This document shows positions 1 through 64,000 of a stretch of DNA of 64,000 nucleotides, piece by piece. A program made the position numbers and the translations under genes. Position 1 is the first letter of the stretch, and each line of letters begins with the position of its first letter. Origin of the DNA: Marchantia polymorpha subsp. ruderalis (Eukaryota > Streptophyta > Marchantiopsida > Marchantiales > Marchantiaceae); contig AP031353.1 of NCBI GenBank assembly GCA_037833965.1, forward strand, positions 26,104,501-26,168,500, written 5' to 3'. The notes beneath the pieces were generated by a model. The model worked only from the letters and a program-made list of their open reading frames with translations. It was not told the origin of the DNA and ran no database searches.

Positions 1-277
1 GGTTTGCACAGTCTGCTCTGCAGACAGCCCTCAGCGCATCCGTCCGTTTGTCAGTGTGAAGTTTGGAAGTACTTTGACCTTCTTCGTACGCTTGTAGTGA
101 CACAGTGTGTACAGGACTCCAGGTATCTTGGCATTGTTTATGCGAGGGCCTGCCTTTTTTTGCTACAAGGTCGCTGGAGTCGACCTCCTGCTCTTGCTCC
201 TTCTTCTTCAGTTTTGTCCACATCGACAGGAGAAAGTTTCTAGTCTTATCTCCTTTTGCGGCTTCACAGGCTTTTAG

Positions 278-382
278 ATGGATCAGCAGCTTCCTAACAT
301 TTTGACGAACATTGAGGCCCGATTCGAGGCATGTCGGAGTGAGCTGGTTTCGCTCCGTCCAGTCCCTGGTTCTTTTGCTTGA
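278..382 (+). CDS. Short ORF, 34 codons, possibly a lone 5' exon
   Basis: An ATG at 278 opens 34 codons (start MDQQLPNILTNIEARF) before a TGA at 380. The upstream 277 bases are pyrimidine-rich and look like a plant 5' leader. The short peptide has a soluble, protein-like composition, but I do not recognise it. No convincing GT donor sits before the stop, so it may be a stranded first exon, an upstream ORF, or chance. Confidence 0.2.
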   Translation: MDQQLPNILTNIEARFEACRSELVSLRPVPGSFA

Positions 383-836
383 GACTTTTTTCGAAGGGAG
401 GTCCTTTTTGTAGTTCATGCCGCGCCCTCTTACGACCGAAGTCCTTGCCCAAATCACGGGCTATGATCTCAAAGCTTCCTGATACTATTTCATCCCAAGA
501 TATAACCTTTGAGATTTTCAAGAGTCCAGCCTTTTCTGCCGAGTAAATTAGCGAAAAGTATATGAAACACAAATTTCCGCAGTATGTAATGGATGAACAC
601 AGCGGGGATGGATCTTCAGGATTCAAATCTCCGCCAATTGCGCGTAAGTGAGTAAATGGGAGGCGTAAAACAACAACACCTGAAAATTTAAGTATCGGTT
701 CTCAACACTTTGCTTTGATTTTATTCTTTGCCAAATTCAATCATACACTCGATTGAATCTGGCATACGGTGCATGCTCGTTCTCCAATTGAATCCCCACC
801 CTGGTCTTTGCGTTGCTTTTGGCTCTTGACTACTCA

Positions 837-870
<34 letters not shown>

Positions 871-2112
871 CATGATGAGGTTCCTGCATAATGAGGTCAC
901 CTATGAGATGGATAAATTTATCTTTTCGCATGAGTTGCTCAATAAAGAAGTCGATGCATGCAGCTGCATAAACTATTGATGGTTTAGATCTTTAGGAACT
1001 ACTCTAAGCCACGTTCTGCGGGCCAATTATGGTGCAAAACCTTGTCCTCTAGGGCTACTGCACGGACGAAACGTGGTTCTCTTTGAAAATCTCGGACTGT
1101 CAGGAAGATGGCGGTTGCTGTTGCCATAGCTGCAAACACAAAAATGCTTCACAAATGAAGTTCCCGACGATGACTAAGATCCTCCATAAAGAAGCTTCCT
1201 TCGTTGGTTTTGAAATTTAAGTGTCATTTTCCCGTGCCTTCCACTGAAAGAAATCAATCTGGACACCAGGGGTCAGGAAATAGGTAATCTATCAATCATC
1301 AGAAGATTTACGAGAAGACGATAAGCTGATTGTATTTTTGCCTCTGGAAATCCGTCGATTTGAAATACCATTAACAGTAACCTACGTTTAACTACAGACG
1401 GATCGGTTCTCCCCGGTAGGAGTCATGGACCAAAGGACGAATGGGGAATAGGCCCAGCTTCACTCCAGGGTAACAAGAGTTCAAAAGTGCACCATTGTGC
1501 TCTTAAAACGGACCGTAAATACTATTGTTTTATGCAAGCTAGTGTTGTGTTGAAATGCGGTCACTAGGGACAACTAATATAGCCAATAGTATCGGAAGAG
1601 CTCCTCAGGCCCTACGTTGATAAAAACAAAACTGACGACACGATATAAGCTCCAAAATTTACTTCTAACACGTCCAACCCCGAAGTTCAAGAATTAAAAA
1701 CGAGTTGAAGTATCAATTTACAGATCTCATCTAAAGTTGACAGGTCAAACATTTACGGCAAGCTCTAGCTTCAGCGCAGATTTGCCCCAACTATGAAAGG
1801 CAAGCGGGTCATTTGAGGGTTGCTCTAGAAGAGAGAGTAAGTGGGAATGGGAAGGAAGGAAAGAAAAGTGAAGGGCAAAGAAAGGTAGAGGAGAGGAGAG
1901 GCAGAAAACGCCAGACAAGTAGAGGGGGAGATTTAGGCTAAATGTAATACTTGTTACGATTGATCATTTCAAGTTGTTAGTCTGGTAGGATAGTGTTGTG
2001 GACCGCCATGGGTAAATGTTCACACCTAAACACACTCCACAACGGGGAGTTTGTTGTGGCGAACACGCTTATATGTCTGTGATGCGAGAAGTCCTTTGAG
2101 GAGGACGGTCAT
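383..2112. other. No supportable gene
   Basis: Apart from the GA microsatellite at 840-868 I see no open frame with protein-like content and no RNA gene. The purine-rich stretch around 1830-1930 is low-complexity (GGAA/GAAG-rich). Confidence 0.5.
840..868. repeat. (GA)n microsatellite
   Basis: An uninterrupted alternating GA run of 29 bases. GA/CT tracts are common in plant promoters and leaders, but no gene can be tied to this one. Confidence 0.9.
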
Positions 2113-2148
2113 TTCCACTCATTTTGGTCAAAACCAAAATGAGTGGAA
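2113..2148. repeat. Perfect 16-bp hairpin, 4-nt loop
   Basis: The left arm 2113-2128 is the exact reverse complement of 2133-2148, with loop CAAA. The stem is unrelated to the other perfect hairpins of the window. It lies in non-coding sequence. Confidence 0.9.
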
Positions 2149-5100
2149 TTGAGTTTTTTGCGGCTTGATTCTGGCAGTGCAAGCACCATCTATGTGCGTT
2201 TGAGTTAAAATTACCGTGTCGTCAAGCGCTCGTTGCTAGAATCTATTAGGATTAGACTCCACACAATAGTAGCCTCCTTTTTGTGACCGAAGTACGTTCC
2301 ACATACGTTTCCAGCGGGAGTCGTACTCGACGTTATCCCACAAATAGTGTTTCTAGCCCTCCATTCTGATATGTCTCTAATCAGTGCTAGAGACAAAGTG
2401 GTGGCAATTTTACTCGAATTGTTTGATTAAATTTTATTCAGCTGACTTCAGTAAATTTTACCATCTAGGGGAGAGGGTAATTTTTAACGCTCTTGCAATA
2501 TTGGCATTCACGGGAAAAAGGAAGAGTTGTTTGAGGCAATTCGTCAATGGACAAAAGTGAAGTTTTGTATTTGCTTAAAACGTAGGCACAAAGTGTATGG
2601 GCTGTAAGAAGGAAAAGAATACAATGTAGGCCTTATGGAAGGAAATTATCATTGCACAACTAAGTGTAAATAGGAAGAGGCAATGCAAGATAGAAGGAAG
2701 TAGGTGTATACAATCAAGTCAGATTTAATTTCAGTTCAAGGAAAGCAAGTTCTCGAGGCGGAGCATTGGAAGCATTGGAAGTTCAGGAGCATTGGAAATT
2801 GAAAGGCATAGAATTATTAGATTTTGTTGAACTATCTTGCCACCAGGACATGCCTTGTGATAGCCTAGTCTCCATCCAACTTAATTGGCTTCCGTCTCCT
2901 TTGTTGACTACTTTCTTGTTCTGCAGGTATATCTGAGCTCTCGTATGCCATTGCAGCGGTTTGTTGGACTCGATTGCTGCTGTGGTTCCCCATACGGGTG
3001 TGCATTACTATTTAGGACTGTGCCTTTGAAGCAATGGCTTTATTGCTTTTCACAATTAGAGTACATGTTGCATGGTTGGAGAGCGTGGTATAATATTGTG
3101 TTGCACCTTTGAGTTGACTGATTGGATGCTATGGACCTCCCCTTCTGAATTCCAAGCCAATCAAAGTAACTTTGCATCAATTTCTAGAGCGGATGCCAAC
3201 TCTCAAGCAGTGTAACCCAAACCAATGGACAGGATTTTGACCCGATTTGTCCAATAAGTCAGTGCTGTTTCACTGTTTGAATATTTGCTTGGCTACCATG
3301 GGTCTGTCCACAATGTCAAAGAGATTTTTCATGGTAACAATGAGTTCGTGATTTCCGACAGTTGACCTTCTTCCATGCAACGAATAAACATGCTTATCCC
3401 CATTGCGATAAAGTGGAAATGAGCTTGGTTTGACAGGAGTCCTGTTCGAAGAGTATGACGACCCTTCCTCAGGTTGGACCGATTTCTAACCAATCTGGAT
3501 CTATAGAACCTTGTCCTGTCCACTGGGCATTAGATTTACCCGAATAATATATTCATCCCCGATAAACAGCAAAGTGCTCCAACAGGTCGTGATTTCGAAC
3601 ATGAAGAAAGTTCTTTGGAATTCGGGGCTTAGCCCCTGGATTTCTTTCGGTTTCAACTTCTTTCTGTTCACATGACCCCGTTGCACTTTGCGATTTCTTC
3701 TAGACTTTGTTCTTAATCAGCTTAATGGTAAATCGGCTTGCTTTGATCACGTTTGTACAAATTCCTTGTTTCATTGGAGAGAAGTAACTTGTTGGAAATG
3801 TCAGATTCTAGATATGACTTATTAAAATTATTACTTTTCCATTGTGTTTGGATGTGTAAGAAGGAAAGAGGAAGAGGGAGTAAAAAGTGATGGGGAGAAC
3901 GCAGATGAGTGATTCAGTAACGAGCATAAGACGGGAATATGAAGATGTATTACGGATGTTTGCAAGCAAGTGGGAAGATAGTCGAACAGCAAAGAGCGAC
4001 AGGTTTCGAAGTTTCATGATCGATGGGAAACTGTGTTAGTGGATATGCTAAAATCTAATATTTGAACATGATATAATTGAGGCCATCAATTGCTTGCAAC
4101 CAAAAATGTTTTCATATTGAAGATGTCTTAGCCTTCAATAGATAAAAAAAATCTGCTTCTTTTTTATAGGTAATATATTATTCTAACTTACTTTTGGCTT
4201 TTTACTATGAGCGTAGTTCTGAGATGAATGTTAAGCGCCGTAATTTAGTTCTCAAATTCCGAAATATCCAAAATTAAAAAACCTGAATCTGGTAACTTCT
4301 ATTCTAATAACCTGCACTATGGTAACATTAGCATCATAGTTCTACAGTGGGACTCAAAACTTTACCCATACCCAACTCCGCAGGGTCAATTGTACCCGAC
4401 CATCACCCACCCATGGCACCTTTTCCATACCTATCAAATATATTTAGGTGATGTATTTGATAGGTGATGCACTTGAAGTTCATTTAGATTTTTTGGCAAG
4501 TTTATGACAAATAATAGTTAATGAGCATAGTTTGTTAGTACCTAGATGCAAGAGCTCAGTCAAATAATTAAACTTACTTGTTTTAGAGAAATGCTCCATA
4601 TTACCCACCCATGGGTCCTAGGCCATATCTATTATCCACCCATGGATATGGGTGGGTATTGGGTATCCATTGTAGTACTCTGATTAGCATGCATACCTTT
4701 TCGCAATTCAAGTAGTTCAAAACTCAACATGTCTCCTTTCATGTAAGCAATTTTTCTTGACGTAAAGCGCATTCAAAAAACGCATATATCTTTTAGTCAG
4801 TGTTCAAACATCCAAGAGTATGTGTGCAAATGTACTATCCTCGTCTCATTTGATACATAGCGAGAAATTTTGTTCATGAATATACATAGGATTCAATCAA
4901 CAAAAATGATAGTTTTGATTAAAGCATATAATCTATTCATGGTAAAAAAAATCAATCTTATATATAATTTGATTTTTTTATAATAAGAAGTTGGATAAGA
5001 TATGTGCATCTATGCATTTCATCATCAAATTAAAAGGGCACTTTCTTTTTATTTTTTGATACTTTGGAATTTTTGTATATATAATGGAGGTTAAGATTAT

Positions 5101-8100
5101 AGTCACAGTACCAGCATTGTGTATTAGATTAAAAAATCGACACAAAAGATATGTGGTCTCCTAACCCAAGCTATTTCAACTGAACACATATAATCATTTA
5201 CTAAGAATCTTAATTATGTCACAAACAACTTTTTCTAACAGTCTTTTACAAAGCTTCTTGTCTAGTATAACTAACTACAGTAAATAAAAACCTGAGTTAA
5301 CTCTAACACATAAAAAATTCTATATTTTGGATGATTCTTTTCAGTCTTATCGAATTGAAGCAACTCCTCATTGATCATATTGATAGATCCACCAACATGG
5401 CTTTAGTTTCCTCCACCGGAATACTGTCATAATTAAGATACCAAAAATTCCCTTCCTTTCCTCACCTCTCTAGTACACATTCTCTAACCAAACTCTCTCT
5501 CAAAACCTTTGTCGCGGGGATTGAAATGGTTGGAATAGAGCAAGGACGGAAGGTGCTTGTGGTCTCATTTTGAGACAATTAAAGCGGCAAATCGTCGGAG
5601 GGTGACGTTGGAATAATGAAACCTATTTAATATACGTTCTTGAGAATGTATCTCCTTTTTCCCTCAAATATACATAAATAATCTGCATTCATTGAATTAA
5701 GTCCTTAGAAATCAGTTGACCTGTGTCAAAGGTGGTAGTGGACCCTTTTTCATCGTGAGAAATGTAAAAAGCTCTGAACATGACGGGGAGCGAATAGGAT
5801 TTTACTTTTAGCAGCGAGAGAGTTAAGAGAGCCTGGGAAATGTGCCGAAAGGCATGGTTAGCCATAATTACGCCAACCTGGCCACATCCCTCCTCCCAAC
5901 AACAAGTCATAGCCAAGTGTCGTTTCCAAGCTCTCTAAAGAGTCTTTTGAGCTTTATTATGACATATGTGTACAGTATTTGAAGAGACAAGGTGACTTAA
6001 CACTGTAAACTGGTTACTTAAATCCAAGAAGCTCTACACTATTGCGCAGAGCGATCTCTCTTCATGAAGAAGAGTTGGTTGTCAATGTGTATTGTCAATT
6101 CTGACTCAATAAGTTTTTAGACGAAGTATTATCTTTCATTGAAATAACAGAGATTTCAGTCAGATTCAGCTGAGCTTGACGTGAAAGGAGAAATTGCTAT
6201 AGCATATGCACTTTTCAAAAGGATGCATACGTTCACCCCATCAAGGCTAGATAGCAACTTGAAGAGTTAGTAACCAGAGCTTCAATAGTAGATCCTCAAA
6301 CGGAAGGTTGGATAACATATTTGAGAACCCGAATTTATTTCCAAAATATTGTATAAGAACAGATTGAATTTGTACTTGTGATTGGAGATTAGTTAAATAT
6401 CTGAAACTTTATAATATTTTGACCGAGATTATCCAAAAAAATTATAAACTGAATCAAGTATATATTTCTTCAGGTATTTTTGGATAGAAGATACGCTTAT
6501 CATATCAATGAGTATCATGTTGCATCAACTGCTTAATATGTTTAACAAGATGCTATCACGATCAAGTTGAAGGACTTTCACATGTATGTGTTATTTGAAG
6601 GGATAAAGGAGTAAATACATGAGAATTAACCATTTTGACTGCTAATGTTTTTTCAATTGGTGAATCCATTAATCGTCCTATATGATCCTAGGCAATTACT
6701 GTACATGAAAAATCTTGATATACAGAAATGAAAATAAATTACAATGAGATATATGTAATGTGCGACAATTGTAAAAAAAACAAACTAATTGAATACCCTG
6801 TCAGACCACTATCAGAGCTCTTTACAACTACATAATTATCTATTACTCTCGGTCTCTCTGAACTTTAGGAGAGTCATGTCCATTATTAAGGGTCCGCAGT
6901 TGACTCTGTACCCTTAAGCATTTGTTTTCATGATGTAGTTAAGCTATTATAACACCAAACACTTCTCTGCTAGTTTGTCCTCCTTTGATTATGTGTTTAT
7001 ACTAGTCCTCAAATACTTGGACTGCCACTGAACTCAATCGTTGGAGTTTCAAGACTCAAAATGCACAAGATACTCTAGTATTAGCCTAAAAATTTAAGAT
7101 GAAAGGCTGGAAATAACCCCAAATTACATATCCAAAAGGATTTGTCAACTATATCAAGGCAAACCGTGAATTTTCCTTGAAAGATCTTATGGTTGTGATC
7201 AAAAAATATGCAGACATTTAGTATGTATTGCATTTTGTTTAAAACAAGTCTGATTTTTGTCAATGGATTTCTAATATTTTTGGCGATGATTGTCATAACC
7301 ATTTATCATTGTTTGAATCACAAGGTTGCCATTTTTTTTTGGTTGGAGAGTATGTCACCAATACCGACAACACCCTCAAATGAGTAAACGCCACTATCTC
7401 ATTGGAAACCATCAATCGTTACCTGATCCCCTGCCCAGAAGATGAAGTTTTAAAGAGAGAGGGAACTAGGAAAGAGAAGACGGGCATGAAAGGGAGGAAA
7501 ATGAAAAAGAGAAAAAATATCAAGAAAAACCGGGAACTCTCATAATTAGACAGCCGGTCGGAACACATTGGGGGAATGTGTTAGACCATGTCGATGTGAT
7601 CGTTACTTCATATAATCCTGGTCGAAATCTTGTATATTTTTAGACATCGTTATTACGTATGATAAGATGCTCGGAAGAGTATCTCAGAAGATACGTGTTT
7701 GTGGCGGAGATGGTGATGAGATGGGTCCATGGAGGTGAAAGTCCATTGCAATAGGTGCGAAGTACGGGTTGTACAGTATCACCTCCAATGTTGTTTTATA
7801 GTGCTAAATAACTCCCGGGCAAGACGCTGAATTATCATCATGAATACAATACAAGACCCTGTCTTTTTCATGCAACTGAACACCACAAGAGCCCCCTGAA
7901 ACAACGTTGTCTCTTTGTCGAGTTCCTGTTCAATTGTAGAATTCTGGAGAAATTCACAAGCATTTGATCCCACAAAGTCATACAAGTTTTGTTGGTGGGT
8001 TTTTTTTTTGTTTTTTCTTCTGTGTACGTGAACTTGTTTCTCTATATTCAGTCGAAGAAAACAGAGCAAGCAAGAAGGAAGCCAAAGGCCTCGCTGGTCA

Positions 8101-9800
8101 GGGATCAACCTTTGGAGTGGAACGGGGACGGCCTCGTATATCACAAGTCATCTTGGGATAATCGAACGCAAAGTAATAGAGGTTTCGAAAGTTAACGACG
8201 TCATCACACTTCCTTCGCAGAGGACAGTTGGAGTTTCAACTTTCGCTGTCTAGATTAGAAGGTCAACTTGCTTTCTTTCTGCTAGTGCCGCAGTGAGGTT
8301 TGTATTGATCTACTGTTCTATTCTGCAATTCGTTTGTGATGTTGGGCATTTCCACCAACGAGAAGGTACAGTCCATGAAGTGTAGGAGCTATGTTCAATG
8401 CACTGAACCTGACTGTCTTATAATTTTCCATTGTAAATGAAGAACCAGAAAGCAAGAACTATCAAGATCCCAACACTTCTCTTTAACAACGTAATAGTGA
8501 TGAAGTTAATTTGAACATGAACTTCATTTCAGACATGTCCAATAGTCTCAGTGGTTAACATACCCTTCTAACAGCCTGTATTTTTAAGAGGTCTCTTAAG
8601 CTGATCTCCTGTACATTGCAACGTGCAATCAGCAACAGCTTGTACCAAGTCTTTGCTAAGACCTAACGGTAATCAAGCAGAAATCTCAATGCAGTCCTTG
8701 TACTTCCAACTCCGCTTTCTCTTTTCGACTATAATGAGACCGATGTGTGGTGAGGACTTCGGTGTATAGAAAACATTTCTCTGGTTTGTGAGCCTGTGGC
8801 TACCGGTGAAAGTGAGAGTGCAAGCTCGACTATGCAGTACAGTATAGTGGATGGTTCACTAATGTCAAAGCTTCCACTCCACTGAGTCCTCCGCTCCCTT
8901 TCCTTGGAGATCCCGCATCTCGAGGAAAAGGAGTGTTATAGCATCTCACGGACAGGTTAGCACAACGATCCCGAGTTTTTTGATCGCATACAGCTGCAGA
9001 CTCTGCACAATGATCGACAACGCGTGACTGTACACATTCTACACTTGCTGCTTCAGCATTTCCAGGTGATTGCTTCGAGAGATCGAGAGATCGAGAGCGT
9101 ATAGCGTAAAGCTCTATCTCTGTCGACATTGATTGTGCATAGCTGCACGAAGGGGCAAATACTCTGATATTCCCTTAACAGTGAGTGTAGTGGATCGGAT
9201 ATTTTTAATATAAAAATATCGTTGATGAGATGTTTATCTAAAGTGGCCAGGCGTCTTTAATGTCCAAACAATCTGCTTGATCTTTGCTCGCAATATATGT
9301 ACCGGATCGAGCATTGAGATGCAATGTCCGATGCATCTCGGATTAATGTTACAATCTGTCTGGAAAATCGTAGACAACAGACGTAAAGTTTGTATTCAAC
9401 AAATAAAATAAGACACCAATACCGAACGACAATCTTGTAGGACTTACGTCTGGTGACGACTCTTAATGGGCAGGGAAATCATGTCTACTTGGCCAAGTGT
9501 CGATTGGAACTGAGCTCGAATTCATGCAAGAGACGCTGGTCAAACATCTCATAAAGATATGTACTTAATGGTACATGCAAAAGATCTCAACCAAACAATT
9601 GTCGTCTTGTTTTTGCAGCTGCAATTTTGCAAAATTTGCGGTCTGTCCTTCTTTCTTGGACACACACGGTTTGGAATCTTTCCTGGTTTGCTTTACCGTC
9701 CTCCATTTAATCATTTCCCCTTGTCCTTACACCTAAATGTTATTCCTGAAGATGTTTTCTTTTTAAACTATTTAACAGACTGGTGATGATTTTTAGGCGA
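2149..9800. other. Long stretch without supportable genes; A+T-rich blocks
   Basis: Open frames here are short and look random. An imperfect palindromic patch at about 4360-4680 repeats the word ACCCACCCATGG on both strands, and includes 11-bp inverted arms around 4434-4470. An agcattggaa word is repeated three times near 2765-2800. The blocks 4.7-5.4 and 6.3-7.3 kb are strongly A+T-rich, as in decayed transposon sequence, but I could not read a protein from them. Confidence 0.5.
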
Positions 9801-11600
9801 CTTTGGTTGAACTATTATAATCTAGCTATCTAGATTTTAAGGTCAACGCAGAACATGGTATCCAGAGAATCTTCACATGACATGAAAACTCTGCGCTTGA
9901 TTGCATTAGTTTATAAAGCAATGTAAGCAAGTTGATAAAAGCAATATTCATTTGCCTTTCATGCAATCTAAGCCTGCACCTATATGCGATGAAAATCAAG
10001 ATGGTAACAAAAATGTAAAAAAAAATCCAAGTAACCAATTATTTTGTGTGTATTCATCCACTGCTATTTTTTTTCATATGACAAAGTTGTAAATTTATGA
10101 CACATATGCAAGATTTCTTTGTGTAATCAAAGAGTTTCATTATGTTAAAGTGTAGGCAAACAAATGTCATATTAAATAAGTGTTATATAACCAGCATATA
10201 CTTGAAAATTAGATATAGGATAGTCATTTTGAATTGCAATATTAATTTCTTCAGGAATTATTTAATCATACACCAATTACGGATTTTAAAAAGAATTTTT
10301 TTTTACAATTCCAATTTTTTCAAATAGAGATCAACGTAAAGTGTACAAAGATTAAATAAAAGCAATGATGATACATAAAAATTCATGAAATATTCAAAAC
10401 TGATTTGTTAAGAAAATTCAAAAAAATTTCTAAATAGAAAAAATTCAACCATTTGTTTTCACATTCACGAGCGTATTTCATAAAGTAATCTGAAAGCAAA
10501 ATGTGTTCATAGAAATTGGTATTTTTTATGTGTCAGATTCAAATTGATTTAAGCTAAAAACAATATGATGATATGATAATTAGTTTTAATAAAATTTCTT
10601 TACATCTATAAGTTCATTTATTTCTATTCCATTTATTTATTTGACTAGCATTATCAACTTGGGGACGATAAAGACTTCTGAAATCAAATAGAATATTTCT
10701 TGAAAAAAATTACTAATTAGAATCATATAGAGTATTCTATCGTCTTCTTAAACACATGCAAAGTCATCTTTTTCACAAATACGCGCATTTTTGCAGAAAT
10801 TTGTTAAGAAAAAGTGTTTCTGTTGGATGATACTATAATAATTTCAATGATGTTTATTTGATCATGAGTTTATGTAAAAGGGCTAAAGAAAAATTAAGCT
10901 TTAGAATAAAGCTTTGTTAAATAATAACAGTGAAGGTTTCATGTGTCTCTGATATATATTCCAACTTAACTCAAGATCATACATAGTCGTAATTAAACCA
11001 TGCCATTGTCGTTGAGCTGAATATGATTTACTTTAGCTCAAATATGTCAAAACTATCTACTTTTTTAATGTTCATCCATCTTTCTATGTCCAACAAGTCC
11101 TGATAACATAAAAATGATCATTCTAACTTCTTCATAAATTGCTGATAAATTGAGCATCAAACAAAAAATATCCAACTTTGTGAAAAAACACATAATTTTT
11201 TTTAAAATATAAAACAATAGGACCTTCTATAATAAATCATTTGATTTGAGATGAGTGTGATAATAACAATTTTCATTATCTGATTAATATGAAAAAATCA
11301 TCAAAAAATTCAAATTGTTCATTTCTTTCTTAAAATGTGATCAATTTTTTCACATCCACATTGAATGATGAATTTTTTATTTTTGTGCATTCTTTCACAG
11401 TTTTTTTTCTTTTGAGTATAATGAAAAGATGACTCATCGAACATAGTGTATCATTCATTTGATCATAGCAAGTTATGAAAAAAATGAAACAATAGAGGGA
11501 AGAATGAAAAAAAAAGACATATGACTCTTCATCATATATCTTGTCGCACATGCAATATCACATATTCATGATCTCTATCTGAAATGAATGAAAAATTGAA
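9801..11600. other. A+T-rich degenerate sequence, probably old transposon debris
   Basis: The stretch is dominated by poly-A/T words with no usable open frame. It lies directly downstream (minus sense) of the copia integrase remnant at 11640-12420, where reverse transcriptase would be expected. I could not read convincing RT motifs, so the link is inference. Confidence 0.4.
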
Positions 11601-11639
11601 ATCTATAAAAAAATTTATGTATTTTTTATCTAGAGATTT

Positions 11640-12420
11640 ATATTCTACTAGATTTTCATTAAATAAAGTTGAAATGACGTGAATATAATCCGTGATGAGA
11701 TGATGAGTAATACTCTCCTCTTTGCACTAAGTCCAAAACTACTCAAAGGTATACTCCTACTATTATCTGTATGTAATATCTCACCTTGTGTCCAATCTAA
11801 ATTTCAACTTGGATTTTTCAACTTTTCAAAATTATAAAAACTATAGATTTGTGTGTGATGAAATAAATCACAAAATCATTGTTTCATATCAATAAATGAT
11901 ACATAATAAAACTTTTCAAAAAATGAAAATTTTGCAAAGTATATCCACTCGTCACTATGTACATACTCAAATAACCACTTGAAATTGTGAGATCTAACGC
12001 CAAAGACTTACCTATGATGCTTGTCCATTACACAATCTTGGCCAAATTTTAGTTTTACTTTACCTATGGGAGCTAACAGGTTGCTATTGTCAAGGATTGA
12101 CAAGTACATAGTGCTCATAAGTAGTAGGCTTGAATGCCATACATGAGACATCTGAACTTAAGATTAAATAGAATGGATTTTACCACAGATAATATTGCAG
12201 TCTAGTAGATATAGATGGTTGTACTTATGATCTCTAAACATAGTTTTATCAGGTACTCTCACCTTAAGAACTTCCTTCTTATAGTTCCACTCAAGGACTT
12301 TTAAGTCTAACATTCCGACAGATATCAAATTTTTTTTTATATAGGATAAGAATCTAATTTGAGTCATATACGTTGGACATCAAACATTTGAATCTTAGTA
12401 AATTTAATACCTTCAATTTA
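11640..12420 (-). mobile_element. Ty1/copia retrotransposon remnant (pre-integrase and integrase parts)
   Basis: On the minus strand a 67-codon open piece (12367 down to 12164) carries the copia GAG-pre-integrase pattern: a YIKKNLISVGMLD motif, which corresponds to the usual LKKNLISVGMLD, then a WN..K.VLKV stretch and NHLYLL. Further downstream, in broken frames, are a CVMDKHH motif, EYVHSDEW near 11950 and an HTDNSR piece. These match the order CxxxKxxR, YVHSDxWGP and RTDNGGE of copia integrase. Many stops and frameshifts are present, so this is an old inactive copy. A GC-richer block at about 12640-12740 upstream may be part of its LTR, but no second LTR was identified. Confidence 0.7.
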
Positions 12421-14393
12421 AAGGATCCATAATTATACACAAGAATTGAATATTTTTAATATATAGACGTATCTTTCCATTGAATCAAGGCTTGAAAACC
12501 AAAAAAATTGGGGAAAAGATGTGTGCATTTTCAAGGAAAAAATTATTCAAGGAATTCTTGAAGCTGAGAGGAAAGGCCTAGGCATTTCCATTAATAAGTT
12601 CAAGGAGTTGCCAGAGTTTACTAAAAGGTATTCCTAGGCAGAGTTGGTCGTAAGTGCCCTTTGTTTTGTCGGACAAAACCAAGTACCCTGTCGGACAGCG
12701 CCCCTTTGGGTATCCTGGGGGCCCTTCGGACCCTATATAATGAAAATCATTAAGAATTTTCTGTACAAATCTCTGTAATGGTGAAAAATATTTTTTCAAT
12801 GGACCAAATTGAAAAACAAAATAAGGTGTGCTCTCATTTCGCATCATCTACAAAGTTTAAGCATACATTGTGTGAAAAAACTAAACGTGGACTCCTAGTC
12901 TTCTCTCATCGCTTCGGTGTATACTTCATTGACTCCTATTCTTTTCTACTGTTTCCATTTGAAAAACATAAGTTAAAATAGCAACACATTTATGCTCAGT
13001 AATAAATCTTCGTGTGGATAATACTCCTGCTATTACATTATTTCCCTTTATTCCATCAGATTTGAATATTACTAAGTAGATATCAAATTTAATGATCGGC
13101 TCCATCTCGAATACCTCCTATGTCTGATCGGCCGGCCAGCAAGTGCGCACGTCTTGTTTCCGTCATGTGTAGCTGTTCTCGAATAAGGGCTGCTTGGGAA
13201 TTCCTGAAAATGTTCAAATTATAATTTGAAAGTTCTTTGTCATTTACTGTCCAGAATAATAAGGCCATTGTCGGGATACGCGTGCAAGTTAAGAGCAGGT
13301 CAACGTCAAGCCATCTCTTCTCGAGGTTCACCATGTTGTTTCAATTATGCAATACTGGTCCCCCTGCGAATATGTCTTGCCTCGTCTGAGGTGGAATATG
13401 TAAAACGTGGTGGCATATGCCAAACAGACGGCTTGAAAGATAGTCTGCTTGAGGGCGATAGTTTAGCCGGCAAGATTCGTCGGACCAGCTTCGGTCCGTG
13501 AAATGCGCACGAGTACAATAGCGTTGAAACTCATCAGACAGAAAAGTGAGAGAATATTGTAAGAATTGCAAGACTGCAAGAAGCAGCCATTTATTTCAGC
13601 GCACGTGTTGCGGCAAACGTTCGTGGTTGTCAGTGTACGAAGAAGAAACGAGTTGATCAATGAGAGGGAATCTGGACGTCGAAGTTTTTCTTACTTCTTA
13701 TCTCACTTGTTATGATTTAAGATTTCGAAGAATCGGTTCATGCATGCCCAACTGCACACACATTTATTAGTGGAAACTTTAGAATCCAAAAATAAAATTA
13801 CATATTCGAGAACGAACTTCCGAAGCTCTGGTCAGATCAAGAATTAAAACTTTTCCCACATGACATGTTGGAAAAGACAAAAAAAGAAGAAGGGAAACTT
13901 GCCCGGAAACTCTACAAAGATAAAAACTGATCAAGTCTCTTTTCAAGCCTTTTCAAGTTACTCGAAACCAGTCCTTTCACGCTCACTACTTGTATTCTAA
14001 CGCCAAGCCACCGCCGCCAACAGGTTAACAACCCATACGGCAGAATATTCGAACCAGGAGGAACTCCTTGTTCGTATCATATCATACTAGCCTACACCTC
14101 TAAATTACTTCTGTTAAACATTTTCAACTGATGCATCATGTTTTTGGTCTACGCACTCCTTCCTCTTCAAATAGTGCAAGAGGTCATACATCGAATCATA
14201 GTTACATATTAACTCATATCTCTCTCTCTCACTCACTTACTTTGTTCATCATTTTGATAATATCGACAAGGCTTTTAAACTCCTTACACGTTCATTACAT
14301 GAATGTTTGGGAACCTCATGTCCATCACACACACGAACATATATGTCCTTTCTCCTTCAGCATTTCAACCACATATTTCGTAGCAACTTGGCA
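12421..14393. other. No supportable gene; possible LTR fragment
   Basis: Short open frames on both strands at 12.6-13.7 kb do not resemble known proteins. The region lies downstream of the chromodomain ORF on its strand, so it was searched for a chromoshadow domain exon; none was seen. A perfect 18-base palindrome lies near 13208-13227, and a CT-rich run near 14216-14235. Confidence 0.4.
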
Positions 14394-15666
14394 TTACATC
14401 GGATCTGAAGCTCCAGTTGCAGCTCCAATACCTCCAGAAATATTATCTTGAGTGCAGATTTCCATATTGGCTTGCTCGGCCTCATCTGGTTGATATCTTA
14501 CTGAATCTGCGGTTTCCAAATGGTGATCGTTTTGGTCGGAGTGCAGATTACCTTGTCCTGAATCATCATCTTCTCCTCTATCTTCATCTGCGATTTCGTC
14601 AAAATCATCTGCTTTTGGTCTCGATCTGCTGACTTTTTTCTTCTTTCGCTGGTATTTGTAGGATCCTTTCCTCTTTTTGCGTCTTGATTTGCAACTCTCC
14701 TCAAAGTCTTCCAAATGATCACCACAATGAGCAATATTCTCGTAAGGCTCCCATGTGTTTTCCCTCTCGGGGTATCCGAGCCATTTGACTAAATATTCGA
14801 CTCTTCCCCTGTGTTGTCGTTTTTCCCGTATGGCTTCCAGCATATAAATTCCAGCTGCTAGAGGCTCCATCAGGTTCACCCCGGCATCTCCTGGAGCATT
14901 ATCTGGAATCCTACTCACTTCGTTTTCACCTTCCCAATCCATGCCATCAGCATCAGTCTCATCTGGTACCAAAGTAGTTCTTTGAACCCGACGACCTCTT
15001 CGAGTCCCACTAGACGGAGGCAAATGAACATCCTCCTCTTTAGAAGCAATATCGAGGTCTGTATAGCCTTCATCGTCGCAGTCCATATCGGTCTCTTGAT
15101 CAGCAACACCAACTGCGCGTTCTGCTAAGTCCTCTAAAGATCTTCCAGATGCATTCGCACATAGATCTTTCCCTTGAGTGTAAGCACCAGCCCTTTCTGG
15201 GCTCGTCCGCTGTTCGTTCGTATTGTCTTCACCCTGCGCTCCAGCTGGTTCAATCGAAGGATAATCGACTTCCTCTTTCACTATACTTGTCAGGCCATTC
15301 TCATACTTATTTCCATCAGAACCTCCGCTCAACTTGCCATTGGTTTCATATTCATGAGCCTGCTGTATACGACTTTGTTTCCGGTGTTTTTTACCGGCGT
15401 TGATAAAATCGTTCGACCATTTTGTACGACCAAGAAGGGGATCTGAAGGATTATGAAGGATACCCTAAACTCTCTCTGCAGTCAAAGGTCCCTTGCTATG
15501 AATGTTGGATTCTTCTGGCATGGAAGAGCTCCTGGCTTGTCTAGTGTAATATTGTTTCGTGCAATCCTTCCGCTGAATTCTATTTTCTGTATCCGAATCA
15601 TTGTCTATGCGATGTTTCCTACTTCTCGCTTGGGCCTTCAAATTTTTCTCCCATTTTCTCTCTAGG
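14394..15666 (-). CDS. LHP1-like chromodomain protein, interrupted by an in-frame TAG
   Basis: One minus-strand frame is open from a good acceptor (cactttcag, exon start 15666) to a TGA at 14394, except for a single TAG at 15465-15467. An acidic and serine-rich stretch precedes a chromodomain at about 14730-14860. Its core reads [20 protein letters not shown], then [15 protein letters not shown]. The aromatic cage residues known from HP1/LHP1 are all present (Y before MLEAI, W of VKW, Y of GYP). A strongly basic KKRK/KKKK tail follows, as in plant LHP1, which binds H3K27me3 with Polycomb. No chromoshadow domain follows; a possible donor (GGAG|GTATTG) lies near the 3' end, but no downstream exon was found. 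The TAG could be removed by a 108-base intron (15470-15363, GTTTAG to ATACAG), which keeps frame. Otherwise this is a truncated or recently disabled copy. A further protein-like frame at about 15750-15895 may be an upstream exon. Confidence 0.6.
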
Positions 15667-15900
15667 CTGAAAGTGATCTGTCAGCAGGTGCCATTTGAAA
15701 TGATCCTGATTTAGTTATGGTTTATTTTAAAGTCATGCGTTCACTAGAGTCCTCTCATCTGCAACAACATTCAGCTCGCAAGCTCTTGCTCTCCCTTCCT
15801 GGATTGGCATGGACCAGATCCCAATCCACGCTGAAAGTTGGAACAGATTCCGACAACAACACTCGTCGCTCCTTCGCTCCTCCCACCCTTTGTGCATGAA

Positions 15901-17373
15901 GAGCAGGTGAAACTTGCTAGGGTTCTACTCTCTACTCAAACTAGCATCAAACCCGCTGTCCAATTTTGTTTCAACATTGAATCATGTCTTTGCATGTTTT
16001 CAGTTGAATAGGCAAAGTCGGCCGGCTAGATTAAAAAAAGAAGACGGATGAATTTAACACTACAACGACTGAAGGAAACGGGGAACATGGAGTAGGACCC
16101 ACCTGTATCACCGGTTTTCGTGGAATTTCGCCCGAAAATCCAAAAGATCTACAGCAGTTAAATTTACTTTCGGTCAAATTGAATGAGCATGATGATGCTT
16201 CTAATTATCATTATTTAATATGAATAAATGAAAAAAATGAAACTCATGACAATATCGAACAATCTAAATTTTTATCAATTTATCTTATGTTATTATATTG
16301 AAAAGCACAAAGCCATTTCATACTAAAATCGCAAGCTTGATATGAAACATGGCATACAATATGGAACTGGTAGTGAGGTACAAAATACTTCAATGTTAAA
16401 TCAGCAACAAGTAATGAACAGCTTTGACTCTAACTCTTCAATGACACCAGATGTTTGATTTTAGATTTCAGATTTAGATTTTAAAATTTATATATATCAC
16501 ATTTCCAAAAAAAATTTTACATAAGTTTTCAAAGGCAGAAAAAAATTATGATAAAACAATTCAATTTTTGATTGGTCCATTTTTATATGCATTAAACAAA
16601 ATTGAATTTTTAATCATTTTACAACATTTTAGTGTATGTTATATTATCTTCATTTTCAGAATGAAGATATTGATTTGTCCATAACTTCTGTTAAAATCTA
16701 TATTATTCTACAAAAATACTTGGTTTCTGTTTTTAATTGATGACATGATCTACAAAATACTTGCTATTGAATAAATTTTGATCCAATCTGAATCGCTTTA
16801 GGTATAATCAATGTCAAACTCCATTTCAAAAAAATATATGAAGGTTTTTGGTTTTTTTAAAAAGATTCATATAATTCATGTTCTGTTGAAATAACATCAA
16901 AATAATTGAAATTATCATATTCTATTTTTTTAAAGTACTGATTTTTTTGGAATGCTAATATTACGCTACTACAGGTAAAAAAGTATACGTACAAAAAATT
17001 TGTGATGCATTAGTAAATATGATTTTCTTTTTACTCATATAAATAGTACTTTGTATATCAAATATTAAAAGAACTTATTACTGTTAATTTTTGTAACAAA
17101 TCAGGTATTTGACTGGTAATATGTAATTTTATTATTTGAACTAGAATGATTATATTGGGTTATTAATCTATGTAAAAACATAGAATAATTTATTTCTAGT
17201 AAAAATGTTAAATTATTTTTAATATATTCATATGCTTCGTAATAAACTTGAAGGTGAGAAATTTGTTTTGAAATATTTGAGTAATTTTTATGTCACTCTC
17301 ACATTGATAATTGTCAATGTGTCAAAGTTTTAAATATTGTTTATATGGGTTAATTATTTAGCGTAATCATAAG

Positions 17374-17415
<42 letters not shown>

Positions 17416-20230
17416 GTATTAAATATAGAAATTTTATTAAATTTTATTTTGATAGGTATGATATTTTATAATTTCTTCATCCTTTTTTAAAAAGGTAGTA
17501 TTAGAAGCATTTTCTTCATACATATCTTAAATTAAATAAGATTATTATTATCAAATCATAATAATATTATTATAAATTCATCTTAACCGATCAAGATTTT
17601 TTTAGTATTACATTACATTACATTATATATTACATTACAGTATTACAATACATTGTTATATTTTTGTAATATCTTTAGATAAAAGTATAACAAGGAAATA
17701 TGGAAAAAACTCTAAAAAAATTTTCTTTAGATCTATTAATTATCATCTTAGAGAAGATTTATTGCTTTATTTTTGGAATGAATGGTCCATATATAATCCA
17801 ATCGTAAATTTCTTTTTCGTTTTATCGAGATATGTTCATATGTTCCTCCTTGATTAATTGAATTTTTTATTTACTAATGAATTTGAATATAACGTATGAT
17901 ACATCTAGATTTTATTCCAGACGGGTTTTGTGAAGTCATATTATGGTTTCATTGTAAAATTTAAAAAAATAGCTTCAGATAAAAAATAAAGCCCACATCA
18001 GAATTTTCATGAGGACATTTTGAGGAATATTGTTAAGTCCTATATTCAATCATTTCACATAAAAAACACCTGTTTGTGAGAAGTCGAGTCCAATTAATCA
18101 ACGTACAAATCATCAAGCAATCATCTAAAACGAAGAGACTTTGTCATTGACTTCACGAAATGCCTTGCAAACTTGATTTTGTATAGTTGTTCCGTGGTAC
18201 ATCTTCTCATGCGGATTGTTTAGGTTTTGTTAAAATTGAAGCATGAATTGAAGAAAACAGAAAGGATTGTGATTTAATTTAAATCACAATCTGTGTTGAG
18301 TAAATCCGGAACATATTGGATTTCATGGTCTATATTTCAACACTGTTGAATTACTGAATCTACGCGGCTATCCTTGGAACAGTCAATTTAATTCTGAAAA
18401 GTGATTGATTGGTTTCAAACTCTTCCACTTTCATCAAGATAGTTTCTCCTTCTCATTTCATCACTTGTATGGTTCTACTGCAGATTACAAACGGAAACCC
18501 CCTCCCCCCTCCCCCTCAAACCCAAAAATATCTCGGATTGTAGAAATGCCCTAGATGTGATTATATTCATCAACATATTGAATTATTTATCTTACTTTCA
18601 GATTGTTTGTAAATTTCGCTAACAGTTGAAAAAACCCTATTCGTACATTTCACATTTCTATTTTATTTTCTATTCATGTGCCGCTCCAGAACCTTATTTC
18701 ATGACCTTATTTATGAAAAGTTTGCAAAATGGACCATATCGTAATATAAGATGCATTAGTTAGCCTATATTATGAGATGGTAGAATCTCCAATCTTCTTC
18801 ACCAATTTTCACTCGCATTGCAAATTCTGACTCAAAGTAATTGATACGTGATGAATTTTTGTTTATTACTAAGTACATTACATATAAAAATTAAAATACA
18901 TATAATTTGGAAAAGAAAGAAAAGAACATAAAACACATTACTACACGTGCCACCTACATGCAAAATTCAAAAAATCTAGGACCTAAAACAATTTTGTGCT
19001 TAACAGTTCCACCTCTCACAACGTGGAGATCAATGAGTTAATTAGTACTTATTTCGTTTTCTAGATGCTATATCCCAAATTTTTTTAAAAAATATTCGAA
19101 CGGAAAGTGGAGTAAATCCGGCCCGGGGTTGAGTACCAAGCCTACATGGCTCTAAATTGTGAAGGGTATGACACACTCAAACCGTGATAAGGGCCCTTCG
19201 AAGTCTCTTGAAAATGTTGCCAGCTTTAGGACAAACAAACCAATGGGGTGGGTGTTCGGCACCCGAAAGGATTTGAATCATTTTAGATATCTTCCTCTGA
19301 CTGATTCTTCTTTTCATGAGTAAATACCATGATCATCTTACCTTCGTACACTCTCTCAAGGAATCCGCTCCAAGCAAGCCGTTGGCACCCAATCCATGGG
19401 AAGGTATTCCGGTTGTGATTCGTTAGTTTAAGTATTTTATTTGATCCGCCTGGGATTCCAGAATGGAAAGGCCATGAGGATTATTCCCATGTCCATTATA
19501 TTTTCTTCTCTTCTGTATTATAGTGAGAACACGTTTTGCACCTAAATCGAATCAAGCAAAGTATGTGGCACTTTTGACGCTCAGAGAGCAAAATTCTCCT
19601 TCCTAAATTTGGAGAAGAAGTCTGGTCATGCCATTTCTAACCAACAACTACAGGACCACGAAGAAGGTAAAATAGAAGACACGATTTGTTCGAACACAAT
19701 GTATGTGAGAACTGTGACAGCTTAAGTACAAGACTATGAGAAGAATTTCTTTTGCTCTAGGACACTCACTGGTCACAAGGTACTGGTCTCTTGACTTAAG
19801 TCTCCAACGTGGAACAGGATTCAGGATTCTTCGTAGCATGAATCAAAGTCGGTGAGGAGAGCGACCCACGAGCAAGATGAGGTCTAAATGGTATTTAAGC
19901 TATGACGTACCACTCTAAGCTGGAGAATTTTATCCCCATATCATATGATGAGCTCGATTCCAAGGAAAACCCATGCTGCACACAGTGGTGAATAAAATCA
20001 ATGTCATTTTAATACTTTCTTTTTTCTTTGTTAAACTTTTGGTCGCCTGCTGTACAACAAGCAAGGAAGACCGACTGACTTCTGAGGCACTAGATTTCTC
20101 CTGAACATCATCACGTCTCGGTCGTAAAAGTAGTAGCATGACAAGGACACTTCTCATGTCCTGCAAAGCGTTGCGATCGTGCAATCCCGCATAGTACGTC
20201 CAGCAAGGGAGGTCGAGGTGATTTTGTACG
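15901..20230. other. A+T-rich non-coding block
   Basis: From 16.1 to 19.1 kb the sequence is very A+T-rich, with short homopolymers and no usable frame. It contains the TA microsatellite at 17376-17412, a TTACA-type repeat around 17606-17655, and a 12-bp inverted repeat at 18265-18291 (loop ATT). It resembles decayed transposon sequence, but no family could be named. Confidence 0.5.
17376..17412. repeat. (TA)n microsatellite
   Basis: A 37-base uninterrupted alternating A/T run inside an A+T-rich block. Confidence 0.9.
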
Positions 20231-20444
20231 CGCAGACAGTGACCATCAGGAAAGCAGAGCGGTTTTTTCTACTCGCTTTTCGGAGTGGAAAATTAATTCT
20301 GTTTCTCCTTTTGTTTTGTGGGCTCCTTTCCCACTTAGAAACAGGGTTCTTGCGGCTGTCCTCCCCTCTTCTGCTCTCTCTTCTTCTGTTTTGCTTCGAA
20401 TCTTCTCGCTGGACTTATTTCCTCTGCACTCCTTGATCACTGAG

Positions 20445-20633
20445 ATGTCGTATGACTCAAGCTTAGAGGGCAGTGACCAAGAAACGTCAACGATGGACGA
20501 GCATGTGTTTTGCATTCCTTATAATCATTCCGATCAGGATAGTCACATTTACGTTAGCTTTTGTTTCGACGATTGCAAGGATTCGTTAGCTCTCAGAAAG
20601 CTCTGGACATTAGATCGTCCATGTTTCGGATGA
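20445..20633 (+). CDS. Hypothetical short ORF, 62 codons
   Basis: An ATG at 20445 follows about 170 bases of pyrimidine-rich sequence resembling the leaders of other genes here. The product begins MSYDSSLEGSDQETSTMDEH, is acidic and Ser-rich at its start, and ends in ALRKLWTLDRPCFG. I recognise no domain. It could be a small gene, a first exon or chance. Confidence 0.25.
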   Translation: MSYDSSLEGSDQETSTMDEHVFCIPYNHSDQDSHIYVSFCFDDCKDSLALRKLWTLDRPCFG

Positions 20634-20640
20634 TGGAACT

Positions 20641-23600
20641 GACGTACTTGCCCTGTCGAAATTTCCCGACAGAATCTAGAAATGACAGAACACAAACCCA
20701 ATAAATATTTCGATTTTTGATGCAGCGTTCAAAGTTTACCAGCCAGCACAAGGACACACCGGCTATCTAACTTCTGATTGGAGAGTGGACTGGCCGATGA
20801 TCGTATGCTTTGTCCAGAAAAAATCTTCTTAGTGATTGATTACTAGCTAGCCAGCTCCAGAGAGTGTATCACCAGGATGACCTGCTGCTGTCTACAAGGA
20901 GCACAACAGACAAATGTCCAGCAGCAAAATACATCAATACAGCTTAGTTCGGTTCATTGGAAATAGTCTAGAAAATCCTTCACTTGAAAGAGCCCACGAC
21001 TTCCAATTATGCCGAAGTCATTTGTTCCACAGTTTTTCGGAGAAACCTTGATACTTGGGTCTGCAGAAGTCGATGTTGATTTCCTACATCAAGTAAGGGT
21101 TTCCAATCCTAGTTGAATCAAGTGCCACGAAGTGACAAACTACTTCGGGGCATTCAACAACAAATTCTCTAAAGAAGCTCACCATCTTGTAGGTATTTCT
21201 ACAATTTTATTCTAACGCAGTGCCAAGTACCATAAACAATTCCAGGTTCTGCTCGCTCATGACCTTGAGATCTGTACGAGCATGATGCATTTAACAAGAT
21301 CAGTCATTTAGCATCAATGGATGACAGTAGTAACAAAGGAAAATTAAAACTACAATCTAGAAGCTACACCATCTAAGCTGCAATCTACAATCCACACCAT
21401 CTTTTAGAAGTACAGTCCCGAAGATGTAATGCAATTGTCGTAGGCACTCACGGCCATACACTCAAAATTACTTCACCTGTCATACTAAAAACGTACTAAT
21501 GTAATAAGTGGAGATGGCTATGCTTCATTCTCTATATGAAGTTGATTCGCATCGAAATATTGTCTACTACTTTTATTCCAGCTTCTATGATGGTCTGACA
21601 GGGAATCTGAAGGTGTATTGCGTCTAAGTCTTGGGCGAACAAAATTGCGGAAATCAAAATTATTTCAGGATCACTTTCACAAATTTCCAGTATGAGGGCC
21701 TGGAGGCGGAGGAATTGTCCCGGTCAGAGCAGATACTCTTCGTAGAAGAGCATCAAATTCTGCATCTTTTAATTTTATGCTATTTGCAGATAATAACCGT
21801 AGTTCATCAACTTAACTATCCAATTCATTCCTTCTACCCTCTTATGCTCTTCAGAAGACTTCTCTATAGAATAGGCTCTAATATGCCTGTGAAAATAGAG
21901 ATATACAAAAACAGATATTTGGCACTTCCACTTCCCTGATAAAATCTCACAGAATTGTACAGGAAGGAATGAGTGCGATATATTCAGTGACAGAAACAAA
22001 TGAATTCATAGAATCTTGGTTGCTCGTCACCTTGCATAAGTATTTTCATTCATTGCAATTTAATGGTTCCATAACGTTGGTGACTCAGGTAATAGTCATC
22101 TTTGAGGGACTCGGTTGATTGTAATGTAGCCCGCATATTTAGCTCAAAAGGTTGAATGTCATTATGCATATCGTTGGAGTTGCCTGCACTATAAACTACA
22201 GGAGCCATAATCAATACAACTGTCACAATTGTATTGTGGCAGGTATTGGTTCCTTAAAATCTTGAGAGCAATCTAGATGAATCGTTTCTGATTTCAACAG
22301 AAGGTTACTAATCTTTGCAAAGTATCCAGTTTGCAAATCAGTCTGGAACTGCATATTGAAACAATTGAAACCTCCAGCCATATACAATAGTAGTTTTCTG
22401 ACTTGTCTATCGTTGGTAATATTCGTGGAAGAAAATACAGCACAGTTTTTGAACATCTCACTTGCTCTTGGTCATCCTACCAACAGAACTATACACAAAG
22501 GAAAACACTTTGTGTGATATTTAATTCCAAGACACAGAATCGTAGACATTCTTTTGGCTTCTGGACATTTGTGGACATATTGTAGCAGTACAAGTCATCA
22601 GGAATATCCCTTCATATTCACATGGAAATATGTCAATTCATCAACCATATGCACGAAGCTCAGTTTCAGGATAGATAAAGATTAGTCAACTGCAACAGAG
22701 TCATGCATTTATCCATAGACAGCATGTAGCTGAGAGACAATCATGTGAACGAGGACATCTTAAACGAGCAGGTTATCTCTGACAAAAAGCTCAAGGTGAA
22801 TATACGCGCACAACTTCACAGAATGTTGTACACGATGCGGGTGTGTACAACTTCCTGCATCTATTTCATCGATTTAGAAGAGGCCTGTTCGCTAACAAAT
22901 TCAGCCCTGATATAAATTTCTTACTGTTCTTTGTTCAAGCCCTCGTGGCACTCTATAAAACCATACTGCACTTACGAGAATGACACAGCATGTAACTATC
23001 TCGTATAAAAACTATAGCTAGAATAAATACCGAAGAGAATGAGAATGCTGAAGACGTTTGGGGTGTCCTTGCTGCTGTGGACTGGTATAATTCAGGGCTA
23101 GCCTCACCGCCAATGTGTGGAAGAGTCATCATAATTTTCTATTTAATGAAAAACTCATAATTGATTGAAAAGAAAGAGATGTGGGATAACATCTGCTATC
23201 TCACACAAACATTGTGTGACAGAGCAGAGATAATATCAATCTGCAAAAACCCGATACTCACGAGTAGCTTCTTACAATCTAAACTTCGTACGCGGTAGAC
23301 GCACGTTTTTATTGTGTTCAAAAGGGATGAGTTCAGTCAAGACGTCAAGGTTAGACTACTAAGGCGGAGACATGAATCTTGAAGATAAATCTGTTCTTTC
23401 ATCATTTGGTCGTTCTGCAATTGATGTTTGGCGAGATGGAATAACACAAAGTTGGAAACCGGACCTGATTCACGGCAGGCTATTGGTCTGCCTTTTAACA
23501 TTTATATGCCCCCTACCCACCCACGAAGGGATTGTTGGAGATGATTTCTGCAAACCCACTAGGCAATGGGCATCATTGCCAAAGTCATCATGATCAAATG

Positions 23601-24570
23601 GAGTATCTGAAAAAGTGAAGCACAATGTGATGAATCATCGTCCTGCACAATGATTCAATCGAATTTTGGAAGTCTGGTACGGTTATCAAGTTTCCAGATT
23701 CTGGATAAATCATATTTCCAGAACAGAGACTGCAACTTGAATCGGCTGCAATGTCTTCCGGTACTCATCCAATGTTTCGGCAAAGATGCAAACTGATGAT
23801 TTCTAAGCTCTTCACTCAAAGAGTAGATAAAAGCATCTGCGCATTCAGATTTGGTCTCATACCTTGGATACAGATCAGTCGCAACAGTCTCCAAATGTAT
23901 CTAACAATTCATCTGTTTCGAAAACATGAAAGAATAGAATACATGAATCAGATGCGTCCAATTTAAAACCCCAGAATGTCAGCCTACTCCAACTGTGTCA
24001 GAACTGCTTGTTTCATAGAGTTTGTCTGCTATCTTTTCAGCTTCTTGATCAATGAGTTTGTGGAGGGATCATTCCAAGCAAATTTGCGAAGATAGTCCGA
24101 TGGATGGCTTGTTGATAAAATTCCACTGTTTCCAAAAGCGACGGAGAGCTGGCTCAAAACTGAAAATACTAGCCTTTCTCGAAGATTTTTGTGAAGTCCC
24201 AGAGAGCTCTGTTTTGTTTTCTGTGAAGCCAACAACCAACCGTACAGTCTGGAATGAAATCTCTGCATCGCTGTGATGAACAATTCCAGGTGCTTTGGAT
24301 AAATTATGCTTCAGAGTTGTTGTTTTTCTGCTGGTGGGTTAGTCGGAGCCAGCCTACGATCCTGGACCGAGGTAAAACAAGGGCCTCCTTGCCTTGTGTT
24401 CTCTGTCTCTGTCTCGAACGCTGCAGAGTTGCATGTACAGTACTCCGTATATTTCATGTAATTCTAATCATCAGGATCTGAACAATCTGAAGATTCTCGC
24501 AGTCTGGCTAGAGCTTCAAGCCGAAAACAGTACGATCTGTATTCTGGAGGTACAAAGGTTGCCCAGTATG
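20641..24570. other. No supportable gene
   Basis: Several short minus-strand frames between 22.2 and 24.3 kb have plausible amino acid composition, but no recognisable motif and no convincing splice connection between them. Decayed coding sequence is possible. Confidence 0.4.
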
Positions 24571-24619
24571 ACATGCTTGATTGACTGGACGCCTTGAGCG
24601 CCCAGTCAATCAAGCATGT
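24571..24619. repeat. Perfect 18-bp hairpin, 13-nt loop
   Basis: The arm 24571-24588 is the exact reverse complement of 24602-24619. The stem sequence is unrelated to the other hairpins in the window. Confidence 0.9.
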
Positions 24620-25824
24620 TGTTAAGAAAACGTTGTTGCACCTTTTTTGATCCGTATATGCACCCAACAAGAGGACATGCCAGCTTTAGAACACTGGCTT
24701 GAGCCGAACGTCTACAAAGTGTCAGACCATTTCGGACGAATTAGTTACACCCAGAGATTCGGTCCGATTTCGTCCTTTGCCTCAACCGGATTCGAATACT
24801 CACAATTTGGGGAACACAGAGAAAGAAACTTAGATCTACTCCACTTGGTTGCACATGTTCCTGACTTCTCGTCATCGAGCTCCAAGCCTGTGTTTGCAAT
24901 GCGCGCAGCACCAGCCACCTTCCCATTTGCTGGTTTGAGAAACGATTTACATATAAGCTCGGTGTTTATTTTATGAGCAACGAGAGGTGAAGCAAATTAT
25001 TCCACGTGCTTGACAGTAGGACCAGGGATCGAGATCTGCGGCTGTCTACTGTTCACCAGGGAGAATGTTTGTCTAAAACAATTAAATTTTAAAATTTTGA
25101 GGCAATATCATCGTTGATCGGACCCAGCCCTCAGGTCGTGCAGACTAATAGTACATTCGTTCCCTATTCATGAATGGAACCGGCTTTCCTTCATGGGCCT
25201 TGCTCAGGAGAGATTCTCTGCAAGCTGCTAAGAGAGAAAGATGGAATGGTAGGTGGCTGTATGGACACCACTAAATCAGGATGCCCAAACGCCCAGTTAT
25301 GGAATTTGTTCTACGTCATGGTCATGTTTGGAACGAGAGGATACCGATCTGTCATGATTTTAGGATTACAAGTCATCCTCATACTTGGAGGTGTCGGATC
25401 CAGTCCAGGTTCAGAATCCAGTGACCACCTCTGTGCATGCTACAACGTTTCCAGAGCTTCATCGGGAGCTGAGTGATACTTGTGCTTCGTACCCCAGTGC
25501 TACTGTACAACTGAAATTCAGAATGTGGAAGAATGTTATTGTGACACCCATCGATCCATGTTATGGTTTATCAAAAAGTGAGATTTTCTCCACTCTAGAT
25601 CGACGACGACACGGACTATGTACCAGAGGTTCCTTGTTTCCCGCTGCCTGCATCCTCAAAAACTGGTATGGGCATGGGATCAAAGGCGACGAAGTGGACG
25701 CCGACACGCACAGCAATCCAGTGAGTTCGTCTTCATTACATGCATTTTCTTATCTGGGTTCCGGAGCAAGTCTGTCCGGAAGACATGACTAAGTCCATGT
25801 TCCTTCGCATGCATTACTTCGCCA

Positions 25825-26049
25825 TCACAGGAGTTGCCAGGCATGAGCTCTCATGACGTCACATGCGAACGCGTTCGGAGAAGAGAAGGACCCCCCTTTC
25901 TGAGCGACTTGTTCATCGAGTGTTTCGTAATATTGCTCTCGTCTCTCTGGAATCTCCACATTCTGCTCCACAGCAATGGCTGCTGCACCCAAGAGGTCTC
26001 CAACAGTGCTGATGCGTTGCACCTGCTTCTTACAGTAACCTAAAGCCAT
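25825..26049 (-). CDS. Possible coding exon of unknown protein
   Basis: A minus-strand open frame contains a protein-like stretch starting VQRISTVGDLLGAAAIAVEQ and continuing with a charged segment rich in Glu and Gln. A plausible acceptor (tgtaagaagcag) lies just before the Val codon, suggesting an internal exon. I do not recognise the family and found no partner exon with certainty. A second minus-strand frame at 26303-26578 has similar character and could belong to the same gene or pseudogene. Confidence 0.25.
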   Translation of the reverse strand: MALGYCKKQVQRISTVGDLLGAAAIAVEQNVEIPERREQYYETLDEQVAQKGGSFSSPNAFACDVMRAHAWQLL

Positions 26050-26373
26050 GATGTTCGATCAGTTGTAACCAATGGACATCGCTGTGTATTGTGTTGGCTA
26101 ATTGTGGAATCCTGTTTTTTAGATCACGATTTGGAGATTGGAGGTGCGACAAATTATTCCAGGCGTACAGTAAAGATGAGGTGGTTTGGCACAGTGGCCG
26201 TTATTGGTATCCAAGATACTTTAGGACAAGTGTCCTGTTTCCATTCCTTCCTCGAAAAGTGAGCTCTACTAGTGCCAACCTAATGTTCAGGAAAATGGAG
26301 CTTTAATGGCAAGGATTTTGGGATGGTTCTTTAGAAGTGGAAAGGATGTGGAGTATTTCCAGTGCCTCGTGTT

Positions 26374-26406
26374 CGTGGATCATTGATGTCGCATCAATGA
26401 TCCACG
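26374..26406. repeat. Perfect 15-bp hairpin, 3-nt loop
   Basis: The arm 26374-26388 is the exact reverse complement of 26392-26406. A further partial copy of the stem word (catcaatgat) follows immediately at 26408-26417. Confidence 0.9.
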
Positions 26407-29400
26407 CATCAATGATGCGTGTTTGCTCGACAAACATCTTACCGGGAACATATACCTCATTCTTACCCCATATCATTGTAGAATCTCTTCTGCCAAATGA
26501 CATTTCTAATTCCAGCGGGCTTGTCATTTTTGGAGTTGACTCTGTTTTAGATTGATCATGAATCGAATAGCGACACAACCACCATGATCAAGCACTGTAG
26601 GAACATATTGCTGTGCGAGTACGGGTTCCATATTCATGACGACGTGAAGGCAACGAAGACAAACTTCTAAGTGCTAACATCTTTATCGTGGAAGGCAAAG
26701 CTCATTACGTGAACGTAGGCTAGAACATTATTAAGTGGGCTACACTATGATCAGTTTGACGAAGTCGTCCTTTTAGACTTCTGTCAGTTGGAAATTTTAT
26801 AAACCTCTGGACTTTGGAGGCCAGTGCCATATGACAATTGCAGACACATCTTGCATAGATCATCCACGTGAGAGTTCATACCAGTCCAGTCACTGCACAT
26901 TTCTTGAGGTCAGCATCGTGATCACATGAGATCAAAAGTTTCTCCACTTGTAACACTCAAAGTATAACCAACCTTTTGGAGATTTCTAAAATTTAGTTCT
27001 ATTCGAAGAGCAACCGAAAGAAGAAGAAGTAGTAGCGACAGAAAAAAAAGTGCACGAATCGATTAAATTATAATTGTGAACTTTTGTGACAATAGCATTT
27101 AGTGTTTACTACCATGAGAGATTAAATGTAAGAATCTCTTCATCCTATGTAAGCCAAAGAAATCGATAGCTGTTTGTTGCAGGCTGTTGAGAGGCTTTCG
27201 GAACCATATATTGACGGGTAGGCTTTGACTGAGCCCGACCTAGGTAGGAGTAGATAGTGCCTGGCATTTGACATTGATGTGGTTGTTTGCCCTTCGGACA
27301 TGTCAACATGAACTTGAACATAGTACTCATTCACTAGCTACAAAGTGGGAGTATGAAAGCTATAGATTCTTCCTTTTTAAATTCTAAAGCATACATCGAA
27401 TCCTTGCTACCATCTCCTTGTAGGTAGAACCGGGTGTAGACAATCAAATTTTATCTTTTGCCACTAGCTATATCATGGAACTTAATGAAGTGAATAAGCA
27501 ATAATGTGTGTGTATGTACCTCTTTAGGGAAGTGGCGTAGGACATCATGACAATAGAAATACACTTAGACAAGTAAAAGAATAACAGACCGTCCTTTCCA
27601 CTGGACAAATCTCAGCCTGAATGTTCTTAATATTTCTCGTCTAGATTGCTCCTTTCCGCCAAAGCTGTTAACTGCTCCGTCTAGCACCTATAGTAGATCC
27701 AAAATTAGTCAAAGAAGAATCATAGACTTGCAAAACTTGAACCAAAAACAAAAGCAAGAACAAAAATATAGAGAAAAGTATGTCACAACCAACAAGATGT
27801 GAGATTTGATTGACGATGTCTAGGTGACAATTAAGTATGTATTATGGAGGACCCAAGATACTTCCTCGCGGATCCTCGAAGTTCAAAATACTTCACATGG
27901 TCCGAGACAGAGAGTTCTAGCTCTGCTTTTACTATTCCGTAGGCTGATGCATACGCATTCCGGCATGAGAGATTTGAGGTAATTAAACATTCTACTCCTG
28001 ACGTTCATCACAAAGTTAGTAGTTTTCTCGACACAAAAGTACAACGAGGTAAACAAACATCGTTCAACTTTTCCAGATTTTGGCTCAGTTCATAGTCAAC
28101 TTGTTTCTCTTAACACCAGTGTGCAAGGTATATCTAATTTACATCCATGCAACTCGAGACCTGGCTCGAGATACATCCAGCAAGTGGCCAGCAAGAAGAA
28201 ACATGCCACTTCTCACTGCGATGCGAACCTTAGTTAGCGCGCACGCACACACGCAAACACATAGCTTTGTCCCCAACGAGCTTCGAAATGCCCCAGGATC
28301 TAATATTAGTCTTCGACAGTGGGCTGCATGCTCTGCTAGTATCCATTTGTCCAATGCCTTTGATGGAATGTTTCCGGAACATAGGCTAGGGATCATTATT
28401 GTTTTCTCTCGTGCTAATCTTCGACATTGGACTGGTACTGTCACAGCAGAAGTGATAAGAAAAGCAAAATTTAAATAGCTCGATGGTTTTACTGACAGTA
28501 CGTGAGGGCGATCGAGCTTGCGGATTTTTTAATGGTGTTGCTAACAAAAGTGTTTGTTCTTAAGGTTCCCTCGGCATATTGAGCCTCTCCTGTGATATGT
28601 ATTCCAATGATATTTCATGTTGAGCTGAGCTCTGATCGCGCTTTCGTATGATAAGTTGTGGAGTCTTGTTGACTCTGAGTCTCTTACCGCCAAGTCGTTA
28701 GATTCAAATCTTTCAAATCGATCATAATATTTGGACGTGAAGTTACATTCGCCGTGGCGACGTATGGGTTCCATCAGTCGCTTCGGTGATAGTACAGGGG
28801 GACAAGGAAGGATGGAGCCCAGACAGTAACCTACTCAAAAATGTTCCACCTGATTGAAGAATAAAACAAAGATCCCGATTCCACTATATGGACTCAATCA
28901 TTGTGCGTTGCAGACACGGCCGACCAGTTAAGATTTCGCTGATACTCTGGTTCCCTATCTTCTCCTACCCTTAAATTTAACCTTACGCTATTATATTGCG
29001 AAGAAAAAGACATCGTGCAACTCCCGCAATAGCAGTGGGTGACATCGCTTTCGATGGTGTTGCACTCACCTTGTAGTAGATCGATCTTGCAGAGCTCCTA
29101 CTTCCACTTCCTTCTGTCGGTTGGCAGAAGGGGAAATTTTTACTAGACTCATGATCTCTTAGTCGATCTCGCTCCAAATCTCTTACGGAGTGGTTGAATT
29201 TCAATGTCGGCAGCTCATGACAAAGCAAGCATGTGTTAATCAACTACAGATTTCAGTTCCACGATTCATGTCTTCAATCTGAATACAGAACTATTTAATT
29301 ATTACTGATAAGAGCAACCTATCTGAACTCTGCGCTTCCTTGCACGTCACGACAAGCCAATTTTATGGAGACGTGAAGAGTGGGTATGCGAAACACGAGC

Positions 29401-30192
29401 TTGAAGAAGAATTCCGTCGGCATACAACTACTACGACTGCAACGATTGTCCTGTGGAGAGTCAGGGTCGGAGTCAGGATCTGAATCTGAGTTTCAGATTA
29501 GGAGGTGGACTTGGAAATAATCTCGACAATCAAAATTTCTTGTTCCATTGCCCATATCTGGCTTGTCCTGAAGTGCCTGGCCTGGCAGATTCGACTATGC
29601 GGGTGACGATGTCACTTGTGGGTCTGGTCGGGAAATGGAGCTCGTAATGAGCTCGTAAACAAGGGCTTGAAAGTATACTTGAAGTGGGAGCTGGGCTGCT
29701 GTACTACCACTTGGAGCCTCCGATCGTGGCTGAGAAAGAGGGAGGGATTGGTTGGAAGCGAGGATAATGCTGAGATCCATGGGATAATTCCCAAGACCCT
29801 CAGGATGGACGATTTATAGAGATTGTTAACGATATCTGTCACTGTCTGAGCTAGCTACAGCTCTCATCTGTCTCAAGGAGCACTCAGCTGTCAGAACATG
29901 CAGGTCAATCGGAAGAGCAGATCCGGAAAAGGAAGAGAGGAAGGTGTCAACGCACACACGTACGATTTCCAAGGAATCACACGATTATGATATTACTGAT
30001 TGAATGTCAGTCAGATCGAGCCCTCACTCGTTTTGGGCCGAATCTTTTCTAGCTCTCTCCTGTCGAGTCAGTGCTTAGCCCTGCCAATACCCCTATAGGG
30101 TCGCCCTCCCTCCCTCCCTCCCCCTTCCCCCGCTGCCCTAGGTACGAGGCCCCATGGTATACCGAGGCGTGGTTAGTGTGGAGTCTATGGCG
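26407..30192. other. No supportable gene
   Basis: Overlapping open frames on opposite strands at 28080-28478 and 28139-28444 cancel each other as evidence and match nothing I know. The rest has only short frames. Confidence 0.4.
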
Positions 30193-30322
30193 GTCTGGAA
30201 AAGTGAAGCAATTGGCTGTGGTCCTTTGCCCTTGCGGTACGAGTCAAGCTAACGCTTGTCTGGAAACGTGAAGCAATTGGCTGTGGTCCTTTGCCCTTGC
30301 GGTACGAGTCAAGCTAACGCTT
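30193..30322. repeat. Tandem duplication, 65-bp unit x2
   Basis: Bases 30193-30257 are repeated at 30258-30322 with one visible difference (tggaaaagtg against tggaaacgtg). The next three bases continue the unit. It is non-coding and lies about 1.2 kb upstream of the GT34 promoter. Confidence 0.9.
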
Positions 30323-30325
30323 GTC

Positions 30326-31399
30326 GAGCCACCATTATTTGCTCACTCAATAAAAGGCACGGCCAGTGTTTCTCGCCACTTCTAGAGACAGTCCACAAAG
30401 CAGTACTCTGCCGAATTATTTGATCCGGAGGTCCCAGATGATCCCTGCTGCTCTTCTCTGCTATTTATTTCTTCCTTTATGTTCCCTCCTTCCTTCTGGT
30501 CTCATTTCAGCTGCAGTCCGTCCTCTAGTGGGAGTGAGTTAGGACGATTGTTGTTAAACCCCTGAATCTCAGGGTACAGAAGTCAGATCGTCAGTCCAAA
30601 TGGTTGGGGACTAACTTAGTGGTTCTGGTGGTGGTGAGAACTGTTGGGCTGGTTGTAGAGCAGCGATTGTTGGGCTTAGCGGAGGGTCAAAAGCAGCGGA
30701 GCTTTTCATGGAAACGAGATGCTAAAGTTTGTTAATAGGAGCCATTACAATTCCCGTCGTTGGTTGCATTCTGACAAACGCCCACTGAGACACACGCCCA
30801 CGACCGCGTACCGTCCTATGCTTGACATCTATAACCTCTCTTTCTCACCTGTCAGATACAACAGCACATTCGCCCTCGCTAATTCTCTCCTTTACAGGAG
30901 GCCACGAGGGAGGGAGGAAGGGAGGAAGGAACAAGGAGAAAAGCTTAACACCATGTCCGATGGATGGCCACCATAATGAAGGAGGGAAAACCGGTTGGTA
31001 GATGATGCCCGGACCTTAGAACTGGCCTGCACTCTCCCTTTCCCTTCGAGCCAGATTCGACTGAATATACTCACGCAGCGAGCAAGTCCAAAGCTCTGCT
31101 ACGTTGAGCCCTTTCTAACCTACATAAACTCTAGCACGCATTACTGTGCAGTCGCTCGCGCTCTGGCACGATCAGCCAGCACACCGAGGCCTGCATCCAT
31201 CCGGATCCCCGCATCATGCCGGCCATCGCGGATGATTATAGCCCGCCTATAGCCCAAAAGCTCGCGCACAGGATCGTACACCGCTCACAGAGATGTGCAC
31301 AGTCGGAACGAATTACAGGAGGAGATTGATCACCCAGCCTACTTCTACAGGCGGCCCTGAACTCGATGCCCGCAACCTTGAAGCCGAGATCGGCCCTGC
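30326..31399. other. Upstream region of the GT34 gene
   Basis: There is no supportable coding. The region becomes GC-richer toward 31 kb and contains CCTCCC/GGGAGG runs at 30106-30130 and 30907-30935. It probably holds the promoter-proximal region of the gene that starts near 31430. Confidence 0.4.
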
Positions 31400-31400
31400 A

Positions 31401-31406
31401 TATAAG
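31401..31406 (+). promoter_or_regulatory. Candidate TATA box of the GT34 gene
   Basis: The word TATAAG in a GC-rich context (gcatataagcccc) is placed where transcription would begin near 31430. That would give a leader of about 750 bases containing CT-rich runs (31655-31725) and the 61-bp duplication. Assignment is by motif and context only. Confidence 0.4.
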
Positions 31407-31999
31407 CCCCGTCTAGACCCAGGCATTGCAAGGAAGGAATGTGCAGCTTTGCACTTCTGACTTCATCGTCCTTCTGAGCCGAGCCGAGCCGAGCTGGGGG
31501 CTTTGGCATTGGCTTCTGTCTGTCTCTGCCTGCGCAGGCCTAGCGTCAGCCAGTGAGCAGCCAGCCAGTGATCCAGCCAGCCATCCCTCACTCCCTCCAT
31601 GCTCTCACCGCCGTGCACAATTGTACAACCAAGTATCTCAGCGGTGTGCTGCTCGCCTCCCTCCCTCTCTCTCTCACACTCTCTGTGACTGTCTCTTTCT
31701 CTTTCTCTCTCTCTCTCGTCTCCTCGTGCCCTCTCGCATCGCGCGGTCGCTCGTGCTCCGTCGCGATCGAGGGTCTGATCGGACCAGACCGGACGGGGCA
31801 GGATCTGGAGTTGGAGCTGGAGCTGGAGCAGCAGCAGCAGCAGGACGAGGAGCAGGCTGCACCAACAGCCGCCGGCGCAGTGGGGCTCAGGTTGAGGACA
31901 TAAATGACATACGCCCCAACCAAACCCCGCCAGCGTCGTACGAGACGCACATTGAGAAATAGAAATCAAAACAGTGCTAGCTGACAGAAGCAGTAGAAC

Positions 32000-32121
32000 G
32001 CATTGTGCTGCAGGTCCCAACGCAGCTAGAGCAGGCAGCAGTAATTCTGAGCTTCCGGTCGCATTGTGCTGCAGGTCCCAACGCAGCTAGAGCAGGCAGC
32101 AGTAATTCTGAGCTTCCGGTC
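32000..32121 (+). repeat. Perfect 61-bp tandem duplication in the GT34 leader
   Basis: Bases 32000-32060 and 32061-32121 are identical. The duplication adds 61 bases to the leader and contains no ATG, so it leaves the downstream ATG at 32183 unaffected. Perfect identity suggests a recent event or an assembly artefact. Confidence 0.95.
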
Positions 32122-32182
32122 CCGTCTCCGAGACCGAAGCAACCGCGAAGAAGAAGCAGAAGTGGCAGCGAACTTTGCAGCC

Positions 32183-34675
32183 ATGAAAGACAACGTAAAA
32201 TTGAGGACATCCTGGAGCTTGGCATCCATCGCGAGCAGGTTGTTTCAAGTGCCTCGGGCCGGAATCAAGCAGGGATTCTGGCAATTCCTGTTCGCGATCG
32301 TGGCCGCAGTTTTTACAGTCCTCGTAATCTGGGGACCCACTCTCTCGGCCCCGGCCGACGTCTCCACGCAGCATCAGCAGCAGCAGCAGCAGCCGGCCGG
32401 CCCCATCGTCCATCGCACCAGCAACGCGCTCGCGAACGAGAAGAGCCCCGTGCACTCGTCTTCGACAAAGAGTTCAGATGACGACGACGACGGGGTGCTG
32501 GGGGTGGAGAAGAAATTGAAGCTGGACGAGGCGAGCGACGAGGAATTGCGCCTGGTGGCGCTGCACAAGAAGCAGAAGGCGAGGAGCGAGGCCGCCACGA
32601 AGCCGCTGGTGAATTTGCGCGACAAGCGCTGGAACACGGCCTCGTTCGCCTTCGAGCCCGTGCATGCGGACTGGGACAAGCAGCGCGCGGCGGCGGCCCG
32701 GAATCGCCCCAACCTGCGCGCGCCGGTGGGCAGGAAGTCGCGCGTCATGCTCGTCACGGGCACGGGCCCGACCCCGTGCTCGCGGTCCGTCGGCAACTAC
32801 ATCTACATCAAGGCGGCCAAGAACAAGGTCGACTACTGTCGCCTGCACGACATCCAGCTCTTCTACAACATGGCCAGCCCGGACCCGAACTTCGACGGCT
32901 GGTGGACCAAAATCCCGCTACTGCGCTCGCTCATGGTGAGCCATCCCGAGGTGGACTGGTTCTGGTGGATGGACAGCGATGCGTGGATCACGGACATGAC
33001 GTTCGAGGTTCCGTTCGACAAGTACGCGGCTGCGGGCAAGAACCTGTTCCTCTACGGGGACGAGAGCAAAATGTACGGCGAGAAGAGCTGGATCGGGATC
33101 AACACGGGCGACATGGCCATCCGCAACTGCCAGTGGTCGCTGGATCTGCTCGACGCCTGGGCCTCGCTGGGCGTGGCAAGCGCGCGCGAGGCTTCCGGTA
33201 AGTTCCTGACCGAGGTGCTGACGGAGCGCCCGGCGAATTTCCCAGCCGACGACCAGTCGAGCCTGGCGTACCTGCTGGTGTTCGAGAAGCGCAGGTGGGC
33301 AGCCCAGACGGCGCTCGAAATGAGCTTCACGATGAGCGGGCACTGGCCGACGCTGACGGGGAAATTCGAGGAGCTCAGGGCCTCGTCGCACCCGGGCTTC
33401 GGCGATCACCGCTGGCCGCTCTGTGTGCACTTCGCGGGATGCCAGCCGTGCTCGGACATTGCAGGCTACGGGAAGTATCCTTGGGAAGCTTGCCAGCTGC
33501 AGATGGACCGCACCTTCGCCTTCGCGGACGACCAGGTGCTGCGGACGCTCGGATTCCAGGTCGACGGCGGGCTCGAGACCTCGGAGGTGAAGCCCCTGCA
33601 CGAGGAACTGCAGGAGGCCCTGGCGCCAGGCGTCCCGTACCACATCTACCCCAACGTCTCGGACTGGGACCTGCAGCGCCGCGCGTTCCTGAAGCGGTCC
33701 AAGGACCCGCGCGATCGCAAGGGGGCGAAGCCGCGAGTGCTGCTCGTCAGCGGCTCCGGGCCGCGCGAATGCCACGAGGTCCGAGGCACCCACTTCCTGC
33801 TCAAGGCCCTGAAGAATAAGATCGACTACGCGCGAATGCACGACATGGATTTCTTCTACAACATGGCGAATCTGGACAAGCAGCTGACAGGGTGGTGGGG
33901 GAAAATCCCCGTGATCCGGACCATGATGCTGGCGCATCCCGAGGCCGAGTGGATCTGGTGGGTGGATAGCGACGCCGTGTTCACGGATATGGTGTTCGAG
34001 CCGCCGCTGCAGAGCTACCCGGACTACAATCTGATCATGTGGGGTTCCGAGGAGATGGTGTTCGAGAAGAAGAGCTTCATCGGGCTCAATGCCGGGGACA
34101 TGATTGTTCGGAACTGCCAGTGGTCGCTGGATTTCTTCGACGCCATCATTCCATTTGGGCCCGAGGGGGCCGTGCGAGAAGAAGCGGGGAGGATGCTCAC
34201 CAAGGTGCTGACCGATCGGCCCGACATGCAGGCTGACGATCAGTCGGCCATCATCCACTTGCTCAACACGCAGAAGGCCAAGTACGCGTCCAAGGTCAAT
34301 TTCGAGAATGGTTACACTCTGAGTGGCTCTTGGGACTCCATCACCTTTAACTTCGAGAAGCTGATGGAAGAGCACCACCCCGGCTTCGGAGACTGGAGGT
34401 GGCCCCTCGTCACGCACTTCGCCGGCTGCCAGCCGTGCTCGCATCCTAACATGTGCAATTACAATCGCACTGACTGCTTCGAGCAGATGGATCGCTCGCT
34501 GCACTTCGCCGATAACCAGGTCATCCATGCGTATGGCCTCGAGCACAGGACTCTCGGCACCTGGGAGCTGCAGAAGCTGGGCACAGCTGCTGCAGCGGCC
34601 AAGGCCGCCAAGCTCTCAGATGCCGCTGGCAATGCCCCGCCGACGACCGAGTCCTTCAAGCAGAAATTCCACTGA
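32183..34675 (+). CDS. GT34 glycosyltransferase with two tandem catalytic domains
   Basis: This is an intronless 830-codon gene. The ATG at 32183 is the first in a frame that opens upstream without ATG. Layout: a short basic cytosolic tail, one membrane segment (about residues 33-50, FWQFLFAIVAAVFTVLVIW), a Gln/Ser/Asp-rich stem (60-180), GT34 domain 1 (about 160-460) and GT34 domain 2 (about 492-790). Each domain starts with a DWDxQR element (163-168, 494-499). Each also has the nucleotide-sugar DxD motif (WWMDSDAW at 261-268, WWVDSDAV at 592-599), an N.GD..IRNCQWSLD block, an ADDQS motif and HFAGCQPC (416-423, 745-752). Known GT34 enzymes are Golgi type II proteins of about 450-500 residues with one domain. 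They add xylose to xyloglucan (XXT) or galactose to mannan (GMGT/MUCI10). From memory, GCQPC and GLNAG are closer to the GMGT type, while XXTs have GCKPC. The function is therefore likely a cell-wall side-chain transferase; donor and acceptor are unknown. Both sites look intact. Confidence 0.93.
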   Translation: MKDNVKLRTSWSLASIASRLFQVPRAGIKQGFWQFLFAIVAAVFTVLVIWGPTLSAPADVSTQHQQQQQQPAGPIVHRTSNALANEKSPVHSSSTKSSDDDDDGVLGVEKKLKLDEASDEELRLVALHKKQKARSEAATKPLVNLRDKRWNTASFAFEPVHADWDKQRAAAARNRPNLRAPVGRKSRVMLVTGTGPTPCSRSVGNYIYIKAAKNKVDYCRLHDIQLFYNMASPDPNFDGWWTKIPLLRSLMVSHPEVDWFWWMDSDAWITDMTFEVPFDKYAAAGKNLFLYGDESKMYGEKSWIGINTGDMAIRNCQWSLDLLDAWASLGVASAREASGKFLTEVLTERPANFPADDQSSLAYLLVFEKRRWAAQTALEMSFTMSGHWPTLTGKFEELRASSHPGFGDHRWPLCVHFAGCQPCSDIAGYGKYPWEACQLQMDRTFAFADDQVLRTLGFQVDGGLETSEVKPLHEELQEALAPGVPYHIYPNVSDWDLQRRAFLKRSKDPRDRKGAKPRVLLVSGSGPRECHEVRGTHFLLKALKNKIDYARMHDMDFFYNMANLDKQLTGWWGKIPVIRTMMLAHPEAEWIWWVDSDAVFTDMVFEPPLQSYPDYNLIMWGSEEMVFEKKSFIGLNAGDMIVRNCQWSLDFFDAIIPFGPEGAVREEAGRMLTKVLTDRPDMQADDQSAIIHLLNTQKAKYASKVNFENGYTLSGSWDSITFNFEKLMEEHHPGFGDWRWPLVTHFAGCQPCSHPNMCNYNRTDCFEQMDRSLHFADNQVIHAYGLEHRTLGTWELQKLGTAAAAAKAAKLSDAAGNAPPTTESFKQKFH

Positions 34676-37600
34676 ATTTAGATTCCCATTCTTTGGGTCG
34701 GTATTTTCCTCGCAACCCATCCATCTGTACATTGGCTCCCCAATCGAACCAGCAGGACTTCGGTAGGAATGTAGCATGCAATCACTAAATGAAAGAACGG
34801 ACGAGGAATCGGAATGGATGATTGAAGCTGAGCTAACAATGAAGACAGAAGAGATGATGTTCGGAATAAGGAGGAGACCGAGCTGTGGGTTGGACTACGT
34901 CGGCCCTTCATAGCGCATCACATACTACTTATTAATGTCTAGGGATGGGAGATTGTTCTCGGCGTGGCAACATTCATGATCATGATCGACTTGTGTAACA
35001 AGAATTACAGGATGTTGGTGCCACCGACGAGTACGACATTCTCGGACCTTATAGAACGTCGGGGTACAAGGACAGTGTAACCCATCACGACGATAGACTG
35101 ACGACGACGAAGGAGAAGGAGACTGCGCCGCTTCCTCGGAGAGTAGCCATCTGCGTACTGTTGATTCTTTGAGAGTGACAGATTCCGTTCGTGCATGTGC
35201 CATTTTGCAACATGCGCCATATCGTAGGCTGTAGACTGTATAAGTTATTGCCCTTGTCCATATGATTTTTAGCAAACATGAGATAGATTTGAAAAGAAGT
35301 CATCTTTGGATCCGGACCCGTCCTCATCATTACAGAGTCTTTGAGTTGTAGATAGTTTGATCGATCGATCGGTCGACCGATAGAGATTTTTACTAATTCG
35401 GAGAAGTTTAAAAAGCAGAAGACGCAGAAGAGTTCAGCCAGGAGTTCAAGCGGTTTTTCGGACTCTTGCGAATGTATAGAAGAAAAGCCAGAAACTATCA
35501 TACCTGTAGTAAAATTGTGAAACCCAAGCAGCCCTTCTATGGGCCACATTTGTAGATACCCATGTATACGGTTCTTCAATGTCTAATAAACGGGTTGGAT
35601 TGGACCTCCTGTTTTTATTATACTCTAATTATTCGTGTCCTGACGGCTCGCACATTTCTGTACCGTGCTGCTCACAGCTTTCTCTGCGTTCAATTGCAAT
35701 TACTCCAACTTCAGTTGGCTGCAAAAGTTCCAGCAATGGCTAGAGTGTTTTCGTGGATTCGGTCGACAAGGCGATTGAAGAAAAATACTCCCCGCTTTAC
35801 TCCTGTACTGTCCGAGGCGTATGAAATGGTTAATTGTTGTCACTTCTCACGAAAGGGATATCAGAGCATGCATCTGACAGACACTGGCGGTGAACAACAA
35901 ACAAGGTTGCAAAAATTGTGTTTTCTGAACCTGAATTTCGATCTTCCAGTTTTGTTTTCTCGTGTTGCAGGCTTGGTCTTCTAGCATGTAATGCGTCTCG
36001 TTCTTCTCTGGGTTCTCCGCTCATGATTGAGTGATTGGTCCTTGTACGAACACTTGTTTTCCTATCTGCTCATCGAGAGGTTTCCCCGTGCTCATCATTG
36101 AGCGTGCTCCGCGGAGCACTAGTACGGCTGGCTGACTTGAACTGCCGTTACTCCTTTAGCCAGTGGGACCATGAGGAGTATACACAGCTGTTGGCCGTAG
36201 TAGTCTAGTCTCACTACCAGTGTCTCTCTTCTCCTCTCTCTTGCCTCCCTCCTCCTCTCTGTTCACGTCTTTCTTACGAGACTCAGTGTGAGCATTAACG
36301 CCTTGTCCTCAGGCGTATAAAGCATCGGTTACTTGTCGCATAAAAACGTTTTTATTGCTATTATTCGGAGACTGCTGGCACTGCTGCTGACCACTTTTCA
36401 TCATTTTCCCTCAATAAGTCGAAGGACGCCTTCTCGTCTGCGCAACTTTTGCACCTTTGCAACACCTTTGTTTATGCTGACCATGCTTGGTGTCAAATTC
36501 GACGACATGCAGACGCACCAAAAGCAGGTCCCAAGCAGGCATCAGGCGACAGTCCTGCTGAGTGAAGGATGGACTGCTTCCATGGAATCTCTGTGTGTGA
36601 TTGTGTGCCCCACAAACAAATCTAAGTCCAAGTCGCCCGAGTCAGGTCCAAGTGACCCATCGTTTACTGGTAAAGTTTCTCCCTCCCATGAAATATTAAT
36701 ACGACTTTATTTCTTCCTGCCCTCCCATTGAACTGCAAGACTCTCTGATGCAGTTTGCCAATGACAAAGATACAAAAGAAAAGCCATCATAAGCGACAAT
36801 TAAAGGTAGTGGAGACCAGGGCAGGCTAGTCTTCATAAGAGCTATGGCATTCTGGGGACACTGATGCACTGATTGATTGACTTTGGATTCAGATTCAGGC
36901 TACTCGTTTGGATACCTGAGAACGACAACTCCCCCATATTTAACGTGTTGCTGTTGTGTCACTCTCCTGAAGGGCAACCGTCTTTAGACTGATCGTAAGG
37001 AGTCCACACTTGTGCACTGCTACGCACTTTGGGAGGTGTGCAAACTGCTATACTTTAACCTAGTACCCAGCTACTTGCTCCGACCGAACTGAGACTCCGT
37101 TAACCTCTTCGCTTCATTTCTCGCCCACCATGTTCTTGTAAAGCAGATTTTTTATTTTTTATTTTCACTGGGAGCCCATAATCTTTACAACTGCTTTTCA
37201 GGCTTTGGTTTTCTATGTGTCTACGGATAGGGGTAGGAATGGTTCGCCATGCAGTACACCTGCAATTGTTGCACCGGAGAGGATGAATCGCAGAGATGCT
37301 CTTTTCACATGTTTGACATGCCGGTCCCGAGATTTCTCGAGATGGTGATACATTACAGTTTTGTGCTTCCTCAACGAAGTCAGCTGCCGGAGACTTTGGT
37401 TGACGGTGACTGAGGGGTGGTAATGGCGAAGACAAAGGCACTTGAAAGTTGCTGACCGTTTTTGGAACTAGATTTCTTGGTTCTGAAGCACGTAGGGACT
37501 CCGAGGGTTACATGGAATACGGAAGATATATAATGGACGGATGCGCATAGATGGGTCCCGCCACGGCCGAAGGTGTGATGCAGTAGACGCCTTTTTGCTG

Positions 37601-38921
37601 GAGAACAGGACTATAATAATGATAATTGCTCGAGTTCCCTCGAACGCAAACTGATTGTGAGTGGAAGACCGCATTCAGATGGTCAATGTGTAGCATTCAC
37701 TCTTTAGCAAAGGCTGACAGTCAACTGTCAGCTTACTACTTGCGGCTCGTTGATGGCTCTCCTGTCCGTCCCGTGTTCCCATTTATTTACTAATGCGTCC
37801 AATCCCCTGTCAACTCCAATACGAAGCCGAGGCCAGCAATCGGCTTGTCGTTCTCGAGATTTCGGGCCTACTTTTGCAGACATTGACCTTGTATCGATGA
37901 GCACACTCAGATTGATATACGGTCAGTAAGCAAATTATCGCTCCTGAAAAGCCCTCAACTGTATTAGTGATCAGCAACAAGACTTCTTGATATCTTGTCT
38001 TATGAATTGATCAAACTTAACACTAACTGGGTTCGTCTGTCTCTGTCGATCTCTATCTCGTTCTCCCTCTCCCTCTGTCTTTAAAGTGTTGCTTTGGTAC
38101 ATGTATGAGGTATGAGAGGCCTCTTCAAATATGGCATTTGGGGGTGCTATGCCATATTTGTCATAAATAATTTTGCGTGATGCCATAAATAAGAATGGAA
38201 GTCCAAGTCTCCTTTCGTTCTTGTTCTCTCTTGTTCGCTGTTGACGTTGATGAAATGTCTTCAAAGAAATGCAGAACGCCATTTAATCTCTCTCTCACGA
38301 ACTTGACTATGGGCTGAAGATCTTCACGTATGGTGTCGTTATGAGAATGTATTCATTGATAGAATGAGAAAGAGAAGAAATACTCTGCAAAACAGTGGAT
38401 CAAATGCCAGAATTCGTGGAATTTGATGAACCAAGGATTACTTTTGAAGTTAGATTTTCCAAACTGTGTATACTGAAACTATGTGTGTGGAGGGTGATTT
38501 CTCCATGATTACCTAAGAGAAAGATGAGTATATATCTTAATGATATTGTCACTCTAGTAAGCATACATTATAAGCAGTTCAAGCAAATTAAAATTAGTGT
38601 CATATTTGTCATAAATAAAAATTGGCTGATGCCATAATAGACTAAGTTATGACAAATTTGGCAAATGCCAAGTTAGCAGAGGCCTGGGTATGAGTGATTG
38701 CTGACAAACTTCGAATGATTGAAACACAGGACCGAGAGAAGAACAGGTCTTCTGATGAGCACTTGGCAGGACTGCGTATGAGAAACAGAAATAGACGAGG
38801 AAGCACTCAAAGTGCGAGCCAGCTCTGATATGCTCTGACATGCTCCTGGCAGGCGTGGCTATGAATGATCAGCTCAACTGTTAGCTGAAAGTTTGCTCTG
38901 ACCTAGTCTTCGCAGGCAGTG
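34676..38921. other. 3' flank of the GT34 gene and unassigned sequence
   Basis: No protein could be recognised. A plus frame with an ATG at 35736 (82 codons) and a minus frame at 37100-37441 with a CxxC-14-CxxC pattern were noted, but neither has a convincing start or homologue. A GATC-type palindromic run lies at about 35359-35376. Confidence 0.4.
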
Positions 38922-39263
38922 ATGTCTTTGTTGTTTCCTCCAAGTGTAAAGGAAACACTGCAATCTTTACTTCAGTCTGGAAGAGTTGCAGCTAGAGATG
39001 GAAGCAAGAAAGCGACTAAGGACCAAAGGACAATTTCGCGCTCAGAGAGCGCAGCACAAAGTACGGACAAAGCCCACGACAGTAGTTGTTGGGAAAGAGA
39101 AAAATCGGCGATCTGTGAGGAAGATTTTCTTCCCAGGCATTTATTGATACTAAACATACCCAATCCTGGATATATTGAATCGGACGTGGAGTCAAACAGA
39201 TGGCGGCCCAATCTATCGCAGCTGCTGCATAGACACACGAGAGTCCACGGATGGATGAGTTGA
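38922..39263 (+). CDS. Hypothetical ORF, 113 codons
   Basis: An ATG at 38922 opens 113 codons to a TGA at 39261. The product begins MSLLFPPSVKETLQSLLQSG, has a Lys/Ser/Thr-rich middle and a more hydrophobic segment (LLILNIPNPGYIESDV). A splice acceptor-like word (cttcgcag) precedes the ATG. There is no recognisable domain, signal peptide or membrane segment. A frame on the opposite strand is also open for 88 codons, which weakens the case. Confidence 0.3.
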   Translation: MSLLFPPSVKETLQSLLQSGRVAARDGSKKATKDQRTISRSESAAQSTDKAHDSSCWEREKSAICEEDFLPRHLLILNIPNPGYIESDVESNRWRPNLSQLLHRHTRVHGWMS

Positions 39264-41197
39264 ATACAGTGTGAAGCAAATTCACTCCAACAACCGAGCT
39301 ACGATTGAAGAATCAGGCGTCAAAAGACAAACCAGGGTATAGGCTTGTACACTACCTTGCGACCACACTCGCTACACTACCATAGGACTACAAATTTTTA
39401 AGAGGGACGTACCAAATCAGAACGTAGCCCAACTTCTCAAATCCTGACCACGGAATTTCGCTTTGCCTTATTCAACCAGACTTTCCCAGCCATGCTTTCT
39501 TCATGGAGCAGAATCACGTGACCTATATCGGTAGATCATTAATACCTGAAGCTTCGTGAAAATTTGTCTGGACATCAGGTCGATACGGTAAAGATGTCTA
39601 GAACATGGGAGATTGTTACAGACTTCCCCGTATCTCGAAGGAATTCGTTTATCTTCATCGTATCTTTCCCGGCTCCACGTAAGCATCCAGCAGGTTTCGG
39701 TCACTCAACAGAGAACACGTTCGGATGAAGAGCGACGAGAAGAACAGTGAGGACTTCTAGTTTTGGACGACAGGGTACATCTTTGGAGAATGACATTCAA
39801 CAGCCATCACATCACACGACGGAGTGCATGGGTGTATGGCGACACTCATGCTCTCGTGACAGCAGAATGTGAAGAGCTTGAATTCCATGCCAATGATAAT
39901 AAGCCGAACGTGAAGAACGATGAGGTTGACAGGATCTGAATTTTCAACTCCCAACAGAACATCAATGATCCACACCTGAACCATGAACTCGAACGAAAGT
40001 ACGAGCACCATCCACGAGCGTCGATCTGACTCGCGTAGTGGGTGGGGAGATCAAGTACTGCTCCATTCTTGAAGCTTGCTCCATTCTTACCTCTATCGTC
40101 ACTGCTCCGCTTGATTACTACTCGCACTATAACACCACCGGGTACCGGATGAACCGGTCTCTTTCCATGCCTGCCGGTATGAGGAAGTGAATCTCTGAGA
40201 GAACCTCAGCCTCGACACTTGAAGGAAGTAAAACAGCACAGTACTGGTTCAGAATTGGCAGAGCAAAGTAAAACGCACGAGGCAAAGCTTATATACTGTG
40301 CATGCTGTATCGTCAAAAGCCCTATGTCTACACACCTGCAAAACAAACAAGAAGCTGGATTCGCGAACGGATCGTCATGGACCATTTCTATCCATACAGT
40401 ATCTCTGACAGTCTCGGGATACGATTTCCATATTTCCTGCCTGCTGTAGACAGGCAGACAAAACAGCCCAGTGAACGAATGGCCTGCTTTCTTTCACCTT
40501 CACTCATACACGCTTTTTGATTTGCAGTTGGTCTTGTTATTTTGTTGTTTTGCAGCCCTCTGCCACGATGTTGTGCCTAGACTCTTGGACTGCTCCTAGA
40601 GCTTCAAGACACAAGACTGCTCTGCTACCATGCTGCCAAATCTCCACGAAATAATTGCTGGTTAGGGAGCGGTAGGCTACTTCCGAACATACGCATGGTG
40701 ACCTTGGGTCCACCTAGGAAGTCTGCTAGCGTCTGGCCATCGGGTGGACTTTGGGAAGAAAGATCATGTGTGCACATTTGTAGTTCATCGCTTTAGTAAA
40801 ACTCCGAAGTAGCCCGTCGTGCTAAAACCTAGAACTCTCGTGGTGTTACAATAGGACGGCTGGATCCCTTCACAAAGTTCATCATTGATCGAACTTCCAA
40901 CGATGAAGCTTTTTTTAAGAAGTTTGCATGTTACCGATGACTCTGAGTAGTTTGTAGATGTCAGTATCGTGAGTGTTAGCGTCACCTCCCTGTGAAAGAT
41001 TGTCTTGCACATTCCGGCCTGACAAAAAGAGCTACAACTGGACCAGGTGCGGTTCCATATTCCGATAGTTTCACGCACATTACAGCCTGGAGACATTAGC
41101 TCTTATAAATTATCCATCTCATGCACATTGCCCGCTTGGAATCAAATCACACTACAGGTGCGGTTTCATAGGATGAGTATGGTGTCATAGACCACAG
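39264..41197. other. Unassigned sequence
   Basis: There are only short frames. The minus-strand frame at 40785-41096 contains an NRTWSSC phrase, and a related, interrupted NRTCS phrase occurs about 100 bases upstream in minus sense. This may belong to the decayed gene called at 41198-41579. Confidence 0.35.
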
Positions 41198-41579
41198 TCA
41201 ATTCTTCCGGCAAAACAGGCTATTTGATTCCTCAGCGTCCCACTTGTCTTCATGAATGCTACTATCTATCAAGGGCATCTTAACAAAGCGACTTTGAGAC
41301 TCATCCAATAGAAATCTGTGATGATCTCTTCCATTGTAGAGAAGGTGCACCAACTCTGGGTATCCTACTCTCCGATGACTCAAATCGGAAGGAAGTCAAA
41401 ATTTCAAGCTTCTGTTCATCTCGAATGTATCGACATGTATCCTTCAAAACACTGATGGACGTTGCACTCTTCAGCACATTCATTAGTTCATTCCAACCCG
41501 AAGTGTAGCTTGTCATTATATCGTACCCTGTCGAACATCTCCAATGACTGCAATCCACCTGATATAAATCTTGCCTCAC
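41198..41579 (-). pseudogene. Possible decayed F-box-like gene fragment
   Basis: Two minus-strand frames overlap around 41383. The first ends its protein-like part in EQKLEILTSFRF; the second starts LSHRRVGYPELVHLL and runs on through HHRFLLDESQSRF and VKMPLID. Read one after the other they resemble one protein broken by a frameshift. The PELVHLL...HHRFLLD...KMPL pattern recalls the start of the beta-propeller in plant F-box proteins, but no F-box was seen. The resemblance is from memory and weak. Confidence 0.2.
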
Positions 41580-44469
41580 ATCCCAATTGGAAATGCTGCT
41601 CTCCCTTCTGTGTTATAACTTTCCCGATTGGAAGATCGTGAGTCGTGGACTGAAGTTAAAGTGGCAGCACGACGAACAAGCGTACTGTACTGTAAAGAGC
41701 TTCATCAAGTGCCTGCATACGGAGAGGACAATCTTCTGAAAATATTCCCCCACCTCCAAGAAAGTACTGTTATGTACTGTGTGCTACTATTGGAACCTCC
41801 GTACTTGAGACTCTTTTGAGCACTAGTGAATCTGTCAGCCCAAGTTTCGAGGACATTCTTGCCAGAAGACATCAAGATACCATGGACATGCATAGACTGC
41901 AGCAGCGGCTTCTTGCTAAATATCTTTCCTATGGAGGGACGAGGTCCGACCGAACCTTGGTACAGTAGGCGAACTGACCCGCAGTCTATGTCGAACAGTT
42001 GCGAGAGATGGCTCGCTCACCCATAATAAAACTAGAAAAAGTGTCCATCTTTTCTTGCAAGCAACTAGTTAGTTGCTTGGTTAGTTGCAGCTTGCAAAAC
42101 AACAGAATATTCAACATGAGAGAGCGGATTGTTTAGAGACTGCACTAAGTCCAACAACATTCCCTTGTCACTGACAGAGTGAGCAGAACCATGGAAAGGT
42201 TTCGAGTTCATCTTTAAACGGGGAATCAAGTAATGTGGCAAAAAGGATCTAAATACCCCATTAATTGGTACATCGGGTGAAACCAAAGGGATAAGACGGG
42301 GCAGGGCCCGAATACAGTACGAAATTCTTCTGTGTGCGAAAGCATCGGTTGAGTAGCTAATAGTGTCACTTGCCTTCCTGCTTTTCCAGTTTGAAATTTC
42401 TCTTTTCTGTCCCTTTTCAGCGCATTTCTTTTCATCAGTCGTCATCACTAGTAACAGGGTCTCTTCATTTGTTGATGTATAATTCATTTTTATACCTGGA
42501 TAAAAGTGTTCATTATCTGAAGCAAAAGTCATGATCGAGTCCAAAGCCTTTTAGGTAGGAGAACATTTTGAGTTCAACGAGATCTTGAGTAAGAACAGTT
42601 ACACTCAATATATTTAAGTAGACCCAATTCAAAACGTGCACTGTGGTCATCCCGTACATCCTGTTTTTGTAAGGTGACGGCGCGGAGCCACTACACCATC
42701 GAATCATTGTTACATGAATTGCTCCTACTGTTGGTTGTTAGTCAGAGAACTCGTTTCACTTTTTTCCTACTCTAAGGTTGTCATGAGATTCGTACTTCTG
42801 TTACTCCTTGTGTGTAGTACATGACTGATTGTATCCACATCCACCATGAGCAAAAGCGTCATCGTCACGGGCCGGGATAATGGCATTCTCCCCCTACAGA
42901 CCACTTGGCTGATCATCCTAGCTGTGCTAAGAAGATGATCTCAGAAGCTTATGTCGTTGCTGCTCTATCTACCTCGATCTCATGTGTCGGCGAGTGAATA
43001 TTCTCACCTTGGTAGTTTTGTGGCAGGAATGGGTTCGGAGACCTAGACACAATATGTGTCGTCAAACCACACTCGCTCGTCAAACTGAGTCTAGTTTCTC
43101 GTTTGCGCACTGTGCACCAACCTCGAACTAGCCAAGCAATGAGTCTTTGTCAATAGGAAGGCTTTGTATGTTGGGTCATATTATGTCGCTGTCACAGGAA
43201 CCGAGACTCTCCAGCTCACATGTCTGAGGACTCGGCTCAAAAGCTTGTAGTGAGAATGGATATTCATTGACTTGTCTTCAAACTTTCCCCTTGGTGTTCA
43301 ACCAGTACGCATGTTTGTCCAGCTAACGATCATATGAAGTCCAAATATCCCAACTTTAAATCCGAAGGATGGATGAGTGGCCGAATAGAAAATGTCTAGA
43401 CATCGTTGAATGCAAGCATGTGATGATTTGGACGATCATCGACCTCCTTCTACATATGAGGTGCCTCTATTGAATGAGAAGAGAATAAAAAACTTATCTA
43501 GTATCCATTCCCTTTTAAGCATTTCGGCTCGCTCCAATCATGCCAAGGTTGAGTAAGGTCTGAAATATCCAGTTTTAATTTATTTGGTTTTCTTCTGATT
43601 GACCGAAGGAAATCATCAATAGCAAAGCTGCAAACAAAAGTACTTTGGCCCGAATAAAAGAAAAGCAAGAAATAGAGAATCACCTCGCTGAACCATCATG
43701 CACACAGGGACCACAAGGTTGCATGAGAAATGTGAGAGCATGCAACCAGGATAAGGGAGAACAACGACTAAAGCTGAAAAAGTATAATATCAAACAAGGT
43801 TTTCAAGAGTAGATGGAGAAAGAAGGAGTAAGCCAGTCACATATCTATGGAAAATTCGTATAAACTAGTCTAGCCCTTGTTGTCAAATAACCTTCTGCCA
43901 AAAATCTGCACGGCTCTGCGAAAACGTAATCGTGATACCCGAAACAAGATCGTCCTCGTCTTCCCTTCCGCGAAGCAGGCAAGACAAGCATCGGACTATG
44001 AAGTGTGACAATATGCAACTTTTCCGGCTTTTCCACAACTAGAAGATCCCCTTTATCATCGGGAAATAAAATAGTTTCGTATGCCCAGAAAAGAACCAAA
44101 GTCGCAATCGGAAAAGGAGGTTTAACTTGAACTGCTCAAGAACGAAGAATCGACTCACCGACCCCGAGAAGACGATTTGTAGAGTTGGCCAACAGCTCGG
44201 AGTGGGTTTGGGGCCCCAGAATTTCTAAGCTAAAATAAAAGATAGTCTCTCCGGCGGCATTCGCCGAAAGATGGTGATCGAGAGGGCTCACACTTGATCA
44301 TACAGCGCCGAGCTCTTTCTTACCAGGCGTGCAGCTGCTAATCAAAATAATGTTTCTTTTGATGAGAGAACTAAAGAATTTCGAGAGGAGCGAGAAAAAT
44401 GTGAATCATGCTTTTGATAACCTCACGAGCTGACATCCGGCTTTCGATATTTTAGCTATTATCTAAACA
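41580..44469. other. Unassigned sequence
   Basis: Short frames only, none with recognisable motifs. A 159-codon minus frame at 42065-42544 has no identifiable domain and no supporting signals. Confidence 0.4.
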
Positions 44470-44708
44470 GTACACAAATTGGGACTCACTTCAAGCCCAC
44501 TCCAGGTGCGAATCTACGTGTTAGAGAGGAGACCTATGTGGCAGGATTCACTGACATACAAGGCTGAGCCAAAGTCTTCAACCAAAGTACACAAATTGGG
44601 ACTCACTTTAAGCCCACTCCAGGAGCGAATCTACTTGTTAGAGAGAGGAGACCTATGTGGCAGGATTCACTAACATTCTACAAGGCTGAGCCAAAGTCTT
44701 CAACCTAA
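44470..44708. repeat. Tandem duplication, about 117-bp unit x2
   Basis: The unit starting gtacacaaattgggactcac at 44470 repeats at 44587. The second copy differs by a few substitutions and by two small insertions (extra AG after gagag, and extra bases before tacaaggctg). The divergence makes it older than the 61-bp duplication in the GT34 leader. Confidence 0.9.
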
Positions 44709-44785
44709 CTGAAGCAGTCCGAAGCTCACAGAAGTTACATAGTCATATCGTAATGTAATGGTTTGAGCATCTAATTTAACCTAAC

Positions 44786-44827
44786 CATGTCGTCCCTATC
44801 TTAAGACATTAAGATAGGGACGACATG
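44786..44827. repeat. Perfect 19-bp hairpin, 4-nt loop
   Basis: The arm 44786-44804 is the exact reverse complement of 44809-44827, with loop GACA. It lies about 80 bases after a tandem duplication and 370 bases before a foldback element. Confidence 0.92.
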
Positions 44828-45195
44828 ATTTGAAAAATTATTTCAATCCAAACATTATAGCACAATCCTTGGCACTGGGTCATGATGTTTTCCACACCCA
44901 TCAATTCTCCGCCGGGGTTTGAACACTCTAGATTAGTTGTAAAAAAACTTGTAGATCACGGTGAATTTTTTAAAACATCGGATCAACACATACACAAAAG
45001 AACAAGGAATTCTTGTAATTTCATTCACGTGCACTCTAATGTTAACTTATATACGAAATAGAGGGTCCCACTCAAAACAGATGAATCTTATAAGGGTAAC
45101 CCAACTTCAAGTTGTTCATCCTTCCATATATGGCATACGAAAGTATACATAGCTACATGCGAAATATTAATCAGATTAATCATCAAAATTTGTAA

Positions 45196-45364
45196 GGGAG
45201 TGGTTAGTTATACATCACTTTAGGCTAATTAGCCCTCATCCTACTATACGTTGTTATCTGATTGATCCATCATCTTTAGTTGCTACTGCATCGACTAAGA
45301 GGAATGATGTGTATAGTAGAGTGAGGGCTAATAAGCCCTAAGTGAGGTATAACTAGCCGCTCCC
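45196..45364. mobile_element. MITE-like foldback element, 169 bp
   Basis: Terminal inverted repeats of 54 bases (45196-45249 and 45311-45364) match at 46 of 54 positions and begin GGGAG. The flanks ATTTGTAA (45188-45195) and ATTTATAA (45365-45372) match at 7 of 8 bases and look like an 8-bp target-site duplication. Eight-base duplications are typical of hAT elements, but the GGGAG terminus is not the usual hAT CAGGG, so the superfamily is unsettled. The 61-base interior has no coding capacity, so it would be non-autonomous. Confidence 0.7.
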
Positions 45365-45372
45365 ATTTATAA

Positions 45373-47080
45373 TTCATGTAAAAAGTGAATAAACACCCCA
45401 ATCCAAACTCATATAGCTACATCTCTAAATCTAAAATAAAGCACAACGAATAACGTTTTCTTCATGCACAAGCTGCTCAATCTAAATTTGTAAGATCATG
45501 AAGATTACCTCAAAATTGATCATGAGTGAAGCCTTTTATGCCAATTACAGATATGGTATGAATTAAATATTAGTATATAGTTTTTCAATACTTTAATGAT
45601 GATTTATTGTATGGAAGATTCTTTAATGACTCCACCAATATAGATTAACAATTTTTGTGAAATAAGTTTTTAAGTGTTGCAATTGAAGGATTGGTAGAAT
45701 AAGAAGTGAAAGTTGTACGCACTAGATAGACTTCTATTAGCTTCTCCTCACAGAGAATTTTTCATGCCACTATTAAAAATATTAATCATTGTGTTCTCTA
45801 ATAAACATTGGAAGTATTATCTTGGACATATAACATTAGTTCATTGAAAACTAAGATCCTTTTGTTCGAAAGAAAGAGTTGATAAGCTAAATGGTGATAA
45901 TATGAAGAGAAATAAACAACTTACAGATGCATTAATCTCTATGCTTAGCACTAACCATATCCCGCATATGAACATGTATTGAGTAAGCAAGGAGTATGAG
46001 AAGATTGCACAAACCCTTCTTCATCATCATAAAGCATATTTTGAATTCTAGCATTGTCTTCATTGAATTCTCATGAGTTAAAATTTGGATATTTGGATAC
46101 CAGTACATTTTTAATATTGTTAGCAAAGTCACACAACTCTTTGGTTTTCCACCTAGTAGCGCAAAATCATTGTAAGCATAAACATATATTGTAGTTAGAA
46201 TCTTGTTATGTTTAGTGAGAAATTTGGGCCATTTTGCCTCAAGGAGAGTGGAAAATTATTGCAACAAGAAATTTGATACGAAGATGTAGTGATGACTCTT
46301 TTTATGAGGTGAGTCTAATTTTTTTATCCAAATCAAATCATTAGATATATTTATTAATCAACATATCATCAAAATAACATTAAAAAAATTGTAAGTGTTT
46401 ATTCTAAAAAAATGTACTAACTCAAGCAATCATAAAAATGTTGTTACAATGAAAATATCAACATAAATATATATAATATTCATTTATATGATTCACTAAC
46501 ATATGAATTTCAATATTCAATGTATTTTGAACATTAAATCAACTAGTATTAATATAATCTTTGTCATTGTATTGTCAAATAACGTTAATTTTCTAGGTTC
46601 CAAGGTTAGAATTCGTCGACTGTGACTCAATCTCATGATTTTGGCTACACTATTTAACGCAAAAAATATACTTCTCATGTTGAACACTTTAGGTAAAATT
46701 GTAAAATCTCGTGGACGTAGCCTACAATGGAACCACGTTACTTTTTTATGATACTCTCTTGTGTAATGATGTAATCTATGTTTTTGTATTTTTTATCTTC
46801 AATTGATATCAAAACATTTATTGTATTATTCATTTGTCTTAGAGTGTTATAAGTGTCGTTTGTAGGTTGATGACTATGAGTTCAAATCAACCTGGATTAT
46901 TGTTAATTATTGTGTTTGGTGATCTTTGCGAACAAGCCGATTAGCAATCCTATTTTTCAAACAAATTGTTAGAGAATAGAACGTGCAATCACATGTAGTA
47001 CTTCGTCGATCAAAACGTGCTAGCTCTGCATTGTAGAACAAAGATTGTTTCAAAATTCATCTTTCCTTCGATTTATTTTT
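45373..47080. other. A+T-rich sequence, possibly including a copia LTR
   Basis: No coding frame. The stretch from about 46.6 to 47.08 kb precedes a degenerate primer-binding-like word and may contain the 5' LTR of the copia remnant. No matching second LTR was found. Confidence 0.35.
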
Positions 47081-49150
47081 CACTGATTGGTGTCAAGGAT
47101 TGTTTGTATCATCACGCACGTCTTAATTGACTAGGCATTGTGGACCACATTACTTCACTAGTGAGTTTGAAAGTGGAGCAAGAGTGCAACACGCTTGGAA
47201 ATCTACAATGATGTTCTAGAATATTTTGTTGTAGACGTGGAAACTGTCGGAGAGCCGTGAACTTGGAATATTGGTTGAATTTTGGATTTGAGTATACGGT
47301 GTCATTTAATGTTTTGATTTTGTTTTTTTTCTTTATTATTGTTAAAAATTATTGTTGTTGTTAGTTAATTAGCAATCAAGTACAAGATTGATCTAAATTA
47401 GATGATTCATTTGAGAATTTTCTTGTTGTAAGATTTATACTCTCATAGCTAAAAAGAATAAAATTAAGTTGGATAGTACATTCAAAAGATAATTATTTTT
47501 TATATGCTAGTGATGTGAAAAGTTATAGGTTTTAGTATTGAGTAGCACCTAAAGTTATTGTTAGAAGAGAATTTTTTTTAATGAATTCAAATCATTGAAA
47601 AAGTAGAAAAAATTTTATTTTTAAAAATCTCATAAAAAAATTATCTATTGACGATGTTATTGGTGGAAAAATTGATCTAATGATGTGACACAAGGAGAAG
47701 CTTAGGTACAGATGGAGCAAATTCCTTAACAGCATGAATATGAAGATTTTTATTGTTGATTAATTTTGAATATTTGCACCATAGAATAGTATCAAATAAA
47801 TTATTATACTACAATATCATCAAATTTGATTAGTATAGCTTCTACAAAGTATGAATGATGCACTGATTCAACCATTTTTGAAGATCATGATATTAATACG
47901 GAGGAAAATGATGACATTGCGTTGATTTTAGAAGAAGTAGAACTTATTTTTTATAGAGAATCTCAAATTTTATCCAATAAACTTGAATGAATTGTTGCTT
48001 TGAAGCATGAGATGCGATCGTTAATGAATAACAAAACCAATGATCTAGTGTAACAATCAAAGAATCAAACTTTGATTGATTGCAAATGGCTAACAAGCTA
48101 AAGTATAATCCCACTTATAAGAAGAAAATTATCTTTAAAACCAAGTTGATGGTTAGAGATTTCACACCCAAAAAAATGTGGACTATAACAAATTTTTTTC
48201 ACCTATAACAAAAATGTTACGATTCGTTTCATATGTGCATTTTCTGCAATATATAATTTTTTTATGTATCATATATACGTAGTTGTAGCATTTTTATAAA
48301 TCTCTAGAGAAGATAATCTACATTAAACAACTAGTTGATATTGAGAATAAAGGTCAAGATAAGTTAGTTTCTAGATTGCTAAGATTGTTATATGGATTGA
48401 ATCAATTCCTTAGCCAATTAAATGTAAGATTTGATGAATTCATGAAGTTACAAGATTTTCTTGTATAGATTTATCTTCTATTTATTTTTCCATTTCAGTT
48501 TTTTGTTTAGTGAATTATGTGTCTAATTTTTTGTGTATACATGAAAAAGATGAATAATTGAATGTTTAATCTTATTAATCTAGTACTCTATGTGAATAAT
48601 ATGCTCATCTTGGCAAATAATCAATCCTAAATCAAGAATATTATGAATGAACATTCATAGTGTCTTGTTGCAAGTTAAATGAAACACATCATGTATCATT
48701 TTGTCATACTTGTAATTTTTATAAAAGTATTGAGCTAGTCAAGAGATTTTCAATCTTCATTGTGTTAATCAAGGCGCATTATTATTAAGTAACACAAGTA
48801 ACATTTACTAGCAATTTTTAATTGGATCTATATAATTTTTACTCTATCATCTTTTGATTGCAGTTTACTTTTAATTAGTTGTAGTATATAAGAACGTAGT
48901 TTGTTAAGTTTACTTCTAGAACTTACTACAAAATAATTATTCAGATAAAGGAGTTTGATGTTACCACAACATATGTTAAGGATTAAATTGTTAGGATCAA
49001 TTTCTTTTGTAAGTACGTTGACGAAACTGTATTATCTATATTGTATCAATGGACTATAGGTTAGAGAATCTTCTTAAGACGGCAACATCTACATCAACGC
49101 TCAACATCATGAAGAATGTTCCTATGAAATGAATTACATCGTATTTTCTC
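47081..49150 (+). mobile_element. Ty1/copia retrotransposon remnant with reverse transcriptase
   Basis: A word near 47088 (ttggtgtcaaggattg) resembles the copia initiator-tRNA binding site (TGGTATCAGAGC). From 47940 the plus strand shows, in broken frames, the copia RT order: KHEMRSLMNNKTNDLV (about 48003-48050), CKWL, VDYNKFFSPITKM (about 48180-48215), LYGLNQ (48391-48408), RFDEFM and LYVNNMLILA (about 48587-48616). In active copia elements the last is YVDDM; here both catalytic Asp codons read AAT (Asn), as expected from G-to-A decay. Only about 900 bases separate the putative primer site from RT, so gag, protease and integrase are largely deleted. The element is inactive. Confidence 0.75.
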
Positions 49151-50716
49151 TCATGCAATTATCGTGAAACTTTCATCATTTAAGATATTTCCATCTTGCA
49201 TAAACCGGTTCAACTATTCACATCTAGTCTAGTGTGAATATCCGCTAGACATATAGTACATATATAAACTAAAATCTTTTAATTGAAAAAAATAAAATAT
49301 GAAAACTACAATTTTGTAATATATATCAAAAAAAATTATCCAATAAATTGTACAACTTCTTCCCATAGCTTTAGAGAAAGCAATAACTTGTGAAATTCAC
49401 ATGAAAACATTATGTACAAGTGATGAACTTTGAACTCAGTACCACCAATACATTTTTGGGTCTTCAGCTACATCAAAATATATTGCTCATTGTTATGCTG
49501 CTGATGCCGTGCCTAGCCATATGTTTTGGATGAATCCCTACATACTTACGTACCCTGACTTTATATTGAGATCAATCGATTCTCAAACCAAAAACATTTC
49601 CTTTGAGTTAAGGCAATTTGATTTTAACAGCAGAAGAATCAGGTTGAGTCTGCTCCGTGCTGACTTACATGTTAAAGGGGATCTTGAACCACTTCAATCT
49701 CCAAAAGGCTACATCGGTGTGCGCCTTCTACACAATATTTACACGTGTTTTTACAATATTTAAAATTGTGCACAAAAGTGTATTATCACCCGCATGCCTG
49801 CTGACCCTGAAGTTTCCTTTTATCCATACTAGTCGTCGAACGAAGATGAATCGCATTACGTTGCTTTCAGGAAAGATCCAGATTTATCCGAAAAGTAACA
49901 CATGCACACTGGAAACGACTTGGCTGCGTTCCGCTGAGTGGCGTGGAAATTATGACCTTAAATTACGTGCGAGCGGCTTAGAGCTGTTGCCACTCTTGAA
50001 ATCCACTGCTTAAATTCAAATCTAAAAGCCACCATTTACTCGAAGGTATTTTCTGCTGGCCCTCGATCTAGAGGAATCTAGACGTTGACGAGCCTGGCTG
50101 GGACTTCGTGTAATATATGATGGTTAGTAAGTACAAAAGAGACTTCTCCACCCGTCATTAGTCGTCCCTTATTTTCCTCGTCCGTCACTCCCCTTCATAC
50201 TTAATGACTTCTGCGGATTCGACTACGATATTCATGATGTCCCAGGCGAATACTACTTCAAACATTCTAATTGATACTAGAGGATAAGTTTAGAAACCTT
50301 CAAGCATGTCTGTTTATGTTCGTGTGCGACACTTGATGGTTAGTCAAGTGACAAGTCTGCGCATCAAATCCATGAATGCATCTGAAGGTAAAGATGAACA
50401 TCCCCTTATTGCTCAGAGTTTTCCAGTTTCAAAAAAAGAAAGAAAAGGATCATTGGAGAAAATGGAGAGCAAGCAAAGATTAAACTTAATGTAGATGGTT
50501 CGTTTTTATGTGAAAACGCAGGCAAATCGGTGCTATTTGGGCTCAGAGCACCTTTCCCAAGGTTAAGTTCATATTGTACAAAAGTAGACAGCAGCACCTA
50601 TCGTGCAAAAATTATCCCTAAACAATTTTCATACCAGCCGTGTCTTCTCGAACTGAGGAAAAGAAAATGATTGAAGCTAATGGTACAAATTGCTGGCCAA
50701 ACATCTCACACAATCA
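49151..50716. other. No supportable gene; 3' flank of the RecG gene
   Basis: Short plus-strand frames at 49509-49763 and 49657-50013 overlap each other and match nothing known. The part just below 50717 would hold the RecG 3' UTR. Confidence 0.45.
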
Positions 50717-53700
50717 CTATGACAAAGCGTTGGGAGGCCTACGCATACTGAGCTCCTGCCTTACCCTCGGCACGCCTTCTAGATTGTAGTGAAGTTGCAG
50801 AAGCTCCTGCGCACACAATTTCCAGCCATTAGTGTCTGCCCCTGTAGGACAATGTAACCAAATTAGAAAAGCAAACACTCTTACAAGTCAGTACCTCTGC
50901 AGCAGCACGGGCTTTTTCTAGAATCTCGCCATCTTTCTCCAGCCGAGCAATGTGAAATTCAGGAAGATAACCTGATTGTTGTTTTCCTAATAAGTCTCCT
51001 GGTCCTCTTAGCTTCAAGTCAACCTCTGCAAGATAGAATCCATCCCTCGATGTTTCCAACATCTTCAGCCTTGCAAGAGATGAAGGTCTTGATCCCAACA
51101 ATATGCAGGAGGAATCCCTTGTACCTCGTCCCACACGACCCCTCAACTGATGCAGTTGGGCCATGCCATATCTTTCGGCATGCTCTATAACAATCATAGA
51201 TGCTTCGGGGATATCTATGCCAACCTCGATCACAGTGGTTGAAACCAGAACCTTCGTTTCTCCTGCTTTGAACCGTTCCATTGCCTCGTCCTTTTCATGA
51301 GAACGCATACGGCCATGAACAAGACCACACTTGTAATTCTCGAACTCAACTTCAAGGTTCTTGAACTCACTTTCTGCTGCTCGGACATCCGGTAACTCTT
51401 CCGATTCTTCTATCACAGGATAGACAACGAAGACGCGTCCTCCATTTTCAAGCTCTTCCCGTACTTTCTGATATCATGTAATACATGACACGTTAAAATA
51501 CTTCACCCCATGTACATGGTTTTTAATTTCGACCCAAATGTCAACTCATCGATTACTTAAACACTTGAGAAACTATCAGGATTACCTATACAACTCATTC
51601 AAAAGATAGAAACTGAGTAAGACTCTAAAACTAGGCTCGTCTAACCTCAATACCTTGTAAACTTCTTGGCGTCCCTTCTTATCTCCTAAAATAGCGTATG
51701 TTGCAGTCTCTGGTCGACCTGGAGGCAGCTCTGTAATCTGCCCAATTGTATAAGACGGTGAGAAATCGTAAGCCTAAGATGATAAAAGCACTCTTATTTT
51801 GAAAACTAATAGGGGGTCGTCAGACCCACATCTACATATTCTCCCTTTGGTACCAACATTTCCTGTTTAGTTACATCGGACAAATAAATTCTTCTCAGAT
51901 GACCTGTGATTTCAATCCTCAGAAGACAGGAGATATCCGGTTATGACATGACACTGCTGCAAGCGGAGATTGGACCTGATTCAAATACCTGACTCAGGGC
52001 CATATCTCCATGTAAAGCCAATGCCAATGTTCGAGGTATAGGGGTTGCAGACATTGCGAGAACATGAGGAGGCAATGTAGTGGATTTGGCTTCTCCTTCA
52101 GTTGTATCTGGCAGTTCAACGGCATCACGTACCTGCAGAATTGCATGCTCATTTTATTTCGTGTTAAAGACATAAAGCTGAATGATGCTAACTTCGGCGA
52201 TGTAAGAGGTCTTCTTTTTAGATATATATATTGAGCAGCATCTAGATGGAGAAACGAGACCCCTATTATAGATTTGCTCCAGACGCGTATACAGTGAATC
52301 GCAGAAACAATTGAACAGGAACTCTCAACGACACTGCATTCTCACCACCAAGCTCAGTAAGATGAACCTTTGCAGCATATACAAGTCACTTCAAACAGTT
52401 GAGATTGGTATATGCACCTTGCTATTAAGGCGTCCACGCTGAGCCACACCAAATCGGTGTTGCTCGTCTATAACTCCAAGCCTCAGTGCCGAAAATTTGA
52501 CACTGTCTGCAATCAGACTATGCGTGCCAACAGCCAAATCAATCTCACCATTTTCGAAACCCTGTAACAAACATTCAAAGAGTTAAAACATTTCACACAG
52601 AAAGCAGATAGTGTTACAGGTGACCAGCCCGACGTTATGAGCAGTTTGTCTGAAACCTCCAAAAATAAGAAAGCCAGAAAATTGCGGAAAGTGGTTATGT
52701 CGAGCCTTAAACTGTAGATCCTAGGGAAATCACACGAGAGAGTATTGTAGTTCAAAATTGTATAAATAATCAACGTCACAACGATGACACGCATTACACT
52801 TACACTTCTTATAACACGGGCTTTGCTTACGGGGGTCGATCCTGTAAGTAATGCTACACGAGGTCTTTCACTTTCATCTAATTTTTCTAACCAGGAAGAG
52901 ATCCTTTGGTAGTGCTGAACAGCTAAAAATTCTGTCGGCGCCATCAGAGCTCCCTGCAGTGTTGGACAGGTAAACTTGCTGTAAGATCAGCTCTAGTCAT
53001 TCTTATACGAGGTAATTACGCCTTCGTCTCTCACGGTATCTACTCAATTAGCATGAAAATATAAAATCCAGCGCTCTTCACAGCAAGAACGAGAAGAGAT
53101 TTCAAAAGCATGACCAAATTGGGACCAGTTCGAACTTTACAATCTACTACTAATTTCTGGGAACGAAACAAGATGAGGAAGAACCTGGTAGCCTGCATCA
53201 ACAACTTCTAAAAGTGCGAGAAATGCCACCACTGTTTTGCCGCATCCCACATCACCCTACAAAGAACCAAAGAGTTATTCTCAATTACGCTGCCAAGCAT
53301 TAACTAGAAGTTAGGACATTCCCAACGAAAAAGAAGATAAATTCTTGATGAGAATACGGAACGGCAGCTACGGACTCTCTCTTCGTCCAAGTACCTGCAA
53401 AAGTCGGCTCATTGGAACAGGTCTTTGTAGATCCCACATGATCTCCCCGGCTGCCCTTATTTGAGATTGAGTCAAAGTATATGGAAGAGATTTCACAAGC
53501 TTCAAAGTCAAGGGGGACCAGTTCTCCATGTTGAGAACTCCCGATTTGGATACCAGGGCCGGGTCAGCCATACCAGCAGCTGCAAGACATTTGCCGGCTA
53601 GTTCTTGCCTAGGTAGAAGCATTCCAAGCTGCAAGAAGTGCTCACTATAAGATCTCTATGTTCGAGACTCTCATGTATCCACCAATAAAGAAATTTAGAT

Positions 53701-56700
53701 GGAGACAAGACATTTTAGTTACAACACGGATTCGGTAACAATAAGAACACAACTTCATCCCATAAAGATAGCGTCTGCAATCTGTTCAAACACTTGACAA
53801 TATCCGCAGGAGTAATATCTACCTTTCAGTAAAGCAAAGAGGTTTAAGCTCCATATAAAAGGTTCAAACGTGAAATCTTACCTGTAAATAAAAAAACTCA
53901 TCAAAAACAAGCCTTTGGCGCGCTAATTCAGCGTCTCTTGCGTCTAGTGGAGAGTGGATGCCAACGTAAGCCTGTCATTCGCAGTTCGTGTCCGTCAACG
54001 TGAGACTTGATATACTGGCACGTGACTTCAACCTTGTTTCAAGAATTACCCCAGCGTAAATCCAACAACTGAAGAAAGATAGGTACTGAAATCACCTGCC
54101 GCAATTCCTGGACTTCCCATTTGTCGCGAAAATCTTCTGGAAGTGGGTCAACTTGTGCGGGTATAATCGGCAGAACTCTTTCACATTCCGATACAGCAGT
54201 ATTTATAGAACATCAGTTATCAGCTGATGGTCTTATCCAGGATCCAACCATACGTAAGAAGATAAGTCAAGAGAGCGTGCTGCACTACGTAACCATAAAG
54301 GAGGCCATGCGCAGATATCTTCAGTGATTTTGGAGTAAGCACGTATGCAAGTGACAAAAGTTTTAAACGGGTAGAAAATGCGTGAACAACTTGAAATCTT
54401 GTCGTTCTCTGTCCTGAATAATAAGGAATATAACCCTAAGCAATATAAAGTGCACCTACACTTACAAACAGCATGATTTTAAAATATACATCTAATATCA
54501 GACAGCATATAACTCATCCAAACTTGTAAAAGTGCGTACTTTGTGTTGCGTCTGTTTTTCTAAAACAGACGCAACACAAAAACCGATTCGTACGGGATAG
54601 AAGGTCCTCTCATCTTGACAACAAGTATGCTCTCGTATACAAATGTCTGAGCATGTATTCTTAATCCCCCCTTGCTCTACCTTCCAGCATTTATTTACCC
54701 AATCCTTCCCTTCTCATCAGCCTCTTCCAGCATTTATTTACTTAATCCTTCCCTCATCATCAGCCTAATCCAATTCGGTAAAACCAGAGGAGAGGAGTAT
54801 CATACCTATGAATGCAGAATTCAATAGTTTTAGACTGAAGACCACCTTTTGCAGAATAAACAGGGTACGGTTTTCCTCCCGGAATAGTTTCTGGTAAGCT
54901 CAACACACTTGCAGAGGTGTCCTTATCTTCATCCCAAAGCTCAAGATTGTATTCTCGAATCTCAAAATGACCAGGCTGCTGCAGTGCTTTCACCTGTAAC
55001 AAAAGCACTGCTGAGATAGAATCTCCAAGTATTTGTTTTTATCATCTACAAGCTCGCCTTCTTAGTCAAGCTTGTAGAATGATACAACTTGAACATCACA
55101 GTCTCAACCTCTCACGCTTTCATTCATTCATTCATTTCATCCGATGATTCGCTGGTCGTTAAAGGGGCGAATGAAGAGCATTGCTGTTGAGCATTACAAT
55201 CATATCGGTGGAAACTGAATAAGAGTCCACACAACATGAAGATAGATGTGGCACATAAAATGGATAAGGCGTCTCAAGAGGCCTTGCTACTGTTGCTGGC
55301 TCAGGTGAAGTAAGGCCTAGTAACTAGGTGTCAGGTTTCCCGGCTTTAAGATCCTAGGAACGCATACGCTCAAACTATTAGGCGATCACCTGAACTTTCA
55401 TGCCGTTATTTTTTAGTCATCAGATGAGCACAGTCTTCAAAAATCATGTACAAGTGAATCTGTTGGACGGAAGAAAGGGTAGACATCGCTAGAAGAATGA
55501 ACGGATGCTAACCTTGCCACAAACAGTGACTTGGGACGATACGGGGTACTTGTTTGCCATCGCATTAAGGAACCACGAGCTGGCATATCTTGAACCTCTG
55601 TAGAACTTCTTCAGATGCAAAAACACTATTTGCCCCGATCTTCCGTCACTGGATGGGCCTTCGATATTTTCTGACAATAGCTCCTCGTTGTTGGTCGAAT
55701 CCACTTCACTTCTAATGATTACTTCTGTCATTCCTAGACTGGGGCCCCGGGGCAGACCTCTGCAGTTAAGAAAGATATTACATTATTCCACAACCAACCC
55801 TGTAGGGTAGAAAATCAGTAGCGATGCTCGGAGTAAAAACATAGATGCACTTCTTGAATGACTTTCGTGTGTAAGCAACTAAGAGTTTAACCACACACAT
55901 CTCTACTTGCGAAAAACAAATTGTGAAAAGAAATAAAAAATGTAACTGTAGCAAAACAGGAAAAAACTAAAGTCACCAGACAAGCAAACGAGGATGTACA
56001 TTCGTAGCTCACTTTGATTGCACTATAGTTCCTACAAAACTTAGATGTTGCCCATCTTCCACTCTCTGTCCAGCCTCCTGAAAATTTCTATACATTCGCG
56101 GGTAATGTTGCAACAACATTCGCATCTGTTCACGAAACGAGACAAAACCTTTTAATAATCATCCAGGTTGCTGAAAGACTCAATATTTAATCTCTTTGAC
56201 CAAAGCTCCTCACGGGCCGTAAATTACCAGACCTGGACTGTGGAAACGGATCACTTTTGCTTCTAGCTCTCCCATGATCTAAGTACGACAAAGCTTATAT
56301 TAAAGAACCCAAAGAAATACAATATTGTTATATAGCGTCGAATACAGGTTACAAACAACAACGGATGGCAACGGATGGCAACGGGGTCAGGTTCAGACTG
56401 TCACCGTTACAAAACCGTTTTCCTCCAAACGGGACCGCAAGTAAGTCGACAAGCATTTTATCGAACTCATCGGCATGTCCAAACCCCAGGCGTCTTTGAG
56501 GCTGGGGCGCTTTGAAGACGTAACAGATTTCCCGTCTATCTTTAAAGAGGAGGCTGTTAGCTCTACTTTCGATTCCGGCGTAACGCTTCCATCAACAGCT
56601 ACTCTGGCAACATTTCTCTTGTCCTTCTTCACAGAGGCAACCTTTCTCCCTTTTGCAGGGACTGAACTCCTGGTTTCCGTTACGACATTCTTGACGTCAA

Positions 56701-58535
56701 CTACCTGTGAGCTGGAAACTGAGGTGCTTTGTCCTCCTAAGTTGAACAGCTCTATGGGCTGGCTACTCCCAAAAATGATGCCTGGATGTACAGGACTAAG
56801 AGGAGTTGGTAAAGTTTTCCCTTCAATCATCTGTTTCTTCCCTGTTTGGGATTCCTCTTTTTCAGAAGGAGAAGTGTATGATCTAACACCGTGCACCTTT
56901 CCGTCTTTCTTGTGGTCTTGAAGACCACGGCTGGCTTCGGTAGAAGCACAATCATGGTCAAGCAAATCTTGAAGATTCTCAAACCCGATACTTCGCGCAA
57001 CCTGTCGAGAGTGAAAGTTCAAATGGAGGTGAAATTAAATATAACGAGGTGCACGAGGTCAATCAATGCTCGTTCTTCCCTTCTAGCTTTCCCTTGACCA
57101 TAAAACTGAAGAGGACTGGATTGACTGCGTAGCTGTCTAGCAACCTGCCTAGTGTGGAGCACACTTCGTGCTTGCAAGTAGACATTCCCTGCTACTGAGA
57201 AGCGTCTACACAACAGATAAAAAGTGACTTTTAAAATTAACAACGAACGGAGTAGAAGCATACCCTATTCAATAGGATTATCCGATCTTCTTCCTCCATT
57301 TGATCATATTGCTTGGAATCCTGCGAGAGCTGTCGAAATACACCCGAACTTTCTGAGCTCGATTCGGCTTGAACGCTAACCTGCTCGAACAAGAAGTCGC
57401 CAAACCTGAGGAATTATGAACAGGATGTACATTATTTTCTCCACAGGCCTGCACAAAAGAGGAGAGAAAGATTGGAAGTATGCAAGAAGGATGAGAATGA
57501 AGAAGAACGGACAAAAACATTTGAAGCTGACGTGGAAAAAATCTGACGACCCGGCTGCAATAATCGATGGATAAGAAGCAAGAGAAGATGTTTGCAGACC
57601 AATTTCTCTAGGTAAATATACGATATTGAGCCATGAGGGGTGCATGACGTAACCACAGAGTGTTCTCATGCATTTACGAGTAGATACTTCCAACCTACTC
57701 CGTGAAATATTCAACGGGTGCACGATCCATACGAAACAGAATCAAGTGGGTACCGTTTATTTTTTCCTGTTACATTTGCAAACCCCCTCTGCGCTTCATA
57801 GATGATAGCTTTAACCAATCTTTCGGATGTCCCTCCCTGCAAACCAACAAATTGGCATCACTTTGAGGTCATACAGGCTCAACCGACGTACCGTTGACTA
57901 GACCTCCTCATCCGCACTACCAGCTCGATGAGCAGTTTCATCTCACAAGACATAATTTCCTTATGTTACTTGCACACTATTGTAAGCGTATATCTGATAC
58001 CGGCCAAACAATCGAAAATGCGTATCGTCTGTTTACTCGAAAGTCAAATTTCTTTCGTTACTTGCAGCGTACCTATCCTTGGTGTTAAAAAGGAAGGCAG
58101 TAAACAAGTCTGTAGAGTAGGCACATAGCGAGACCAGAGAAGATTCCAAAATATGGATCTCGAGTGTGCATGAGAACTGATTCTAGGGCTAATTGGGGGT
58201 TCAATTCATCTTTGTTAATTCCAATACCACCGCTCAGACGACGCGGCGTTGATTCATACCGAACTCTTCAAAACTTAATTACAGGGAACTAATATCTGTA
58301 AACGGAGCAACGTTCAAACCATTGTTCTAGTACAAGTTAAAACGAATTGCTTCTGCTGGATCGTCGATGACTTTGTTGCATTCTGTACGAGTCAATAATG
58401 CTAATAGTCTAAAACATACCAGTGGTTTTCTCTCGGACATACTCTGGGGATGGAGATCCGCAGAGCTGGCCTTCAATTTTGTAGTCACCACAGGTGATGT
58501 GAAAGTTACGTCTTTAGAGCCCTCTACACCACCTT
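50717..58535 (-). CDS. RECG: Organelle-type RecG DNA helicase, 17 exons, 5' end uncertain
   Basis: RecG remodels branched DNA. Plant RECG acts in mitochondria and chloroplasts to limit recombination between short repeats. Exons in transcript order: 58535-58420, 57836-57754, 57405-57264, 57001-56405, 56125-56013, 55759-55513, 54993-54806, 54177-54096, 53971-53882, 53628-53395, 53256-53185, 52953-52804, 52561-52418, 52132-51989, 51737-51654, 51467-50885, 50841-50717. All joins keep frame, giving 1063 codons. Counted from an in-frame ATG at 58440 the protein is 1032 residues: a wedge/OB region (about 282-463), Walker A GDVGCGKT (600-607), DEQH (705-708), SATPIPR (about 749), the STTVIEVG and QLRGRVGRG motifs, and the plant-type end ELSMRRPPNALS. 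The N-terminal parts IIYEAQRGFANV and LLNRVARSIGFENLQDLL match plant RECG as I recall it. The ATG at 58440 gives no obvious transit peptide, so an upstream first exon may exist. The last intron is only 43 bases. Confidence 0.92.
54540..54580. repeat. Perfect 19-bp hairpin, 3-nt loop, in a RecG intron
   Basis: The arm 54540-54558 is the exact reverse complement of 54562-54580, loop TCT. It lies inside the intron between RecG exons 54806 and 54177, so it would be transcribed. Confidence 0.92.
54681..54766. repeat. Tandem duplication, 43-bp unit x2, in a RecG intron
   Basis: The unit starting cttccagcatttattta at 54681 repeats at 54724 with a few differences. It is in the same intron as the hairpin at 54540. 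Confidence 0.8.
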
Positions 58536-59512
58536 CTGCACAGGCAGATCAGCTTATCAAATAAGCAGCATATCTTTTCATTTTCCGAACCCCGATTTGA
58601 TATTGATGCCTTTAGCAAGGGCAATGCGCAAAAAGGCTGGGCTTAGCAAGGCTTTTCTCACGCGACTGGACTTTAGTATGAACAAGTTCAATATATCTTG
58701 GACTCCAAATGGCATCCGTCCAGGAAAACAAGCACCGGGACGACAGAACACATTGCAAAACCAAGGACTTTAAATTGAAAAAAAAACCACTGTCTGGTCG
58801 TCTATGCCCCTTAATATGCAATTTGCGAGGTCCTAGGCCAAAATCCTCCCACTTCACTTCCCTGTCTGCGGTTCATGCTTGTGAGGGGCGTCCAGGACTC
58901 AGCGATGATATGAGTAACTTTCATTCCAGTCAGATAGTGCACAGATAATGCATATTCAAACCATCGAAGACATTTGACGTGTGATTTAGTAAGCACTATC
59001 TTTGCCTGAACCACAAAGATTCATTTCGCTCGTTGATAACTTCAGCCTGCATCTATGCCCTCACTACCAGGTGCATATAATCATTAATTGTGGTCATGCT
59101 TTGATGATGTTTCTAGGCACTACAACAGCGTAGTCAGTATCACTTGATCGAACGAGCATAATCAAGCTCCCATACACAGTAGTGCTCAGCAACACAGATA
59201 ATTTGATAGTACATAATAATCTAAGAATATAATCTAAGAAGTGGAAAGCAGAAGCGCTAAACCTCAGGTGAGAGCCATGAACACTACTAGAGAACGTATT
59301 CCAAAGGAACAAAGTGCAGAGATCATCAAGCAACAACAGTAATGTGTGGCACGTAGGACCATCTTGCAATGCATGACAGACACGCTAAGTACTCTGGTAA
59401 AGATAACATGTGAGCTAAAAAGTTCGCAGCCATACTTTAAAATCAAGGATGGTAATCCTCCTTGGCATTTTATTTTCGGTTTCTTTATGGAAAATTCAGC
59501 CCATTAGGTGCG
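58536..59512. other. Region between RecG and the upstream gene
   Basis: It probably contains the RecG promoter or first exon. A minus-strand ORF beginning MPFGVQDILNLFILKSSRV at about 58711 is Arg/Ser/Leu-rich like a transit peptide. No GT donor in it gives the phase needed to join exon 58535, so it is not placed in the gene model. Confidence 0.35.
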
Positions 59513-60686
59513 CTAAATCTGAACAAATCGAAGTGGGCATTCTGCTAAGCCAATGACCTGAGTGTATCCTGCTCCAGGTGATTCTATGCGTTGAAGAATC
59601 CACAGAATGGCTGACTTTGTGGTAGGGTCTTCGAGCGAAGGTCCCCAAAAAGATGCAAGAACTGAAGCTCCAAAAGGATCGAGGCTGGAAGTCGCACTGC
59701 TTGTCACATAAACAGGTGACAAGTTTTTGCGGGACAGCACTTGCACCATACTGAAGTGGAGTTTCAGTAGTGACGACAGAATTGAATCCTTTTGATAACC
59801 TAAGTACATCAAAACCTCCATGTCGGCAGTAGCGCGCTCGGCAGACAGGAGCTCCAGGTGAGGAGATGATCTTCACCATTTTTGTCAGCATGATTCGATG
59901 TCAACAGATTCAACCAAGTGCCATTTCTGCACGTGGAAAGTAGCCAGAGATTCAGTAACCAGAAAGTAGCATCATACGAACCTCCTTCAAGGCTACATTA
60001 CAAACTGGCATGTTCACGTTCTGCAGCTTCAGAGTATTAATTTATCTCCTTACGCCATGCTAGTAAACAGCTTGATATTTCTAGGCTAGTTCCCGGCATC
60101 AAAACCAGTTCACATTACAGAAACGATACAGAAGAGCATGACACTGAGATTTGTCTCACCTGGACAAACCAGAGAAGAAACTCTGAGCAGAGAAGCACAG
60201 CCGGCAACGCCAGACAGGTACATTCCCTATCCACCGAGTGATATCATTTGTCACCTTCTTTGGAATCGCCCTTTCCAGGAGGGTCTATCTTCAGAAACGA
60301 AAAAGGTTCTGTCGGCTCCTCCCTACAATAGAGACAATGTGAACAGAACAGATCAATTCTATTATGCTGATAACAGATGTTGTGGCCTAAACCATTGAAG
60401 AAGCCCAGAAAACAGCTCTTTAGTGCATAGACTGCACAGCTATGAAAAAGGGGTGTGGGAGCAACCTGACATAATTATAAAATCGTAAAATTTGCGTGAT
60501 TCGGGCATAATTCGCAAAAAAGAAAGAACTGAACCGATCCATTCAACGTGAAGGAGCTTGAAAAAATCGAAAAAAAAATATCACATACCCTGGATTCGAG
60601 CGAATGCACTGCCAAAGAAGTCTCCACGGACCGGGCAGATTCTTTCGAGGATCTCCTTCGAATAGTGCCTGCGAATGGGAGTCCAT
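59513..60686 (-). CDS. Small five-exon gene of unknown function
   Basis: The ATG at 60686 starts MDSHSQALFEGDPRKNLPGP. Exons joined by good splice words: 60686-60589 (donor GG|GTATGTGA), 60322-60255 (acceptor ctattgtag, product EEPTEPFSFLKIDPPGKGD), 60182-60160 (23 bases, FLLWFVQ), 60020-59982 (NVNMPVCNVALKE) and a last exon taken as 59851-59513. That gives 188 codons, and every phase agrees. The last exon (MEVLMYLGYQKDSILSSLLK onward) is the least sure: its acceptor (ctggag) is weak. A stronger acceptor (acgtgcag) upstream would instead end the protein after about 89 codons, at ...VESVDIESC. I recognise no domain. A 67-codon ORF with ATG at 61018 upstream on the same strand may be an upstream ORF. 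The gene lies head-to-tail with RecG, about 1 kb upstream of it. Confidence 0.5.
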
Positions 60687-63300
60687 CCTCAAGTTCAAAA
60701 GCCAAATGCACAAATCTCCAAATTCAAAGGTCGATCGGCAATCCAGCGACAGATTCGACACCTACGACACCGAAGCGGAAACAGAGCCGAGAAACGCGAA
60801 GCGAAGAGCCCGGACTAAAGAGAGAAGAAAAACGAAAAAACCTGAATCAAGTCCTCGAGGCGATCGTTGCAGCGATGAGGACGGGCAACTTTGCCCTCGG
60901 GATGCTTGTAAATCTGGCGTCCCAATCGTGCTTCGGCAAGGCGACGATCCTCTGGCTGCTCCTGGTCCTGCCTCAGAGTCTGCTCTAAGCCCGACGACGC
61001 CACATTCGTCTCTTCCATGGCAGACTAAACCCTACGCTCGCTCTTTCCCGACCTCTTTACTCTGGTCGCCCGCTCTTCCCCGGTCCTTTGTCCCCCACCC
61101 CCCAGTTCCACCGGTAAACAGCCCCGTACTGCGCTCTTGTCTTGTTCCTCTTTCTCGTACTAGAACTTTAGGTGACAGTCACTTTGATGGCAGGACGGGA
61201 GGCGACGGCACTCGCGAGCCACATGTTGCTGCTCCTCGTGATACTCTTCCCGTGAACGTGGTTATCACCTCCGTATACTTGTTCGCAGTTTCAGCTCGAA
61301 CCAGGTATGGAGCTCAGTTCTTCCATGCCATAGAACTTATGTGAACGAACGGCTCGCCAAAACTTTTCCAATCGTGTTTTGGCCCACTACATGCATGCAA
61401 GGTTTACCCTTATTGGTCTAAAAATAGTTTTAACATGTCTCAAATAGTCTACCAACACTTTTTTGTTAAAGTTACGTGTGTGAATATATATACATCAGAA
61501 TTCATATGTCAGTGTTTTTTTACTGATGTATGTATAAGGAATGTGAATTTTAAAATATTCACAACATATTCTAGAATACATTTTCATAGTTTAATTTCAC
61601 GAAACTACACTTTTTTAAATTGACATTGAAACTTGTTCGGATCATTATGTATGGATACAACAGTATATTTATTTATTTCTTTATATTTATATCCAAATCT
61701 GTTCAAATGTGACCATGTGTAATACCATTCCACTTAATTATTGCATTAAAAATAATTTGATCGTAATAATATATACAAAATATTCAGTTCAATCAAATAT
61801 GATGTCACGAGTCTGTAGAATAGACTACTCAAAGTTGGACCTTATACTAAACTTCGTTGTATAGAAGTTTCATCGATCTACTCTGTTATAAATCACGGCC
61901 TTCAGTTGTACTCGTGTCTCGGTCAGTTGTTATCGTTGTTCGAAACTAGAATATTGATTCATTTGTACCACTTCAAGGAACTACTCTTTGATGTCGTTCG
62001 GTGTGCATTTCCAGACATTCCAACTCCGGCGGAAGCGGACTGTTCTCTCAGGCACATTAGTGCGTTCACACGTTACATGACATGAACGTGGACGTTCCTT
62101 GGGCGTGAGCTGGACAGGACTGCCTGTACAGACTCTTTGGTTACAGACGGGTGCAAAGATGATGAGGAGACGCTCTACGTAGACATCTCAGGAGTTCCAG
62201 GTCTCGGCCCATGTGCTCACGACAATGATTTTCTACGACCAATCCTACGCGAACGCAGAACAGATAATCACTAATTACGAGAATGAAGTACCTCTCACTG
62301 ATGGCAAATATCAAGAAATGAGTTGTATGTGAGGTCACAATGATTTATATTGCAGTTCCCGAGTGACAATTCTTGCTCATTTCTTGGAATGCATCTCAAC
62401 ATGTGCATGCCCGTTCCACTCATCTCCTCAGTGATTGAAACCACTATTTATGCATCAATACAAACGTGATCATACTGCAATCAGCTCACCAACGTTGGAA
62501 ATAGCGTGACAGCGGAATATATGCAGTACCCGAGGACGAAAAGAAATCGCTCCTTTCTCTATCAACCGGTAACAATGTGCGTGCCGTGTCCTTCATCTGC
62601 ACTTTGATTTGGACAACAGTGCCTTTACATCGATACAAAGAGTACGATCATGCATGCAGCTCGACGACTTTTCAGCTACATCTTCACCGAAGACGAATCA
62701 AGAGAATTACATACGCTGGGACGGGAAGTGCATCATTCGCCCAGAAGGGGAGGGATTGGTCGCCAAACAAGAAATCGAATAATGCCACACGCAAAACTCT
62801 TGCACGAGAATCCAGAATTAGGTGGAAAAAAGCCAGCACCTTTCAATTTCAGTATTCCTTGCGTCAAATAGGGTTCTTGCCCGCATTACACGGCTGAGAA
62901 ACATCTGTACCGACCTACGGTATGCAGATCAAAACAAAATTCAGGCGGACCTGGGCCTCAGATATTCCGATTGGAGGTACAAAGGATTTAAACTTCGAAC
63001 AGCCTCGCTTCTCTCAGAAGTCTGAAAACTGATAGAGAATAAAGAAAGTTTACAATGCACGTGCGTCAAAGAACAAAAAATTCGGGTACAGAGGTCCACA
63101 GCCGCTGTGTATCGTACAGCATGCGGTTCAGTAAAGCTCGTCACACTCCTCCTCTTGCGCTCCGCTAGAAGTAGCACACACAAGATTTCTCTCAACAACC
63201 GTTGCTGGCATCACTCCCCTGAGTACTCCCCACTCCTTCTGCAGAGAAAAAATACAATCGCAAGTCCTCGTCGAATCGCGGCATTCCTCGACAATGAGCC
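60687..63300. other. Intergenic, with an A+T-rich block
   Basis: The GC-richer part at 60.7-61.3 kb is probably promoter and leader of the minus-strand gene starting at 60686. The part 61.4-61.8 kb is A+T-rich without a usable frame. From 62 kb on only short random-looking frames occur. The part just below 63301 would be the 3' UTR of the arabinogalactan peptide gene. Confidence 0.45.
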
Positions 63301-63534
63301 TCAAAAGAAGCTGGGAAACGCATCCAGAGGATGAATGAGGTAAGTCAAGACCAACGCCAGAAACATCAGGACGTAAGCGATGCCCTGGTCGATAGCGTGA
63401 CTGTCGGAACTCGGGCCAGGAGCAGGACCCGGAGCTGGCGCTTGGGCATTCACAGCCGGGACGAGGGCCCCCGCGAAGAACGCCAGAATCAGCACCATAA
63501 TCGTCGACTCGAACGATCCCCAGACGCGAGCCAT
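63301..63534 (-). CDS. Arabinogalactan peptide (GPI-anchored AG peptide)
   Basis: This is a 77-residue precursor. The ATG at 63534 gives a classical signal peptide (MARVWGSFESTIMVLILAFF..., cleavage after VNA). A very short mature peptide follows, with Ala-Pro and Gly-Pro repeats (QAPAPGPAPGPSSDS) that are sites for Pro hydroxylation and arabinogalactan addition. A C-terminal hydrophobic GPI signal comes last (IDQGIAYVLMFLALVLTYLI, then HPLDAF). The IDQGIAY...ALVLTYLIHPLDA tail is characteristic of plant AG peptides of the AGP16/20/22/41 type. The product is expected at the outer face of the plasma membrane. In-frame sequence continues upstream of the ATG from a GTG, but a signal peptide requires the ATG. 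The leader is GC-rich and extends toward the window edge. Confidence 0.92.
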   Translation of the reverse strand: MARVWGSFESTIMVLILAFFAGALVPAVNAQAPAPGPAPGPSSDSHAIDQGIAYVLMFLALVLTYLIHPLDAFPSFF

Positions 63535-64000
63535 CGTCTCTCCTCGGAGCGCAACGAGCCCGACGCTCCGAATGCCGGACACACGGAGGAAACCAGCGTC
63601 GGATCACGCCTTTGCCAGCCCGTGCAGAGAGCTCGGCCGAGGCTGTAGTGCGAGGAAGAGCATAGACGCCCGACGCCCGACGCTCGTCCCGTGCAACGCC
63701 CGAGAAATGAGTGGGTCGAACTGATCGACCCTCAAAGGCCAGCAGGGGGAGGCGAGGCGAGGGGACGGGTCACAGGAGGAAGGAAGGGCGCTGATGATGC
63801 TGATGATAGTGATGATGGCCGGATCGCGCCCCCACAAGAGAACTCGAGGCCAGGCAAGGAACGGGAGATCGCGAGTGATAGGCGAGCGGGGCTGCAGACG
63901 AATGATGTAAGTTCCAACTGCGGGACGATGTCGCAACTTAGCACCACGCACTGGCCTGAGCAGACGCGACAATGGGTTCCCGCAGCTCCGTCTGGAAATG
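63535..64000 (-). promoter_or_regulatory. Leader and probable promoter side of the AG peptide gene
   Basis: This is GC-rich sequence upstream of the AG peptide ATG. Minus-strand frames here (up to 122 codons) overlap each other and look like chance in GC-rich DNA. No TATA word was assigned. Confidence 0.35.

What the first reader, a model, noticed from the sequence alone, without database searches (positions are those of the whole stretch)
32183..34675. Tandem double-domain GT34 glycosyltransferase
Two full GT34 domains, each with its own DWDxQR entry element, DxD, ADDQS and HFAGCQPC motifs, follow one membrane anchor in a single intronless ORF. Characterised GT34 enzymes (XXT, GMGT/MUCI10) carry one domain and are about half this length. 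Both domains keep their motifs, so they may act on the same polymer in succession, or one may bind while the other transfers. The domains differ in detail (DSDAWITD against DSDAVFTD), which could mean different donors or acceptors. The motif reading comes from the sequence; the single-domain norm is family knowledge; function is inference.
Basis: partly seen in the sequence, partly recalled or inferred. Interest (0 to 1): 0.8.

Follow-up and report, generated by a model that had tools for sequence, protein, structure and literature searches.

The report
Liverwort double-domain sugar-transferring enzyme
Liverworts carry a cell-wall type sugar transferase in which two copies of a normally single enzyme domain are joined in one protein, and in some species the first copy has lost residues needed for catalysis, so the fusion may show how paired wall-building enzymes work.

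Summary
It is not an assembly or gene-model join: of 223 listed homologues, all domain-scanned, 12 have this architecture, all from five liverwort species (Marchantia, Riccia, leafy Calypogeia); the only other multi-domain one is a Papaver run-on model. The 24 double domains lie apart from 43 single-domain rows, outside the XXT and mannan-galactosyltransferase (MAGT) groups. All D1s group together, which favours one duplication before the two liverwort classes split; AU tests do not exclude separate duplications. Metal-site residues are intact in 12 of 12 D2 but 7 of 12 D1 (0 of 5 in Riccia). Nearly all domains lack residues typical of XXTs (K382, H346), and 17 of 24 carry an unusual Trp at 203. 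AlphaFold2 gives two GT-A domains in a fixed arrangement (pTM 0.94), D2 superposing on XXT1. Best reading: a covalent pseudo-dimer with D2 the constrained transferase and D1 a partner, apparently still catalytic in Marchantia, decayed in Riccia. Donor and acceptor are unknown. A new variant of a known family.

The parts
32183..34675 (+). Double-domain GT34 ORF, 830 aa plus stop, no intron in the frame
32273..32332 (+). Single signal-anchor (residues 31-50); type II membrane topology inferred
32333..32641 (+). Low-complexity stem (residues 51-153), predicted mostly disordered
   Evidence: pLDDT mostly under 50
32642..33556 (+). GT34 domain 1 (residues 154-458)
32972..32980 (+). D1 DSD metal motif (residues 264-266)
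33245..33259 (+). D1 ADDQS (residues 355-359)
33428..33451 (+). D1 HFAGCQPC (residues 416-423)
33557..33634 (+). Linker between the domains, no hydrophobic segment (residues 459-484)
33635..34540 (+). GT34 domain 2 (residues 485-786)
33965..33973 (+). D2 DSD metal motif (residues 595-597)
34232..34246 (+). D2 ADDQS (residues 684-688)
34415..34438 (+). D2 HFAGCQPC (residues 745-752)
31999..32121 (+). Perfect 61-bp tandem duplication just upstream of the start codon (perhaps in the 5' leader; not shown to be transcribed)

Best explanation
A liverwort-specific GT34 enzyme made by duplication of one ancestral GT34 domain within a gene (or of a gene that then fused with its copy), probably before thalloid and leafy liverworts split. 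It is inserted in the Golgi membrane by one N-terminal anchor (inferred), with both GT-A domains in the lumen, packed against each other as a permanent intramolecular pseudo-dimer that replaces the separate-chain dimers formed by XXTs. D2 is the conserved metal-dependent retaining transferase, probably adding an alpha-1,6-linked sugar to a beta-1,4-linked backbone (family inference). D1 is a partner domain that holds or positions D2 or the acceptor; its catalytic motifs are intact in Marchantia, its metal site is intact in Calypogeia, and it is decayed in Riccia, so its lasting role need not be catalysis. The donor is not settled: the active sites are not XXT-like (K382 and H346 absent in Marchantia) and the proteins are not part of the MAGT clade. 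Shown here: architecture, spread in the proteins searched, clade, residue losses. Predicted: the fixed packing. Inferred: location, activity, acceptor, role of D1.
Against: AU tests do not reject separate duplications in Calypogeia (p 0.145) or in Marchantiopsida (p 0.16), and without single-domain rows the D1|D2 split is in only 30% of 200 bootstrap trees, 13% with Cfis12 and Cfis102 dropped. The D2s are not one clade in the best tree (holding them together costs 1.4 log units, p 0.394). In Calypogeia D1 is not clearly more diverged than D2. Both Marchantia domains have intact motifs, so D1 may be a full enzyme there. XXT1 dimers were not detected in vivo (PMC9201394). Only 12 of the 52 rows behind the model carry both domains, no error matrix was shown, and no coordinates were available, so whether the packing copies the XXT1 dimer was not tested. 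No transcript, localisation or activity data.
Confidence: 0.55

Rival explanations
1. Both domains are active transferases in Marchantia and decorate neighbouring backbone residues in succession; Riccia lost one secondarily.
For: D1 and D2 of both Marchantia species keep D227, D229, D317, D318, Q319 and H377. M. polymorpha xyloglucan is described as of the XXGG type, with two adjacent xyloses (PMC3087550, passage).
Against: XXT1 alone can add adjacent xyloses in vitro (PMC9201394, section 6), so two sites are not needed. Marchantia has separate genes with XXT-type sites (L001-L004 have F203, H346, I351, K382). Riccia keeps the fusion with a decayed D1 in all five proteins found.
Confidence: 0.25
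2. It is a mannan (glucomannan) alpha-galactosyltransferase of liverworts in doubled form.
For: Q382 and HFAGCQPC in both Marchantia domains, as in the four MAGT-type rows; H346 absent as in those rows.
Against: The doubles do not group with the four MAGT rows, which form a clade of their own at 98/94. Identity is higher to Raphanus XXT1 than to the one MAGT compared, for both M. polymorpha domains (49 and 52% against 38 and 42%). W203 occurs in none of the four MAGT rows. Two other Marchantia genes, L006 and L008, carry HFTGCQPC.
Confidence: 0.2
3. Assembly join or run-on gene model of two neighbouring single-domain genes.
For: Such models exist: the Papaver protein P0003 is three near-complete XXTs in a row, each with its own N-terminal anchor region.
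Against: One open frame and no second anchor; 12 such proteins in five species; the cluster of the window's protein has 2 member sequences on 4 contigs; the model packs into one unit.
Confidence: 0.03

Closest known systems
Xyloglucan 6-xylosyltransferases XXT1/XXT2/XXT5 (GT34; PDB 6bsu, 9p3j)
   Same: Fold and length of each domain, DSD, ADDQS and HFxGC motifs, type II anchor; XXTs pair as homo- and heterodimers.
   Different: XXTs carry one domain per chain. In the doubles K382 is K in 1 of 24 domains, H346 is H in 0 of 24, and 17 of 24 have W for F/Y203; they fall outside the XXT groups in the tree.
Mannan alpha-galactosyltransferases MAGT (GMGT, MUCI10, GT6/GT7)
   Same: HFAGCQPC with Q382, no H346.
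   Different: One domain per chain; a separate starred clade; Y or C at 203 in the four rows used. The rows are called MAGT from their names and from what I recall of the family; none of the four is itself a characterised enzyme that I checked.
Dual GT-A enzymes such as LARGE1, chondroitin synthases, LH3
   Same: Two GT-A folds in one chain (LARGE1, PMC9746966, passages).
   Different: Their two domains are distant from each other and, in LARGE1 and the chondroitin synthases, use different donors (partly recalled); here both halves are GT34 sisters.
Megaviridae 'GMA12/MNN10 family galactosyl transferase' A0A5J6VKF9 (510 aa)
   Same: Foldseek aligns it over 653 columns, gaps included, to the double model (E 8.3e-14), so it may also hold two GT34-like domains.
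   Different: 10% identity and rmsd 13.8 A, so at best a different mutual arrangement; not read or domain-scanned here.

Membership tests
GT34 (Pfam PF05637) | Match above the curated cut-off | tested here: met
   312 bits against 23, two stretches
GT34 (Pfam PF05637) | GT-A fold like XXT1 | tested here: met
GT34 (Pfam PF05637) | Metal and catalytic motifs DxD, ADDQ, HFxGC | tested here: met
   Both Marchantia domains
GT34 (Pfam PF05637) | Retaining alpha-glycosyl transfer | not testable with these tools
   needs enzyme assay
XXT clade | Groups with characterised XXTs in the tree | tested here: not met
   24 double domains apart from all 43 single rows, 99/98
XXT clade | K382 and H346 | tested here: not met
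   Q and S in both Marchantia domains
XXT clade | UDP-xylose to C6 of beta-1,4-glucan | not testable with these tools
   needs enzyme assay
MAGT clade | Groups with MAGTs in the tree | tested here: not met
   four MAGT rows form their own clade, 98/94
MAGT clade | Q382 in HFxGCQPC | tested here: met
   both Marchantia domains
MAGT clade | UDP-galactose to mannan backbone | not testable with these tools
   needs enzyme assay
Single-domain GT34 norm | One GT34 domain per chain | tested here: not met
   two domains

The most novel reading that the evidence does not exclude
A third functional class of plant GT34, restricted to liverworts, in which an ancient duplication fixed the enzyme dimer covalently; one half is on the way to becoming a non-catalytic partner (reached in Riccia, not in Marchantia), and the active site has a donor or acceptor different from both XXT and MAGT, making a side chain peculiar to liverwort walls.
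Probability: 0.35. Interest if true: 0.78.

Novelty: new variant of a known kind. Interest (0 to 1): 0.58.

Why it matters
XXTs are known to pair, and XXT4 and XXT5 are reported as slow enzymes whose share in catalysis is disputed (PMC9201394, section 6). A natural fusion with one strict and one relaxed half, intact in one genus and decayed in a related one, makes the value of the second subunit directly testable in a model plant. It also marks a liverwort wall-type enzyme that GT34 surveys can miss: one recent GT34 tree removed sequences longer than 600 aa (PMC11785759, methods passage); the 12 proteins here are 725 to 954 aa long. Whether that study sampled liverworts was not seen.

Tried and rejected
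Rejected: gene-model or assembly artefact (see rivals). Rejected: reading the DSDAWITD/DSDAVFTD difference as a donor switch. Rejected as support: Papaver P0003, a run-on of three XXTs, and P0157, counted once as two stretches and as one domain in the later scan. Tried: showing that D2 is one clade, and a D1|D2 split without outgroup; neither resolved. Tried: comparing the predicted packing with the XXT1 dimer; no coordinates were handed out and the fold libraries hold single chains. 9p3j did not appear in the fold listings, which says nothing. The position printed as I391 in PMC9201394 does not fall on an I/G difference in my alignment; the I (XXT1 row) against G (XXT4 and XXT5 rows) difference is at 351, so I use 351 and leave the discrepancy open. 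Literature: nine searches, of which asked for double or tandem GT34 by phrase and found no paper, listed none on a double GT34. The library holds only papers under CC licences, I saw listings, and of eight papers passages or one section, so this is weak evidence of absence. Rfam (gathering threshold) and tRNA scans of the window gave nothing.

Full report
What is there. The window lies at G000:C4:26104501-26168500 of a 241-Mb genome in nine contigs. It is Marchantia polymorpha or very near it: the window's protein is identical to database protein P0001, and three proteins named M. polymorpha subsp. ruderalis (P0096, P0156, P0184) lie letter for letter in ORFs of the genome (L011, L004, L003). 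The ORF at 32183-34675 codes for 830 aa with one anchor and two PF05637 domains.

Not an artefact. The halves are 47% identical to each other and 49 and 52% identical to Raphanus XXT1, so this is neither a recent tandem copy nor two alleles joined. Three protein searches were made: 101 hits, all listed; 324 hits, 120 listed; 211 hits, 120 listed; together 223 different proteins. All 223 were domain-scanned with a profile made here (the first 162 also). Twelve have two GT34 domains behind one N-terminal part: M. polymorpha, M. paleacea, Riccia fluitans (2), R. sorocarpa (3) and Calypogeia fissa (5). One Papaver protein has three, each with its own N-terminal anchor region, which looks like a run-on model. 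The other 210 have one. Calypogeia belongs to Jungermanniopsida and Riccia to Marchantiopsida. Limits: searches hit the candidate ceiling, only part was listed, P0102 was absent from the listing although it was in the query, and I saw no hornwort name in the listings, so absence elsewhere is provisional. A Megaviridae protein may also hold two GT34-like domains (structure match only).

In its own genome. The GT34 scan gave 15 matches: the two halves of this gene, nine single-domain genes (L001-L008, L011), two broken copies with stops (L012, L013) and two short matches in one other region (L014, L015). So this genome has one double gene.

Descent. In a tree of 67 domains (24 double, 43 single: nine from this genome and 34 picked by hand from the hits) the doubles lie on one side of a branch with 99/98 support and D1 on one side with 98/89. 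The D2s are not resolved. The best tree therefore favours one duplication before the two liverwort classes split, and residues mostly confined to D1, or to D2, in both classes agree. But the AU test does not reject a separate duplication in Calypogeia (p 0.145) or Marchantiopsida (p 0.16), and with the double domains alone the D1|D2 split appears in 30% of 200 bootstrap trees, or 13% without the four domains of Cfis12 and Cfis102. I put a single old origin at about 3 in 4 (judgement). Columns that support the opposite grouping exist too, for example I207 shared by D1 and D2 of Marchantiopsida, seen in only 1 of 10 Calypogeia domains and 2 of 43 singles. Several Calypogeia domains are long branches. 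The root is taken to lie among the single-domain rows, which is family knowledge, not a test.

Active sites. Numbering follows XXT1, anchored on ADDQS = 316-320 of Raphanus XXT1; the structural alignment to 6bsu independently starts at 116, as mine does. That the DxD binds the metal is from PMC9201394 (section 6); the roles of H377 and K382 are recalled. D227, D229 and H377 are all kept in 12 of 12 D2 and in 7 of 12 D1; none of the five Riccia D1 keeps H377 (S three times, D, N), and three of them also change D227 or D229. Further D1 losses: D318 in two Riccia D1 and in Cfis12, Q319 in Cfis12 and Cfis102. Among the same six residues D2 shows only D317E, in two Riccia sorocarpa proteins. The five Riccia losses are related and count as few events. 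K382 is K in 1 of 24 double domains against 30 of 43 singles; H346 is H in 0 of 24 against 31 of 43; W203 is in 17 of 24 against 2 of 43. F203 is proposed to contact C5 of xylose in XXT1 (PMC9201394), so W203 and the K382 change are the best leads to a different donor pocket, without saying which. The single counts depend on the rows chosen.

How it most likely works. XXTs are reported as homo- and heterodimers, XXT1 subunits lying in opposite directions in the crystal, though XXT1 dimers were not detected in vivo (PMC9201394, PMC7933479). The liverwort protein would be such a pair made permanent. D2 is under the stricter constraint and is the likely transferase; D1 may be active in Marchantia, but the Riccia proteins show that the fusion is kept when D1 is no longer plausible as an enzyme. 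This favours a lasting non-catalytic role for D1 (stability, Golgi exit, acceptor holding), with catalysis as a possible extra. Product: an alpha-linked side chain on a beta-1,4 backbone, by family inference. Marchantia has four genes with XXT-type sites (L001-L004), so the double need not be the xyloglucan xylosyltransferase.

Verdict. A real and conserved variant of GT34 architecture, found in five liverwort species of two classes and in no other lineage among the proteins seen. Papers: of PMC9201394 I saw passages and section 6; of PMC7933479, PMC11785759, PMC11820401, PMC3342304, PMC8211770, PMC3087550 and PMC9746966 passages only.

Noticed in passing
window 31999-32121: Perfect 61-bp tandem duplication ending about 60 bp upstream of the start codon; the mechanical ORF list has a GTG start in each copy (32005 and 32066), in different frames.
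   Followed up: no
window 30193-30325: Another near-perfect (98%) tandem duplication of 65 bp, about 2 kb upstream of the gene.
   Followed up: no
window 14397-15464 (-): 356-aa ORF with a chromodomain. A relative in four blocks, the longest 91% identical, lies on C6 near 29.3 Mb; the other 109 of 114 matches cover only the chromodomain part, many in frames of 1157 aa, probably retroelements (inference).
   Followed up: partly
window 50832-51473 (-): Open frame matching the helicase C-terminal and RecG C-terminal domains, perhaps an exon of an organellar RecG-type helicase gene.
   Followed up: no
L005, G000:C4:26093574-26094290 (-): A single-domain GT34 gene lies about 42 kb upstream of the double gene on the other strand, but groups with L007 and not with the double.
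   Followed up: yes
L012 and L013 (G000:C4 near 3.73 and 3.67 Mb): Two broken GT34 copies with in-frame stops, resembling intact L007 at 3.87 Mb.
   Followed up: no
P0084, P0101 (single-domain database proteins): Single-domain GT34s of unnamed origin that share W203 with the doubles and form a separate 100/100 group; possible relatives of the pre-duplication form, not shown by the tree.
   Followed up: partly
P0003, Papaver somniferum: 1290-aa protein model of three XXTs in a row, evidently a run-on of tandem genes.
   Followed up: yes
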